64,000 nucleotides of DNA from positions 4,691,501 through 4,755,500 of the forward strand of contig NC_092668.1 of NCBI RefSeq assembly GCF_032118995.1. The letters are read 5' to 3'. This document shows, one piece after another, positions 1 to 64,000 of this stretch (position 1 is its first letter; each line of letters opens with the position of its first letter). A program made the position numbers and the translations under genes. This DNA comes from Asterias amurensis (Eukaryota > Echinodermata > Asteroidea > Forcipulatida > Asteriidae). Below the pieces are notes generated by a model that was not told the origin of the DNA, did not search any database, and saw only the letters and a list, made by a program, of their open reading frames with translations.

Positions 1-500
1 TAATGTGGTATTTGTTTTGGACGTGGGGGTAACCACTATGAAAGTCATTTACGCGTTTAATGCATTTTTGGTATATTTGTTTTGGACAAGCCACTATGAA
101 AGTCTTTGTCGCGTTTAATGTAACGTGGTATTTGTTTTGGACGCGAAACACTAAAACATTTTCGCGTTTTATGTATTTGGGATTTGTTTTGGACGTGGGG
201 TGTAGCCACCGGAAGTCATAAGCGTGAACGTTTTTGGCATTTATTTTGGACGTGGGGTAGCAACTATTACGCGTGTTGTGTATTTTGGTTATTGTTTTTG
301 GATGTCGGGGCCAGTCAATGTGAAAGTCATTTGCGAGTTCAAGCAACTTTAACATCTTTGATTGTATTTTGAGGCATCCTTTTATGTTTTTGGTATTGAG
401 TATATGTATTTGTTTTGGACGTGGGAGTAGCCATTATGGAACTAATATTTGTGCGATGTGCATTTGGAAATTGTTTTGGACGTGGGAGTAGCCACTACAT
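1..500. repeat. Minisatellite, unit about 50-65 bp
   Basis: The word TTTGTTTTGGACGTGG recurs with variation near 12, 78, 130, 184, 242, 410 and 470, usually followed by a version of TAGCCACTATGAAAGTCAT. Units are diverged and vary in length. The array is cut by the left window edge, so its full size is unknown. Short open frames through it are by-products of the repeat. Confidence 0.85.
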
Positions 501-1940
501 AAAGTCATTATCGCACATTGTGCCGTTCCTTTGTGCTGAGGGTTTAACAGTCATACAAGCTTTTATACTCTTTTACAGGCTAATTACATTACATGTTGGT
601 AAGCGAAGCCCCATTAAGGAACAAACGAATCAAATTGGTTGCGGTCTAAACAAAAAAACATGACGCAAATCACAGAGAAGAATAGGCCACTGAAAGTCGA
701 GCTGGTTTTTAAGGACGGTTTTTGAGAGTGACGTTACTTCTTCCTTGTCACATTGTGGGAAAAGGGATTGCGAAAGCGGACAATACAATGGATGTGTAGG
801 GTTTAAATGTTTTATATTTAAAATTTCTCCGAGGGAGGGAAGCGCCACGGCTTGTAGAATAAATATTGATGTAAACTGAGCAAATACTAGAAAGTTCTCA
901 CTCTACGCGCTTGCATAAGTCAACATCACAAGTTGAATTCTCAACGGTGAGGAACCATTTCTCGGGCAGTGACTTACAAATATTTATAAATAGTGAAAAC
1001 AAAGTACGTACATAGGAAAATTTGGCCTCCAAAAGAAAAGTTCTTCAGATCAATGTTTTATAGGGTTAGAAGCTACGGGTTCATATAGTAGTTTAAATCG
1101 AAATAAAATCAACTAAAACAAATTCGAAATGAACAACTTCAAATGAAATTAAATCAACAGTAACACAATTCGATTGAAAGCTTTAAAATAAAAACAAAAT
1201 CAACTGAAACACGATACTGAAATAAAAATAATTCTCTGTGTTTATTTAATTTGTCGTGAATGTTTTGAATTCAAATGAAGACACATTGAACATGACACTG
1301 ACAAACACTTCAAAATAAAATCAACAAGAAACAAAATTAACTACAATGAATGCGTTTGATTTAAAATTGATCAAGTATTAAATAATAACCGACTATAAGA
1401 ATAAAAGAGCAAAACCAACAATGCGAGTGTTGTTATTGCAAACGAAACGAGGCCCATTTGAGGCGATATTGGCACGTCACTATATATTGTCACGTCGCTA
1501 TACCCCCCCCCCCCCCCCCCAAACACACCAGTGCTTCCATCAATTTCTGAATCGGTCCTACAGAGAAACACATAGCGAACAACTGTGTTTACTGCCACCA
1601 GCGTCTCAGAATGAAACCACTGTTTCATGTTTGTTTTGTGCCTAATTGACGCCGTTGTTGATATTATGATGTTGTTGTTGTAGAATGTTGTGTTGATTTT
1701 GGCTCGGGGTCGACTGTGGGAATCAAATTATAAACCATACTATGAGCTTAACAGTCTCTCAAATCTTGTTAATGATGGCGTGGGAAGATACAAAAACAAC
1801 ACTTGAAATAAAAGGCAGTAACTTAAGCTCACTATGTTCTTATTACATACACAAAGTCAAAATGTCAAGACAAGATTGCAAGCAATAACAGCGAAAGCAA
1901 TATAGCTCATGCTGCATAATTGAATGACTTTCGATCCAAG
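501..1940. other. Gene-free stretch
   Basis: AT-rich DNA with no convincing exon on either strand. It holds a C run at 1503-1520. The short open frames here have no recognisable domain or splice context. Confidence 0.6.
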
Positions 1941-2309
1941 TTAAAGGAACACGTTGCCTTGGATCGGTCGAGTTGGTCTTTGAAAAGCATTTGTGACCGT
2001 ATGTTATAAAATGCAAATGAAAAGAAAGATATTTTAAAAGTAGAATAGAATGATCCATACAAGTATCACTCGAAAAAAGCGTGGTTTTCCTTGTACCTCG
2101 TCGACAGACACGTTACGCGAGTCAAATTTGTGAATCCCATAAATGGCTAACCGAGTCAGTTCGCAAAGTAAAAGGCAACCATGCAATTTCGAGACAAATG
2201 TGTGTGGATCATTGTATTCCACTTTAAAACATCTTTGCATTCTATAACAAACGGTTACTGACGCTTTTCAAAGACCATCTTGACCGATCCAAGGCAACGT
2301 ATTCCTTTA
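1941..2309. mobile_element. MITE family C, full copy
   Basis: Begins TTAA then AGGAACACGTTGCCTTGG and ends with the inverted form GGCAACGTATTCC then TTTAA. Related copies lie at 9484-9632, 11269-11664 and 14654-15044. No transposase is present. The TTAA at both ends fits a piggyBac-type target. It abuts a family A copy on its right. Confidence 0.75.
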
Positions 2310-2700
2310 AAGACAGTGGACACCATTGGTAATTGTTAAAGACTAGTCTTCACAGTTGGTGTATCTCAACATATGCATAAAATAACAAACCTGTGAAAAT
2401 TTGAGCTCAATCAGTCGTCGAAGTTGCGAGATAATAATGAAAGAAAAAACACCCTCCGTCACGCGAATTTGTGTGATTTCTGATGCTTGATTTCGAGACC
2501 TCAAGTTCTAAACTTGAGGTCTCGAAATCAAATCCGTGAAAAATTACTTCTTTCTCGAAAACTAAGTTACTTCAGAGGGACCCGTTTCTCACAATGCGTT
2601 ATACTACCAATCTCTCCCCATTACTCGTCACCAAGAAAGGTTTTATGCTAAATGATTATTTTGAGTACATGTAATTACCAATAGTGTCCACTGCCATTTA
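2309..2700. mobile_element. MITE family A, full copy
   Basis: Ends are inverted versions of AAAGGCAGTGGACACTATTG. The middle contains a hairpin built from TTTCGAGACCTCAAG and its inverse, a hallmark of all family A copies in this window. Non-coding and non-autonomous. It directly abuts the preceding family C element. Confidence 0.8.
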
Positions 2701-3884
2701 TAAGTCTTGTTATACGCCAACTTATTTTTTCCTCCATGCCCTCGCTACATTTTCACTTAGGACTGTGATGACCATTTCATAACTGCCAGTTGTAAAAACA
2801 GAGCAATATTGATTGGAATGCTAGTCTGCTAGCTAGGCCAGACAAGAGTCGCGCGAAAGTATTTAAAGACATCTCCCAAGAGATGTCTCTCAGAGAGGAT
2901 TCAAATCTCCTCAGGCTAAACTCACAGGTCTTTCTCTTTTGTTTTATATCTTTCATGATTTACCCATTTTACCCCGGAGTATAATACAACTGGTGAGACT
3001 ACAAGATAAAGGGATAATCATTGAGATTTAAGGGATCAGAGAAACCGCCACTATTTCTCTTCTGTCAGAATGGAACTCAAGACAAATCCCCTGGATACCA
3101 TTTCCTCGATAGGTTATTTTTACAACTTCAAAAAGGTCACTTCCTATTATTAAAGGGGGCGTTTGTATCCAGTACAGCCAACCGCAAAGCAAATTAAACT
3201 TTTCATTGTATAAACTGAATAAAAACTAAAGGTTGGGGAAATGATTATTTAACTGATCAACAACGAATGATTTAAAAATAAACTTGGATCAATAATTGGA
3301 TTAGGCTGGCTTCTGCAGTCAGGACTTTTCCCCAAATTTTGATGAAATCAGCATAATGAATTTAACATTTACACACACTGTTGATCCCCTGCTGCGGAAA
3401 CACAGTGACCACATTCAACCTGCTCCGGATGTAAACAATACAGGGCTTTAGTTTGGCCAATCATTGGCCAAACAAACAAGTTACTTAATAATAGACCCCT
3501 TGCACAAGACTTTACAAACTCATAAATAGCGCCCTCACCGAGTATAAGGAACACCTACCAGCATTGCCACTGCTTTGGAATAAAATACCCCCAAACAAAA
3601 TTCAGCGCATACATAAATCCATACAATATGCATAAATTCATCACAGAAATTGATGAAACAATATTGCAAATGGCACAAAAAGTTGCTACAATTTCAAATT
3701 GAGTCTAGTTCTTGTACACACAACAACAATTTTGTCCGTCTTAAAAATCTGAACGTCGGTAAACTATCACAAGGGGGTTTAAAGGAAAAGCTAGCAACAG
3801 ACAACTTCTTTCAAACAACGTTGGTATAACATCTATGATTATGAATTGCACTAATCAAGAAGTTGCGATTCGGTAACTAAATGA
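2701..3884. other. Gene-free stretch
   Basis: Unique-looking AT-rich DNA without a supported exon, RNA gene or recognisable element. Confidence 0.5.
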
Positions 3885-3892
3885 CCAACTTC

Positions 3893-4100
3893 TTCTTGCA
3901 TTGTGAAATCCGCAGCTTGCTTGGTAGGATTCGAACCCACAACCTTGTGATGGCAAGTTTTGCAGTCTAACCACTGGATCAGTATCTAACTGAAATAACT
4001 TCTTCTTGCATTGTGAAATCAGCAGCTAGCTTGGTAGAATTCGAACCCACAACCTTGTGATGGCAAGTTTTGCCGTCTAAACACCGGATCAGTATCTTAC
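3893..4100 (-). repeat. tRNA-like SINE head, two tandem copies
   Basis: Two units about 111 bp apart. On the minus strand each carries a tRNA-like segment with the B-box word GGTTCGAATCC or GGTTCGAATTC, preceded by ATCACAAGGTTGTGG. The copies differ by few bases. They lack the structure of a functional tRNA gene, so I read them as SINE or tRNA-pseudogene fragments. Confidence 0.6.
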
Positions 4101-5244
4101 ATTGTTAAACAGTATCTAATTGTGCATGGCAAGTGCACACTCTAATTGTTTGTCCTCACCGATGGTAGCCGATACAACAGGTCTATAATACTCATGATAC
4201 ACAACACTTCATTAAGCACATAACTCAGGAGCCTCCACACCAACTCAAAACAGGCATGAATGATATTTGGCCCTTAGAAAAAAAGTAGCGATATTTTTGT
4301 ACAAGAGCCGATCTTACTGTACACAAGGTGACGTCTTCAATGGACTTTCCAGACTATTCAATCACAATTTGTTTGATTTCTCTCAAAACCCCCCCAAAAA
4401 GGCGGAAATCAGACTTAAGTAGGAATAACATCGTTCCTAACAAAATACAATGACATATACTAAGTTTTTTGTTACAAGATTCAAACAAATTCAACTTTAA
4501 AAAACCCTTAAAGGGATGCTGCAGTGAATTCAAATAAAACACTTAATTTTGCCGTCACTTATTTCTGGTATGTATTAAACATCAATATTAATGTGTTTTG
4601 TTTGTTCCCGACATATCTGACTTGCGTAATTTGTTACCGCTTGTGGATTGTTACCGCCCCCCTACCATCGACGTCACGTCGGGAACTCAAACATATCGTC
4701 GGCAAAAAGAGTCTGGTCCCTAACTAGGTACCAGGCCACACAGTGCACACGTCTCTATAGGCATACAGCCAGGGGGCCCCGACGGCTTGGGTTACCGACA
4801 TGACATCACGTTTATGTAAATCAAGGCTCCCTTTTAGGGGCGGGGTGGGCTCCCCTAATCTCTTGAAAACCATTTTTAAAATACTTGCGAATTAAATAAA
4901 AATAAAATAAAAAAAATGTTACACTGAAACAAAACTCAATAAAATGTAGGCATTTGTGTATCTACAAAGCATTGTAAAAGTAGAAGACATTTCTTTAAAT
5001 TATTGCCAACAAACTGAAGCCACGTGTAGGGAGGCATCAGTTATAAATTTGAATCATCTACACCAATCAGCAGCAAGGAACAGACGCTGTTCTATCACCA
5101 ACTCCGAGTTAATCAAAAATACCCAAGCGAAATTATATTGAGACGCTAAATGTAAAGATTTGTGTATCTACAGCAGCATTGAAAAAGTACGAGACATATC
5201 TGTAATTACTGTCAACCAACAGCAGCCATGTTTGACAGTTGTCT
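4101..5244. other. Region downstream of NAF1 (probable 3' UTR and flank)
   Basis: No gene seen. A diverged direct repeat is present: the stretch starting TTTGTGTATCTACA occurs at about 4954 and again at about 5159, just downstream of the NAF1 stop on the minus strand. I could not assign a NAF1 poly(A) signal with confidence. Confidence 0.45.
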
Positions 5245-8200
5245 CTAATTGTGTGTTGGATGACCAGGAGGGGGTGGAGGTGGGGGCGGAGGAGGGGGCG
5301 GGGGAGGAAACTGCATGTACGGAAATGACGGAGGAGGTTGTTGGTAAGAGTAAGGTGCAAAGGGGGGTGGAGGTACGGAAGCTGGAAAACGCCCGTAGTG
5401 CTGAGGAGGAGGTTGATGTCCTTGGGGCAGTGTCGGGTTCCCAAACGGCGGATTCCCAAACCCGCCCTGTTGCCATTGACTCCAATAATCAAAGTCACCG
5501 TGGGGATAACCACCACTGGGATTACCTGAATACTGATCTGGAGTATGAGATACTCCCTGCTGATAGGATGAAGCTTGGTAATGCCTCGGATCTTGAATCC
5601 GTCCCGGTGGAGGTCCCTGGAACTGAGGGGGTCTCATCGGTGACTGAGACATACCCCTCCCCCTTGATGGATGAAAGGGTGGGCGTGACCTTCCACCATG
5701 ACCCCATCCACCTCTTCGGTGATTGTTTGATTCTAAGATACAAAAGAAAAAAATAGATGTGTTTTGAAAAGATGATGTTGATCAAAAGCACTGGACACTA
5801 TTGGCCATTACTCAAAACAACCATTAGCATAACGTAGTTTTTTAGAAAGAGGTAATTTCGCACTCAAATATTAAAAGACTTCAGGCCTGAAGCCTTTTAT
5901 TAGATATCTGAAAGCACAAACAATTGTGAAACGAGGATGTTTTTCCTCTCATTATTCACTTGCAACCAGTCAAGTCTAAATTTTCACAGATTTTTTGTGT
6001 GTGGATATGTTGGGATACAAACGGGAGATCACTGGTCTTTTGAGCCATTATACACTTTCAGTTCAGAATGAAAAAAACAGTTTTACAAGATTTACACAGA
6101 TTTACAAATAATTTACAGGGTTTACAGAGGGTAATGTTGAAAGAGTTCTCTTGAAACATTTTTCCATGAAATGCTTTACTTTGGAGAAAACATCAAAACA
6201 ATATTAATTCTTGATAGCGAGAATTACGGATTTATTTTAAAAACATGTCATGACACTGCGAAACGCGCGGTAACAAGAGTGGGTTTTCCCGTTATTTTCT
6301 CCCAACCCCGATGACCGATTGAGCCTAAATGTTCACAGGTTTGTTATTTTATATGTAAGTTGTGATACACAAAGTGTGGGACTTGGACAATACTGTTTAC
6401 CGAAAGTGTATAACGGGTTTAACAATTACCAGAGGTGTCCAGTGCCTTTAATGGAGTTGGTCATCGATACTCAATAAATCGTCACCGCTAGGCCATGATC
6501 ATTCTGCTCTATTAGTAACATAATTGAAGGCAATCCATCACAGCAGTCAAGTTTAACAAGAATTTCCTGCATTTTGTGAATCAATTACGGACCTACGGCC
6601 GTGTCAGGAAAAAGGAAAAGGTCAAGTCACCACAGTACACCTTACCATGGTTACCGGGATCCCGGTTTGATGAGCCTTGATGTCTTAAAGGCTGGTTCTC
6701 AGTCGTTGACATGGCAACGCCCTGCGAGTTATCTCCTCTACACATAGGAAATGAAAACACGTCATCAGTTTTAAATTAGCTGGAGGTTCTTGGAAACAAC
6801 TTCAAGGGGAGCTTTGCAACTTGTGATCACAATTATTTTGACACCTCCCTAAAAACCTCCCTGCTAAAATTGACGAGATGGCTGGAGCAGCAGAATGGTT
6901 TTGAAGAGATCTCATGCACAGGACGTAATTTAAGAAGGACGCCCTTGGTCAAAAGAAGGTCGTCATTGACTCACGCTTTGTGCTGCGCGTGCAAGATATT
7001 CTTTTTCCATTGTATCGTTACCATTTCCCCTTTAAGATGGTGGCATGATGGTGTTAATGCCTAAAGGTACATTCTTTTAAAATTTGCAAATTTCACAAGA
7101 TACTCTTAGCATCTTGAGTAAAATGGTGGAGAACAGTTTGTGCCATGCCATTCTGAAGACTTCATTATATTTAAAAAGGTACACGTAAACAAACTTGGTG
7201 GTGTTCATGTCAACTTTTTGTTAATGTCAAATGATCGCAATATTTTATGCTCTTTATTCACTGCACAAATATTGCGACTCGTAATAATTTATCTAGGGTG
7301 ATATTACAATGTACAGAGTTTCATACGGAAAGATCGGATTCCATTCTTGTCTAACCATCGGGGTTGACGATGATCACTGTTCCAGACAGAAAAGAGTCTC
7401 AGGTTTTTAAAGGTTCAAATTGAGACACTAGGATGCGACAGTTTTAGGCATCGTCGGCCACAAGAAAAGGTCAAACTAATCCAGTGATCATGCGGCTCCT
7501 AATCAACAAGACACATTGACCTATTGACTTCTTTAGCAGAGATAGGTTGCAGCCGAATCAAGCGACTTTGGCTATGGCCATAGTCATTGGCTGTAGCCGT
7601 ACTAGCCACTGTTACCATAGCCACTAGAAAAGTCATTAATTTGGACACTGCTTGATAAAAGTAACATTCTTTAAAAACAAACTAACATTTTAAAATGGGA
7701 TAATAATGATAATAATGCTTGGTTCCCACAGTGCTTTACTTACACCATCTTATAATTTTAACGGCAAGCTTGTCAGTTTTTGTTTAACCATAAGACCTAT
7801 TTATATGGCGATTCGTAGCTGAGGGGTTCAGCACACTAGACTCAAGCTCTGATATTTCTGAGTGTGGGTTTGAGTCTCGGTCACTTGTGTCTTGATTTTA
7901 AAGTGACACACTTGGCCAGTATTGCTTTGTTCTTCTGATAAGAACCCGGTAGTGCACTTGTTAGAAGGAGTTCACTAGGCCTGGGCGAATAATTTGAATA
8001 CCCGGTTAATGGCGAATAGGTTTTCCTATCCATAACCGCAAATGCCTTTTTTTTCTTAACCCGATATCCGCAATGGGCGCGAATACCTATTTATAAACCG
8101 GATAGTTCTGTAATTACAACCAAGAAACCGGATATTCTTTAATATCCGAATATCCGCGGACGTCGGGCGACAACTGATAGGAATGTTTTGTCTGAATCCT

Positions 8201-11200
8201 TAAGAAACTTCTATTAAGACAGCATAAAACAGCATAAATTAAGTATTTTATTATGCTCACCTCCGTGAAGAGTTAAAACATTGACATTTCTGACGTAATT
8301 GTTCAAAGATTACGAAAGTTTTCCTTCACGTAGAGTCAATCACGATCAAAAGAATTAGCAAATCGCCATCTTTAAATTAGATCCAGTTATTTTTATGAAT
8401 GAACCAAGTGACACTGTTTAATAGCACCCTCTATCGGCAAAAAAAACTATTCCAATATCCGGTTAATTTCGGACAGTTGGCCAGTGGTAACCGAGTACCA
8501 AAATTTCACTTTTCGCCCAGCACTAGAGTTCACCCAAGGGTTTGTTTCACAAAGATTGTCCCAACTTAGGACTAGTCCTAGGTAGTGTTGTAGTCGTGAC
8601 CAGGGGCCAATTTCTTAGAGCTGCTTAAGCAAAAAATGTGCTTAAGCACGAAAAAAGCTTGCTTATTTTACACATGTTACTGCCCAAAATTTCATGCCAC
8701 ATACATTGCTTGTGACTGGTATTTAGCTGTTGTTTACTTAGCATAACAATTGGGTTGGGTCTTGGCCGGTAATCTGATTTTACTAAGCAAAGATTATTTT
8801 GCTTAAGCAAAATTTTGTGCTTAAGCAGCTCTATGAAACTGGGCCCAGTAAACCTGAGACCAAGACCAAGACTTTCCTGCTAAAATTGACGTGATGAAAA
8901 AGACTTTAGAATAAAACTCATGCCCATGGCATCATTTGAAAAAGGGCTTTGGACAAGGGATGTTTCCCTGCCAAACTCCATAAGTGGGAAACCAAGAAGT
9001 GTTAGGAAAGTTTTCAAACTAAAAATGCAATGGAGTACAAACATGAGGTGAGACCTACCTTTGCCTCTTGCGTTTGTCAGCTTTCTTCTTAGCTCTGATC
9101 GCTCGTTCCTTTTCATCGTCGCTGAAGTCCAGGCACTCCGCCGGTGGCTCTTCATCATTTTCCCATGATGCATCAGATCCCTTTATCCTAGCAGATGTAA
9201 ATTTGATGCAAATTAATGCAAGACAGAAATTATTTGCTTGAACGAATCTGTTGTTCAATTTGGTTCCATGAATAATAGTGTTTCTTTAATGTAGTTCGGA
9301 CACAGGGTACACATCGATAGCAGTGAAAAGTATATCGAAGGTTTAGTCTCACTGTAGGGTAGAGACGTATATTGGGAGAGTAACGATAATTTGCAAATAG
9401 AAGATACTTTGTTCCACACGAAACGCATGGGCGAACACGGGGTGCCAGACTAGTTGTAAGTTCCACTTTCCTGTAAAACTTTACTCCCATAAATGGCCGA
9501 CCATGTTAGTCGACGAGGTAAAAAAAGAAAACCAAGCAATTTCGAGGCATATTCGTGTAGATCATTGTATTCTGCTTTTACAGTATCTTTTCAAAGACCA
9601 ACTCGACTGATCCAAGGCAACGTATTCCTTTAACTTAAAGGATTGTCAAATTGTTGGGAAAGCAAGCGTTAACAACTGTGTTTTAAGTGTCTGCTGGAAG
9701 AGAGTGGTGTTGAGCATTATTTTGTCCGAGGTCTTCAGGAAGTGATTTCCAGAGTCTTGGCACTATGTTTGGAAAGGCCCTATCCCCCTAACTGGCCTAC
9801 AGAGTTTGAGGAACATGAAGTGTATTGGTGATAGATCTAAGGAGCTTCAAGCAGCCGGAAGCTCAAGTCCCAAGCCCAAAACTCTAAAGCTAAGGTAAAT
9901 ATTTTCTTGATCAGAAATAAGATGCATGGGTTATGCCTCCCAACAGGTAAGCTGCCTCATTTTATAAATACGCACTGTTTGAGTTTCTGCGTGAAGACGT
10001 AAGAGGTGATGTCTTGAACCCCAGGAGCAAAGAAGACGGGCATCTTCAGCTCGATCTTAAGATTGACGATTTCACTCGGACTGTTGAATCTTACAGTGTA
10101 GAGCGGACATGGCACTGGGCCAAACACTTCAAAAACCTACAGGGAAATAAGACAAGAGTGATTACAAATTTAGGAAAACAGTCCAGTCTTGAGCACAAAA
10201 AAACCCAGCTAAGCATAACAAAATAAGGTTACCAGCCAACCATGTCACATGTACAATTTATGACTGGTGGTATCCTGCTCATTTCTGCTAAGCAGCTCTA
10301 TGAAATTGGGCCCTGTGTTAAAATTTGGGGACCCTGTGCTCAAATTTGGGGAGAAAACCGGCCAGAACGCAGGAATCTTTAGTGGACCAGAATCTTTACT
10401 GGACCAGAATCAAGACCTGAACACCACAGGCCTGATTTCATAGAGCTGCCTACAAGCACAAGAAGCCGCTAAGCAGAACAAAACTATGCTTACTAGAATA
10501 AGGGTACTATCCAACCATGTACAATCTATGACTGGTGGTATCCTGCTAATTTGTGTCAAGCAATATTTTTTGCTAAGAAGCTATATGAAATTGGGCCCTG
10601 GGTTCAACTTTTAGGAAACAGTGCACAAGAATGCAGGACTGTAACTCAGAATTTTTGATGGACCTGGGGTCGATTTCATAAAAGAGTTAGGACTAGCCTA
10701 AGAGATATCAAAAACGTACAGCTAGTCCTAAGTTAGGACTCGTAACTCGTCCTAACTCGAGATAAGACTAGTCCTAACTCTTTGTGAAATCCACCCCAGA
10801 ACTTTATTTACAAAAACCAGGATCAGACTAAAAAGAGATAAGAATCAAAATGAGAACATGTTTTTATCATCTAAACTGTCTTAAGAAGGGGTGATACTCA
10901 TATTGAAAGATATTTGTGATACTAAAACTCAGACAATTGAACATCATTCTTGCGAGACAATGTTCATATTGAAAAAAAGACCACCATATTGGTTTTGGAA
11001 TTGGTTCAAGGTTGCTTACCACTCCGATGGCCTGTCTGTCTTCTCTGAACAGAACCGTGTCTGCATCGATGGCAGTCGTATTGTGATCTGATTGAATTAC
11101 AACTGGGACAAAAAGTATAACACAAGTATTAAGTATCCTGAAAACAACACTTGGAGAGTGTTAGACCGGAAAAGTAATATTACAGAAATTATGTTGGATT

Positions 11201-14167
11201 CATTTAAAGGCACTGGACACTATTGGTACAAGTAATTACCAAAAATAATTGTTAGCATAGAAAATTACTTAAAGGAACACGTTGCCTTGGATCACACGAG
11301 TTGGTCAAGACAAAAGCGTTTGTAACCGTTTTTTATAAAATGCATATGGTTGGAAAGATGTTTTTAAAAGTAGAATACAATGATCCACACAAGTTTGCTC
11401 GAACTTGCCTGGTTTTCCTTCTACTGTGCGAACTAACATGGTCGGACCATTTATGGGAGTCAAAATTTTGACCCCCATAAATGGCCCTGATGTGTTACTG
11501 TCGACGAGGTAAAAAGAAAACCACGCAATTTCGAGGCCATGTTTGTGTGGATCATTGTATTCTACTTTTACAACATCTTTCTACCCATGCATTTTATAAA
11601 AACAGGTTATCAAGCGCTTTTCAAAGACTAACTCGACCGATCCAAGGCAACGTTGCTCCTTTAATGAGGTAATGAGCTGTTGATAGCATAAAACATTGTG
11701 GAAAACCACTCCTTCGAAGAAATGTACCTGTAGTTTTTGAGAAAGAGGTAATTTCTCACTGAAAGGTTTGAAGTGAATTCGAGACCTCAGCTGCGATATC
11801 AAATTCAAGCATCTGAAAGCACACAACTTCGTGCAACAAGAGTTTTTTTTCTTTCATTATTATCTCTTAACTTCAAGGTCCAGGTGAGCTCAATTTTTCA
11901 CAGGTTTGTTATTTTTATGCATATGTTGAGATACACCAAGTGAGAAGACTGGTCTTTGACAATTAGGTGTCCAGTGCCTTTATATGTGGATGTGTAAAGA
12001 GATTCAGTCAAGCCTTGAACTATCTAACTCCCATAAGTGCTCAACGCAGTGCTCAGTCAGTTGGGAAAATAGAATGTGCTGAGGATCACCTCGGAGTCTT
12101 AGCTTTAACCATCGGCTTGAAGCAGACAATACTTGTACAAATGGATATTATAACAACCCTCTTACTAGTTCTGTATTCTAGTTGGCTAAAACACAGTCAA
12201 GTGGGGTTAACTAAATAGGCTAGTGCTTTAGATTTGCGCCACCATGAACTACACATTCTGCAGGACACCTGGGCGCGCGTTGTTTGAGGGCAATAGTTCC
12301 CCATGCGGGTAAAGTCTCGAACAAAATTGCTGGTCACAGCACCCTCTCATGATGTGAACAGTGCACAGCAACTTAAAAAATGAATCTGGGGAAACTAAAA
12401 GGGTTCTTTTAATTGTTTAAATAACTTTTGATTAAATTGCTCTTAGGCAATTTGTTCAATGTAAAAACAGATTAGTAAAACCCTGAAAAGTTTCTCTTCT
12501 AACTTTGCATACAGACTGGTATTGGGTGTGTTTGATTAGCTTCCCTGGGTCCACCCTGCGGTGCTCACTCGGTTGAGATCATGAAAAGAGCTTATCAAAC
12601 GATCACACTCACCCTTTCGTGGTGACGTCATGCACCTCTCGGGTCACCCCCAAGTGACCCACTTCACAAGCAGGGCACCGGGGGCTGACCCGGGGTGAGC
12701 CCCTGGGAACGACGTCAAAGCTATTTCGAACACCCGGGGGAGACCGGGATCGACCCAGGGAAGCTAATCGAACGCACCCATTATTTGGTCTCTAGTGCAC
12801 ATCTATTTCTTCCTTCGGGCCTGTGAGTGACCAACGAGAGGGACCTATTAGGGTCGCTCACAGTCTCTCGTTAGATAGACATGCATCAGTGACCTCACTA
12901 CCAGTTCATTGTATAATATTCTCACCAAGTTGACCAATGACGCTTGAAACTTCGCCAATTCTTTTTATCTCTTCATTGGAATCTAGAACAACGTCAACCA
13001 GCTCCACCTTGGGTAAATCCTCCAATGGGAAAAAAATAAAATAAATTTGCTAAACTTAAAAATTCCAAAATTCTGACTTATAATGATAAACAAACACATG
13101 ATCAAGTATAACACATTCCAGATAAAAACAGTTGTGCTCGAGTAGCTGTAAGAGAAACCCCTGCAAAATTTTAAAAGAAATTATTAAAAGAAATTCTTTT
13201 CAAATTCTTGAGAAACCTTTTACATAAATGTTCATCATTGAAAGAAAGACTCGGTGAAGCTGTGAACTTACCTTGATGAGAACCTCCTTGAAGGTAGATG
13301 GAAGGCGGCGAGAGACGACCTGGATGTTCTTCATCGCTATCAAGAAACAAAAAAAGGAGACTGTTGAATCACAGAGTTTTTGTTATGAATGGCCTTTTGT
13401 CAGGGTTGTGGCTGAGCAGTCTACATGTAGTTCACTCAACCCGAGCCCTGGTGCTATCAGCAGCAGAGTGTGGGTTGACAAAGAGTGGGTTCGTACCCTG
13501 TCATGAGAATGTGCCCTTGAGCCGAGCAAAGCGCTAAAACGTGAATACTTCATTACCTTACTGTAAAAATTTACCTCAAAACCGGAAAGCATATTCTGCT
13601 TTGAAAGACCAACACTCTGACCTTGATTTTTTCTTGATTTTTTTTTTTTTACCTGTCAATGACGCCTCTATAGCGAGGGTGCCTGTCATCATCGTCAGAA
13701 CTTGAAGAATCACTACTTGAGTCTGTGGAGCTCGAGTCCTCTTCAGTATCACTTTCATCGTCAGATGATGACGAAGATGAAGAAGAAGAAGATAAGGAGC
13801 TGTTGATGTTTTCATCCGTTTCTTGAATTTGCATCATGTTTTCAACAGCTATTACATGGTCCTCTTGTTTACACGTAGTTGTCACAGTATCGGGAGAGTT
13901 TTGTGATTCACTGACACAGCTTGACAGGGCTTGGTTAATATCGACACTAATGTCAGTAAAAACATCTCCTTTACTGTCTATTTGACACACTGACGACTGT
14001 GGATCTGTGAGAGTTGGCGCAACATCTAGTGTGGTGCACTGTTTGGGATCTGAGATGCAGAAATTATTATCTTGAGGCTCTTGTTTAATTGTTATAATCT
14101 CTTTATCACATTCTGTAATGATGTCTCGATGTGATTGAGGAATTTGGTCTTCTTCATCCATCTCCAT
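5245..14167 (-). CDS. NAF1: NAF1, H/ACA ribonucleoprotein assembly factor
   Basis: NAF1 is the nuclear chaperone that holds the Gar1 position while H/ACA snoRNPs and telomerase RNP are assembled. Exons (minus strand, 5' to 3'): 14167-13653, 13336-13272, 13019-12926, 11102-11020, 10136-9976, 9187-9059, 6737-6646, 5732-5245. Exon 1 is acidic and serine-rich (DDESDTEEDSSSTDSSS). Exons 3-5 encode the Gar1-like core, with DRQAIGV running into VFEVFGPV across the exon 4/5 join. Exon 6 has KGSDASWENDEEP and LDFSDDEKE, close to the human protein as I remember it. Exon 8 is Gly/Pro-rich and ends in a run of 14 prolines then GHPTHN. Exons 2-8 join in phase with GT-AG borders; exon 1 to exon 2 does not (see findings). 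Start chosen as the ATG opening the acidic frame. About 540 residues. Confidence 0.93.
5785..6450. mobile_element. Family A-type MITE carrying a nested family B MITE
   Basis: Lies in the last NAF1 intron. Outer ends read AAAGCACTGGACAC and GTGTCCAGTGCCTTTA. The outer element is split by a family B element at 6044-6420. Confidence 0.7.
6044..6420. mobile_element. MITE family B, nested copy
   Basis: Ends GCCATTATACACTTTC and CGAAAGTGTATAACGG are inverted repeats. It interrupts the outer family A sequence that otherwise reads TTTGACAATTACC. Other copies: 45228-45592, 52670-53030, 55019-55397. Confidence 0.7.
7805..7965 (+). repeat. tRNA-derived SINE fragment
   Basis: Contains an A-box-like TAGCTGAGGGGTTCAGCAC and a B-box-like GGGTTTGAGTCTC about 45 bp apart, followed by a non-tRNA body. 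In NAF1 intron 6. Confidence 0.5.
7976..8525. mobile_element. hAT-type MITE with perfect 8-bp target duplication
   Basis: Terminal inverted repeats TAGGCCTGGGCGAA and TTCGCCCAGCACTA. Flanked by identical GAGTTCAC at 7968-7975 and 8526-8533. An 8-bp duplication is the hAT signature. No transposase. A second copy sits at 26376-27030. Confidence 0.85.
8604..8846. mobile_element. Hairpin element family D
   Basis: Left end GGGGCCAATTTCTTAGAGCT, right end AGCTCTATGAAACTGGGCCC. The interior is rich in GCTTAAGC and TGCTTAGC words that can pair with each other. Non-coding. Confidence 0.7.
9484..9632. mobile_element. MITE family C, right half
   Basis: Matches the right half of family C, including CCCATAAATGGCCGACC and the terminal GATCCAAGGCAACGTATTCC. 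The left half is missing. Confidence 0.6.
10187..10314. mobile_element. Hairpin element family D, left-truncated
   Basis: Right end AGCAGCTCTATGAAATTGGG followed by CCC, with AGCTAAGCATAAC words inside. The left terminal repeat is missing. Confidence 0.55.
10429..10599. mobile_element. Hairpin element family D
   Basis: Left end GGCCTGATTTCATAGAGCTG and right end AGCTATATGAAATTGGGCCC. Short diverged copy in NAF1 intron 4. Confidence 0.6.
10666..10798. mobile_element. Hairpin element family E
   Basis: Ends GGGGTCGATTTCATAAA and TTTGTGAAATCCACCCC are imperfect inverted repeats. The interior consists of TTAGGACTAG / CTAGTCCTAA words, so the whole can fold into one hairpin. Other copies at 27561-27679 and 57848-58012. 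Confidence 0.7.
11204..11983. mobile_element. Family A MITE split by family C
   Basis: Outer ends TTAAAGGCACTGGACACTAT and GTGTCCAGTGCCTTTA. The outer element is interrupted at 11269-11664, showing that family C inserted after family A here. Confidence 0.75.
11269..11664. mobile_element. MITE family C, nested copy
   Basis: Starts TTAAAGGAACACGTTGCC and ends GGCAACGTTGCTCCTTTAA, inside a family A element. Flanked by TTAA on both sides. Confidence 0.75.
12523..12780. mobile_element. Small DNA element with about 28-bp inverted ends
   Basis: Left TGGGTGTGTTTGATTAGCTT then CCCTGGGTC; right GACCCAGGG then AAGCTAATCGAACGCACCCA. Rich in GGGTGACC-type words. No clear target duplication. Confidence 0.65.
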
Positions 14168-14334
14168 TGTTCTGTATCTTCAAGAAAAAAAAGAAACAAT
14201 ATTTGGTTGGTTTCAAAACAGAAAATTTATCACATTATATGTTGTTGTTTTTCCATGACCGGGCACTAATTCAAATAACAGTCAAATAAAAAGATTTTGC
14301 CTCATGAAAGATAACATCAATTTGTTATTATGAC

Positions 14335-14620
14335 TAACTAAAAAGATCTACAAGTTCTCTTTTATGCCCACAGTCAGACTATGGAACGCACTCCCTGCAG
14401 ACGTTGTCATCGCTCCCATCAGTTACTGTCTTTACTTTAGGTCACTCACACATCTGATCGTCATCTGACCACACCCATAGATAAGTTTCAACTAGTGTTG
14501 CTTTTACTTGCACCTCCTTAGCTTTTATACATCATCAAGAAGTGGACTTTGTCGAGAACCTGCATAGATGAAACATGATGAAACCCATCCCAATCCCACC
14601 CACCCACCCTTACCATCATG
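14335..14620 (+). mobile_element. LINE 3' fragment
   Basis: A frame beginning near 14366 reads MPTVRLWNALPADVV, the C-terminal tail typical of CR1/L2/RTE-like reverse transcriptase ORFs (pattern LWNxLP). Only the tail and a 3' remnant are present, just upstream of the NAF1 start. Confidence 0.5.
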
Positions 14621-14653
14621 TCTAACTCTAAAGTAAAGAGTAAGAGTAAAAGT

Positions 14654-15044
14654 TTAAAGGAACACGTTGCCTTGGATCGGACGAGTTGGTCAAAACAAAA
14701 GCGTTTGTAACCGTTTTTTTATATAATGCATATGGTTGGAAAGATGTTTTAAAAGTAGAATACAATGATCCACACAAGTTTGCCTCCAAATTGCGTGGTT
14801 TTTCTTCTACTGTGCGAACTAACACGGTCAGCCATTTATGGGAGTCAAAATTTTGACCCCCATAAATGGCCGACGTGTTAGTCGACAAGGTAAAAGGAAA
14901 ACCACGTAATTTCGAGGCATGTTTGTGTGGATCATTGTATTCTACTTTTACAACATCTTTCTACCCATATGCATTTTATAAAAAACGGTTACAAACGCTT
15001 TTCAAAGACCAACTCGACCGATCCAAGGCAATGTGTCCCTTTAA
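14654..15044. mobile_element. MITE family C, full copy
   Basis: Starts TTAAAGGAACACGTTGCC and ends GGCAATGTGTCCCTTTAA. The middle contains the palindrome CCATTTATGGGAGTC / GACCCCCATAAATGG. Confidence 0.8.
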
Positions 15045-15169
15045 ACACAGGCCACAGCTATGTACAGTAGTACATCGTTGCGTTGTAGCTCATGTGGAGC
15101 AGCGACAACCTGACCTGACTGCACCTGACCTAGACTAGGGTCCTAGGGTAACAAGCCCGCCCCCCCCCC

Positions 15170-15463
15170 TACTTCTAGAAACTGTAAGGCCTCCCCTGTG
15201 AGCCTTATATATTAGGGGTCACATATTTAGGGCTTTTTTAACGCTATACCTTTTTCAAATCAGCGTTGATGGGTGAAAGTGAGAGTAGGATGGGGAATGC
15301 TCATAGGTGTACAGTATACAGGAAACTTCAGTTCTGGCTGGCTAACGGTCCCAAAACTTTCACTCATCAACACTGATTTGAAAAACGTATAGCGTTAAAA
15401 AAGCCCTAAATATGTGACCCCTATAATAAGGCTCACAGGGGAGCCTTATAGTTTCTAGAAGTA
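15170..15463. mobile_element. Foldback element with arms of about 115 bp
   Basis: Ends TACTTCTAGAAACT and AGTTTCTAGAAGTA. The arms are near-perfect inverted repeats (about 15170-15287 and 15348-15463) around a short unique loop. On the plus strand both flanks are C runs, so the target was C-rich and may have been duplicated. Confidence 0.8.
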
Positions 15464-17082
15464 CCCCCCCCCCCCTCACATCCCAAGTTTATTTAACAAA
15501 ATATATATAACATTTAAAATTAAATGAAACTTTTCAACTTTTGCCTTTTCCCCATCCATCCATTATATGCTGCCATATTTTACTTTCTTTTACAGTTTTA
15601 TTAATAAAATGGAGAGCAAAGGTGCTGGCAGGATATGGAAAGGTTAGTTTTTTCACTAAAACTTTGTCAACAAAACTTGAACTTACATGGAATGCTTGTC
15701 AATGTTAGCACAAAAACACGCAGTTCTTCAAAAGGTCCGCACAGCAGTTGAAACTTGCAACACGTCCCACCACACCACCACGAGCAAAACAAGCGAGGTC
15801 TAAAGAAAAACCAAGCACATGTGTTTTTGTAAACTGCATACAAACGTGCACACAAGTCTCGTCTCCCAACCACAACACAATCCTTTGCACTAAGTTTAGG
15901 GAACAGAACCAGACTGTAGCGGAATGGACATAACAATTTAACTGAGGGCGCACTGCAAAATGTTCTCGTCATCTTGCCCTCAAGAAAGTAACGAAAAAAG
16001 AAAAGTTGAAACATTTTCATGTCTGCCAAAATATTGTCATTCCAAACATACTGAATAAATCAATGTTGTGAATTGCAAAACTTTAAACAATCTGACCAGT
16101 GAAATTATAGACTAACGAAAGTGTATATATTATTTTTACATGAGCATTTTATTAATTTTTTGTTAGCCTATATAATAATATTATAATAACACTGTGAAAT
16201 TAAAGGCCCAATCGCCTTTGGATATCTTCATTGTCTCCTTTGGAAAACATATTATTATCCAAATCCAAATAAATACCTTCTGTGGCGATGAGTGCTGCCT
16301 TGGAGGAATAAAGAACCGGTTCAAAATTTCTATGTGATCAATGAATTACTTAATTTAAATTTTTAGAAATATAGTTCTGTTTATTATTAGTTTTATTATG
16401 TCTATTAATATAAATTTGACAAATTCAAACTACAAGAAAAGTATACGAATAGGATAAAACTCTTAAAAACATGTACAAAATATAGGCCACCTAGTTATAA
16501 TTAATAAAAACTATAAATTTTATTTTTGGCTTTTGAGTTTTTTTCCAAGGTAAGTTTGCTTTGTATATATTTAATCTTAATTTGATCAAAAAGGCAATGT
16601 CAATTAATTGTCAATCAGTGAAAGTGCACAGACAGTTCAGGGTCAAATAGAAGCTCCCTTTTACATCAAGGGGAAACAAAATAAGAAGGTACAGAAAAGA
16701 ACCCATGGCTAAAGTACACGTGTCCACTCAGAGAAAACTTACTCAGAATTGAACCATCGGGGCGTGACTTATCCTAAATATAAGTTGACCTTAAAATATA
16801 ACCTTTCGACTCAGAAGGCAAACAAAAGCTCTTTTATTATTCACTCTCACCGACCTCCAAAGGGTACACCAGTCACCGAAAGATAACAAAGGCGGGGTAT
16901 TGTTATGCTAAACATGCTCACCTGTGTGCGGTTTCGGGGAAGGTTTGTACACGTGTACATACCAGACAGGGGTGTTCCAAATCGGGTACAACTTTCACCC
17001 ACCGTCCCAAGCCCACAAGTGTTGCCTTTCCTGCAGTCGTTTTAACATCATCTCGTAGGGGAATAGTTACTTCTAGATCAAG
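15464..17082. other. Intergenic region upstream of POFUT1
   Basis: No gene recognised. AT-rich with a long open minus frame at 15667-16029 that lacks family features. The POFUT1 promoter should lie in the last few hundred bases; no TATA box or other core element could be called. Confidence 0.4.
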
Positions 17083-20000
17083 ATGGCGAGACTTTCCTTG
17101 GTGGTGTCTTTGGTTGTTGTCTTGATGATGAGGATGTCAGAAAGCAGGAATACTGGTGCATCTCTCGACTGGGATGCGTCTAAAGGATACGTCTTATATT
17201 GCCCATGCTCAGGTAAACATCAACAGAAACCGTCCATCTTTTACGTTCTTGAATTAACAAAAACCATGTTCTAGAAACACTACCTCCATGATTGAAACGT
17301 GCACTTTCGGTGGATGATTAATTAGTTGCAGTCATTAATTAATTATAAAGTGTTACACAACAGTTGATTAATGTAGAAAAGTCCATAAAATTAAACATTC
17401 TGACAGTGGGTGTGTGATCATAGGGAATGATTGTGATGTTTGCCAATCAACGTATAGGGCCTACATAAAAAAAATTGATGTTTTGTTTGATGGTAATGAA
17501 CGTAATGGTTAATTTATTTATCGGTCAAGTGGTTCAGCCATGATTACCGCTGATTTTTCCACCGAGTAGAATAAGTGTTGTCTCTTCTAAATTATTCAAA
17601 GGCAAAACAAAAAATGAGAGAGATTGGATATTGGCAGTAGCTTTGTTTCCTCTTGTTTCAGCTTTGCCGAGTTCACTTGTTTGGAAGATAACAGAAACAA
17701 GTCCCTTTTTTATGTTGACCTGTGTTTTAAATAAGTTTTGAAACAAAATTTTGATTGCGGAATGGCAATTATTACAACTTGCTGTATAAAGGCCAAGAAA
17801 TACATTATAGAGGATTACTGTAGTTTTGATTTTAAATTAATATTTTTGTCATAATGTATAGGTCGGTTTACAGGCCAGGTGGAACAGTTCCTGGGTGCCG
17901 TTCAATTTGCAAAAGCTGTGGGTCGAATTCTGGTCGCACCACCTTTTATCATGTACCCATGTGGTCGGAAAGACCGCCACGACCATTTTGGAGTTCAAGT
18001 GCCTATCCATATGGATAGAAATGTAAGGATTTATTTACTGTAATTTATGCAGGAGATTTGAATATTCATCAACGAGATATGAATATTCAACTCCCACTGC
18101 TGACGACACAGTTAGTCTGAAACACTGCAAACTCATTCAGGAACTGTTCCACCAGGTTTATAAACCATTATCAAAAGTTTGGATGAGCTGCCCATCGCGA
18201 ATCATTAGCTTATCAGGGCCCAATTTCATAGAGCTGCTAAGCACGAAAAAAAGTAGCTATACGCACAACAAAATCGTGCTTATACTGGAATAAGGTTAAC
18301 AGTCAAAGTACCATGTCACGTGTACAAATTCAGACTGGTATCCCGCTCATATTATTATCTGCTCAGCAGAAAAATGTTAAGCAATATTTTTTTTTGCTTA
18401 AGCAGCTCTGTATGAAATTCAAGCTCTGTTGTAATTTTTCTTCAAAGAGCCAAACTTGTCATTATCATCCTTTTATACAGGTCGATTTGGTAACCAGGTG
18501 GAACAGTTCATGGGAGCGTTGCTTTTTGCATCCAAGGTTGACAGAATCTTAGTCGCCCCTCCGTTTATTTCATACCCAAGCGCCCTTCAGGAAAAACCGA
18601 AAAATGTAAGATATGAAGCCACTTAGGCCGAGTAAAAAAAGAAACATGTTTAGCGTCCTGGTTTCTAAAAAAAAAAAATGAAGGAGGAGGTTTTTTTCCT
18701 CGTTTTTTTTTTTTCAAGATATAGCCGCCATTCTTAATGAATTTCAAACACCCATTGTTTTGTTTCTACTGTTCACAATACATAAAATGAACTATGTTGG
18801 ACGAGACATTGATAACATAAAAAATAACATAATACTTTTGAAAAAGGAAGATAAACGGCCTTTTTCTAAAATGGCTGCCCGACACATTTTTTAAGATAAA
18901 CGGCTGGGCTACTTTTAAACTATTTTTTTTTTGCTGGGATCATTAAAATGTATTCCTTTTTTTCCATTAAAAAAAAATCATAACAATAATAAATCATAAA
19001 AAAGGAAGCGGCCTCTTAAAAGGGGGCGGACGAAGGCACTTAACATGTTTCTTTTTTTTACTTGGCCTATGATAAAAAAAAAAATCATCGGATAAGTTTG
19101 GCAAAAATATATTTAGTTTTCACAATGAGTTAAATCATTACGATCCGGGTAGGCCATCTCCCCTATCTACATTATGTGGCCAAATCATAAGATAATAATA
19201 AGTGTGTCCACACACAAAAAACTGCTGAGTCCACACAATTAAGCATAATAATTGTAATAAAAAAGTTTAATATTAATGGACAAGCCAAGACAAGAGAAAA
19301 ACTGGAACGAAATCAAGATGTAAAAAAGAACAAGTAATTTGTGAAACGTTTGAGTGGATAGAATCGTTTGTTTTGGAAGGTCGAGACCGTGAACAATTCA
19401 GAACAAAACAAAACAGAACAAAACAAAACAACAATGAAGAAAGTCCATGGTCACTGAACTATTTATGTGTATAGCACAGCAAATTGCTGGACAAAGTGTA
19501 TCAGTTGCTATAATGTAATCTCAATTTGGCATTCCCCACAGTGTGCACAAAAACAGTTGATCCTAAATTGTTTGCTATGCAGGCCGAAATCGTTCACCGA
19601 TGGTAATATTTCTTGTTTATTATTTTTATGTCTAGGCCTATGTCGCATTCGACGAATATTTTGAGATGGAGGAAATCAAGAAATATTACCCCAACGTGAT
19701 CACCATGGAAACTTTCATGACAGAATTGGCGCCACTTTATTGGAAGGAAGGCAACAGATTCGCTTACTGCTCGAGCGGACTGGCAGATAACAATGACGGC
19801 AAATGCACAAGGGTAAGGAACGTAGATCATTCAGGAAAAAAAAGAACTTTTGAAAACTAGGAAAGTACTTTATAAAAACGCACTAAGCCAGCATATAAAT
19901 GAAAACAATAAGCATTAGGTGTCCGACGAAAATGAAATAATTTATATTTGAAGCAATTTCTTTAAAAAAAATAGTGTGCAAAAATCAAGGCTTTGTTTAT

Positions 20001-22628
20001 AATACTGTATGAAACATTAAAAAAGGTATTTGTGCCACCACTCTTGTATCTTTGACATAAAGGCAGGATAAATTTTATTAAATTGTGAACATTTGTGAAA
20101 ACTCTTTTGTTGGACCATGTGTGCTTTCAGATAGGAATAAAGACTTCTAGCTAGCAGTCTTTTATTATTTTAGTGAGAAGGTACCTCTTTCTCAAAACCT
20201 ACGTTACTCTAGAGGGAGTCGTTTCCCACAATATTTTATACTATCAATAGCTCTCCAATGCTCGTTACCAAGTCAGTTTTTAAGTTAATATATTTTGTTA
20301 TGAGTAATTACCCAAACGTGTAAAATCAAGTTATAGTTTATATTTTATTAGTAATTTTATTTCTTTTGACAGGACGGAAACCCATTCCGTACATTCTGGG
20401 AGGACCAGGGTATCATCTTTGACGAGAGCACAGTTTGGAGAACAGAATCCACAAGCTTACATTACAACATAGATTCGACAGACACTGCTAACGAATGGAA
20501 AAAAGAGTAAGGCACCCGTACTTATACTTTTTCCCGCAGCAAACTGAGAAAAATAATTGTAGTGTGCAGTATTGCTTCAAAATGTACCCAAAAGTGCTGA
20601 GTAACATAAGAAAGACAGACAAGTTACGAGCAGAAAAGTGGTCAAGAGTTACAAAACTACGCGAAGGAGTTTGTCTAATCAGTAATTAAGTTTTACAAAA
20701 CAATATTCTGCCCCCGATTTCACGAAACCCATCGCAAGTAGCGACGCATCGTAGGGTTTGCGATGCGTCGCAGACCTATTAGACACGTCGCGGCTGCGAC
20801 GAGTTCGCAACTTACGACGTGTAACCGGTCACAACTTGCACTTGCGACGCGTCGCAGCGCTTCGTGAAATCGGGGGCAGGAAAACTATCATTTAGAAAGA
20901 GCTTTATAAAACACAGATTGATCTTTAAATGACAGTAAAATACGTCCAATGTCGCACACATGTTGCACTGGGAAACAACTTTGAAAACTCTCAGTGCCAT
21001 AATAATTGATGTCAATTTTCTGCGATGCCTTAACAGCTTTTTTGAGTGAATATTATTTTGGGTAATTTTGTTTCCGTGTTGCTCTAGATTCCCTGCCTCT
21101 GAGCACCCAGTCCTCGTTCTGATGACAGCACCTACCTACACCCCAATCAGTCCCAAGACCGAGGGGCTTCAACATTATCTCAAGTTCACGAGCATCATCA
21201 GTGAGCCGGCAGATCTCTTCATTGAGAAAAGCCTCCAAAGACCTTACTGGGGTCTGCATCTTAGAAATGGTGCTGATTGGGTAAGGAAGTTTTGTTTGTT
21301 TCTTGTATTTTTTTTTGCCAGAAAAAACTCCACAATAATGGACAATAACAGACACAAAAATACAATGACTATGTAAACTACATAGGAACCCGAGGAGTTG
21401 ATATTTACTAATTAAATTTACCCATTATGAGTAAGTACATCGAAAGATGTTTCCAAGTCGAGAAGAAGCATGCCAAATACCTCTGTCCAACCAACTCGGT
21501 TCTTACATGATCACTAAGAAAAGCTATTGCCACGATTCAGTCTACGGGGTTTGTCTTAATGGATTATCTATTTTCTTCCAAAATCAGAGCCGTACTTGTG
21601 AGCTTGCCAAGGACTACCCTCATCTCCTCAGCTCACGCCAGTGCACCAGAGAGGAGGATGATTCCGTAACCAAGGAGATGTGCATCCATTCCGAGGAGGA
21701 GGTCATCTCAGACATCAGATCTCAGATCTATCTTGCTGAGGAGACAGACAGAGAATTGCCCAAGACCATCTTTGTGGCTACTGATCACGTGGCCATGGAG
21801 GAAGAACTACAGGCAGCATTCCCGGATGTAAGATAGTTTTTACAAACTTCGTTTTCAACGGCATTGTGTTGTTTTAAATTTATCAAAGACTATGAAATGT
21901 TTCAAGTAAAGTATTTCACTAGTTTGGGGCAATTATTACACTCTATAAACTTGTTCTGGATGGGCTTGATTGCAAGTCCGGCCTGTGGGTGTGCTGCTCC
22001 AAACGGCTGGCAACACATCCCATCACTGTGACTGCGTTAACAGTTGCCCTGGCAAACAGGGCCCAATTATTTCACACAGCTGCTTGTTATCAGAAAACAC
22101 TGCTTCTAAATTTCATGCTTAGCAGAAATTAGCAGGACACCAGTAACAAATGGTACATGTGACATAGCAGTTTCACTGGCAACCTTATTCTGGTAAGCAA
22201 CATTTTGTTTTGCTTAGCAATAATTTGTGTGCTTAAGCAGCTCTACGAAATTGGTCCATGTGAAGAAGCAAGGCAGTCTGGCTACCACACAATGGCTAAT
22301 ATTAAAACCATACCAGAGTTTAATCTGAGACAAACGCATAATACCACCCTTTTTATGATACAACATCCAGTTGAAATAATTTATATCTTGTTTTATTTTG
22401 TTGCCACCTTAGATCAAGATCGTCGCGTGGGGTCCGGATCTCGACCAGATGGATCTATACATCCTCAACCAAGCAGACCACGTGATCCTCAACTGCGTAT
22501 CAGCGTTCAGCGCCTACGTCAAACGCGATCGTGACGTCAACGAGAAATCCGTCGCATTTTTCGGCTACATGGAAACGCATAAAAAACTGCCTGTAGTCAA
22601 GAGATCTCCGTTCCACGAAGAATTGTGA
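17083..22628 (+). CDS. POFUT1: GDP-fucose protein O-fucosyltransferase 1
   Basis: Soluble ER enzyme that transfers fucose from GDP-fucose to Ser/Thr of EGF repeats, including Notch. Exons: 17083-17212; then either 17862-18022 (2a) or 18481-18605 (2b); 19636-19812; 20373-20506; 21088-21280; 21588-21827; 22413-22628. All are GT-AG and in phase. Protein is 404 residues with 2b or 416 with 2a (human about 388). Exon 1 gives a hydrophobic signal peptide then DWDASKGYVLYCPCSG. Exon 2b carries the GRFGNQ nucleotide-sugar loop. Exon 5 ends in WGLHLRNGADW, the HLR motif of the family; exon 7 has DLYILNQADHVILNCVSAF. The C-terminus is HEEL, a KDEL-like retrieval signal where human ends RDEF. Poly(A) signal at 22681. 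The start is the only ATG giving a signal peptide. Confidence 0.96.
17862..18022 (+). CDS. POFUT1: POFUT1 alternative exon 2a
   Basis: Acceptor TATAG, donor AAT/GTAAGG. Enters in phase 1 and leaves in phase 0, exactly like exon 2b. Encodes 53 codons starting GRFTGQVEQFLGAV. Over the first 33 residues it matches 2b at 24 positions. It differs at the nucleotide-binding loop (GRFTGQ in place of GRFGNQ) and has a longer tail, with GRKDRHDHFGVQVPIHMDRN. Open frame, good splice sites and many silent differences from 2b argue that it is a selected exon and not debris. Confidence 0.8.
18216..18426. mobile_element. Hairpin element family D between exons 2a and 2b
   Basis: Left end GGGCCCAATTTCATAGAGCT; right end GCTTAAGCAGCTCTGTATGA, slightly decayed. 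It separates the two alternative POFUT1 exons. Confidence 0.65.
18481..18605 (+). CDS. POFUT1: POFUT1 exon 2b, canonical form
   Basis: Acceptor TTTTATACAG, donor AAT/GTAAGA. Encodes GRFGNQVEQFMGALLFASKV and RILVAPPFISYP, the form expected from human and fly POFUT1. If 2a and 2b were both included the frame would hit a stop at 18550-18552; if both were skipped exon 3 would be misread and stop after about ten codons. Only one-of-two inclusion keeps the protein open. Confidence 0.92.
20709..20877. mobile_element. Hairpin element family F
   Basis: Near-perfect palindrome in POFUT1 intron 4. Ends TGCCCCCGATTTCACGAA and TTCGTGAAATCGGGGGCA; interior GCGACGCATCG / CGATGCGTCGC words. Same architecture as families D and E but a different filling word. 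Confidence 0.75.
22059..22257. mobile_element. Hairpin element family D
   Basis: Left GGGCCCAATTATTTCAC, right GCAGCTCTACGAAATTGG, with GCTTAGCA words inside. In POFUT1 intron 6. Confidence 0.6.
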
Positions 22629-22680
22629 AGAAATGTGTATTAAGGTCAAAACCAAAATGAATATCTTTGTAAAAGTCTGT

Positions 22681-22686
22681 AATAAA
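22681..22686 (+). promoter_or_regulatory. POFUT1 poly(A) signal
   Basis: AATAAA 53 bases after the POFUT1 stop codon. Confidence 0.6.
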
Positions 22687-22699
22687 AATTATGTTTGTT

Positions 22700-25027
22700 T
22701 GCTCGATGGGGAATCTTTCTTCCAAGCTTTTAAAGGGACAGACGTAAGAGAAAATAACATCGGGGAAAGATGTTCGTTCAAACGAAACAAAAATATTCGT
22801 TCAAACGAAAAAAGCTTCGATTGAACGAAGATATTGTTCATCCGAACGAAAATTGTTTATACTCGATTTTGTTTGTACGTACATTTCAATCCAAATAAAG
22901 AAGATAAATAAAACTGGACCAACAAACAAAACAACAAACATCGCGCATCGACGTATACAAAAGGACAAGCTAAAATAAATTAGTCGCGAGTAATACATTT
23001 TTTGTGTGCCATTTGAATTTAATGCCGTAGTATTTTGTACTTTTATATTTTGAGTAATTCTTACCTTTTTGGTACTATTTTCATTTGTTTACTTTCTTGC
23101 AACAACTCGTCCTTTTTTTGAAATAAAATTATCATAAAATTAAATGTTTTCTTGTCAATTAATGAACCATTCACAATGTGAGTCTTTCTAACACAAAATG
23201 ACCCATGAAACCCCTGCAACGACGCAACTATTGATTTAGTTTGGTGCACTTCAATTAAATATTATTGCAAGTGAGCCAACTGCACGCTTAGTATGTGTCT
23301 TGAAAATTTCAAAAAGGGGACGAATAACAAAACTTGAAATCGAAATTGGATCGATAATTTTTTTTAAAGTATCGATCTGCAAAAAATCTGCTAGTCGCAG
23401 CCGGCAGGCTGAATTATAATACAGTTTTACAATAAACATTATAAAAATAATGTTTATACAATATTATGAACATTACACATTTTTTTTTATAAAGGAAAAG
23501 ACATTATTAGTGCCAGAATAATTTTATGTCCATAAAACATGATTTGCTTTCACATCATAATTATTGTTTTAAGATAATAATATTTGTCTTTAAAGTTAAT
23601 GCCAATAAAAACGTACTTGGCTTCGATCAAGTAGCAGCTTTCTATACTATAAAGTGTGTTGGGAATCCTTTCACCTCGCTCGAAGTAGTGTCACACCCGT
23701 CTCGTTTGATTATGGCATTGTACACGGCGGTTTTTATTTGGAATCGTGAGCCTACTTTCGGCGCATGGTGGACAATAATAATTCTGTACCTAGATACGCT
23801 CTGTCTTTTCAAAGCTAAGCAAACAATACAAATTGTGAAAGTGTCGAACACACTGTATTGAATTAATTGAGTCATTGTTTTTATTGTGGTGCTGTCAATC
23901 ACGTGAATAATAATTAAATTTTTTGTTCGACACAGTATAAACAAAAATCGAAGACATTCACTCAAGCGCGATCAGTTTAGAGAACATAACTACAGTAAAA
24001 AAACTAAACAAAAACAAGTCATACGCTGCAAAATTATCCATTTTTGAAGCAGAGCTTGTAGGAAGTGAATCCTCCAGACATGCATTGCATGAGACAAAGA
24101 ATAATAATTACAAAGCTTACAGGCGCATAACACGGAAAATATAGCGAGTAGCCGGCTAAAATCAGATGATTGAGATAATGTATAATAATATGCATATTTA
24201 TATAAAGACAACCAATAGTTTACTTTGAAAATGACTATAGTAAATTTTTTAAGATTTGGGGTTGAACAAACAACATTATGACTATAGAGCGGGTTTAGAA
24301 CCACCACCGGATTATGCGGTGCCGAGCTAGGTCCCAGGGAATTCTGTCCGCCGGAAATTCTATCCCCCATATTATGGGAAACTAATAACTGTAGGAGGAG
24401 GATTCGAAAGAGGGCGCTACTTGAAGAAGTTTGTACAAAGTAAATACGAAGGGACAGAGCTAGCCCTCGGGGGGGGGGGGGGTGATCTCGAGCCACCGGT
24501 GCGTTTTATTGCTCCAAGTAGCATCTGTCAACTTTGTGTCTGAAAGCTCAGATGAAGCATATTACACTAAACCATTGAACCATCTTTGTTTATTTCGAGA
24601 AAACTATATGTGACCAATACAAAAACGATACAGTTTACAGCTGGTTTTCAGTCGTCTCGGCGTGACTGACCCATGCCAAAATGTTAACAGGTTTTAAAAA
24701 TACAAGTGAAATGCGGTTGATCACTCAACATATTAACACTGTTTGTTGTTCTCCATGGTCAGCTCTACCAATTCTGCATTATAAATTTAACATCATTAAG
24801 AAGATGTGCGTTGAAAAATACAATGCTCTTTTGTTTCTCCTTTAGTAGGCATTGGACCCCCCCCCCCCCGATCCTGCACCCCCCTTATCAACGCCCACCC
24901 CATTTATTAAAGCCCACGTCACACGTTGGAAGCAATGTTTATCGCTGATGCCCCGTCCTCAACCAAACCGACACATTGTTGTGACGCTTCAGTTGAAAGC
25001 GCGCACCAGTCAATTTCTACGAACAAC
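22700..25027. other. Intergenic region between POFUT1 and HM13
   Basis: AT-rich, no supported gene. Includes short repeats of TTCGTTCAAACGAA type at 22770-22855 and a G run at 24469-24482. The HM13 promoter is expected near 24800-25000 but no core element stands out. Confidence 0.45.
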
Positions 25028-28000
25028 ATGGCGGACACAACGATCGACGAGAGCAACGTGGTTGCCGATCTAAACCAGACGTTAAACGAAACTGTAGCTA
25101 ATGCTACCGCTAAAATTCCGGCCACCCCGGAGGGAATGGCTGTCGCCTACGGGGGGCTGGTGATTATGGCTCTTTTGCCCATCTTCTTTGGTGCTTTTAG
25201 ATCGGTTAAATATCAGAAAGAACAGAAGGTGAGTGCAACAGCTGTTTCAGTGGATGCACAATGTGAATGTTTTGTTTGGTAATTCATTTGTTGACGAGTT
25301 CCGTTAATAGCTTTCAGACAATAATGACAGTGGGCCATTTTATAATGGCACACAAGGAAGGAATACAAAATGACGGTGGAGGAGGAACTATAGTTACCCA
25401 AAATAAGAATCATGAGCAATTTCGTCATTGTTTTCGTTAAAATTAAATTTAAAAAGAATGGGAATGTATGTTATAATTTATGTTTTCATTGTCAATAAAG
25501 AAATCAATGTCAACAAAAGACTGAAATGTCAGATGTAATGGATGTTGTAACATTCATTTATTAATTTATTATTCAAATGATTGAATGTTGAAGCGCCTAA
25601 CAATACAAATGCAGCTTGCTTTTGTTTGTAGTTGCGATAACGTAACCCTCCCAACTTTTTACTTTTATTTAAACCTCCACAGCAGAATGGGGAAGTCCTG
25701 TAAATCATGTCGGAAAAAGACGCTGCCATGTTCCCACTTATCGCAAGTGCAACATTATTTGGAATCTAAGTTGTTTTCCAGGCATCAGTGAACTATAGAT
25801 TTGTTTGCAGTTTTTTTCTTCGAATATTTGTATTAACTTTTGACTTTTTTAACCTCTACAGGAGAATGGAGAAGTCCCGGAAATCATGTCGGAAAAAGAC
25901 GCAGCAATGTTCCCACTTATCGCAAGTGCAACATTATTTGGAATATACGTAGTTTTCCAGGCAAGTATGACAGAGTTTGGTGAGGATCAGGAAGACGTAA
26001 GTTTTCATGTGGATGAAGGAAAGTGGAGAAGAACAAGTCATGTAAAGGTGTTTTGGTTTTTAAAATGGCCAAATAAAATGTCTAGTATTGTATAAGATTT
26101 CCTGACGTGTGACTAGGCCTGGTTGACTAGTGTTAAAAAGTCACAACTATTGGTTGCTATGCAACTGCCGCGTTTCAAATACCTGGTTAACCGTGCCACC
26201 TTGATTACTACTAACAACTAATTAAAGCTCCACTAGTCCGGAAGTGACTTACACTAGTTGCTAAAGCCAAGTTGTCTTTGTCTGCTCTTATTTGCATCAC
26301 AATGGCCTCCAATGCAATGCAGCGACCCTCAATCTTTAATTTGAAAGTAGTCACAACTAGTGTTGAAGTCACAATTAGGCCTGGGCGAATTATTCGAATA
26401 TCCGGTTAATGGCGAATAGGTTTTCCTATCCGTAACCGCGAATGCCTTTTTTTTCTTAACCGGATATCCGCATAGGGCGCGAATACCTATTTACAAACCG
26501 GATAATTCTGTAATTACAACCGAGTAACCGGATATTCTTTAACTATCCGAATATCCGCGGACGTCAGGCGACAACTGATATGAATGTTTTGTCAGAATCC
26601 TTATGAAACTTCTATTAAGACAGCATAAAACATTATAAATTAAGTATTTAACTATGCTCACCTCCGTGAAGAGTTAAAACAATGACATTTCTGACGTAAC
26701 TTGTTCAAAGATTACAAAAGTTTTACTTCACGTAGAGTCAATCACGATCAAAAGAAAAAGCAAATCGCCATCTTTAAATTAGATCTGGTCATTTTTATGA
26801 ATGAACTGAGTGACACTGTCTTAAACTAATATCAATCCGCCCATAAGATCTCATTCACAAACGAACAGCGCCCTCTAGTGGCAAAAAAAAATAATAATTA
26901 AAAAAAATATTAATTTTTTTTTTTAAATAGCGCCCTCTAGCGGCGAAAAAACTATTCGAATTTCCGGTTAATTTCGGATAGTTGGCCAGCGGTATCCGAA
27001 TAACAAAATTTCACTATTCGCCCAGCACTAGTCACAACTAGTCGATAGTGAACATCACTAGACGCCCAGGCCTACTCTTGACTGTTCTTATTATAATGCC
27101 TTCATATCATTAATTTGTTTATGCCAATCTCTTTTCTTGTACAGATTTTCTCAAAGGATTACATCAATTTGTTGTTGACTGTTTATTTCTTCTTCTTGGG
27201 AGTCTTAGCCCTTGCTCATATATTTAGGTAAAGTACTTTACATCAGTAAATCCAAGAACCATTGTCATGGCTCTGCTTACTGCAGAATTCTGCTCTTACA
27301 AAATGATTCACTGCTTACTGTGCAAGCGCTGAATTTTTTAAACCTGTGAAATACGCTTGATGTAAAGCATACAATTCCCTGCTTCCATAAGCGCTGATTC
27401 TTTGCATGCGGTAAGCAGAGGCTTGAATTTGGTTACCACCAACAGATTATTACTTGGGGAGGCAGTGTTCTTCCTCCACAGTGGTCCCATAATTGGTCCA
27501 CTGACCAAATTGATTAAAACACCCTCGGAGTAGTGAAAGTCCACTGCTAAGTGGTCCAGAGATCGATTTCACAAAGAGTTAGGACTAGTCTAGGAGATAT
27601 AACAAATGTATGGATAGTCCTAAGTTAGGCAAGTAACTAGAGACAAGACTAGTCTTAACTCTTCGTGAAATCCACCCCAGTTGCCTAATTCATAAATTGT
27701 TTCTCAAAGGCAATTCAAGTCCCAAATGGTTACAGTGTTGGAAGAGGGTCCTTCTTTTTTACATGGGACCAGTGCAAAAGCTGGCAGACAAAAAAATTGA
27801 ACAAGCTTGTTATGTCCCACTGGCTTGTAAAAACGTTGAGGGCAAACCCTAGACTGAAGCGTTATTTAGGAATGAACAATTCTGTCTTGGAAGTTCAATT
27901 TATTTATGAAGTTACGATATGTTTATGAGTTAAAATATGTTTGTATGAACATTCTTGACAGCCCTGTGATGCGGAAGCTTCTACCGGCAGCATTCCCAAA

Positions 28001-31000
28001 TGAGACGTATCATCTCATATTCACAAAAGGGAAAGCTGACAAGAAGGAAGGTATGTGATGACTTGCCCCCTCCCACAATGCTCCCCCCCCCCTCCAATGC
28101 CCCGATCAACAAATGAAGTCCTTGAGGATGGGTTGTTCCCATCTCTCTTCACTCTACATCAATTAATTTCATTAATATTCTGGTTGTGAACTTAATCATT
28201 GTACTAGAAAAGAACCCATTGGAGAAAAGACAAGGAAGGAAGTTTCAGTTTTAGATGTGGGAAAACCCCTTGCATTCGGATAGAGACTTAAAACCCAACT
28301 CACATAGATAGCGGGAGGGTTGACTGGTAACTGTGAAGATTTAAATGCATTCACCTCATAGATATCATATTGCAATAATACAGTTCAATTATTCAAAATC
28401 CCAAATGGATTAAAGTGAATGGACAAACAGTGGGAGGGTTAATTGTGTACTATGTAGATTTATGCATTCACCACTTGATATCATATTGCAAGAATACAGT
28501 ATGGTATTGTTCAATCATTCAAAATCAAAGGATTGAAGTAAATGGACAGACAGTGTGAGGGTTAACTGTGTACCGTGTAGATTAATGCCTTCACTACTTG
28601 ATATCATTGCAAGAATGCAGTATGGTATAGTTCAATCATTCAAAATCCCCATGGATTCAAGTGAATGGTCAAAGCGTAGGAGGGTTAAATAATCAGTAAC
28701 TAATGTAATCAACATTATTTTTGCTTTGTTTATCTCTGTCACAGATTTAGTGAACTACGAGTTTGACAACAAGGATCTTGTGTGCCTTGGCCTAGCTGGT
28801 TTGTTTGGTGTTTGGTACCTGATGAAAAAGGTACGACATCCACATCATTAACGGGATTAATAATAGTGGCTTCTGATATAGTTTGTTTGTTTGTTTGTTT
28901 GTTTTGTTTCCATTCATACAACAAATAATATCAATTCATACAAGGTGATAGACTAAATAAAAATAGACAAAACCGAGCTACACAATATTGTATAGTGCTC
29001 ACTAACGTCACTCAGTGTCGCTGAAGGGGCTTCAACATTCAGTATTTTCCTGTACAGTATATGGAGCTTTGTTTTTGAAGTACATGTAAATGATGTAGGA
29101 GACCAACTCCTTTATGTAGCACAATGTAATGGTTAACAAGGTACTGTGGTGCAAAATGCAGCCAATCGAACTAGGAACACAGGGGCGAACCCCTTCTCTT
29201 TTCAATCTAGGTGGAGTAGGTTCTTTTACACATCAAATGGCATTCCGTCCTATCCGAAGAATGCAGCAATACTGGTTAAGTGTCTTGCTCAAGGTGATTG
29301 GTCATGTTGGTGGATCTTTTATTTTTATTTAACAGCACTGGGTTGCCAATAACATCTTTGGCCTAGCGTTTGCCTTGAACGGGGTAGAGTTCCTTCAGCT
29401 CAACACCGTCATGACTGGATGTATACTGCTCGGAGGTCTCTTCATCTACGATATATTCTGGGTGTTTGGCACCAATGTTATGGTGACTGTTGCCAAGTCG
29501 TTCGAAGCTCCAATCAAATGTAAGTTTCTTTCACAACTCCAGGTTGGGTGGGGGGGGGGGGGGGGGGGGGGTCCCTGCCTGACTAAACCTGTCCCCCCAT
29601 ATTGTGCTAGACCAGCTTGGAGATTGTTTGGCTTAGCATAGTCCAAGGTAATCATGAACGACCACTGCCAGACATTTTCAGTGATTGGGGATGGGTTCCA
29701 GACTTACGTAACCAGTACTAAGACCTGAGCCCGTTTCATAAAGCTGCTAAGCAGAAAACACTGCTTAGAAAATTTCTTTTGCTAAGCAGACGAAGAGTGG
29801 GGCACCAGTTGTAACAATGTAAACTTTGAGCTTTGTCTGGTAAACAGTGTTGTTAAGCAAGATGTTAGTGTGCTTCAAGTAAGTTTTTATTCGGCAGAGA
29901 GGATTAATGAACTTGGGGCCTAGTAAAAGGAAATCCACTGGCGTCTTCGTGTTTAATGGTTGAATGTTTTTTTTTTTTTGAAGTGGTTTTCCCGCAAGAC
30001 ATCCTGGACAATGGCTTTGATGCCAACAACTTTGCCATGTTGGGTCTCGGTGACATCGTCATCCCAGGGATATTTATTGCTCTTCTGCTCCGTTATGACG
30101 TAAGGTAAGGACTGGCATGATTGCTTATCCCCCCCCCCACTCATCAATCCAATTGATGAACTTGAAACGTCTAAAAAAATGCCTCAGCTCGGCTTGTCCC
30201 CTTATCCAATCGCACAATTCGCATAACCGAGCAGTAAAGTCTCTCTCCTTTGGCTTCCCATCATAAACCGCATTTCCTTCAAGATTCTCCAGGTGATGAC
30301 TAGAGCAAGCTAGTCAAAATGTGGAAACCAATTAAGAACTCGCCCTGTGGTAATAGGGCGTCTCTTGATGGATACCTGCGCTTTACAAATGCTCATTATT
30401 GTTAAATGTTATCCATCCTTCTACCCTGTTCCAAAACCTAAAGAGGGAAGTCTCAACAAAGAAACCTCTGTAACAAAAACATTTTCATTCTCCACGTTTG
30501 TTTACTGATTTCTTCTTGCAGTAAATCAAAGTCGAGCCGTGTCTACTTCACAGCTAGCTTTTTGGCCTATATCTTGGGTCTGTTGACCACCATCGGTATC
30601 ATGCATTTCTTCAAGCACGCCCAGCCAGCTTTGCTGTACCTGGTACCCGCCTGCATCGGAGTACCGATCATCGTAGCCCTCATCCGAGGAGAAATCAGGG
30701 ACCTCCTCAAGTAAGTGACAAAGTGATGGCGGCCATTTTGATTCTCATCATAGCTAGCTAGGGCCCAATTTCCTTCATCCTGTAAGCATAAAACTTGCTA
30801 AGCACAGAAAAATTGTGAAATTGTGCTTAACAGCAACTGTATACCACTCAAAATCTGCCAACTTAAATTTTGCTTAGCAAAGAAATTAGCTAAGCAGTAT
30901 TTTCTGCTGCTCGGCATCTAGATGAGGTATAATCACATTGGCATCAGTGTTGGTCTGGACGATGGAGGGGTACAATTATCACAACTAAGTAGATGCCAGA

Positions 31001-31587
31001 AACACTTGGGCCAACCCCTACTCTTAGCATTCAGTGTCCTGGGGTCTTTTACAGGCATTGATAGTGATTAATAGTGCAGCTTTACGTTCCATCCGAAGGA
31101 CAAAGCAATAGTAATTGTCAAGACCAGGACTCAAACCCACACTGTGCTCATCAGAAACACCAGAGCTTTTGACAGTGCAAGCTAGTTGAAACGTTGAAAT
31201 AAATTAAGAACCCACTCTGATGAGTGAAGTTAATACAGATCCAATAGAAAGCTGGCCGATTTTCTACCTTCCGCCCAGGTAGTAGTTAAGAAGCAGGACA
31301 TTTCCTTTTACAACTGAGAAGTCTCCTGAACTCCGAAAATATACTCTGCGGTAATAGAATATAAAGCAGGACAATTCTCTGAAGAACAAAATTTACCTGG
31401 CAATAGATACACACATGGTGTTACTGCAAACCAAACGTTTCCTAATCACATTTCCTTGTATTTTTATCATTTGTGTAGATACGAAGACAATCCATCAAAG
31501 GAGGGCGATGAAAAGGTTTCCAAGGCAACAGATGGAGAAGACGATAAGACAAGCAGCAAAGACAGTGAACCCAAGAAATCCAAGTAA
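25028..31587 (+). CDS. HM13: Signal peptide peptidase (minor histocompatibility antigen H13)
   Basis: Intramembrane aspartyl protease of the ER that cleaves leftover signal peptides. Exons: 25028-25228, 25862-25960, 27145-27227, 27962-28050, 28745-28830, 29336-29519, 29984-30104, 30522-30710, 31479-31587; 386 residues (human about 377). All phases join. Active-site motifs: FIYDIFWVFG (YD aspartate) in exon 6, LGLGDIVIPG (GxGD aspartate) in exon 7, QPALLYLVP (PAL motif) in exon 8. The N-terminus has NQT, NET and NAT glycosylation sequons before TPEGMAVAYGG. It ends KKSK, a KKxx ER-retrieval signal. Exon 2 uses a GC donor in the conserved form. An in-frame ATG at 24926 could add 34 residues; the ATG at 25028 has the better context and matches the usual length. 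Confidence 0.96.
25683..25781 (+). pseudogene. Decayed duplicate of HM13 exon 2
   Basis: Nearly identical to exon 2 (25862-25960) with matching upstream intron sequence, about 180 bp earlier. In the reading frame demanded by exon 1 it has a TAA after VL near its start and a second TAA after FGI. The donor word CAG/GCAAGT of the live exon reads CAG/GCATCA here. It cannot replace exon 2 in a full-length protein. Confidence 0.85.
25961..25996 (+). CDS. HM13: HM13 optional exon 2 extension (12 residues)
   Basis: Between the GC donor at 25961 (CAG/GCAAGT) and a consensus GT donor at 25997 (GAC/GTAAGT) lie 36 bases, in frame, encoding ASMTEFGEDQED. Skipping it gives VVFQ-IFSKDYIN, the order found in human. 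Including it would put an acidic dozen residues in a loop between membrane segments 1 and 2. Usage cannot be told from DNA. Confidence 0.5.
26376..27030. mobile_element. hAT-type MITE, second copy
   Basis: Same family as 7976-8525. Ends TAGGCCTGGGCGAATTATTC and ATTCGCCCAGCACTA; flanks GTCACAAT (26368-26375) and GTCACAAC (27031-27038), a 7 of 8 match. In HM13 intron 2. Confidence 0.8.
27561..27679. mobile_element. Hairpin element family E
   Basis: GATCGATTTCACAAAGAGTT at the left, CTTCGTGAAATCCACCCC at the right, TAGGACTAG words within. HM13 intron 3. Confidence 0.7.
28300..28690. repeat. Minisatellite, unit about 120 bp, HM13 intron 4
   Basis: Three to four units containing GGGAGGGTTAACTGTGTAC, GATATCATATTGCAAGAATA and GTTCAATCATTCAAAAT. 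The same unit family forms a second array at 42400-43065. Confidence 0.75.
29118..29305 (-). repeat. tRNA-derived SINE body, truncated
   Basis: Matches the SINE at 61035-61421 (words TGTAATGGTTAACAAGGTAC, GAACACAGGGGCGAACC, CCTATCCGAAGAATG). It ends about 30 bp before the acceptor of HM13 exon 6. Confidence 0.6.
29727..29923. mobile_element. Hairpin element family D, diverged
   Basis: Left GAGCCCGTTTCATAAAGCTG with CTAAGCAGAAAACACTGCTTAG words; right end decayed. Confidence 0.45.
30170..30400 (+). repeat. Degraded copy of the hammerhead-like repeat
   Basis: Contains GTGATGACTAGAGCAAGCTA then GTCAAAATGTGG, a decayed relative of the minus-strand motif at 60390-60421. HM13 intron 7. Confidence 0.4.
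30761..30930. mobile_element. Hairpin element family D, diverged
   Basis: Begins GGGCCCAATTTCCTTCATCC, with AAACTTGCTAAGCAC and TTTTGCTTAGCAAAG words. HM13 intron 8. Confidence 0.5.
30990..31172 (-). repeat. tRNA-derived SINE fragment
   Basis: Contains CCATCCGAAGGACAAAGCAA and the reversed B-box region GGACTCAAACCCACACTG, as in the fuller copy at 61035-61421. It runs straight into another piece of the hammerhead-like repeat (GCTAGTTGAAACGTTGAAA at about 31182). Confidence 0.55.
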
Positions 31588-31841
31588 CTCAACCAGGGTA
31601 TGACCTCAGAAATGTTGACCTTGAGGTCACAATATGACCTGAAGCACAACCAATTACATCCATGAACAATCTGAATTGACCTTTAGATTCCTGAACTGAC
31701 CATTGGATTGAACCGTAGACATCATTAAGAGTTATGGTGTGACCTCATGGTTTGACCTCATGGATGACCTGGTGTCAGAACTCGACCTCGCGGTTTAATT
31801 TGACCAGTGCATTGACCCAAGTATAAATAATATTGTGATAT

Positions 31842-31847
31842 AATAAA
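31842..31847 (+). promoter_or_regulatory. HM13 poly(A) signal
   Basis: AATAAA about 255 bases after the HM13 stop codon. Confidence 0.6.
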
Positions 31848-32209
31848 GCTTCTATTTATCGTGTTGCAACAGTAATGTACAATGTATCTTCGCTTCCTTG
31901 ACTAAATTTGATTGTCGCTGGGCAAATTTTTAGTAATCTTAAAGAATAAAACATAGTTAACCCTCCTACTTTGGGTATCATTTTCCAGAGAGTTGATCAA
32001 CCATTTGAAACCATTTAACTGCACAGGTTTTGTAGGGAGGCACAACTGTACTCGGAACAAACTGTGCATTACGTGTAAGGTTGGAAAGAAATAGTTTGGT
32101 CCCCTATGTGTGTTATAAATACACTTAAGTTTGTGGCACACAGGGAGCCAGACAAAGAAGTCTGCCTTGGGCAACACAGAATAGATTTTCTATTGTTGAT
32201 TAAAGGCAG

Positions 32210-32586
32210 TGGACACTATTGGTAATTACTCAAAATAATTATTAGCATAAAACCTTTCTTGGTGACAAGTAATAGGGAGAGGTTGGTGGTATAAAACATT
32301 GTGAGAAACAGCTCCCTCTGAAGTGCCATAGTTTTGGAGAAAGAAGTAATTTTCCACGAATTTGATTTCAAGACCTCAAATTTAGAACTTGAGGTCACGA
32401 AATCAACCATCTAAACGCACACAACTTCGTGTGATAAGGGTGTTTTCTTCTTTCATTATTATCTCGCAACTTTGATGACCGATTGAGCTCAAATTTTCAC
32501 AGGTTTGTTATTTTATGCATATGTTGAGATACACCAACTGTGACAGCTAGTCTTTGACAATTACCAATAGTGTCCACTGCCTTTAA
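32210..32586. mobile_element. MITE family A, full copy
   Basis: A clean copy: TTAAAGGCAGTGGACACTAT at the left, AATAGTGTCCACTGCCTTTAA inverted at the right (last base omitted from the shared repeat), central TTTAGAACTTGAGG hairpin. TTAA at both ends. Confidence 0.85.
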
Positions 32587-32988
32587 CAGACCGATCTATT
32601 TGGCAGGGATGGCCGAATCTTAGCAAAATGTTCAATGTATTAATAAATAGTGACCAACTTCAATATTTCTTCAAAAATTCAATTAAAAACAAATTCATCT
32701 CATAATTGGTTGTTTTTTATTCCAACAAATCATACACTATTTTTGAAAATTTGTGAAACACAATATTGCAAACTTTGGCTACCAGTTTTTTGCTCTGTAT
32801 TTATACCCTATAGTTTTCCTTGGTTGGAAAAAACTGATGTTGCAATAGAGAGGTCTGTGCAGCTGTTAGACACATCAAAAGTTTACTTGGTGCTGATCTA
32901 GGCCAATTTCATAGAGCTACTTATTGAGAGAGTTTCCATTTCAAAGTGCTGCTAACCATACGCACATAAACATGCATGTTAGCCTTCA

Positions 32989-33190
32989 GGGGCAAATTTC
33001 ATAGCGCTGCTAAGCACAAAAATGTGCTTAGCATGAAACTTCTCCCTTGATAAAAACAGGAATGCCAACCAAATTTCCACGTGATTTCCACAGGACTAGC
33101 AAAGAACAGCTGAGTACCAGTAAGAAGCAACATGCAACAAATAGAAATTTGGATGGCATTCCTGCTTAGCAGCGCTATGAAATTGGGCCC
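32989..33190. mobile_element. Hairpin element family D
   Basis: GGGGCAAATTTCATAGCGCT at the left and AGCGCTATGAAATTGGGCCC at the right. The change of AGAGCT to AGCGCT occurs on both arms. Confidence 0.75.
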
Positions 33191-35964
33191 AGGTGCTTAC
33201 TGTATGACTACGAATGACCTAAGTAAACAAGCATGCTGACTGGTTGTAACTTGGGTTTGTTTTAGCCGTGGTAGTACGCGAGTCTCCGCTACCCTCCGCT
33301 ACAAAGACTAGTTTTATTTCAGGTGATGTTTGAATTGTATATGAGAATATTAGGGTAGCTGTAGACAAGTAGTAATTATTTTCCTTTTTCGGGTAGTTTC
33401 TTGACACTCAGATCGTAATTTAGATAATAATGTAAGGCAGTTTTGATTCCTTTTAAGTGTTGAAAAAACACTCTAAGAGAATTTGATGGTTGTTTTTTTT
33501 TCTTCTTTGAGTTTGACTCAAACTGGTTGTTAGAAAATGTTTTCTTCTGTTTTCCTGACTAGTCGCCGCCACCTTGCTGACTTTGCATGAACAAAAAAAT
33601 TAACTCAATCTTAAAACTAATTCCTTAAATCTGTTTTTGTGTCTCAATCTCAGACTTGGTAACATTTTGAATGTTTATCATCAACTACAGATCTGAAATT
33701 TGAAATAAGCTGCAATTCTCAGTAATTAATTAACTAATTAAAATTTTAAAGCAGTATTACTCTTCCTAATTGGTGTTTGTGTTCTGCAAAGTAAAACAAA
33801 TTAACGAGTTCAATGTAAGGTCACTAACAATTAAATTTGTGCACAATAAACTTCAGCTGTGGTGTTTTTGTTGAAAATTAAATGACGTACAACTTAGTCA
33901 GTGCACCTTTTTGGTGAAATGATAGTGCTTTTAAGTAGCAGCAGGCACACAGGGTACATGACCTATTATATGTGGTGGGAATCCAACAACAGATGGGCCC
34001 AATTTCATAGAGCTGCTTAACAAAACTGTCTGCTTAGCAGAAGTGAGATGAAGAAATATTCTGCTGCAATTTTACAGCTTTTTAAATTTTTCATTTTGTT
34101 GTCGGCCAAAACAAAAATAAGTGGGCCTTTATTGAGGTTGTCTGATTTATTTTGTTGTGTTTATGGCCAGCATGGAAAGCTACAAAGGTGCATTTATTTT
34201 CTTAAATAATATTTGTGGATGTTAAATGGTTTCATGGGAACCTTACCATGACAAAATCAGAAAACAGTTTTCTTTTTGGGTAATCTACAAATCTTTGGTG
34301 AGCAGGCCGCAAACTAGAGGATATACACATCTTCGTAGTTTTTTAATCCATGGTTTATTTTACTAGTTTTAAGTTTAAAAACTTTAACTAAATTCTTAAC
34401 AATCTCTGTCGTATTTATGCGTTTTATGTGTTTGTAAACGTTGTGCTAATTAATGCATTAACAATAAATGTGCATTTCGTGTACACAATGTAGTTGTCTA
34501 CCGGTTGCAAAAGAAAATATTTTTTGTTGATTGTTTTTGTGGTATTATTCTTAAGGCTCAAATAAAAAATGCCTCAACGACCTACAAAACACTCTGGAGA
34601 TGACCCCCCCCCCCCCGGCGGTGGCGGGCTGATAATGTGGAATTAAACAAATATTTTTTGTAAAATTATGCAAATCGTCGGAAATGCCCGTGTAAAACGT
34701 TGTTTAGGGACATGATATTAAACATACCCTTCCAAACAGAAACCAAAAATGATGAAATTGTAAGAGTATTTTTTTTTATAGCCGTATTTCAGATCCTTTC
34801 AAAAACTTTCTAATAATGGTAGCATTGCCGTCAAACTATTTGAAGTACAATAATCAGCAGTCATGCGTATTGCTTTTGAGCACAGCATGTATTCACAAGG
34901 AGAACGAGTAATATCAAAGCTACAAAGACTTCCCCGTTACACAATTTGCAATAATTTATGGAAGAAACAAAGACAAAAATTAAGCGGGACCAACGACCTC
35001 CGGGCCAACGTGCCAATGTCCTAGGGACCCCCCCCCCCGGAGACTTCCCACCCCCTCCCCATTTATAGGAAACATAGGCTGGAGGAGGTATTGGAAGAAG
35101 TTTATATTTGGGAGGGGGTGGGGAGAGATACACAGAGTCTCCTGCCAACTGAACTATAGCCCCAATGGTGGCATTTTCCCTTTCAAACATTTTTACTTGG
35201 GACACCAGTCAGAAGCCATTCAACCTGCTACCGTGTTACAGCCAGGGATCACAACTAAGTGTAAATAAAGTCCTTCTGCAAAAAAACTTTAAAGTCCCGT
35301 CTCAGTCTCACTGCCGCTCTTAAACCGTCCGGACCTGTCCTTGTATATACAGTTTAATTTAGATGTTCATGCATTAAACATAACGGTTGTCGGTTAGTGA
35401 TAAAATGAACTACGTCAATGATTCCATCAATCAATAATTGAGCTGACCCAAGACTCTCTCCTTACAAAAAGAAATAATCGATTCATGGTGCAGTGGCATA
35501 TCCGCAACGCCTCAACAAGGGACGTGTAACTATAATAAATACTTGATTAGTCCACCCTATAATGTATATTTAGACTTCCTCACTCGCTAAATTCTTACGA
35601 AGGATTTTTCAGACGGGGTATCTTTCCCAAAATTGCCCGAGACAATCTCTGTTGCCCGAGACAATCTGATGGCCAGACGATGTCTGTAAGCAAAGACGAC
35701 TTGGGACGTCATGTCATTTTGTTGTGACATTCCATGGAAATGAGGAATCTATTTTTCACCGTCATGATGTAAAGTTACAAGGAATGAATGCAATTTCGGT
35801 GAGTTTTAACTGGTATCTTTGAACCATTACACTGGAATTCTGAGGAGGAGCATTACATACTTGAGATCAAGAACGAGAGGCAAATCTTACACTCCACACT
35901 TTCTTTCCGAGTTGTCAGTTTTCTTTCACAGAAAAGATGACAACTTGAAGTTATATAGTTATTC

Positions 35965-36338
35965 TTAAAGGCAGTGGACACTAATTGTCAAAAACTAGCC
36001 TTCACAGTTGGTGTATCTCAACATGCATACAATTACAAACCTGTGAAAATTTGAGTTCAATCGGTCATCAACGTTGCGAGATAATAATGAAAGAAGAAAA
36101 CACCCTTTTCACACGAAGTTGTGTGCGTTTAGATGGTTGATTTCGAGACCTCAAGTTCTAAAACTTGAGGTCTCGAAATCAAATTCGTGGAAAATTACTT
36201 CTTTCTCCAAAACTATGGCACTTCAGAGGGAGCTGTTTCTCACAATGTTTTATACCACCAACCTCTCCCCACTTGTCACCAAGAAGGGTTTTATGCTAAC
36301 TAATTTTGAGTAATTACCAATAGTGTCCACTGCCTTAA
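35965..36338. mobile_element. MITE family A, left member of an abutting pair
   Basis: TTAAAGGCAGTGGACACTAA to TGTCCACTGCCTTAA. Its terminal TTAA is shared with the next copy. Confidence 0.85.
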
Positions 36339-36715
36339 GGCAGTGGACACTATTGGTAACTGTCAAAATCCAGTCTTCTCACTTAGTGTATCTCAACATC
36401 TACATAAAATAGCAAACTTGTGAAAATTTGAGCTCGATTGGTCGTCGGAGTTGCGTGATAACTATGAAAAAAAAACACCCTTGTGACACGAAGTTGTGTC
36501 ATGTCAATGCTTGATTTCGAGACCTCAAATTCTAAACTTGAGATCTCGAAATCAAATTCGTGGAAATTTACTTCTTTCCGAAAACTACATCACTCACAGG
36601 GAACCGTTTCTCACAAGGTTATATAATATCAACCTCTCCCTATTACTAGTAACCAATTAAGGTTTTATGTATATAATTAATTTGAGTAAATACCAATAGT
36701 GTTTACTGCCTTTAA
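36335..36715. mobile_element. MITE family A, right member of an abutting pair
   Basis: Begins with the TTAA that ends the previous copy, then GGCAGTGGACACTATTGG; ends GTGTTTACTGCCTTTAA. More diverged than its neighbour. Confidence 0.85.
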
Positions 36716-37129
36716 TAAAGAGACATGTATTATTATTGTCTTTGGATTTGGCGCTTTGGGCTATTAAAAGGGTTCGTTTGGAAATGAGTATATTGAAGAG
36801 CAAATTGTTATAGTCATATATATGCCTTGAAGTTGTGTGGTTTGTGTGAAATTTCATGACAGAACAAGGTCAACTAATTTGCAGAACCAAATAATTTGTT
36901 TTCCACAAAATGGCGGATTGTTTTTTTACTGTTTGTGTTACCGTACCAAAAATTACGACACTTCGTATACGAATTAACAGTAGGTGCAAGAACACCCCCT
37001 CAAAAGATTAGGAGCAATGACTCAAAACATCACATTTTGAGAAACTTGATGGCAATGCGTCCTTTTAATCACACTTTGTTTGAGTGGCTCATAAGTGTGA
37101 CCATGTTGTCAGAGTAAAATTTATTTGTT

Positions 37130-37430
37130 TGCATGTTCAGCCCCATATGTGTCGGGCCGGGTCTGAGGTAATCTGGCAGCATGCTCTATGTTCCTCAGAC
37201 CCGTTTATCCAGTTGTGGAGACAGGGCATTCAGTCAACACTTCAACCCGCCTCTGGAACCCTCAAGGACACACATGACATATCACGATTCCAACATTCTC
37301 TCGAAACCCATCTCTTCAAATTAGCCTTTGAGATATTGAGTGAAATTTTCTTCTTGTTCTTTGACCAGCGCCTTTGAATATTTTACAGATTAAGTGCGCT
37401 TTAACAATTATTATATGTTATACTTTTCAA
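37130..37430 (+). mobile_element. LINE 3' fragment
   Basis: An open frame reads SRFQHSLETHLFKLAFEI, the kind of C-terminal tail seen in CR1/L2-like ORF2 proteins. It is followed by AAGTGCGCTTTAACAATTAT, a typical LINE 3' end. The rest of the element is absent. Confidence 0.5.
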
Positions 37431-38129
37431 AATGAATACCACGACCATGAAGACACATCACAACAAAATGTGTATATAATTATCCAACTATAACAAAACT
37501 TCATGTCTTGCCTAAGGCACCGTGTAAAACGACTGAAAATAACCTTGGGAAGTCTACATTTGTTGTTGATGGAAGAGTAAATTACCAACCATCTTGTATT
37601 AGTCAAAAACGTGTTCCAGACAGCTTCTGAACAATTGTGATCAAAGTACAAACTTCGAAACAGTTTACGATTTTATGAAGAGGTTTTTCTGTGCTCAGGT
37701 CGGGCATTTTTGATAAGTCTGCAAACTAAATAAGCAACCGGTAATTTGGAGGTCTTTTTGTGCTTCCTTGACTTTGGTATTGCTACATGTATGATCACGA
37801 GCAGGCGAAGCTTTCTGTTGTTATACCAATAGGGCCTCATGCACGTGCTATGGTCTTTATTTTGGAGGATTGTGGAGTGTCGTGGCGTAGAATCGGGCAT
37901 GAGGTCCTTGGAAAAAGAAGGACAATATTTTTTTGTTAGCTCAAGGGCTGACCAACATAACAAAAATGCATGGTTTTATATTATATTTCAGAGATATTAA
38001 TTCACAATTCTTCAATCTGATTTTTCTTGGAAGGTGCAACATAATAAAAAAAGGTAGGAGGAATATTATCATGCCTTATAATAAAAAATTACTATACAAG
38101 TTTTTCACTTAGTAATGTTTTTCTTCCAG

Positions 38130-41017
38130 GGTTCGTGAAAACGAATTGTCTTTGAAACGCCATGGGAAAGATCGACTATTCGCAGGCCGTCTCTTTCAGC
38201 TACAGTTCAGGCAGCTCGGCTGTAGACGAAGGGGAAGATGAAGACCTCATTAAAGAGAGGAAGAGACGGGAAGAATCTGTTCGAAGAGCCAAAATTATCG
38301 AAGAAAGAAAGAGAGCAGCCCAGGGAAGAGGTCGCGGGAGAGGTAGAGGTCAAGGAGGTGGACAGAGGAGACCACCACCGTCTGCCGCGGCACAACAACG
38401 GCGTCAAGCCAACAGGCCGGAGCCCCTAGAAAACATCGATGAGGGGAGCGAGAGCAGGTTGGCTTCGGCTGCAACGAGCAAGGCACCATCCGCAAGAGGG
38501 CGTGGTAGAGGAAGGGGGAGACCTGCTAACAACGCAGGTCCTTCAAGAGTGCAATCTAGACAGTCACTGCGCCCCGTGACGTCACAGTCTCTGAGACCGG
38601 AGACATCACAATCCAAACGTCCAATAACTGCTCAGTCTAACCATGCAGAGCCCAAGGAAAAACCGCCACCAGAAGAACCAAAAGTGAAAGAGGAAGAACC
38701 GAAGGAGGAAGAACCAAAAAAGGAAGAACAGAAAGAGGAACCTCAAGAACAACCTGCACCAGAACCCCAACCAGTTAAAAAGAAGACATTCGGAGCGGCA
38801 GTCAGAGCGAACATTTTCATGCGATCCTTCTTCGGGAAAAAGAAACAAGAAGAGCCTGAACCCGAACCGGAACCCGAGAAGAAAGAAGAAGAAAATGAAG
38901 AAGAGGAAAAACCTGAGGAGGATAAAGAAGGCGAAGAGGAGGCAGCTAAACAGGAGGATGAAGAAGAAAAGAAGGACGAAGAACAAGAGGCCCCACCTCC
39001 ACCCCCTCCACCGCCTAAAAGTCCCTCACCCGAACCAAAGGAACCGGAGGCCGATACAGAACCGAAGAAGGAAGAAGAGGAGGAAAAAACACCGACACCA
39101 GTTCCAGAACCGGAACCAAAGCCAGAGTCTCCAGCAATAGTGGAGGAGGAAGGAGCTGAGCGGAAGAGTCTTGTCAGCATCAAGGAGGAAGTCAAAGAAG
39201 AGGAAAAGATCAAAACACCTGAACCTCCTCCACAAGATGATGAAATGACCGAGGCAGACAAGGAGAAGGCAAGGGGGATCCTCGGCTCTCTATTCGGCAA
39301 ACGCAAGACAACGCTAGCACCGGCAGTCCGGGCTTCTCGCACAAGCCTCCAAAGCATCGGCTCGGAATCTCAAGAAGAGAAAGCCAAGAAGGGCTTCTTG
39401 AAGGGGCTCTTCGGACGCAAGAAATCAGATGATGATGATGAGTCAATGAGGGCGTCTAGAGTCAGTCTCAACCGGAGTAGGGTGTCACTTCAGCCTTCCT
39501 CAGAGACGGGCAACAGTCCTAGGAATGAACCGGTGGTCACTGTCAAGCCACCAACCCCTCAACCACCGGTAGTTAAATCGCCAACGCCCACACCCCCACC
39601 ACCCCCTCCCGAACCGAAACCAGAAACGTCCACCACCTCAAACCGACCAGTTGTTATCATCAACACAAGTGCAAATGACGGGTCATTCCAGAGGACGCTA
39701 ATCGAAGCCCTAAGAGGGAACGTCTCAACAACCGACGAACCAGAACATAAACAACCTAAGGAGATACAACCAGAGCAGCCTCAATCACCCCAGCAGCCCC
39801 AAGGAGTACCTCCCAACATTGCGTACACCGGACTTTCCCCTCAGGTGGTCCCATATCCGATGTTCCAGCCTCCGCAGCCGTTTTACGGCCAACCCAATCC
39901 GTACATGTATCCCCCTCAAATGATGCCGGGCTACGGTGGATACCCGGGCGGCTATCCGGGCGCTTTCCCACAGTTCAATATGTCCATGCCACCGGTTAAT
40001 AACCCAATGTTTCCCCAACCGCAAAACATGGTCTACCAACAGCAGCAGCCACAACCTGTCCAACAAGCCGTGCCAATCCAACAACAGCAGCCATTAGCTC
40101 AACAACGAGCCAATCAGATAAGTTATACTCAACCAACAACAGGCGCGAACTCGTACACCCCACGTGGTCATCAAGTCCAGCAAACAGTCAATAACAATCA
40201 ACCATTACATATTGTTGAGAAACTTGACGCAGCGTTGGAAGCAGAGAGACGACGCCCGAAAGTTCCCGAAGACGAGTTCGAAGACTCGGATTCCGACGAT
40301 AATTTTTACAGCGCGGAACAAAGAAGGATCAAGAGGAAAAAGAGGAGGGCAAAGGAAGAGAAAAGGACTGAGAGGGAGAGGCGGCGGCGAGACGAAGACG
40401 AGCGAGAACGCGAACGGGAAGTGGAGAGGAAATCTAAACCCCGGACTCCATCTCCACCCCCACCAGACATTGACCTCACCGGGTTGTTGTCATTGATTGA
40501 GACGGGGCAGGAGCCACCTGAGCCCGGTAGGGAAGAACCCGCCGAGGACGGTCAAGAATCTCGCCCGGACACCAGTAACACCAACGGCAAAGTACCCCTA
40601 ACCGAAGAAGACGAACTTAGTCAATTGTTAGCTCAACTCGGCGCAGCACCATCCTCTGGAACACCGGTCCCGAAAAGTGCCAAAAAGAGAAGAAAATCAT
40701 CCGCGCCTAAAGTGGAACACCGTGAAAATACTCTATCAACAATGCTTCGCGAGGAAGACCAAAAACTCGATCAGTTAAAATACAACTCAAACCGAAGGAA
40801 ATCCACCACTGACTTCAGGACTAAAAGCAGAGGTGAACAAGAAAAACGCAGTTCAGTGCCGAATTTGGGGCTGTACCCCATGGGGCAGCCAGGGGTCCAA
40901 TCCCCCGGTCAGTTTTCCGGGATAAATCCGGAACAACCGCGGACCATGTCAGCCGAAAGACTTTTGCACGAGGCTCAGAAAAAACTTATGTCGGTTCAAC
41001 AATCTCTCCAAACATGA
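38130..41017 (+). CDS. Large disordered protein, unknown function, single coding exon
   Basis: Coding part 38162-41017, 951 residues. The start is firm: GCCATGG context and an in-frame TGA nine bases upstream. A good acceptor (TTTTTCTTCCAG at 38118-38129) suggests a spliced 5' UTR. In order: MGKIDYSQAVSFSYSS; a basic RG-rich block (about 58-120); a long Glu/Lys/Pro block (about 165-360) with a run of eight prolines; three repeated hydrophobic-basic motifs, RSFFGKKK (221-228), GSLFGKRK (375-382), KGLFGRKK (415-421), the last two followed by RASRTSL and RASRVSL; a Pro/Gly/Tyr/Gln-rich block (about 550-690); a charged helix rich in RRKRE; a C-terminal SAERLLHEAQKKLMSVQQSL. I do not recognise the family. 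The composition suggests a scaffold or cytoskeleton-linked protein, but that is a guess. Possible poly(A) signal ATTAAA at 41091. Confidence 0.85.
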
Positions 41018-41090
41018 TGTAGGCCACTGTATGCACAAAACCTAATGTTATTTACAAAATTTAAATATTGACAAGTCAAACCTTATTTTA

Positions 41091-41096
41091 ATTAAA
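41091..41096 (+). promoter_or_regulatory. Possible poly(A) signal
   Basis: ATTAAA 74 bases after the stop of the disordered-protein gene. Confidence 0.35.
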
Positions 41097-41596
41097 AAAT
41101 TTAAATATTTACATGACGTATTACGACTGTGAAAATGTTTACGGAAAACTTTAAAGGTTTCAGTCAGCTTTTAATGCCAATGAATTTGAATGCCAAGCGC
41201 AGGTCACATGCTTTGGTTAATTTGTGACCCGTAAAATTGCGCTTTTTGTTTTATTCACTATAGAACACAAGATGCCCAATGGAGAAATTGTTGACAACGC
41301 GCAAGTCTTGTAGTGGTCTGCTGTTGACAATCTGATCGAGAAAAAAAAAAAACGAAAAAAAAAACAAACATAATAATTGTGAAAAACGCAATACTTGAAA
41401 TTAAGTCCCGTGGGATGATTCCAAAGATCTCAACACAAACGAGCGGGAAAATTTTAACCATGGACGATTAATATCTCCTGTGAAAATAAATAAATAAATC
41501 CACAAATCACGGTAAAAATTGTAAATGGGCAAATATTTTATTGACCAACTCTTAGCAATTTTGAGAGAAGTCATAAATAAGTACACTGTCCTGAAA

Positions 41597-41954
41597 TTAA
41601 AGACAGTGGACACTATTGGTAATTACTAATTACGAGTAATGGGGAGTGGTTTGTGGTATAAAACATTGTGAGAAACAGCTCCCTCTGAAGTGACCTAGTT
41701 TTGGAGAAAGGAGTAATTTTCCTCGAACTTGATTTCGAGACCTCAAGTTTAGAACTTGAGGTCTCGAAATCAACCATCTAAACGCACACTACTTCGTGTG
41801 ACAAGGGTGCTTTTTTCTTTCATAGTTATCTTGCAACTCCGACGACCGATCGAGCTCAAATTTTCACAGGTTTGTTATTTTATGCATATGTTGAGATACA
41901 CCAAGTGAGAAGACTGATCTTTGACAATTACCAATAGTGTCCACTGTCTTTTAA
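41597..41954. mobile_element. MITE family A, full copy
   Basis: TTAAAGACAGTGGACACTAT to AATAGTGTCCACTGTCTTTT then AA. The G to A change in GGCAG occurs on both arms. Confidence 0.8.
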
Positions 41955-42399
41955 CATAACCATAACCAATAAGGCACCTTCTTAAAGAGTTAAAGGCGCT
42001 GGACCGCTACGATTTCCGTAAACAATTTAATACATACATGTACATTTAACATTGTGAACTTATTCCATCTCATGATTGTGACACTTTACCTTAATTAAGT
42101 TGACAATAAGTCACGTGCCTTAAGTTTAAAGGCGTACACACCCTCCTACATGTACTTTGCCTAAATTATTTCAAACCAAAAGTTGAATGGAAATTAAGAC
42201 AAAACTTAAAGGAACGGTACCTTTAAATAAATTTAACTAAATATAAATTCGATATACAAATCTTATTTCATCGGAGGACTATAATGAGTAAATAGTGAAA
42301 AAACAAAACCTGCATGGTACACTTTTTTAATGTTAGTTTTACGAACTTCAGAAAATGTATTCTTGGCGGGAACAGGTTAGAGGGGAAACTCAGTGATGA

Positions 42400-43065
42400 A
42401 CGATGTTTACATCAGCTGGCAACTGTGTACTGTGTAGATCAATTCACATAAATTTATATTGATATCACATTGCAGATTCAAAACCACAGTGGATGATACT
42501 GAATGGTCAAACAGTTGGAGGGTTGACTGTGTACTGTGTTAATGCTTTCACCACATGATACCGTATTGCAAGCGAGCATAGTTTATCATGCAAAACAGCA
42601 TTGGATGATATTAAATGGTCAGCCAGTAAGTGGGTTGACTGTGTACTGTGTAAATGCATTCAAATCATGATATCATTGCAGCCTGGAATAGTTTATCATT
42701 CAAAACCACAGTGGTTAATATTAAAAAGTCAAACGGTAAGAGGGTTGACTGTGCACTGTGTAGATGCATTCACCATAAGGCATGCTGGAACAGTTTATCA
42801 TTCAAAAACCACAGTGGTTAATATTGAACGGTCAAACAGTAAGAGGGTTGACTGTGTACTGTGTAGATGCGTTCACCATAAGGCAGGCTGGAACACTTTA
42901 TCATTCAAAAATCACAGTGGTTAATATTGAAAAGTCAAACAGTAAGAGGGTTGACTGTGTACTGTGGTAATGCTTTCACCACATGATTTTATATTGTAGG
43001 CTGGTATAGTAATTATCTATTAGGCCTATTCAAAACCACAATGGATGATATTGAATGGTAAGACA
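42400..43065. repeat. Minisatellite, unit about 110-120 bp
   Basis: Five to six units with GGGTTGACTGTGTACTGTGT, GTTTATCATTCAAAACCACA and GGTTAATATTGAA. The unit is the same family as the array in HM13 intron 4 (28300-28690). Confidence 0.85.
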
Positions 43066-43837
43066 GTGGGTGGGAGTCCTATCAAATTAAAACACATTTT
43101 CATAGTGAAGCACCAATATGTTCAGTGACATGAAATTATAGCTATACTTCATATAATTTTACTTAATTTGTTTTTGTAAAATATACATTTTAGACAAAAA
43201 TCTTCCTTTGCTCAAAGACAAAAATATCATTAATAAATACTTATATCATATAATATTATTTGCATAATTTTTAAATTATCCATGACTTTAAACATACTGT
43301 GAAACAAAAACTGGAAATATTAGAGAAAGAATTTGAAAACAAGTATAAAGCAAACTAAAATGAGATGGGAATTCTTTTTAAATAAACTACATGTAAGCAC
43401 CAATATCCAAAGAACTGTGAAAAGATCAATTCTGTCTTTATCTTTTTTCCATCTCAACTCTTCCAAGCATTGTTATTTATTCTGATCAACAAAACCTTTA
43501 TTATTTAACTCTGAGCTTCTTAAATAGAACAGCCAAATATTATTTCAGTATCTACATAGTGTTGGTGGCTCATGCTGTGTAATAATAAAAATACATATAG
43601 GCTAGTGAACCATTCTTGTGTAGCGCATACGTGTATATCACAATCACAGAGAAGTCTCTATGCGCTTTGAGACTTCTCTATGCGCTTTGAGACGATAACA
43701 AAAGAGAAGTAAAAGTTAATAGAGATGTATGGACTACAGGCTTAACTAACATCCTGTTGGTGGCTAATTTAAGTATGGAATACAGGCTTCGAATGTCGTC
43801 TTTTAATGGCAAAATTAAAAAAAAAGTACTACAATAT

Positions 43838-44072
43838 TTCAAGGGGCACCAGGGCAAAGACCAGGGGCATGGAGGCAATTACCTTTGTGAAGTATCAAAC
43901 CTGATACTGGACAATTTCAAGGGGCAATAAAAGGCAATGACCAGAGCCATGGAGGCAATTATCTCTGTGAAGTACTATATCATGCCTTGTACTGGAACAT
44001 TTTATGGGGCAATAAGGCAATGACCAGGGGCATGGAGGCAATTGCCTCTGTGCAGGCAGTATCAGGCCTGGA
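43838..44072. repeat. Minisatellite, three units of about 75 bp
   Basis: Each unit has GGCAATGACCAGGGGCATGG or a near form, then AGGCAATTACCTCTGTG and a variable tail. Confidence 0.75.
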
Positions 44073-44606
44073 TTTTATAAACATTTTTATGAGGACATCA
44101 CAAACGTTGCATCTGCGAATAGTCTGTAGAGTATCGCGCATATTTCAACACGTGTCCGTTAAAGTTTGCAATTTTGTTTCCTCAGAAGTTGAAGTAATAT
44201 GAGCAAGACCAAAATCCCCACAAGACTTGCTCGATCTTTACTCAATGTCTCCTAAATAATACAATTAATTTTTTTTTAATGCTTCATAATTTTTTTTTTT
44301 TTAAACTCTGCATCAACTTGACACCACTTTTTAACCTGTTGCTTTTAAGTACCAAGTGGTAATTTAAAGACAATCTTGTCCTTTTTTCTTTAAGTAAAGT
44401 ATCACTAAGAAAAAAATATATATACACAACATGCACAAGAAGCTCTGTAGGGTGTAGTTTAACATTTACAATGCCCAATAAGTACAACTGATCCACTAGC
44501 ATGGCAGTGATCAGAGTTGTTAAGATATCATGGCTGCCATGGAAACCATTAAAAAGACACGCATACCTGTGGCCATCTTTCTGGTTACTATGGCAACTAG
44601 ATTGAC

Positions 44607-47600
44607 TCAACCTGGGATGCAGCTACCGGTGGTATTGTCCACTGCGAAGAAGTACATCGACAGGAGCATGAAGTACACGATGCACAACATCGCTCCTGAA
44701 AATTCACAAAATATTCAAATGGAAGTCAGATTGGGGATCTTGTTTTTTTTTTTTAAGAGTTTTTCCTTTAAGGATGCGGGCAGGTAGTTGGAGAACAAAT
44801 CTCTGGTGTTAGATTTTAGTTGGATTTTTATCGAACGGTATCTCTACGAGAGAAAGTTTTACTCATTTAAAAGCACACAGGTCTCTATATATGTACTAAA
44901 TACAACCCTTCTGCCAATGTGCCCCACTACTTGAATGTTGTAAAAACAAACTTGCAGTCTTGATGTGATCTAGAAGGTTAAATTGGACAGGAGGCCATGT
45001 GTGATTTTGTGTTGTGTGGAAACTTTGATGACCAATTAAGCTCAAATGTACACATTTGATATTGTATGCATATGTTGGGATACACCAAATGAGGATACTG
45101 GTCGTTGACAATTACCAAAAAAAGTATACTCTACCCTTAAATATGCACAAGACACTTTTGGTGATTACTCAAAATAATTGTGAGCATAAAAAATTACTTG
45201 GTATTAAAACAAGCAATGAAAAGCTGTTAATACACTTTCGGTAAACAGTATTGTCCAATTCCCACACTTCGTGTATCACAACTTATATATAAAATAACAA
45301 ACCTGTGAAAATTTAGGCTCAATCGGTCATCGGATTCGGGAGAAAATAACGGGAAAACCCACTCTTGTTTCCGCACGTTTCGCCGTGTCATGACATGTGT
45401 TTAAAATAAATCCGTAATTCTCGCTATCGAGAATTGATATTGTTTTAATGTTTTCTCAAAAAGTAAAGCATTTCATGGAATAATATTTCAAGAGAAGTCT
45501 TTCACCATTACCTTCTGTAAACCCTGTAAATTATTTTTAAATCTGTGAACTTTTTTTTTTTTCTGTACCGAACTAGTGTATAATGGCTTTAAGGGGGACA
45601 ACATAAAATCACTGAGGGAAAGAAACAAGATGCCTTAACTTACTAACCTTGGAAGTAGTTACTCTTTCCATCAATGAAGATATAATTCATGATAATTGCA
45701 CTAATTATCACAGACCATATGTGAACATCAGAGAAAATCATGTAGAAATGTAACGGCTGTCGGTAACAAAGAAATAAAAGTCCAATAATCAGATGATGTA
45801 ATTGTAAGATTCCTTAATAATTTTTTTAATTAACAAAATAAAGTTTTGATGTATACATTGCTTTAATCCTATCCTACATGTATCATTGTTAAGTTTACTG
45901 CAGGTGGTTGGTGACAAAAAAATACAATATAAATATATAAGTTACTTTCAATTAGGCCTACTTGCAAATATATTGTTTTAGAAGGCGGTGAAAGAAGGAC
46001 AACCATGGGCAAGTATACTGTTGATGGTTGGTATAATAAGAAATACAATATTTATACAATAAGTTACTTTCAATTAGGCCTACTGTTTTAGAAGACGATG
46101 AAAGAAGGACAACCATGGGCAAGTAAACTGTTGGTGGTTGGTATAATGAGAAATACAATATTGATATAATAAGTTAGTTACAATTAGGCCTACTTGCAAA
46201 TATATTGTTTAAGAAGACTGTGAAAGGACGATATTTGTCAACATCAATGCAAGGCAAGACGGAAACAGTTTAACAAATTCACTGACAAAGGCCTAATGCC
46301 ACTTATAATCATTCATTGCTGTATGAAAACAATAATACATTATAAGGCAATAATGAATTTGATACAAAATACTTAGTAAAGAATCAGTTGTGGGTGATCA
46401 GTCAAATTAAAGTCAACATAGGATTGGTGTAAGAAATTACGATCACAATAAGAACAAAAAACCTAATACAAAAGAATGAAAACTGTTTTCAAATGTTGAA
46501 AAGATAGGGGGTGGCAAGAAAGGGGGACAATGTATAATGAGGAAAATCAACACTGTTTCTTTCAAACTCTCAATCATGTAAGCAACCTTAGGATTTGATT
46601 AACAACATAATGTCTTCATACACAAGAATATAAATGATGTTTTTAAAATGAAAACTGAAACCATCTTTATAAAAACAATATTTGATTTTGAATAGATTGG
46701 GGGGAAGGGGGGTGTGGCAAGAAAGTTGGACAAGGTGATATGAGGAAAATCAAACACACTGTTGCTTTACAAACTCCCAAGTCAGTAAGTAACTCAGGTT
46801 TGGGTAAATATAATCAAATCAAGAACAAAATGACCTCATACACAAGAATACAAATGATGATTTTAAAATGTTTACAAAAACAATCTGTCTGTGTAGATCG
46901 TTAGAGAGAAAACAGAGCTGTACTTACATAAATAGCGTCAGCTAATATCAGTATAGGAACCTGTAGAAGGGTGACTTGGACAGCCACTGAGCTCCCAATC
47001 TCAATGCTTCAAAGAATAAACAAAACATTATTGCTTTAAGTACCAACATTTTAGGTTCTTTCTAAACAATAAATTCAATGCTTTTCAATTAAATTTATTT
47101 AAATTAAAATCATTTGGCTTGAATGACTTCTTTACAAACCTGAGATTGACGTTATTCTTCAAGGCAAACTGAACGCCGTTTACCATCTCTGGGATGTCGG
47201 GTACGATGGCAAGAATTGTGACACCAAAGAAAATCTGTGAAAAGACAGATGAACTGTGTTGATTATATGATTCTTTATATGTTTTACCCTGCACTCATTG
47301 CTTTCCCTAAGAGTTTTGTGGGAAGAAAATCTAACAAAAATATTCTTTATCACTGATGCAGTTATACATCAACTAAATGAATTGGGTACCTTTTCTAACA
47401 CAAAACACAACAGATTTACATGAAACTTACACAGTTTGAAGATAATGATAATACAAAGCTTCCCTTAATAAATTAGTTTCTGAGGTGCTGTAGTGTTGGA
47501 GAAATAAGTAAAACAATGTCATGAAAATACATTTTTAAAAGCTAAAATAATTTTTCGTCTCATGATAAGTGAGACGAAAATTATTTTCACAACATTGTTT

Positions 47601-50600
47601 TACTCATTTCTCAAAAACTACAGCTCCTCAGCAACTAATATTTTCAGGGAAGCTTTATACTATCATTATCTTCAAACTGTGTAAGTTTAGTGTAAATCTG
47701 TAGACACTGTGTTTTTCGTTCTACAAAAAGTACATAGACCCTTTAAGTTAATGATTCAGGAAATGTCTAAACATTTTTAGGCTTGCCAAAGACACCAACT
47801 GCATAGGAGGAATGAGTGAGTTTCCAACATTTAGAACTTACATGTGGAAGGTTGAGACTAATAAGGACTGGTTGGATGTTTTGAACTACGACCTCAGCAC
47901 ACAGTGACATCATCACGACCGCAAATAGTAGGATGACGGCGCTTTTTATACAACCCCAATGCATCGTGGCATGCTCCTGAGAGCTCGCTACAAATAAAAT
48001 TTCAACAACAAAACAATGTTCTATCTAGTTTTTCTTTCAAAGCAAAAGCAAATACTGCAGTAAAACTTTCAATGACACAGATTTTAAGCATTTGATTATA
48101 ATTCACACTGAATTGTTTCCAATGATTCATGCACAAATTTGAGGCAACATTAACACATTTCACAAGTTATAAAACACAGAAAAAGTGGAAAAGAATACAG
48201 TCTGATATCAGATGAAAACACAAAAATGCAATACAAGTTTTCTAATAATAATATAATAATAAATAATAAAGAATATTTATAGGGCGCCAAAATCCACCAA
48301 AATGAGGTGCTCAAGGCGCACAGGAGGGGGAAAATAAGACAGGAAACAGCAAGGAAAATAAGACAAATAGACCAGTTACATATAGGCGAGATTGAACAAA
48401 GTGGTTTAAATCAAATAAATATAAATACAAATACACTTAAAAAGTATTTTTGTTTTATGCAAGTTCACCGGCCAAAATAAGGCTAAAAGCCACTCCAGGT
48501 AAAGGGCTACAAAGAAGAAAACATAGACATGCAGAAACTCAGTGGAGCTGAAGGTAGGAACTGATATTCCTCTTAAAAGATGGCAGATCATAGGATGAAG
48601 GGAAACAAGCACCAGGCAAGGAGTTACAAAGAGAAGCAGTAGGAGGGAAAAAGCTACTGGAGTAGCTCTTTGTTCTACATCTCGGCACAACCACAGTATA
48701 AGGGTGAAAACAAGCAGAAAGCAAAGACAAATTTTATAATGAAGAGAAAATACAGATGCAATTTCTTCAAAAACTTTTCTGTTAAGCAATTAGTCATCAG
48801 CAATAAACACTGTTTAAAAGAGAAAGAACAGTTATAAAACAATGTGTACAAAAAGTGAACAGCATTAAATAGAAAAATAATCAACTGTCATTTATTAATA
48901 TATTCAAAAGCAAAAACAGTCAAATACACCAAAAAAATCACTAATATAAATTTAAGTCTTCTTATTAAACTCCATCTGAGAAATCATGTTATTGTTCAAT
49001 CGTTCCATAAATTCGCACGAATGGTGCGATGGGTACCTTTAAACACTATCACGCCATTTGTGAGAAATAACGGAGCGCTGATAAAGCGCAATAGAACAAG
49101 GCCAAAGGTGGAGGTTAAGTCACATATTGCTGTCCATGAACGCACCATTCGTGGTTACAAATTATAAAACAATGTGTACAAAGAGTAAACTGCATAATAA
49201 GGAAAAATTACCAACTTTCAATTATTTCTACAACTCAACAGCAAAAACAGTCAACTGCATAAAACAGGCATGATATTTGGTCCTTGGGAAAAAAGTAGGA
49301 ATATAAAAATATAGGAGGAATATAGAAATATGAAAGTAGAAGTAGAAGTAATACACAATTCAGGCTATTTCATCACATTTTTAAACAAAATTCCCAAGAG
49401 CCAACAAATCAGACTTAAGTAGGAAGAACATCATGATAAAAATAAATACCATTTACAAAACATCAATAAAATAAATTTCTTGCCTGGTAAGTGGAGTTGT
49501 TCTTGAATGATGTGAGAATGAGTCTTCAAGGTGAAGATGAGACCAACGACATACGCCAAGAGCTGGAAAACTGCACAGATGTACACAAGAGGACGCACTT
49601 TGGAGGTGTAGAAACTAGAGTCTGGATCAAACTGGATTAGCGGAAGAACAAAATTCTCGTCAAGACGAGTAACATATTGAGTTCTTATACAGTGATTTAT
49701 CACACTCGATTGGTGTCTCAAAGCGCTCAGTATTTTTTTCATGCAAGGTATGCAGAGCTATGTTTACAAGATCTTTTCCTTCACACAGCACCTTGTAATG
49801 GTTTACAAGGTGCTGTGGCGCAATATAAAGCCAATCAATCCAGGAACACCAGGGCAAACACCTTCGTTTCAGATAAGTGCACTGGGTTCTTTTACCTGCA
49901 TTATTACACAGCACACAGGACATACAGCTACATGTACATTCAAGTAAATACACTGTTCTGAAACCTTGTGACCACATCGGCTAGTTGAGAGCCAACACTC
50001 CTCCTACACATGGTTGTACCAGCAAGTTTACTAGTTCTTGAAAAAGATTCAATATTTTTGTGAATTTCCTAAAATTTCATTTTTGCTTTTACTTTTTTAA
50101 TGAAATTGATCTAAATAAAATGTTTTTATGGAACAACTATTCTGTATTCTAAAAACTATACTCAATTTAATTTCTTTTGATATTTTACTGAACTTCCGAA
50201 AATTTTGCTGTTATTTTTTTTAATGAAATTGAAAACTGAAACACCTTTATTGTACAGGTTGTGGTGGCTTACCGTTTGACTGCATTCACTGCATTGGAGA
50301 TCATTCCCAGTCGTCATGTTCTGGGTGCAGTTCTAAAATAAAATTAAAAAAATCAGACCTCAAAATAAATTCGATTGCAAGAGCATTTCCTGCCATCTCC
50401 CGAGGGCAAACAATGAAAAAGTGCATGCTTGTACACACCGAACACAGCCTCTTTTCCAATGAAAGGTCTTCATTGGTATCAATGCGAGGGCGCTGTTTAA
50501 TCTAGTGACATCACTCCACACTAAATTTAATGGAAACGGACAAGATTGGAATGCCTGACCAAGCAGCTTTTATTCGGCCCTACAGCCCTCAGTCCTAAAA

Positions 50601-53600
50601 CCTTCCTTTTGGCAAAGAGAGTATAGAAGGATTTGGGAAGGTTTAAGTCGATCAGAGCTGTGTATTAAGAGAGCTGCGACAAGTTGTGATCCAAAGCCAT
50701 TTTGCGTCAACGAAAATCATGCTGTGAATACAGGGGGCTAGACTAGTCTGCCCATTGGGTTGTGCTCATAGAGCTTTATATATTGACTAGAGCGCTAACA
50801 TCCCGTTATACACGCACTAAGGTTTTGAAGCCGTGTGGGCGCATCCATGTTTATGTACAAATCAATACAAAAGCTTTTTGTACGGCAATTGTACGGCTAT
50901 TTGCATGATAGTGCGTTTGTTCTTTTTTTATGTGTCATCAAAGCAAAAAATGCAGCAAATGTGAACGCACAATCTGCTGCTCAGCATCACAAACATGACG
51001 CACTGAGTGTCATGTATGTCATGTTTAAAAGGCGCGTATATTTTTTTAAGTGCGCCAATCAAGTCGAACTTACGGTGTTCGTAGCGCGGACCTACGCGAT
51101 TGGGCAGTCGCGTACGTAAGTGCACATAACGAATATTAAAAAAAAAACGCTGCAATGTGTGTTTTCTTAAAATTAAAATCGTTCCGAATTCACGCAACAC
51201 ATCAAACATGTCTGCGCCTAGGGTGGCTTCAAAACGCAGAGCAAGTTAGCGCTCTAGTCAATATATATAGCTCTATGGTTGTGCTGCATTTGGACTGAAA
51301 AAGGTGCCAGCAACCACGTGACCAAAGAATACTGGTCCCTCCATATCGCAAATCTCTCAAGACACGGCTCTGATTCAGAGGTCAAAGGGTCCTTGCCCTC
51401 CAAATACACATTAGACTTGCACAGTCTCTCCAGCAGTTACACCTACCTGGCAGACAAAGAGGCCATAGACAGTGTTGAAGACAGACGGGGAGAACATCCC
51501 AACAATAGAGATGAAGAGTAGAGTAGAACTGACGGCAGCAGACTTCAGATTGAACTTCTGCACACTGTGCTTGATACCACCCACAACCATGCTAAGTCCC
51601 TAAATCACAGTAAGCAGAAATCATTATCACAATCTGTGCATCACATTAGCCCGGATTTATATTTAGTTTCTTTTATTTCATTCCTCAAGTAGATTAAAAA
51701 GACATTAATGCACACTGGTAAAAACCTTAAAAGATAAAGCAAAGAGCAATTAAAATACAGAGGAAGGAAAGAGAAAAAGATAGAGATCGAAGGACTACCT
51801 AAAAGAAACTCTGGCAAGAGTTGGTTCAGCTCTCCAGCTGGTTCTAAAGAAAACATAATAAATTGAGCTATAAAAATATGTAAATATACAAACAGCAATA
51901 ACTTGTTTTATAAAAGCGCATAAAAATACACATACAAGAAAAGTTAAAACGTAAATAATTATAACAGTAGTGAAAAAATAACACAGCGAGTCCATAAATC
52001 CTGTAAGCATAAAACATTGCTTACCAGAAACAGGTTACCAGCCAACGTTCCATAAAATTTACAATGTTGCAACTGGTGCCCAACCTTTATTTAAATACTG
52101 TCAGGCGTCACACAAACAGTACAATCAAAGAAATAACACAAGCCTGTGGATAACCAAAAAGCAAAAATAATCATTATCTAAAGGCGATCCAGACAAAGAC
52201 ACCCTACAAAGGTATATACAAAACCACAAGAGAAAACACAACATAAAAAGTTAAAATAACAATTAAAATCCAGAAATTCAAGAATATTGCACAAAATCCG
52301 CTTGACCAAGGTCCTCAAATGAACCATAACAGAAGAATTAGACAAATGATAGTAAACTAATAAGGTAGAATATATGTTTTTCACCCTTAAAAATGGTCAA
52401 ATAAATTACTGGAACAAAAACAAAAAAACTTACCGGAATAAAAAGCATGGTGACCAGGAGTGTTCCGACCAACGCTGACTTGACCAGAGTATTGTAACAG
52501 ATCTTGGTGTCATCTTTCATCTTGACTAGCATGGAGACGTAAAGAATCAGCTCAACAATAGATCCAAACGTTGCGTTCAGAACGGCACCGACTGCATTGG
52601 AACTCTGGGCCGATATGCTGTGGAGAAGTCACAAGAGAAAAAATACCAGGGCCAAATTTCATCGAGTTGTTAAAGCCATTGGACACTTTCGGAACAGAAC
52701 AAAAATTAAAAGTCCACAGATTTACAAATAACTAACAGGGTAATGGTGAAAGATTTCTCTTGAAATATTATTTCATGAAATGCTTTACTTTTTGAGAAAA
52801 CATTAAAACAATATCAATTCTTGATATCAATTTACGGATTTATTTTTAACACATGTCATGACACGGCGAAACGTGCGGAAACAAGGGTGGGTTTTTCCGT
52901 TATTTTCTCCCAACTCTGATGACTGATTTAGCCTAAATTTTCACAGGTTTGTTATTTTATATATAAGTTGTGATACACGAAGTGTGGGCCTTGGACAATA
53001 CTGTTTACCGAAAGTGTCCCATGGGTTTAAGCAGAAAATACTGCTTAGCAAACATGTCTTTGCCGAGCAAAAAGAAACACCAGAGCTTGAGTCCAGCGCT
53101 CTTAAACCGCTCAGCCACAACACACCATGAATAAAACCAATATAAGACAGGATTTCAAACAGATGGCTTAAAGTTGGCAAAGAAAAGTCAGCAGGGGACA
53201 ATTGAAATTTAACAAAATTATGAACCCTAAAAAGTTTTAGACACATAACTCTTACCTTGTTATTCCCATTCCAATGTAGTAAGCAAGAGGAATGATAGCA
53301 AGAAGTCCCATGACAAACTTCTAAATAATCAAGAAAAAAGTGAAATAAAATATGGATTATTGTAACAGTAACATTTATTTCAATGCTGTCATACAATACA
53401 CAAATACAATACATTTATGTCGAAATTACAAAAGCAATATAGTATGAGGTATGATATATTAGGTACACAACGGTTCAATAATAATAAGCAGCAATTTAAA
53501 GACAACATTTAGGTATCATAAGCTTAAGCGAGATGCTTTTGTTCCCTAACATATGGACAGACATACATTTAGCTTAAAGGCAGTGGACACTATTGGTAAT

Positions 53601-56600
53601 TGTCAATGACCAGTCTTCTCACTTGGTGTATCTCAACATATATGCATAAAATAACAAACCTGTGAAAATTTCAGCTCAATCGGTCGTCGAAGTTGCGAGT
53701 AAACAATGAAAGAAAAAACACCCTTGTCACACGGAGTTGTGTGCTTTCAGATGCTTGATTTCGAGACCTCAAGTTCTAAATCTGAGGTCTCAAAATCAAT
53801 TCGTGGAAAATTACTTCTTTCTCGAAAACTACTCAAATTCAGAGGGAGCCGTTTCTCACAATGCTTTATACCATCAACCTCTCCCCATGCATTACTTGTC
53901 ACCAAGTAAGCTTGGGCGATATCACGATATTATCGAATATCGCGATATTAATTTGGAAATGATTTCGATATCGGATGGATTTGGTTTTAATCGAAATATT
54001 GATATATCGCGATAATCGCGATAATCGCAATAATCGCGATATATCGCAATATCGATTAAATATCGCGATGTATTTGCTAGCTGAGACATCTTGCACCCCA
54101 TAGGTTTGGAGTAAAACCAGAAGAATAGGTCATTAGAACACCTCTCTTAAGCTATGACTGTCTCTTCTACAAGTTTGAGTTTGAAGACTGATGATGTCAA
54201 ATTTCATTAATCGCGATTATATCGAATATCGCGATATATTGTCGGCGATATATCGTGAATAAAATAAATCGATATCGCCCAAGCTTATCACCAAGTAAGG
54301 TTTTATGCTAATAATTATTTTGAGTAATTACCAATAGTGTCCACTGCCTTCAATACAACCAAGGTCATGAAGGTACGGTAACAGTGAAAGAGCTTGTAGA
54401 CTAATGAATTGAAAACAACTACCAGTGAACTAGGAACTTGTGTCTTTAAACAAGACAGTTCACCATAATTGTTTCTCTCCACCCAGGGGTATAAATGGGT
54501 ACAGGGGTGGGTAGAAGTTGATATTCTGATATTGTGTTTGAAAAAGCCTTTGGAGCGCCACGGCAGCTAGGGGCTGGTTACTCCCCATGAGCTGAGAAAG
54601 ATTAAAGGAATGTTATTGGCCCTAGACCGGGGCACTAAAGTGAAGTGCATCGTTAGGTTATTGTAAAATGCGCTATAAACATGATAAAGGAACCAGTTAT
54701 TATTTTTTGTTATTACTCAAGTCCTAATGGCTAGTCAGTGAAATGTACAAGGCAAAATCCTGCATTAAATAGATTGTTCCTTTTTGTTATGCCGAAAGAA
54801 ATCCAGAACTGGGTCAAACAAAAATAACATCCTTTTAATCAAAGAAATATTTGTAAAACTTACAACGATGGGCTGAGTCACTTTATTATCTTCATCTGCA
54901 TAGCCAAGAACAATTGTCACTGCAACAAAAATCAGCAAATCTGTGCAAAAAGCTTAAGAATAAATCTTGACTCCTGTGTTATTTACACTAAATCAGTTGA
55001 TTTTTAAATCATTTTAGTTTAAAGCCATTGGACCCTTTCGGTTCAGAAAACAATTAAAAAGTTCACAGATTTAAAAATAATTTACAGGGTTTACAGAAGG
55101 TAATGGTGAAAGACTTCTCTTGAAATACATGTATTAGTCCATGAAATGCTTTACTTTTTGAGAAAACGGTAAAACAATATAAATTCTCGTTAGTGAGAAT
55201 TACGGATTTGTTATAAATACATGTCATGACACGGCGAAACGCGCGAAAACAGGAGTGGGTTTTCCGTTATTTTCTCCCGACTCCGATATCCGATTGAGCC
55301 TAAATTTCCACAGGATTGTAATTTTATATATAAGTTGTGATACACGAAGTGTGGGACTTGGACAATACTGTTTACCGAAAGTGTATAATGGCTTTAAGAA
55401 TTCAAAAGCAAAAGCGGGATAGTTTTGGTCCAAGACCGGTAAAAGGATACTGACGAGGATAACGTTCATCCCATCAACGGTGTATTTATAATAATAGAGG
55501 TTCACACTTTGATAGGAGCACATGATGACTTCAAAGGAATGGGTGTGGTCATCGCTCTGAAAAAGATGGACAGTGTTAAAAGATGAGGTTTAAAAAATAA
55601 GGGTTTAAAGGCAGTCTGGACACTATTGGTAATTACTCAAAATAATTACTATCATAAAACCTTTCTTGATCACGAGTAATGTGGAGAGGTTGATGGTATA
55701 AAACATTGTGAGAAACAGCTCCCTCTGCTAGTTTTGGAGAAAGAAGTAATTTCCCACAAACTTGATTTTGAGACCTCAGATTTAGAATTTGGGGTCTCAA
55801 AATCAAGCATCTGAAAGCACACAACTTTGTGTGACCATGGTGTGACAGGGGTGTTTTTTTTCTTTCATTATTATCTCGCAACTTCGGCGATCGATTGAGC
55901 TCAAATTTTCACAGGTTTGTTATTTTATGCATATGTTGAGATACATCAACTGTGAAGACTAATCTTTAACAATTACCAATAGTGTCTAGTGTCTTTAAAC
56001 AATACATAGATGCATATTAAGTTGACAAAATGCCTTTACACAGTACAGACTAATGCCAAGACTAAGGTGGTATCCAACATTTGGCGACTACCGATATGGC
56101 TATACGACTGTGTATTTTAGTGCCCAAGGGCGCTGCAATCCAGCAACACTCGGTAGATGTAGCCATTTCGCATGGAAAGAGTTAACAAAGTTCAAATCAA
56201 AGTCAATGAACAGAATTATGACAACATATACAGATCTGTCTTAACTGAAAACATCAAATAGTTTGACGACTACAGATATGGCTATACGACTGTGTATTTT
56301 AATGCCCGCGGGCGCTGCAATCCAGCAACACTCAATAGATGTAGCCATTTCGCATGGAAAGAGTTAATAAAGTTCAAATCAAAGTCAATGAACAGAATTA
56401 TGACAACATATACAGATCTGTCTTAACTGAAAACATCAAATAGTTAAGAAATTTCGAGTGTTGTAATAAAGGGCTTTCTTACAAAAAAAGGGCTAGAGAA
56501 ATTACAAAATATTTTAAGAATGCACAAAGTTGACAAGCCACTTACCTTGAAGGTGCTCGTCTTGTTAATTCTTAGCCTCTCTGGTGGTAGGAGGAGAACT

Positions 56601-59600
56601 TTCCTCACAGCGATCATGTTCAGCTGCAAAATAAGATGAACATTTACCAGTTTGGGTTCGAACAAAGACAAATTGACTGACAACTGAAGGGGAACTTGAA
56701 TCAAAGATCTCTGAATTATCGTACCGACACTCTACCAACTAAGCTAGATCCTGTTGTATGTTGGCAGTTTACGTATTGTTCAATTAGTCTGGAGGTGCCA
56801 GTCAAGTTCCCTTGTGGTTTATTACCTAACCAAATATAACCAGGTGACAAATACGTTATCTTGAAGATGCAATTACCTTTGAGATTGGGATGAAGATGAC
56901 AGCCAACCAAGTTAAGACGATCACCAAGGAATGAGCAAGAATGAGCAAGGGGCATCCTAAGATGAGCCAAACGTAAGTTGACGGTCGCTTCTAGGGTAAG
57001 CATTAAGAAAATAAAAAAAACAGAACATCCGCTATAATATCTTCATCTGCACCAAAGCATTTCATTTGAGATTAGTTGTAATAATTATAAAAATAAAAAC
57101 ATTTGTAAAGCGCCATCTAATTAACAAACATATTCCACAGCACTGGAAATAAAAAGTCACATTAAAATAAAAGAGATGAATTTTTGGGGTTGAACAAAGA
57201 ATTGACTAGAGTGGGATTCGAACCAACGACCTCTGGAATCAAAGCATACTGGTGATGTATCTAAGAGCACATTAAACAGAGATTTACACACTAACAATAA
57301 AACCAGGTGATAAATAGGCCTATAAAGTTAGTCATAATAACACAAAAACCTGAAAATTTCTAGTGCGTCATTGAGGTTGGTTGACAAAATTAACATGGGT
57401 TACATTTCCACATGTCCAGACTTGTTCAATTTCCAGACACCTCTTTTTCTCTGCTAATTCTTTTATACCAATTTCCACAGCTGTAAAGACCAGTCTTCTC
57501 ACATGGTGTATCTCAACACATTCATAAAGTAACAAAATGGTGAAAATTTGAACTCAATTTTTCGTCAAAGTTGCGAGAGATTAATAATGGAAGAAATAAA
57601 CACCCATGCGCACAAGTTGTCATGGTTTTGTGCTTTTAGATGCTTGAATTTGAGATCTCAGCTGAGGTCTCGAATTCAATTCAAATATTTTAGTGAGAAA
57701 TTACTTCTTTCTCAAAAACTACGTTACTTCAGAGGAAACCGTTTCTCACAGCGTTTTTTTTATTATCAACAGCTTTCCGTTGCTTGTTACCAAGTAAGTT
57801 TTTATGCAAACAATTATTTTGAGTAATTACTACCAATAGTGTCCAGTCGTCGATTTCACAAAGAGTTAGCACTCATCTTATCTCGAGTTAGGACGAGTAA
57901 CTCGTCTTAACTTAGGATTAATCTTAAGGTCTGCATGCTACAGTGCAGGGTTGGGACTCGTCTTAAGTACTAAGATTAGTCTTAAATTAGGAAGAGTTTT
58001 GTGAAATCAACGGCTGTACCTTTAAAGGGGATTATCTTTATAAATCATAGCAGTGCATGAACTCTAACCCAGTTGCATGCATGCACACTGATCAACACAT
58101 CACAAAGGGATTGTCATTTTTCTATAGTGATCAGGTGATGTGTCGGCCAGCCTGCATGAGTAACTGGGTGACAGTTCATGATATCATGTACACAGTCGCA
58201 AGCCACAAGCCTGGGCCAACTTTCACAAAGCTGAATGTCAGCACAAAATACTGCTTGACAAAATTAATTTGCTCAGTAAAAAAATTAGTGGGGCACCAGT
58301 CACAACAATCTTTTGGCTGCGAAACCTGTGTCTGCTAAGCAAAACTATTCTGTGCTTAGCAAATTGTTCAGCTTACAGGCTTTATGAAATTGGGAAATAT
58401 GCTCAAGACAACAAACCGACTACCAATCCCTCACAAATTGAGTTCCATCAGTTCAGTATGTATGTTCTATGTATTAGCCAGAGGGGTGTCTTTTTGGATA
58501 CCCTGTTTTAAATTTGTACAACCAGGGCCCAATTTCATGGCTCTGCTTACCGTAAGCACAGAATCGACGCTTACGGAAGCAGGGAATTCTGTGCTTGCGG
58601 CAAGCGTATTTCACAGGTTAGCGGCGAAACTTGGCTTCTGCGCGTGCGTACTCAACACACCGAGCACTCTACGCTTACAAGGCTAGCGCAGAAATTCGGC
58701 GTTTGCACGTAAGCGGGGATTCATGATTGTAAGCGCAGAATTCGGCGGTACATGTAAGCAGAGCCATGAAATTGGGCCCTGTTTTCTGCCAAGTATGTTA
58801 ATGTATATTACATGTATGAGGAAACAATCACTAAAATAAATGGTGCAGGAAATGGTTAATAATAATAATTAATATTGTAATCAGTCAACGATTTCGCCAA
58901 GCAAATTGCATAGCAAATTATTCTGACTGAAATTTTTTTGTACACAATAAAACAAAATGCTAATATTTACTAGCAAATGATAACTTTTGAGTCACAACTC
59001 GTACATTTTGCGTGGCATTTTGCAATGCTATGCGAGGAATATCATTCACTGGTTATCACTAAGTGAGGTATGCCAAAAACACTTTGGATATTACTGTCTG
59101 ATAATAGCCCACTATTCAGTTTTTGGTTAGTCTATCAGCAAGTGAAAAGAATCTTTGCACTTTGAACTGAAATGGTATCCTTTTGAAAAGTGGGTTCTGA
59201 GGCCAAGTTCTGAGTCAAAAGGCGGTATAGATAGATAAGAGCATCACAAAACAATGACCTTTGAACCCCTCTTTAAAGTCACTCGACACATTTGGTGATT
59301 ACTCAAAATATATTTAGCATAAAACCTACTGGGTAATAAGCAACAGAGAGCTGTTACAAGTATAAATGTTGTGAGAAATGACTCCCTCTGAAGTAATGCA
59401 GTTTTTGAGAAAGAGGTAAATTCTCAGTAAAAAAAATGAATCTGAGAATAGACTTCAGGACTGAAGCCCTTTTATTAGGCATCAAAAAGCTAAGCAATTT
59501 GTGCAACAATGGTGTTTTTCTTTCATTATGTTCTTGCAACTTCGATTACCAATTGAGTCCAAATTTTCAAAGATTTTTTTATTTTAAATGCATATGTTGG

Positions 59601-60470
59601 GATACACCAAGTGAGAATACTTAAGTTGCCGAAACAAACGGGCAATTTCAACATAACTAAAACTATGTGTTTGGAATAGTAAACAAACAAACAACCAACT
59701 AGAAACAGAAACCACATTGTCTTGAGCAGGAAAAGCATCAAGCATTCTGCAAAACTGTCTGGCAAGCTACTCCATTTTCAGTATTTCAAATCTCTACTTC
59801 CTTCCTCCATTGTCACGATTGTAAGATAAACAAATATTTAACACTCCTACTGTCCGACCTTTCCCCTGCATGCGTTTTTAGAATGATTGATAATAAATGT
59901 GTCGATATTCAATTCTGTTTCACTTTATTATCCGTGATGAGAAAATTTCGGCCTGTACATCAAATTAACAAATATTTCAATAAATTCCCCTGATTAGAAG
60001 AGATAGTGATAACATCTTTTGTGGTTATTTTTTAATATAGTTTCTTCCCCCAGAAAAAGCATGATGGCATCAATACATTTAGATTGCGGTAACACCATCC
60101 GTGTATTAATCTACTTGCTGGGTTGATTATAATTTGTTCTTTGAGAACTTGTCTTGCTTTATTTTCTAATACCACAGAGTAGATTTTTAGAAGAAGAAGT
60201 TCAGGACACTTCTCTAATTTGCGGGGTAGATTTCCCAGAACTGGGGAGACTTTTCAGTTCTGAAAAGAGGTGCCCTGCTTACTAACTGCTACCTGGGCAG
60301 AAGGTAGGAAATTGGCCTGGACTACTACTTTCGAGGGGACTTCTCAGTATCATCTTCCCTGCCGTGGAGTGAGTCAACTGGTCTCAATTTTTCGACTAGC
60401 TCGCTCTCTAGCCATCATCAGGAGATCGCTGAGTGTGAGACAAAGCATGATGGTACTCAACAAGTTGCTG

Positions 60471-60525
<55 letters not shown>

Positions 60526-60666
60526 ACTTAATTTTCCTTGCCTCGGAGTGAGTCAATTGGTCTCAACGTTTCGACTAGCTCGCTCTAGCCATCGTCAGGA
60601 GACTCAAGAGTGTGAGACAAACATGTCACATGTAGCATGATGGTACTGAACAAGATGCTGATTGAC

Positions 60667-60704
<38 letters not shown>

Positions 60705-60962
60705 CCTTTTTTTTTATTGATTGATTAATTGAATGATTCATGATTGATTGATAAATAGTTTACCAAGTCTTACCCAAGTTCTTGTGCTGTCTAGTCTTCT
60801 AAACCTGTTTTTGGTGGAGTTGACGGGAGCACCATCCTCCTGGTCCTATTGTGATATGAAAATGATATGAAGTGGAAAAAAACATAATGAAATGAAAAAT
60901 AATGAAATGAAAAAAAGTGGTGCTGTAATAATGGAATGATTCTGAATCCCAGTTATGACACT

Positions 60963-61036
<74 letters not shown>

Positions 61037-64000
61037 CATATTTATAATGCGCCTTTTGCCAAAGGATACAAAGCGCCAAGTATTATTACTGCAAGGAGTG
61101 GGACGAAATTTGAGATATAAGACCTAATCATTAAGCACCATGTAATGGTTTACAAGATGCTGTGGCGAAATATGCTGCCAATCCAGCCAGGAACAACGGG
61201 GTGAACCCCTTCTTTTTATGATAAGTGCACTGGGTTCTTTTACATGCGTTTACACTAACATATGGGACCAACGGCTTAACGTCCCATCCGAAGGACGAAG
61301 CAATGGTTAAGTGTCTTGCTTAAGGACACAAGCATCATGGCTGGGATTCAAACCCACACCCTGCTGATCAGAAACACCAGAGTTTGAATTTGGTGCTCTT
61401 GACCGCTCAGCCACGACACTTATAGTGTCTTAATTAAATTGACATGCTCTACATGTAGGTGGCTGAACTAGTAAGGCACTTAAATATAATTGCTTTGTAA
61501 AACAAGTCGAAAAGGTAGCGCATTCTGCTCTACCAGCCAGGCTCTATTACAGACTGGTGAAGAGTGGGGGGGGGGGGGGTAACTCTGTTTCAGCCCCAGG
61601 AGTAGCTGGCAACATGCCCCTGGTAGCAGTTGTTTCACATTTTAAATGTAGGTCGATATGGCCCATCAGTTTTGTGTAGCCCTCACCTAGATGTTGTTAG
61701 AGAATTTCTCTTTAAGTCCATCTTTGATTTTGTTTGATGATTCATAAAAATGAAAGTGATTTGAGTGCTGTGTATGAAATGAAAGTGATGTGTTACCATT
61801 TTCCACAATTTATCTTTGTGACGAATTCAATTTAAAATGCTAATTGTTGGTTCCCCCGAGCACTTGGATGAATATTCTGCAACATCTGTTTGTCAAAATC
61901 TAAACGTTTGCCCATCCGCATCACTAAAAACACAATTCCCCACAAAACACAATGCTTCCGCACCTTAAAGGCACTGGACACCTTTGGTAATTGTCAAAGA
62001 CCAGTCTTCTCACTTGATGTACATTGTATCTCAACATATGCATAGAATAACAAACCTGTAAACATTTGGTCTCATTTGGCGGTCAAAATTATTTTGAGTA
62101 ATTACCAACAGTGTCCAGTGCCTTTAAAAGTAATTTTGTTGTTTTGATGAAGGAAGTTCTGATTAAAATAATTAAACCAAATTGTTAAATGCTAAGGCTA
62201 GTTAAAAAGTAGACTTGGAATTAAAATGAGATTTATTTTGTTTGTCGTTTGCCAAACCGCAAGGGTAGAATACGCAATAATTAATGAATTAAACATCAGT
62301 TTAAAGTAAAGCTGCAGTACTTTCCGTCTTTTTGAAGCATCTGTTTGTGTTAGCAGTAAATACTTTGTTAAACATTACCATTAGCATGCCCAGAGTCACT
62401 ATCATTGTTGCTAAATCATTGCGCCACACATGCAAATCTGCTGCAAGCCCAGAATTTTTGCTATTTCGTGCTTCCAAGCCGACATACAATGTAACTCTTG
62501 TTTGTAAATTTACCCCAAATCACCTATTTCATCATTCAAAAGCATTTCTTACGACAAAAACTTAAAATTAATGTTTAAAGGCAATGAGCTTTTGGCAGCG
62601 CTTGGTTGTTTTCATCCTTTATAAATACATTAAATGTAGACACTCAAAATAACCTGTGAAAATTTTGCTTCAAAAGGTGTTTTTGAAATAACCAACAAAT
62701 TCAGAACGAATATGTCCACTTATATGTAGGAGGAATAATCCCAAAACAAAACTTGAGAAACAATACTGACAGTAATGTTTCTCAGATTCAAATTGTGGGG
62801 GATAAAAACTGATCTCTGTTACCATATTATTTTCGAGTGAAATCTTCAGAAAGCTGCCATTTTCTTTTGAAAGCTGCCAAAGGCTTTTAACAAAAACTTA
62901 TTATTGCCTTTAATTTTAAGATTAATAACCAAATAGATACCCTCATTTTAAATCTTGATACAAAAACTAGATCAATGTAATTTGAACAGACATGACAGAG
63001 GAGCCAATTTATGTTAAGTGGACTTCGCTTAAAGTGAAATTACGTCACACTTACGAACAGGAAAGGCAGGAGAAATTGTTCATAAATTATTCATATTTTT
63101 CGCGATTTCAAGAGGAAAAATCAATTTTTCAGTTATTTTGTATGTTAATTAACCATTGTAGTCCAGCTGTTGGTGAAGCATGAGTCTACCCTATAAAAAT
63201 ATTAAAGTTTAGAAAAAAATTACAATATGTAATGAACCTGTTCAAATTTTCTACAAAATTAAGACAATTGGTGCACTTTCTAGATGACAACTGATTATCT
63301 GAGTTTATTTTTTTTTTTTCAAGTTATGTTTTTGAATTTTTTCTTTGTTATAATTTTGTGTGTGAATATGTCGAATGATGCATCATAACTGGTTCAGACT
63401 GGTTTGATTTAGAATGAACAGGATAAAACTGGTTCTGACTGCCTCACAGTCAATGTTGTAATTCTTCACATAGGACATTAAGGATGAGTTGGAATGAATT
63501 CCCAGAGTAATAGCGTACAGAATTTTATCTTTTCTTCTAAGATAGTTTGTGAATTTTATAAATTTTTTGTGAATGTCACCAATGATGCACTATACTGTGA
63601 CTGGTTCGGACTGGTTTGGTTTAGAATGAACTGGATAGAACTGGTTCTGACTGCCTCACAGAGTAATCACTGTTATAATTCTTCATATAGGATAAGGATG
63701 AGTTAAAATGGACTATCAGATTTTTAGCGTTCAGAAGATAATGTCTGTGAATTTGATATTTTGTGAATGTCCCCATTGATGCACAATACATGTACATAAC
63801 TAGTTTGGACTGGTTTGGTTTAGAATGAACTGGATAGAACTGGTTGTGACTGCCTTACCCAGTAATCACTGCTGGATTTCTTCACATAGGATGGCAAGGA
63901 GTTGGAATAGGTTGAGTCTCTGTGAGAATCGCTCCCGATTCCGTTTCCGAGGAGAAATTTTCCCTCTTCGTTGTTATCGTCGCTATCTTCCAGTTCGTAA
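44607..64000 (-). CDS. VNX1/CAX-type cation/H+ antiporter, 5' end outside window
   Basis: Member of the Ca2+/cation antiporter superfamily, closest in my memory to fungal vacuolar VNX1 (monovalent cation/H+ exchange). Exons, 5' to 3': 64000-63859, 60845-60774, 56990-56877, 56623-56546, 55556-55451, 54919-54864, 53320-53256, 52617-52434, 51599-51447, 50332-50273, 49631-49484, 47987-47842, 47234-47140, 47006-46928, 45756-45648, 44695-44607. All phases agree; 564 residues are visible and the stop is present. About twelve membrane segments. Signature stretches: VNLYYYKYTVDGMNV; SAQSSNAVGAVLNATFGSIV then EL (first ion-binding repeat); YVVGLIFTLKTHSH; GVTILAIVPDIPEMVNGV (second repeat, acidic Glu kept); SIEIGSSVAVQVTLLQVP; NYIFIDGKSNYFQG. 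Exon 49631-49484 ends at a GC donor. The N-terminal acidic region (YELEDSDDNNEEGKF) runs off the window. Substrate ion is not determinable from sequence. Confidence 0.9.
45228..45592. mobile_element. MITE family B inside a family A remnant
   Basis: TTAATACACTTTCGGTAAAC to ACTAGTGTATAATGGCTTTA. The left flank from about 45135 is family A sequence (GGTGATTACTCAAAATAATT). Confidence 0.65.
45893..46225. repeat. Tandem repeat, unit about 120 bp
   Basis: Units share GTTACTTTCAATTAGGCCTA, GAAAGAAGGACAACCATGGG and GTTGGTGGTTGGTATAAT. Three copies, the last partial. In an antiporter intron. Confidence 0.8.
46490..46900. repeat. Tandem duplication, unit about 235 bp
   Basis: Two diverged copies with GGGTGGCAAGAAAGGGGGAC / GGTGTGGCAAGAAAGTTGGA, then ATGAGGAAAATCAA, then CATACACAAGAATA. 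In an antiporter intron. Confidence 0.65.
47384..47745. mobile_element. Foldback element
   Basis: The two halves are inverted copies around CGTCTCATGATAAGTGAGACG-like sequence centred near 47567. Outer ends GGGTACCTTTTCTAACAC and AAAAAGTACATAGACCC. In an antiporter intron. Confidence 0.65.
48242..48735 (-). mobile_element. LINE 3' fragment with tail
   Basis: On the minus strand an open frame ends RTKSYSSSFFPPTASLCNSL PGACFPSSYDLPSFKRNI, the tail of a non-LTR reverse transcriptase ORF. Downstream the sequence GGCGCCCTATAAATATTC runs into an ATT-rich tail at 48242-48275. Orientation of ORF and tail agree. Confidence 0.55.
49785..49920 (-). repeat. tRNA-derived SINE fragment
   Basis: Shares TGTAATGGTTTACAAGGTGC, CAATCCAGGAACACC and AAGTGCACTGGGTTCTTTTA with the SINE at 61035-61421. 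Confidence 0.6.
50767..51277. mobile_element. hAT-type non-autonomous element, perfect 8-bp duplication
   Basis: Inverted ends CATAGAGCTTTATATATTGA (left) and TCAATATATATAGCTCTATG (right), continuing inward as CTAGAGCGCTAAC and its inverse. Flanked by GTTGTGCT at 50759-50766 and 51278-51285. The interior is richer in CG than its surroundings (CGCGGACCTACGCG), and has no transposase frame. Confidence 0.88.
52645..53128. mobile_element. Family D element split by family B, with SINE remnant
   Basis: Family D start GGGCCAAATTTCATCGAG at about 52649, broken at TTAA by family B (52670-53030), resuming as GCAGAAAATACTGCTTAGCA. A scrap of tRNA-SINE (GCTCTTAAACCGCTCAGCC) follows at 53062-53128. Confidence 0.7.
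52670..53030. mobile_element. MITE family B with demonstrable TTAA duplication
   Basis: TTAAAGCCATTGGACACTTT to CCGAAAGTGTCCCATGGGTT then TAA. The host family D sequence reads GTTGTTAAGCAG, so the single target TTAA appears on both sides of the insert. Confidence 0.8.
53574..54352. mobile_element. Family A MITE split by a hAT MITE
   Basis: Outer ends TTAAAGGCAGTGGACACTAT and AATAGTGTCCACTGCCTT. Interrupted by the 381-bp element at 53907-54287. Confidence 0.85.
53907..54287. mobile_element. hAT-type MITE rich in ATCGCGAT words
   Basis: Inverted ends TAAGCTTGGGCGATATC and GATATCGCCCAAGCTTA, flanked by identical TCACCAAG at 53899-53906 and 54288-54295. The interior has runs of CGCGATAATCGCGATAATCG-type sequence that can pair with themselves. 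Confidence 0.9.
55019..55397. mobile_element. MITE family B, full copy
   Basis: TTAAAGCCATTGGACCCTTT to CGAAAGTGTATAATGGCTTT then AA. It lies just 3' (minus strand) of antiporter exon 55556-55451. Confidence 0.8.
55605..55998. mobile_element. MITE family A, full copy
   Basis: TTAAAGGCAGTCTGGACACT to AATAGTGTCTAGTGTCTTTA then A; central GAGACCTCAGATTTAGAATT hairpin. Confidence 0.8.
56080..56443. repeat. Recent tandem duplication, two units of about 182 bp
   Basis: Both units run from GACTACCGATATGGCTATAC (second: GACTACAGATATGGC) to CTGAAAACATCAAATAGTT. Only a few mismatches, so the duplication is young. In an antiporter intron. Confidence 0.9.
56690..56762 (-). repeat. tRNA-like SINE head
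   Basis: Minus strand has a good A-box, TAGCTTAGTTGGTAGAGTG, followed by a poor B-box. A related fragment with the B-box GGTTCGAATCCCACTC is at 57205-57262. Confidence 0.45.
57484..57846. mobile_element. MITE family A, left-truncated
   Basis: Family A interior and right end (AATTACTACCAATAGTGTCC), no left terminal repeat. Directly abuts a family E hairpin. Confidence 0.65.
57848..58012. mobile_element. Hairpin element family E
   Basis: CGTCGATTTCACAAAGAGTT at the left and TTTTGTGAAATCAACGG at the right, with TCTTAACTTAGGATTAATCT words inside. Confidence 0.65.
58212..58394. mobile_element. Hairpin element family D
   Basis: GGGCCAACTTTCACAAAGCT to GGCTTTATGAAATTGGG, with GCTAAGCAAAACTATTCTGT inside. 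Confidence 0.55.
58525..58779. mobile_element. Hairpin element family G
   Basis: Ends GGGCCCAATTTCATGGCTCT and AGAGCCATGAAATTGGGCCC are perfect inverted repeats. The filling word is CTTACCGTAAGC / GCGCAGAATTCGGCG. A diverged relative lies at about 27268-27420. Confidence 0.8.
59273..59622. mobile_element. MITE family A relative, right end missing
   Basis: TTTAAAGTCACTCGACACAT, then the family A interior (AGCATAAAACCTACTGGGTA; TGGGATACACCAAGTGAGAA). Ends without the right terminal repeat. Confidence 0.55.
60150..60710 (-). repeat. Duplicated element with hammerhead-like motifs and ATTG tracts
   Basis: Two units of about 180 bp (60363-60530 and 60542-60710), each made of a conserved block and a GATT tetranucleotide tract. 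On the minus strand each block contains CTGATGA or CTGACGA, a six-pair stem GGCTAG...CTAGTC, then GAAA. Upstream DNA (60150-60360) resembles 31200-31390, so this is a dispersed mobile family, possibly Penelope-like. Confidence 0.5.
60963..61034. repeat. (TAA)n microsatellite, SINE tail
   Basis: About 24 uninterrupted AAT triplets. On the minus strand it follows the SINE at 61035-61421 and so is its 3' tail. Confidence 0.9.
61035..61421 (-). repeat. tRNA-derived SINE, near-complete
   Basis: Reading the minus strand: A-box region GTGGCTGAGCGGTCAAGAGC, B-box GGTTTGAATCCC, a conserved middle CCTTCGGATGGGACGTTAAG, then AGGCGCATTATAAATATGG and the TTA-repeat tail. Fragments of the same SINE are at 29118, 30990, 49785 and 53062. 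Confidence 0.8.
61975..62127. mobile_element. MITE family A, internally deleted
   Basis: TTAAAGGCACTGGACACCTT to AACAGTGTCCAGTGCCTTTA then A in only about 153 bp; the centre is missing. Confidence 0.8.
63290..63910. repeat. Three tandem units of about 210 bp that include exon ends
   Basis: Each unit has GACTGGTTTGGTTTAGAATG, then GAACTGGATAGAACTGGTT, then on the minus strand a coding-like end. The third unit is the real donor end of the antiporter exon (63859). The other two end in related coding-like segments at about 63660-63715 and 63445-63500. Confidence 0.75.

Follow-up and report, generated by a model that had tools for sequence, protein, structure and literature searches.

The window analysed here, a stretch of 64,000 nucleotides from the starfish Asterias amurensis to which all positions refer, contains a POFUT1 gene on the + strand (17083-22628) that has seven coding positions. 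The second position occurs in two versions, termed 2a and 2b:

17083-17212, + strand: exon 1, with the ATG and the signal peptide, ending in YCPCS plus the first base of a G codon (phase 1)
17862-18022, + strand: exon 2a, 161 nt, 54 aa, with GRFTGQ (catalytic Asn lost) and a hairpin with a longer end, YPCGRKDRHDHFGVQVPIHMDRN
18481-18605, + strand: exon 2b, 125 nt, 42 aa, with GRFGNQ and of canonical length
19636-19812, + strand: exon 3, phase 0
20373-20506, + strand: exon 4
21088-21280, + strand: exon 5, with HLRNGADW including the catalytic Arg
21588-21827, + strand: exon 6
22413-22628, + strand: exon 7, ending in the ER-retention-like HEEL followed by TGA

Exons 2a and 2b are preceded by the splice acceptors tatag/GTC and tacag/GTC and followed by the donors AAT/gtaagg and AAT/gtaaga, respectively. 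A scripted check of the boundaries, phases and splice sites of exons 1, 2a, 2b and 3 returned those given in the preliminary description. Either version yields a reading frame that is open through the C-terminal HEEL, giving isoforms of 404 aa (with 2b) or 416 aa (with 2a). Inclusion of both exons leads to a TAG stop codon at 18550-18552, while skipping of both leaves 52 codons followed by a stop, nine codons beyond exon 1, confirming that phase forces the choice of one exon of the two, as had been proposed. Because transcripts with both or none run into an early stop, they would probably be subject to nonsense-mediated decay (NMD). Tandem homologous exons of the same phase, unproductive when used together or when both are skipped, have the arrangement of mutually exclusive exons, which supports the earlier claim that two alternative exons 2 lie within one POFUT1 gene.

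The predicted protein matched PF10250 over its mature part and had POFUT1 as its closest structural match, placing it in family GT65; the 2a form of Asterias rubens matched PF10250 at 9e-43. In common with POFUT1/OFUT1 (GT65, Pfam PF10250), it has the fold, the HLRNGADW region with the catalytic Arg and the HEEL end, and the 2b version retains GRFGNQ. The starfish gene differs from these relatives in possessing a second exon 2, which lacks the catalytic Asn and encodes a longer acceptor hairpin.

The two exons diverge past residue 33, with 2a being 12 residues longer. Within the aligned part, 24/33 residues are identical and 11 of the 20 codon differences are silent, in agreement with the preliminary description, and 33/99 nucleotides differ (9, 7 and 17 at codon positions 1, 2 and 3). 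The values obtained for these 33 codons (dN 0.26 and dS 1.67 by NG86; dN 0.25 and dS 2.12 by ML) are consistent with purifying selection. In drift simulations, which were simple and took 2b as the ancestor, none of 5000 runs with all change placed on 2a reached 33 nucleotide changes with only nine amino-acid changes, and an in-frame stop arose in 3231/5000. When one third or half of the changes were placed on 2b as silent ones, so few amino-acid changes were obtained in 0/1500 and 5/1500 runs, respectively. Selection on both exons is indicated by dN/dS and the simulations, together with the presence of the 2a type in two sea urchins and of the 2b type in three. The similarity of 2a and 2b at the DNA level (E = 1.8e-4 within the window) and a database protein carrying 2a argue that their likeness is not due to chance. 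A search of the whole genome (491.5 Mb, 23 contigs) with 2a returned a single match, the window's own exon. Chance homology, an assembly artefact and an allelic copy were also considered as origins of 2a and are unlikely, as A. rubens has the same exon.

Decay of exon duplicates does occur nearby. The downstream signal peptide peptidase gene, which we take to be HM13 (two of the three pieces tried matched PF04258), contains an exon at 25859-25963 with a tandem copy at 25680-25784 that is identical to it at 96/105 nt and carries two in-frame stops. Exon 2a could likewise be a rarely used or non-functional duplicate retained by chance, the more so as its expression is suggested by NCBI models alone, which also counts against the main reading given below. 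However, 2a is open and splice-competent at 66/99 nt identity to 2b, its dN/dS is low and its type recurs in sea urchins, and we consider retention by chance very improbable.

Distribution and age of exon 2a in echinoderms

In the POFUT1 isoform X1 of A. rubens (P0001, an NCBI model), 2a is present alone and identical to that of A. amurensis (54/54 residues), with the whole 2a isoform differing from the model at 6/416 residues. The exon pair can thus not be called new to databases. Nor is it confined to this lineage, as had been assumed, since the X1 models of the sea urchins Diadema setosum and Lytechinus variegatus contain the same 2a type with YPCGRK. Their exons read GQFSGQ or GQFAGQ where 2b has GRFGNQ, and the stretch after YPCGRK makes them 13 residues longer than 2b. 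Eight residues (the Gly replacing Asn, CGRK, and G, Q and V of the insert) are common to the starfish and both sea urchin 2a exons and absent from all five 2b exons compared. Between A. amurensis and L. variegatus, 29/54 residues are identical in 2a and 135/303 in exons 3-7. The 2b type was found in S. purpuratus X2, Pseudocentrotus and L. pictus. From YFDLN to GADW (exons 3-5), L. variegatus (2a) and L. pictus (2b, a partial model) are identical at 155/158 residues, as opposed to 25/42 in exon 2, as would be expected of one gene with two exons 2. Given the same 2a type in two sea urchin models, exon 2a probably arose before starfish and sea urchins diverged.

The POFUT1 representatives retrieved for Acanthaster, Patiria, Apostichopus, Anneissia, Antedon, Saccoglossus and P0011 showed no exon 2a, although clustering at 90% can hide isoforms. 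A search of the protein database (eukaryotes) with the exon 2a region alone gave four candidates, of which only P0001 was a true match; as it missed the two sea urchin proteins, this search is too insensitive to provide evidence of absence. Viral contigs scanned for 2a gave 98 pattern matches and no relative.

Within the first 33 columns, Asterias 2a matches its own 2b at 24/33 positions, compared with 21 and 20/33 for the sea urchin 2a exons. V20, I23 and A26 are shared by Asterias 2a and 2b and are missing from the other two starfish 2b exons and from sea urchin 2a, a pattern suggestive of sequence exchange between the two exons. Gene conversion between them could explain why Asterias 2a is so near its own 2b, as could a more recent duplication in starfish. 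In an exon 2 tree (17 rows, 42 columns, insert left out), in which long branches were flagged and support is to be read as weak, the three 2a rows formed a clade (85/90); with the same 42 columns, an independent starfish origin of 2a was not rejected (p-AU 0.167).

These sequence comparisons bear on whether the sea urchin 2a and 2b forms might stem from separate paralogous genes, or the starfish pair from an independent, younger duplication. The sea urchin evidence consists of proteins rather than DNA, and the AU result, the closeness of Asterias 2a to 2b over 33 columns and the shared V20, I23 and A26 are all compatible with such separate origins. On the other hand, the L. variegatus and L. 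pictus proteins are nearly identical over exons 3-5, the models bear the isoform names X1 and X2, and the eight residues of the 2a type, including CGRK and part of the insert, are common to starfish and sea urchin 2a; a more recent starfish duplicate is disfavoured, since it would need a second gain of the insert and CGRK. An old origin followed by gene conversion between exons accounts for both patterns. We give separate origins little credence; the sequences are best explained by an old 2a that later underwent a degree of gene conversion with 2b in the starfish.

The catalytic asparagine and the acceptor hairpin

The catalytic Asn of GRFGNQ is kept in 2b and lost in 2a (TGQ in Asterias, SGQ or AGQ in the sea urchins), such that the 2b isoform conforms to the pattern GRFxNQ and the 2a isoform does not. 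In addition, the hairpin contacting the EGF acceptor is 12-13 residues longer in 2a and contains the conserved YPCGRK as well as histidines. Among 129 fetched POFUT1s (26 plus 120 listed of 236, from two overlapping searches), the Asn was present in 123 and absent in five, with the region missing in one. For C. elegans POFUT1, Ala and Asp mutants of this residue were reported to be completely inactive (PMC8631701). As these published mutants fold and yet are inactive, 2a probably specifies a non-catalytic isoform rather than a second working fucosyltransferase, at variance with the earlier proposal that the gene makes two O-fucosyltransferases; by analogy with the mutants, the 2a form is more likely to be non-catalytic, or else altered in its chemistry or acceptor.

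In sea urchin 2a (P0004, P0007), the Arg of GRF is replaced by Gln. In C. elegans the equivalent residue is Arg40; its mutation to Ala weakens GDP binding about ninefold (3.10 vs 0.35 μM). Another deviation was noted in the POFUT1 isoforms X2 of the crinoids Anneissia (P0006) and Antedon (P0008), which have GRFGSQ, with Ser for Asn and without the insert; these may come from a further alternative exon or reflect an altered enzyme.

We think it reasonably probable that Asterias POFUT1 is a single gene whose two mutually exclusive exons are an old pair, maintained by selection, and serve as a functional cassette, with 2b giving the normal enzyme and 2a swapping the Asn and the hairpin. Use of 2a would change the Asn to Gly and exchange the EGF-touching hairpin in one step, and the product would most likely be a folded, ER-resident POFUT1 that still binds GDP(-fucose), and perhaps EGF repeats, without transferring fucose. 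It might act as a chaperone-only form or as a decoy reducing Notch fucosylation. The inactivity of the 2a form is deduced from mutants made in other species, and its biological role is inferred as well. The 2a exon could instead encode an active enzyme with different chemistry or a different acceptor range, whose longer, His- and Cys-containing hairpin would recruit another protein domain and supply a proton acceptor replacing the Asn. This seems unlikely to us: the exchange of Asn for Asp failed to restore activity in the C. elegans enzyme (PMC8631701), the residue preceding the lost Asn varies (T, S or A across the three 2a types), so that it is not a conserved substitute, and the sea urchin exons have additionally lost the Arg of GRF.

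A counterpart to the proposed non-catalytic 2a form is Drosophila Ofut1 R245A, which is likewise non-catalytic and is described as keeping its Notch chaperone function (PMC2242781). Exon 2a may be its natural equivalent, the difference being that R245A is an engineered mutation and not a natural isoform. The equivalent mouse protein is reported to be unstable, with inactive Pofut1 being degraded and the phenotype being that of a null (PMC5667770); a chaperone-only form thus need not be stable. Engineered mutations have been used to pull apart the two jobs of POFUT1, Notch fucosylation and folding help, and flies and mice gave conflicting answers. With an isoform that naturally lacks the Asn and has apparently been kept from before the starfish-urchin split, the question could be tested in animals in which the separation evolved, and an essential Notch enzyme would be shown to be regulated through an exon swap of its active site.

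Alternative exons that alter a glycosyltransferase are known from Drosophila pgant9A/B, a GalNAc transferase in which alternative exon 8 changes a loop near the active site (PMC6115407). In that enzyme the two forms retain activity and differ in the lectin domain, whereas the starfish exons swap a catalytic residue itself; the joint exchange of a catalytic residue and the acceptor hairpin by an exon swap seems to be new. In the passages of an echinoderm genome paper that mention it, POFUT1 is simply listed as present (PMC9367165). The literature matches listed for POFUT1 or O-fucosyltransferase in connection with mutually exclusive exons, splice variants or echinoderms contained no description of such a pair, bearing out the preliminary description within that scope; being present in NCBI models, 2a is annotated but apparently not described. 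POFUT genes and their splice variants are reportedly treated by Loriol et al. (Glycobiology 2006), which may cover splice forms of POFUT1.

A candidate intronic element and the choice of exon

The 458-nt intron between 2a and 2b contains an element that can base-pair with the beginning of 2a and, more weakly, with that of 2b:

18134-18166, + strand: intronic element, 33 nt; pairing with 2b uses about 18130-18172
17865-17897, + strand: stretch of 2a pairing with the element from the 4th base of the exon (31 pairs, 2 mismatches)
18484-18520, + strand: stretch of 2b able to pair with the element from the 4th base of the exon (32 pairs, with bulges)

Predicted pairing energies were -49.7 kcal/mol for the element with 2a and -37.7 kcal/mol for the element plus neighbouring bases with 2b. 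The ungapped pairing scores of the intron with 2a and 2b were 66 and 49, and neither was reached in 1500 dinucleotide shuffles of the intron (maxima 48 and 45). As controls, six other exons scored 22 to 28 against this intron, and 2a and 2b scored 22 to 32 against six other introns. One element is thus complementary to sites in both exons beyond chance, as in docking/selector systems, and, judged by its sequence, could enforce the choice of one exon of the two. When three stretches (439 to 1001 nt) were folded in silico, the element paired with 2a (mean pairing probability 0.90 to 0.93), with a value of 0.0 for 2b that rose to 0.58 when the start of 2a was masked, placing the balance far from even. 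A search of Rfam over 17000-19900 gave no match. The element is known from one genome.

The docking/selector RNAs of Dscam, 14-3-3zeta and srp resemble this arrangement in having tandem homologous exons and one element with two alternative sites (PMC6071210). They differ in that the starfish candidate lies between the exons and pairs inside them from the 4th base; as the docking sites described in that source are located up- or downstream of the exon cluster, the starfish element would represent another layout.

That layout would also suit an inverted copy of the start of 2a without a role in splicing, exclusivity then resting on NMD together with the reading frame, or on trans-acting factors, and we give this explanation a little less than an even chance. 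Short inverted copies can arise nearby, the element matches 2a (29 nt, 86%) better than 2b (21 nt, 90%), as a copy would, and its predicted pairing with 2b is nil unless 2a is masked. Against a mere copy, four of the six differences over the 33 nt still pair as G-U, and the five core codons CAG GTG GAA CAG TTC are identical in 2a and 2b. The chance of this identity is 0.03, given that 13/24 same-residue codons are identical, with the run having been chosen after being seen; gene conversion could have caused it as well.

If the element does act in splicing, only one exon at a time, 2a or 2b, could have its start paired with it. Transcription reaches 2a and the element ahead of 2b, so the simple model has the element on 2a and 2b in use: the stronger and first transcribed partner would be masked and 2b be the default, until a factor frees 2a, the element shifts to 2b and 2a is used. 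This element-driven masking step is a hypothesis. The full combination, in which echinoderm POFUT1 would be a splice-switched enzyme/pseudoenzyme pair that predates the starfish-urchin split, with a remodelled EGF-binding hairpin in 2a and with the exon chosen by a single intronic RNA element, is put forward tentatively and leans towards the unlikely. If true, it would mean that Notch fucosylation is tuned via splicing of the enzyme and not via its expression.

Two minor features of the region were noted. Exon 2a contains a perfect 16-nt palindrome, CTATCCATATGGATAG, near its 3' end (18003-18018). The intron after 2b contains an inverted repeat of ~40 nt (18624-18662 / 19030-19069) that encloses some 446 bp and resembles the ends of a small transposable element.
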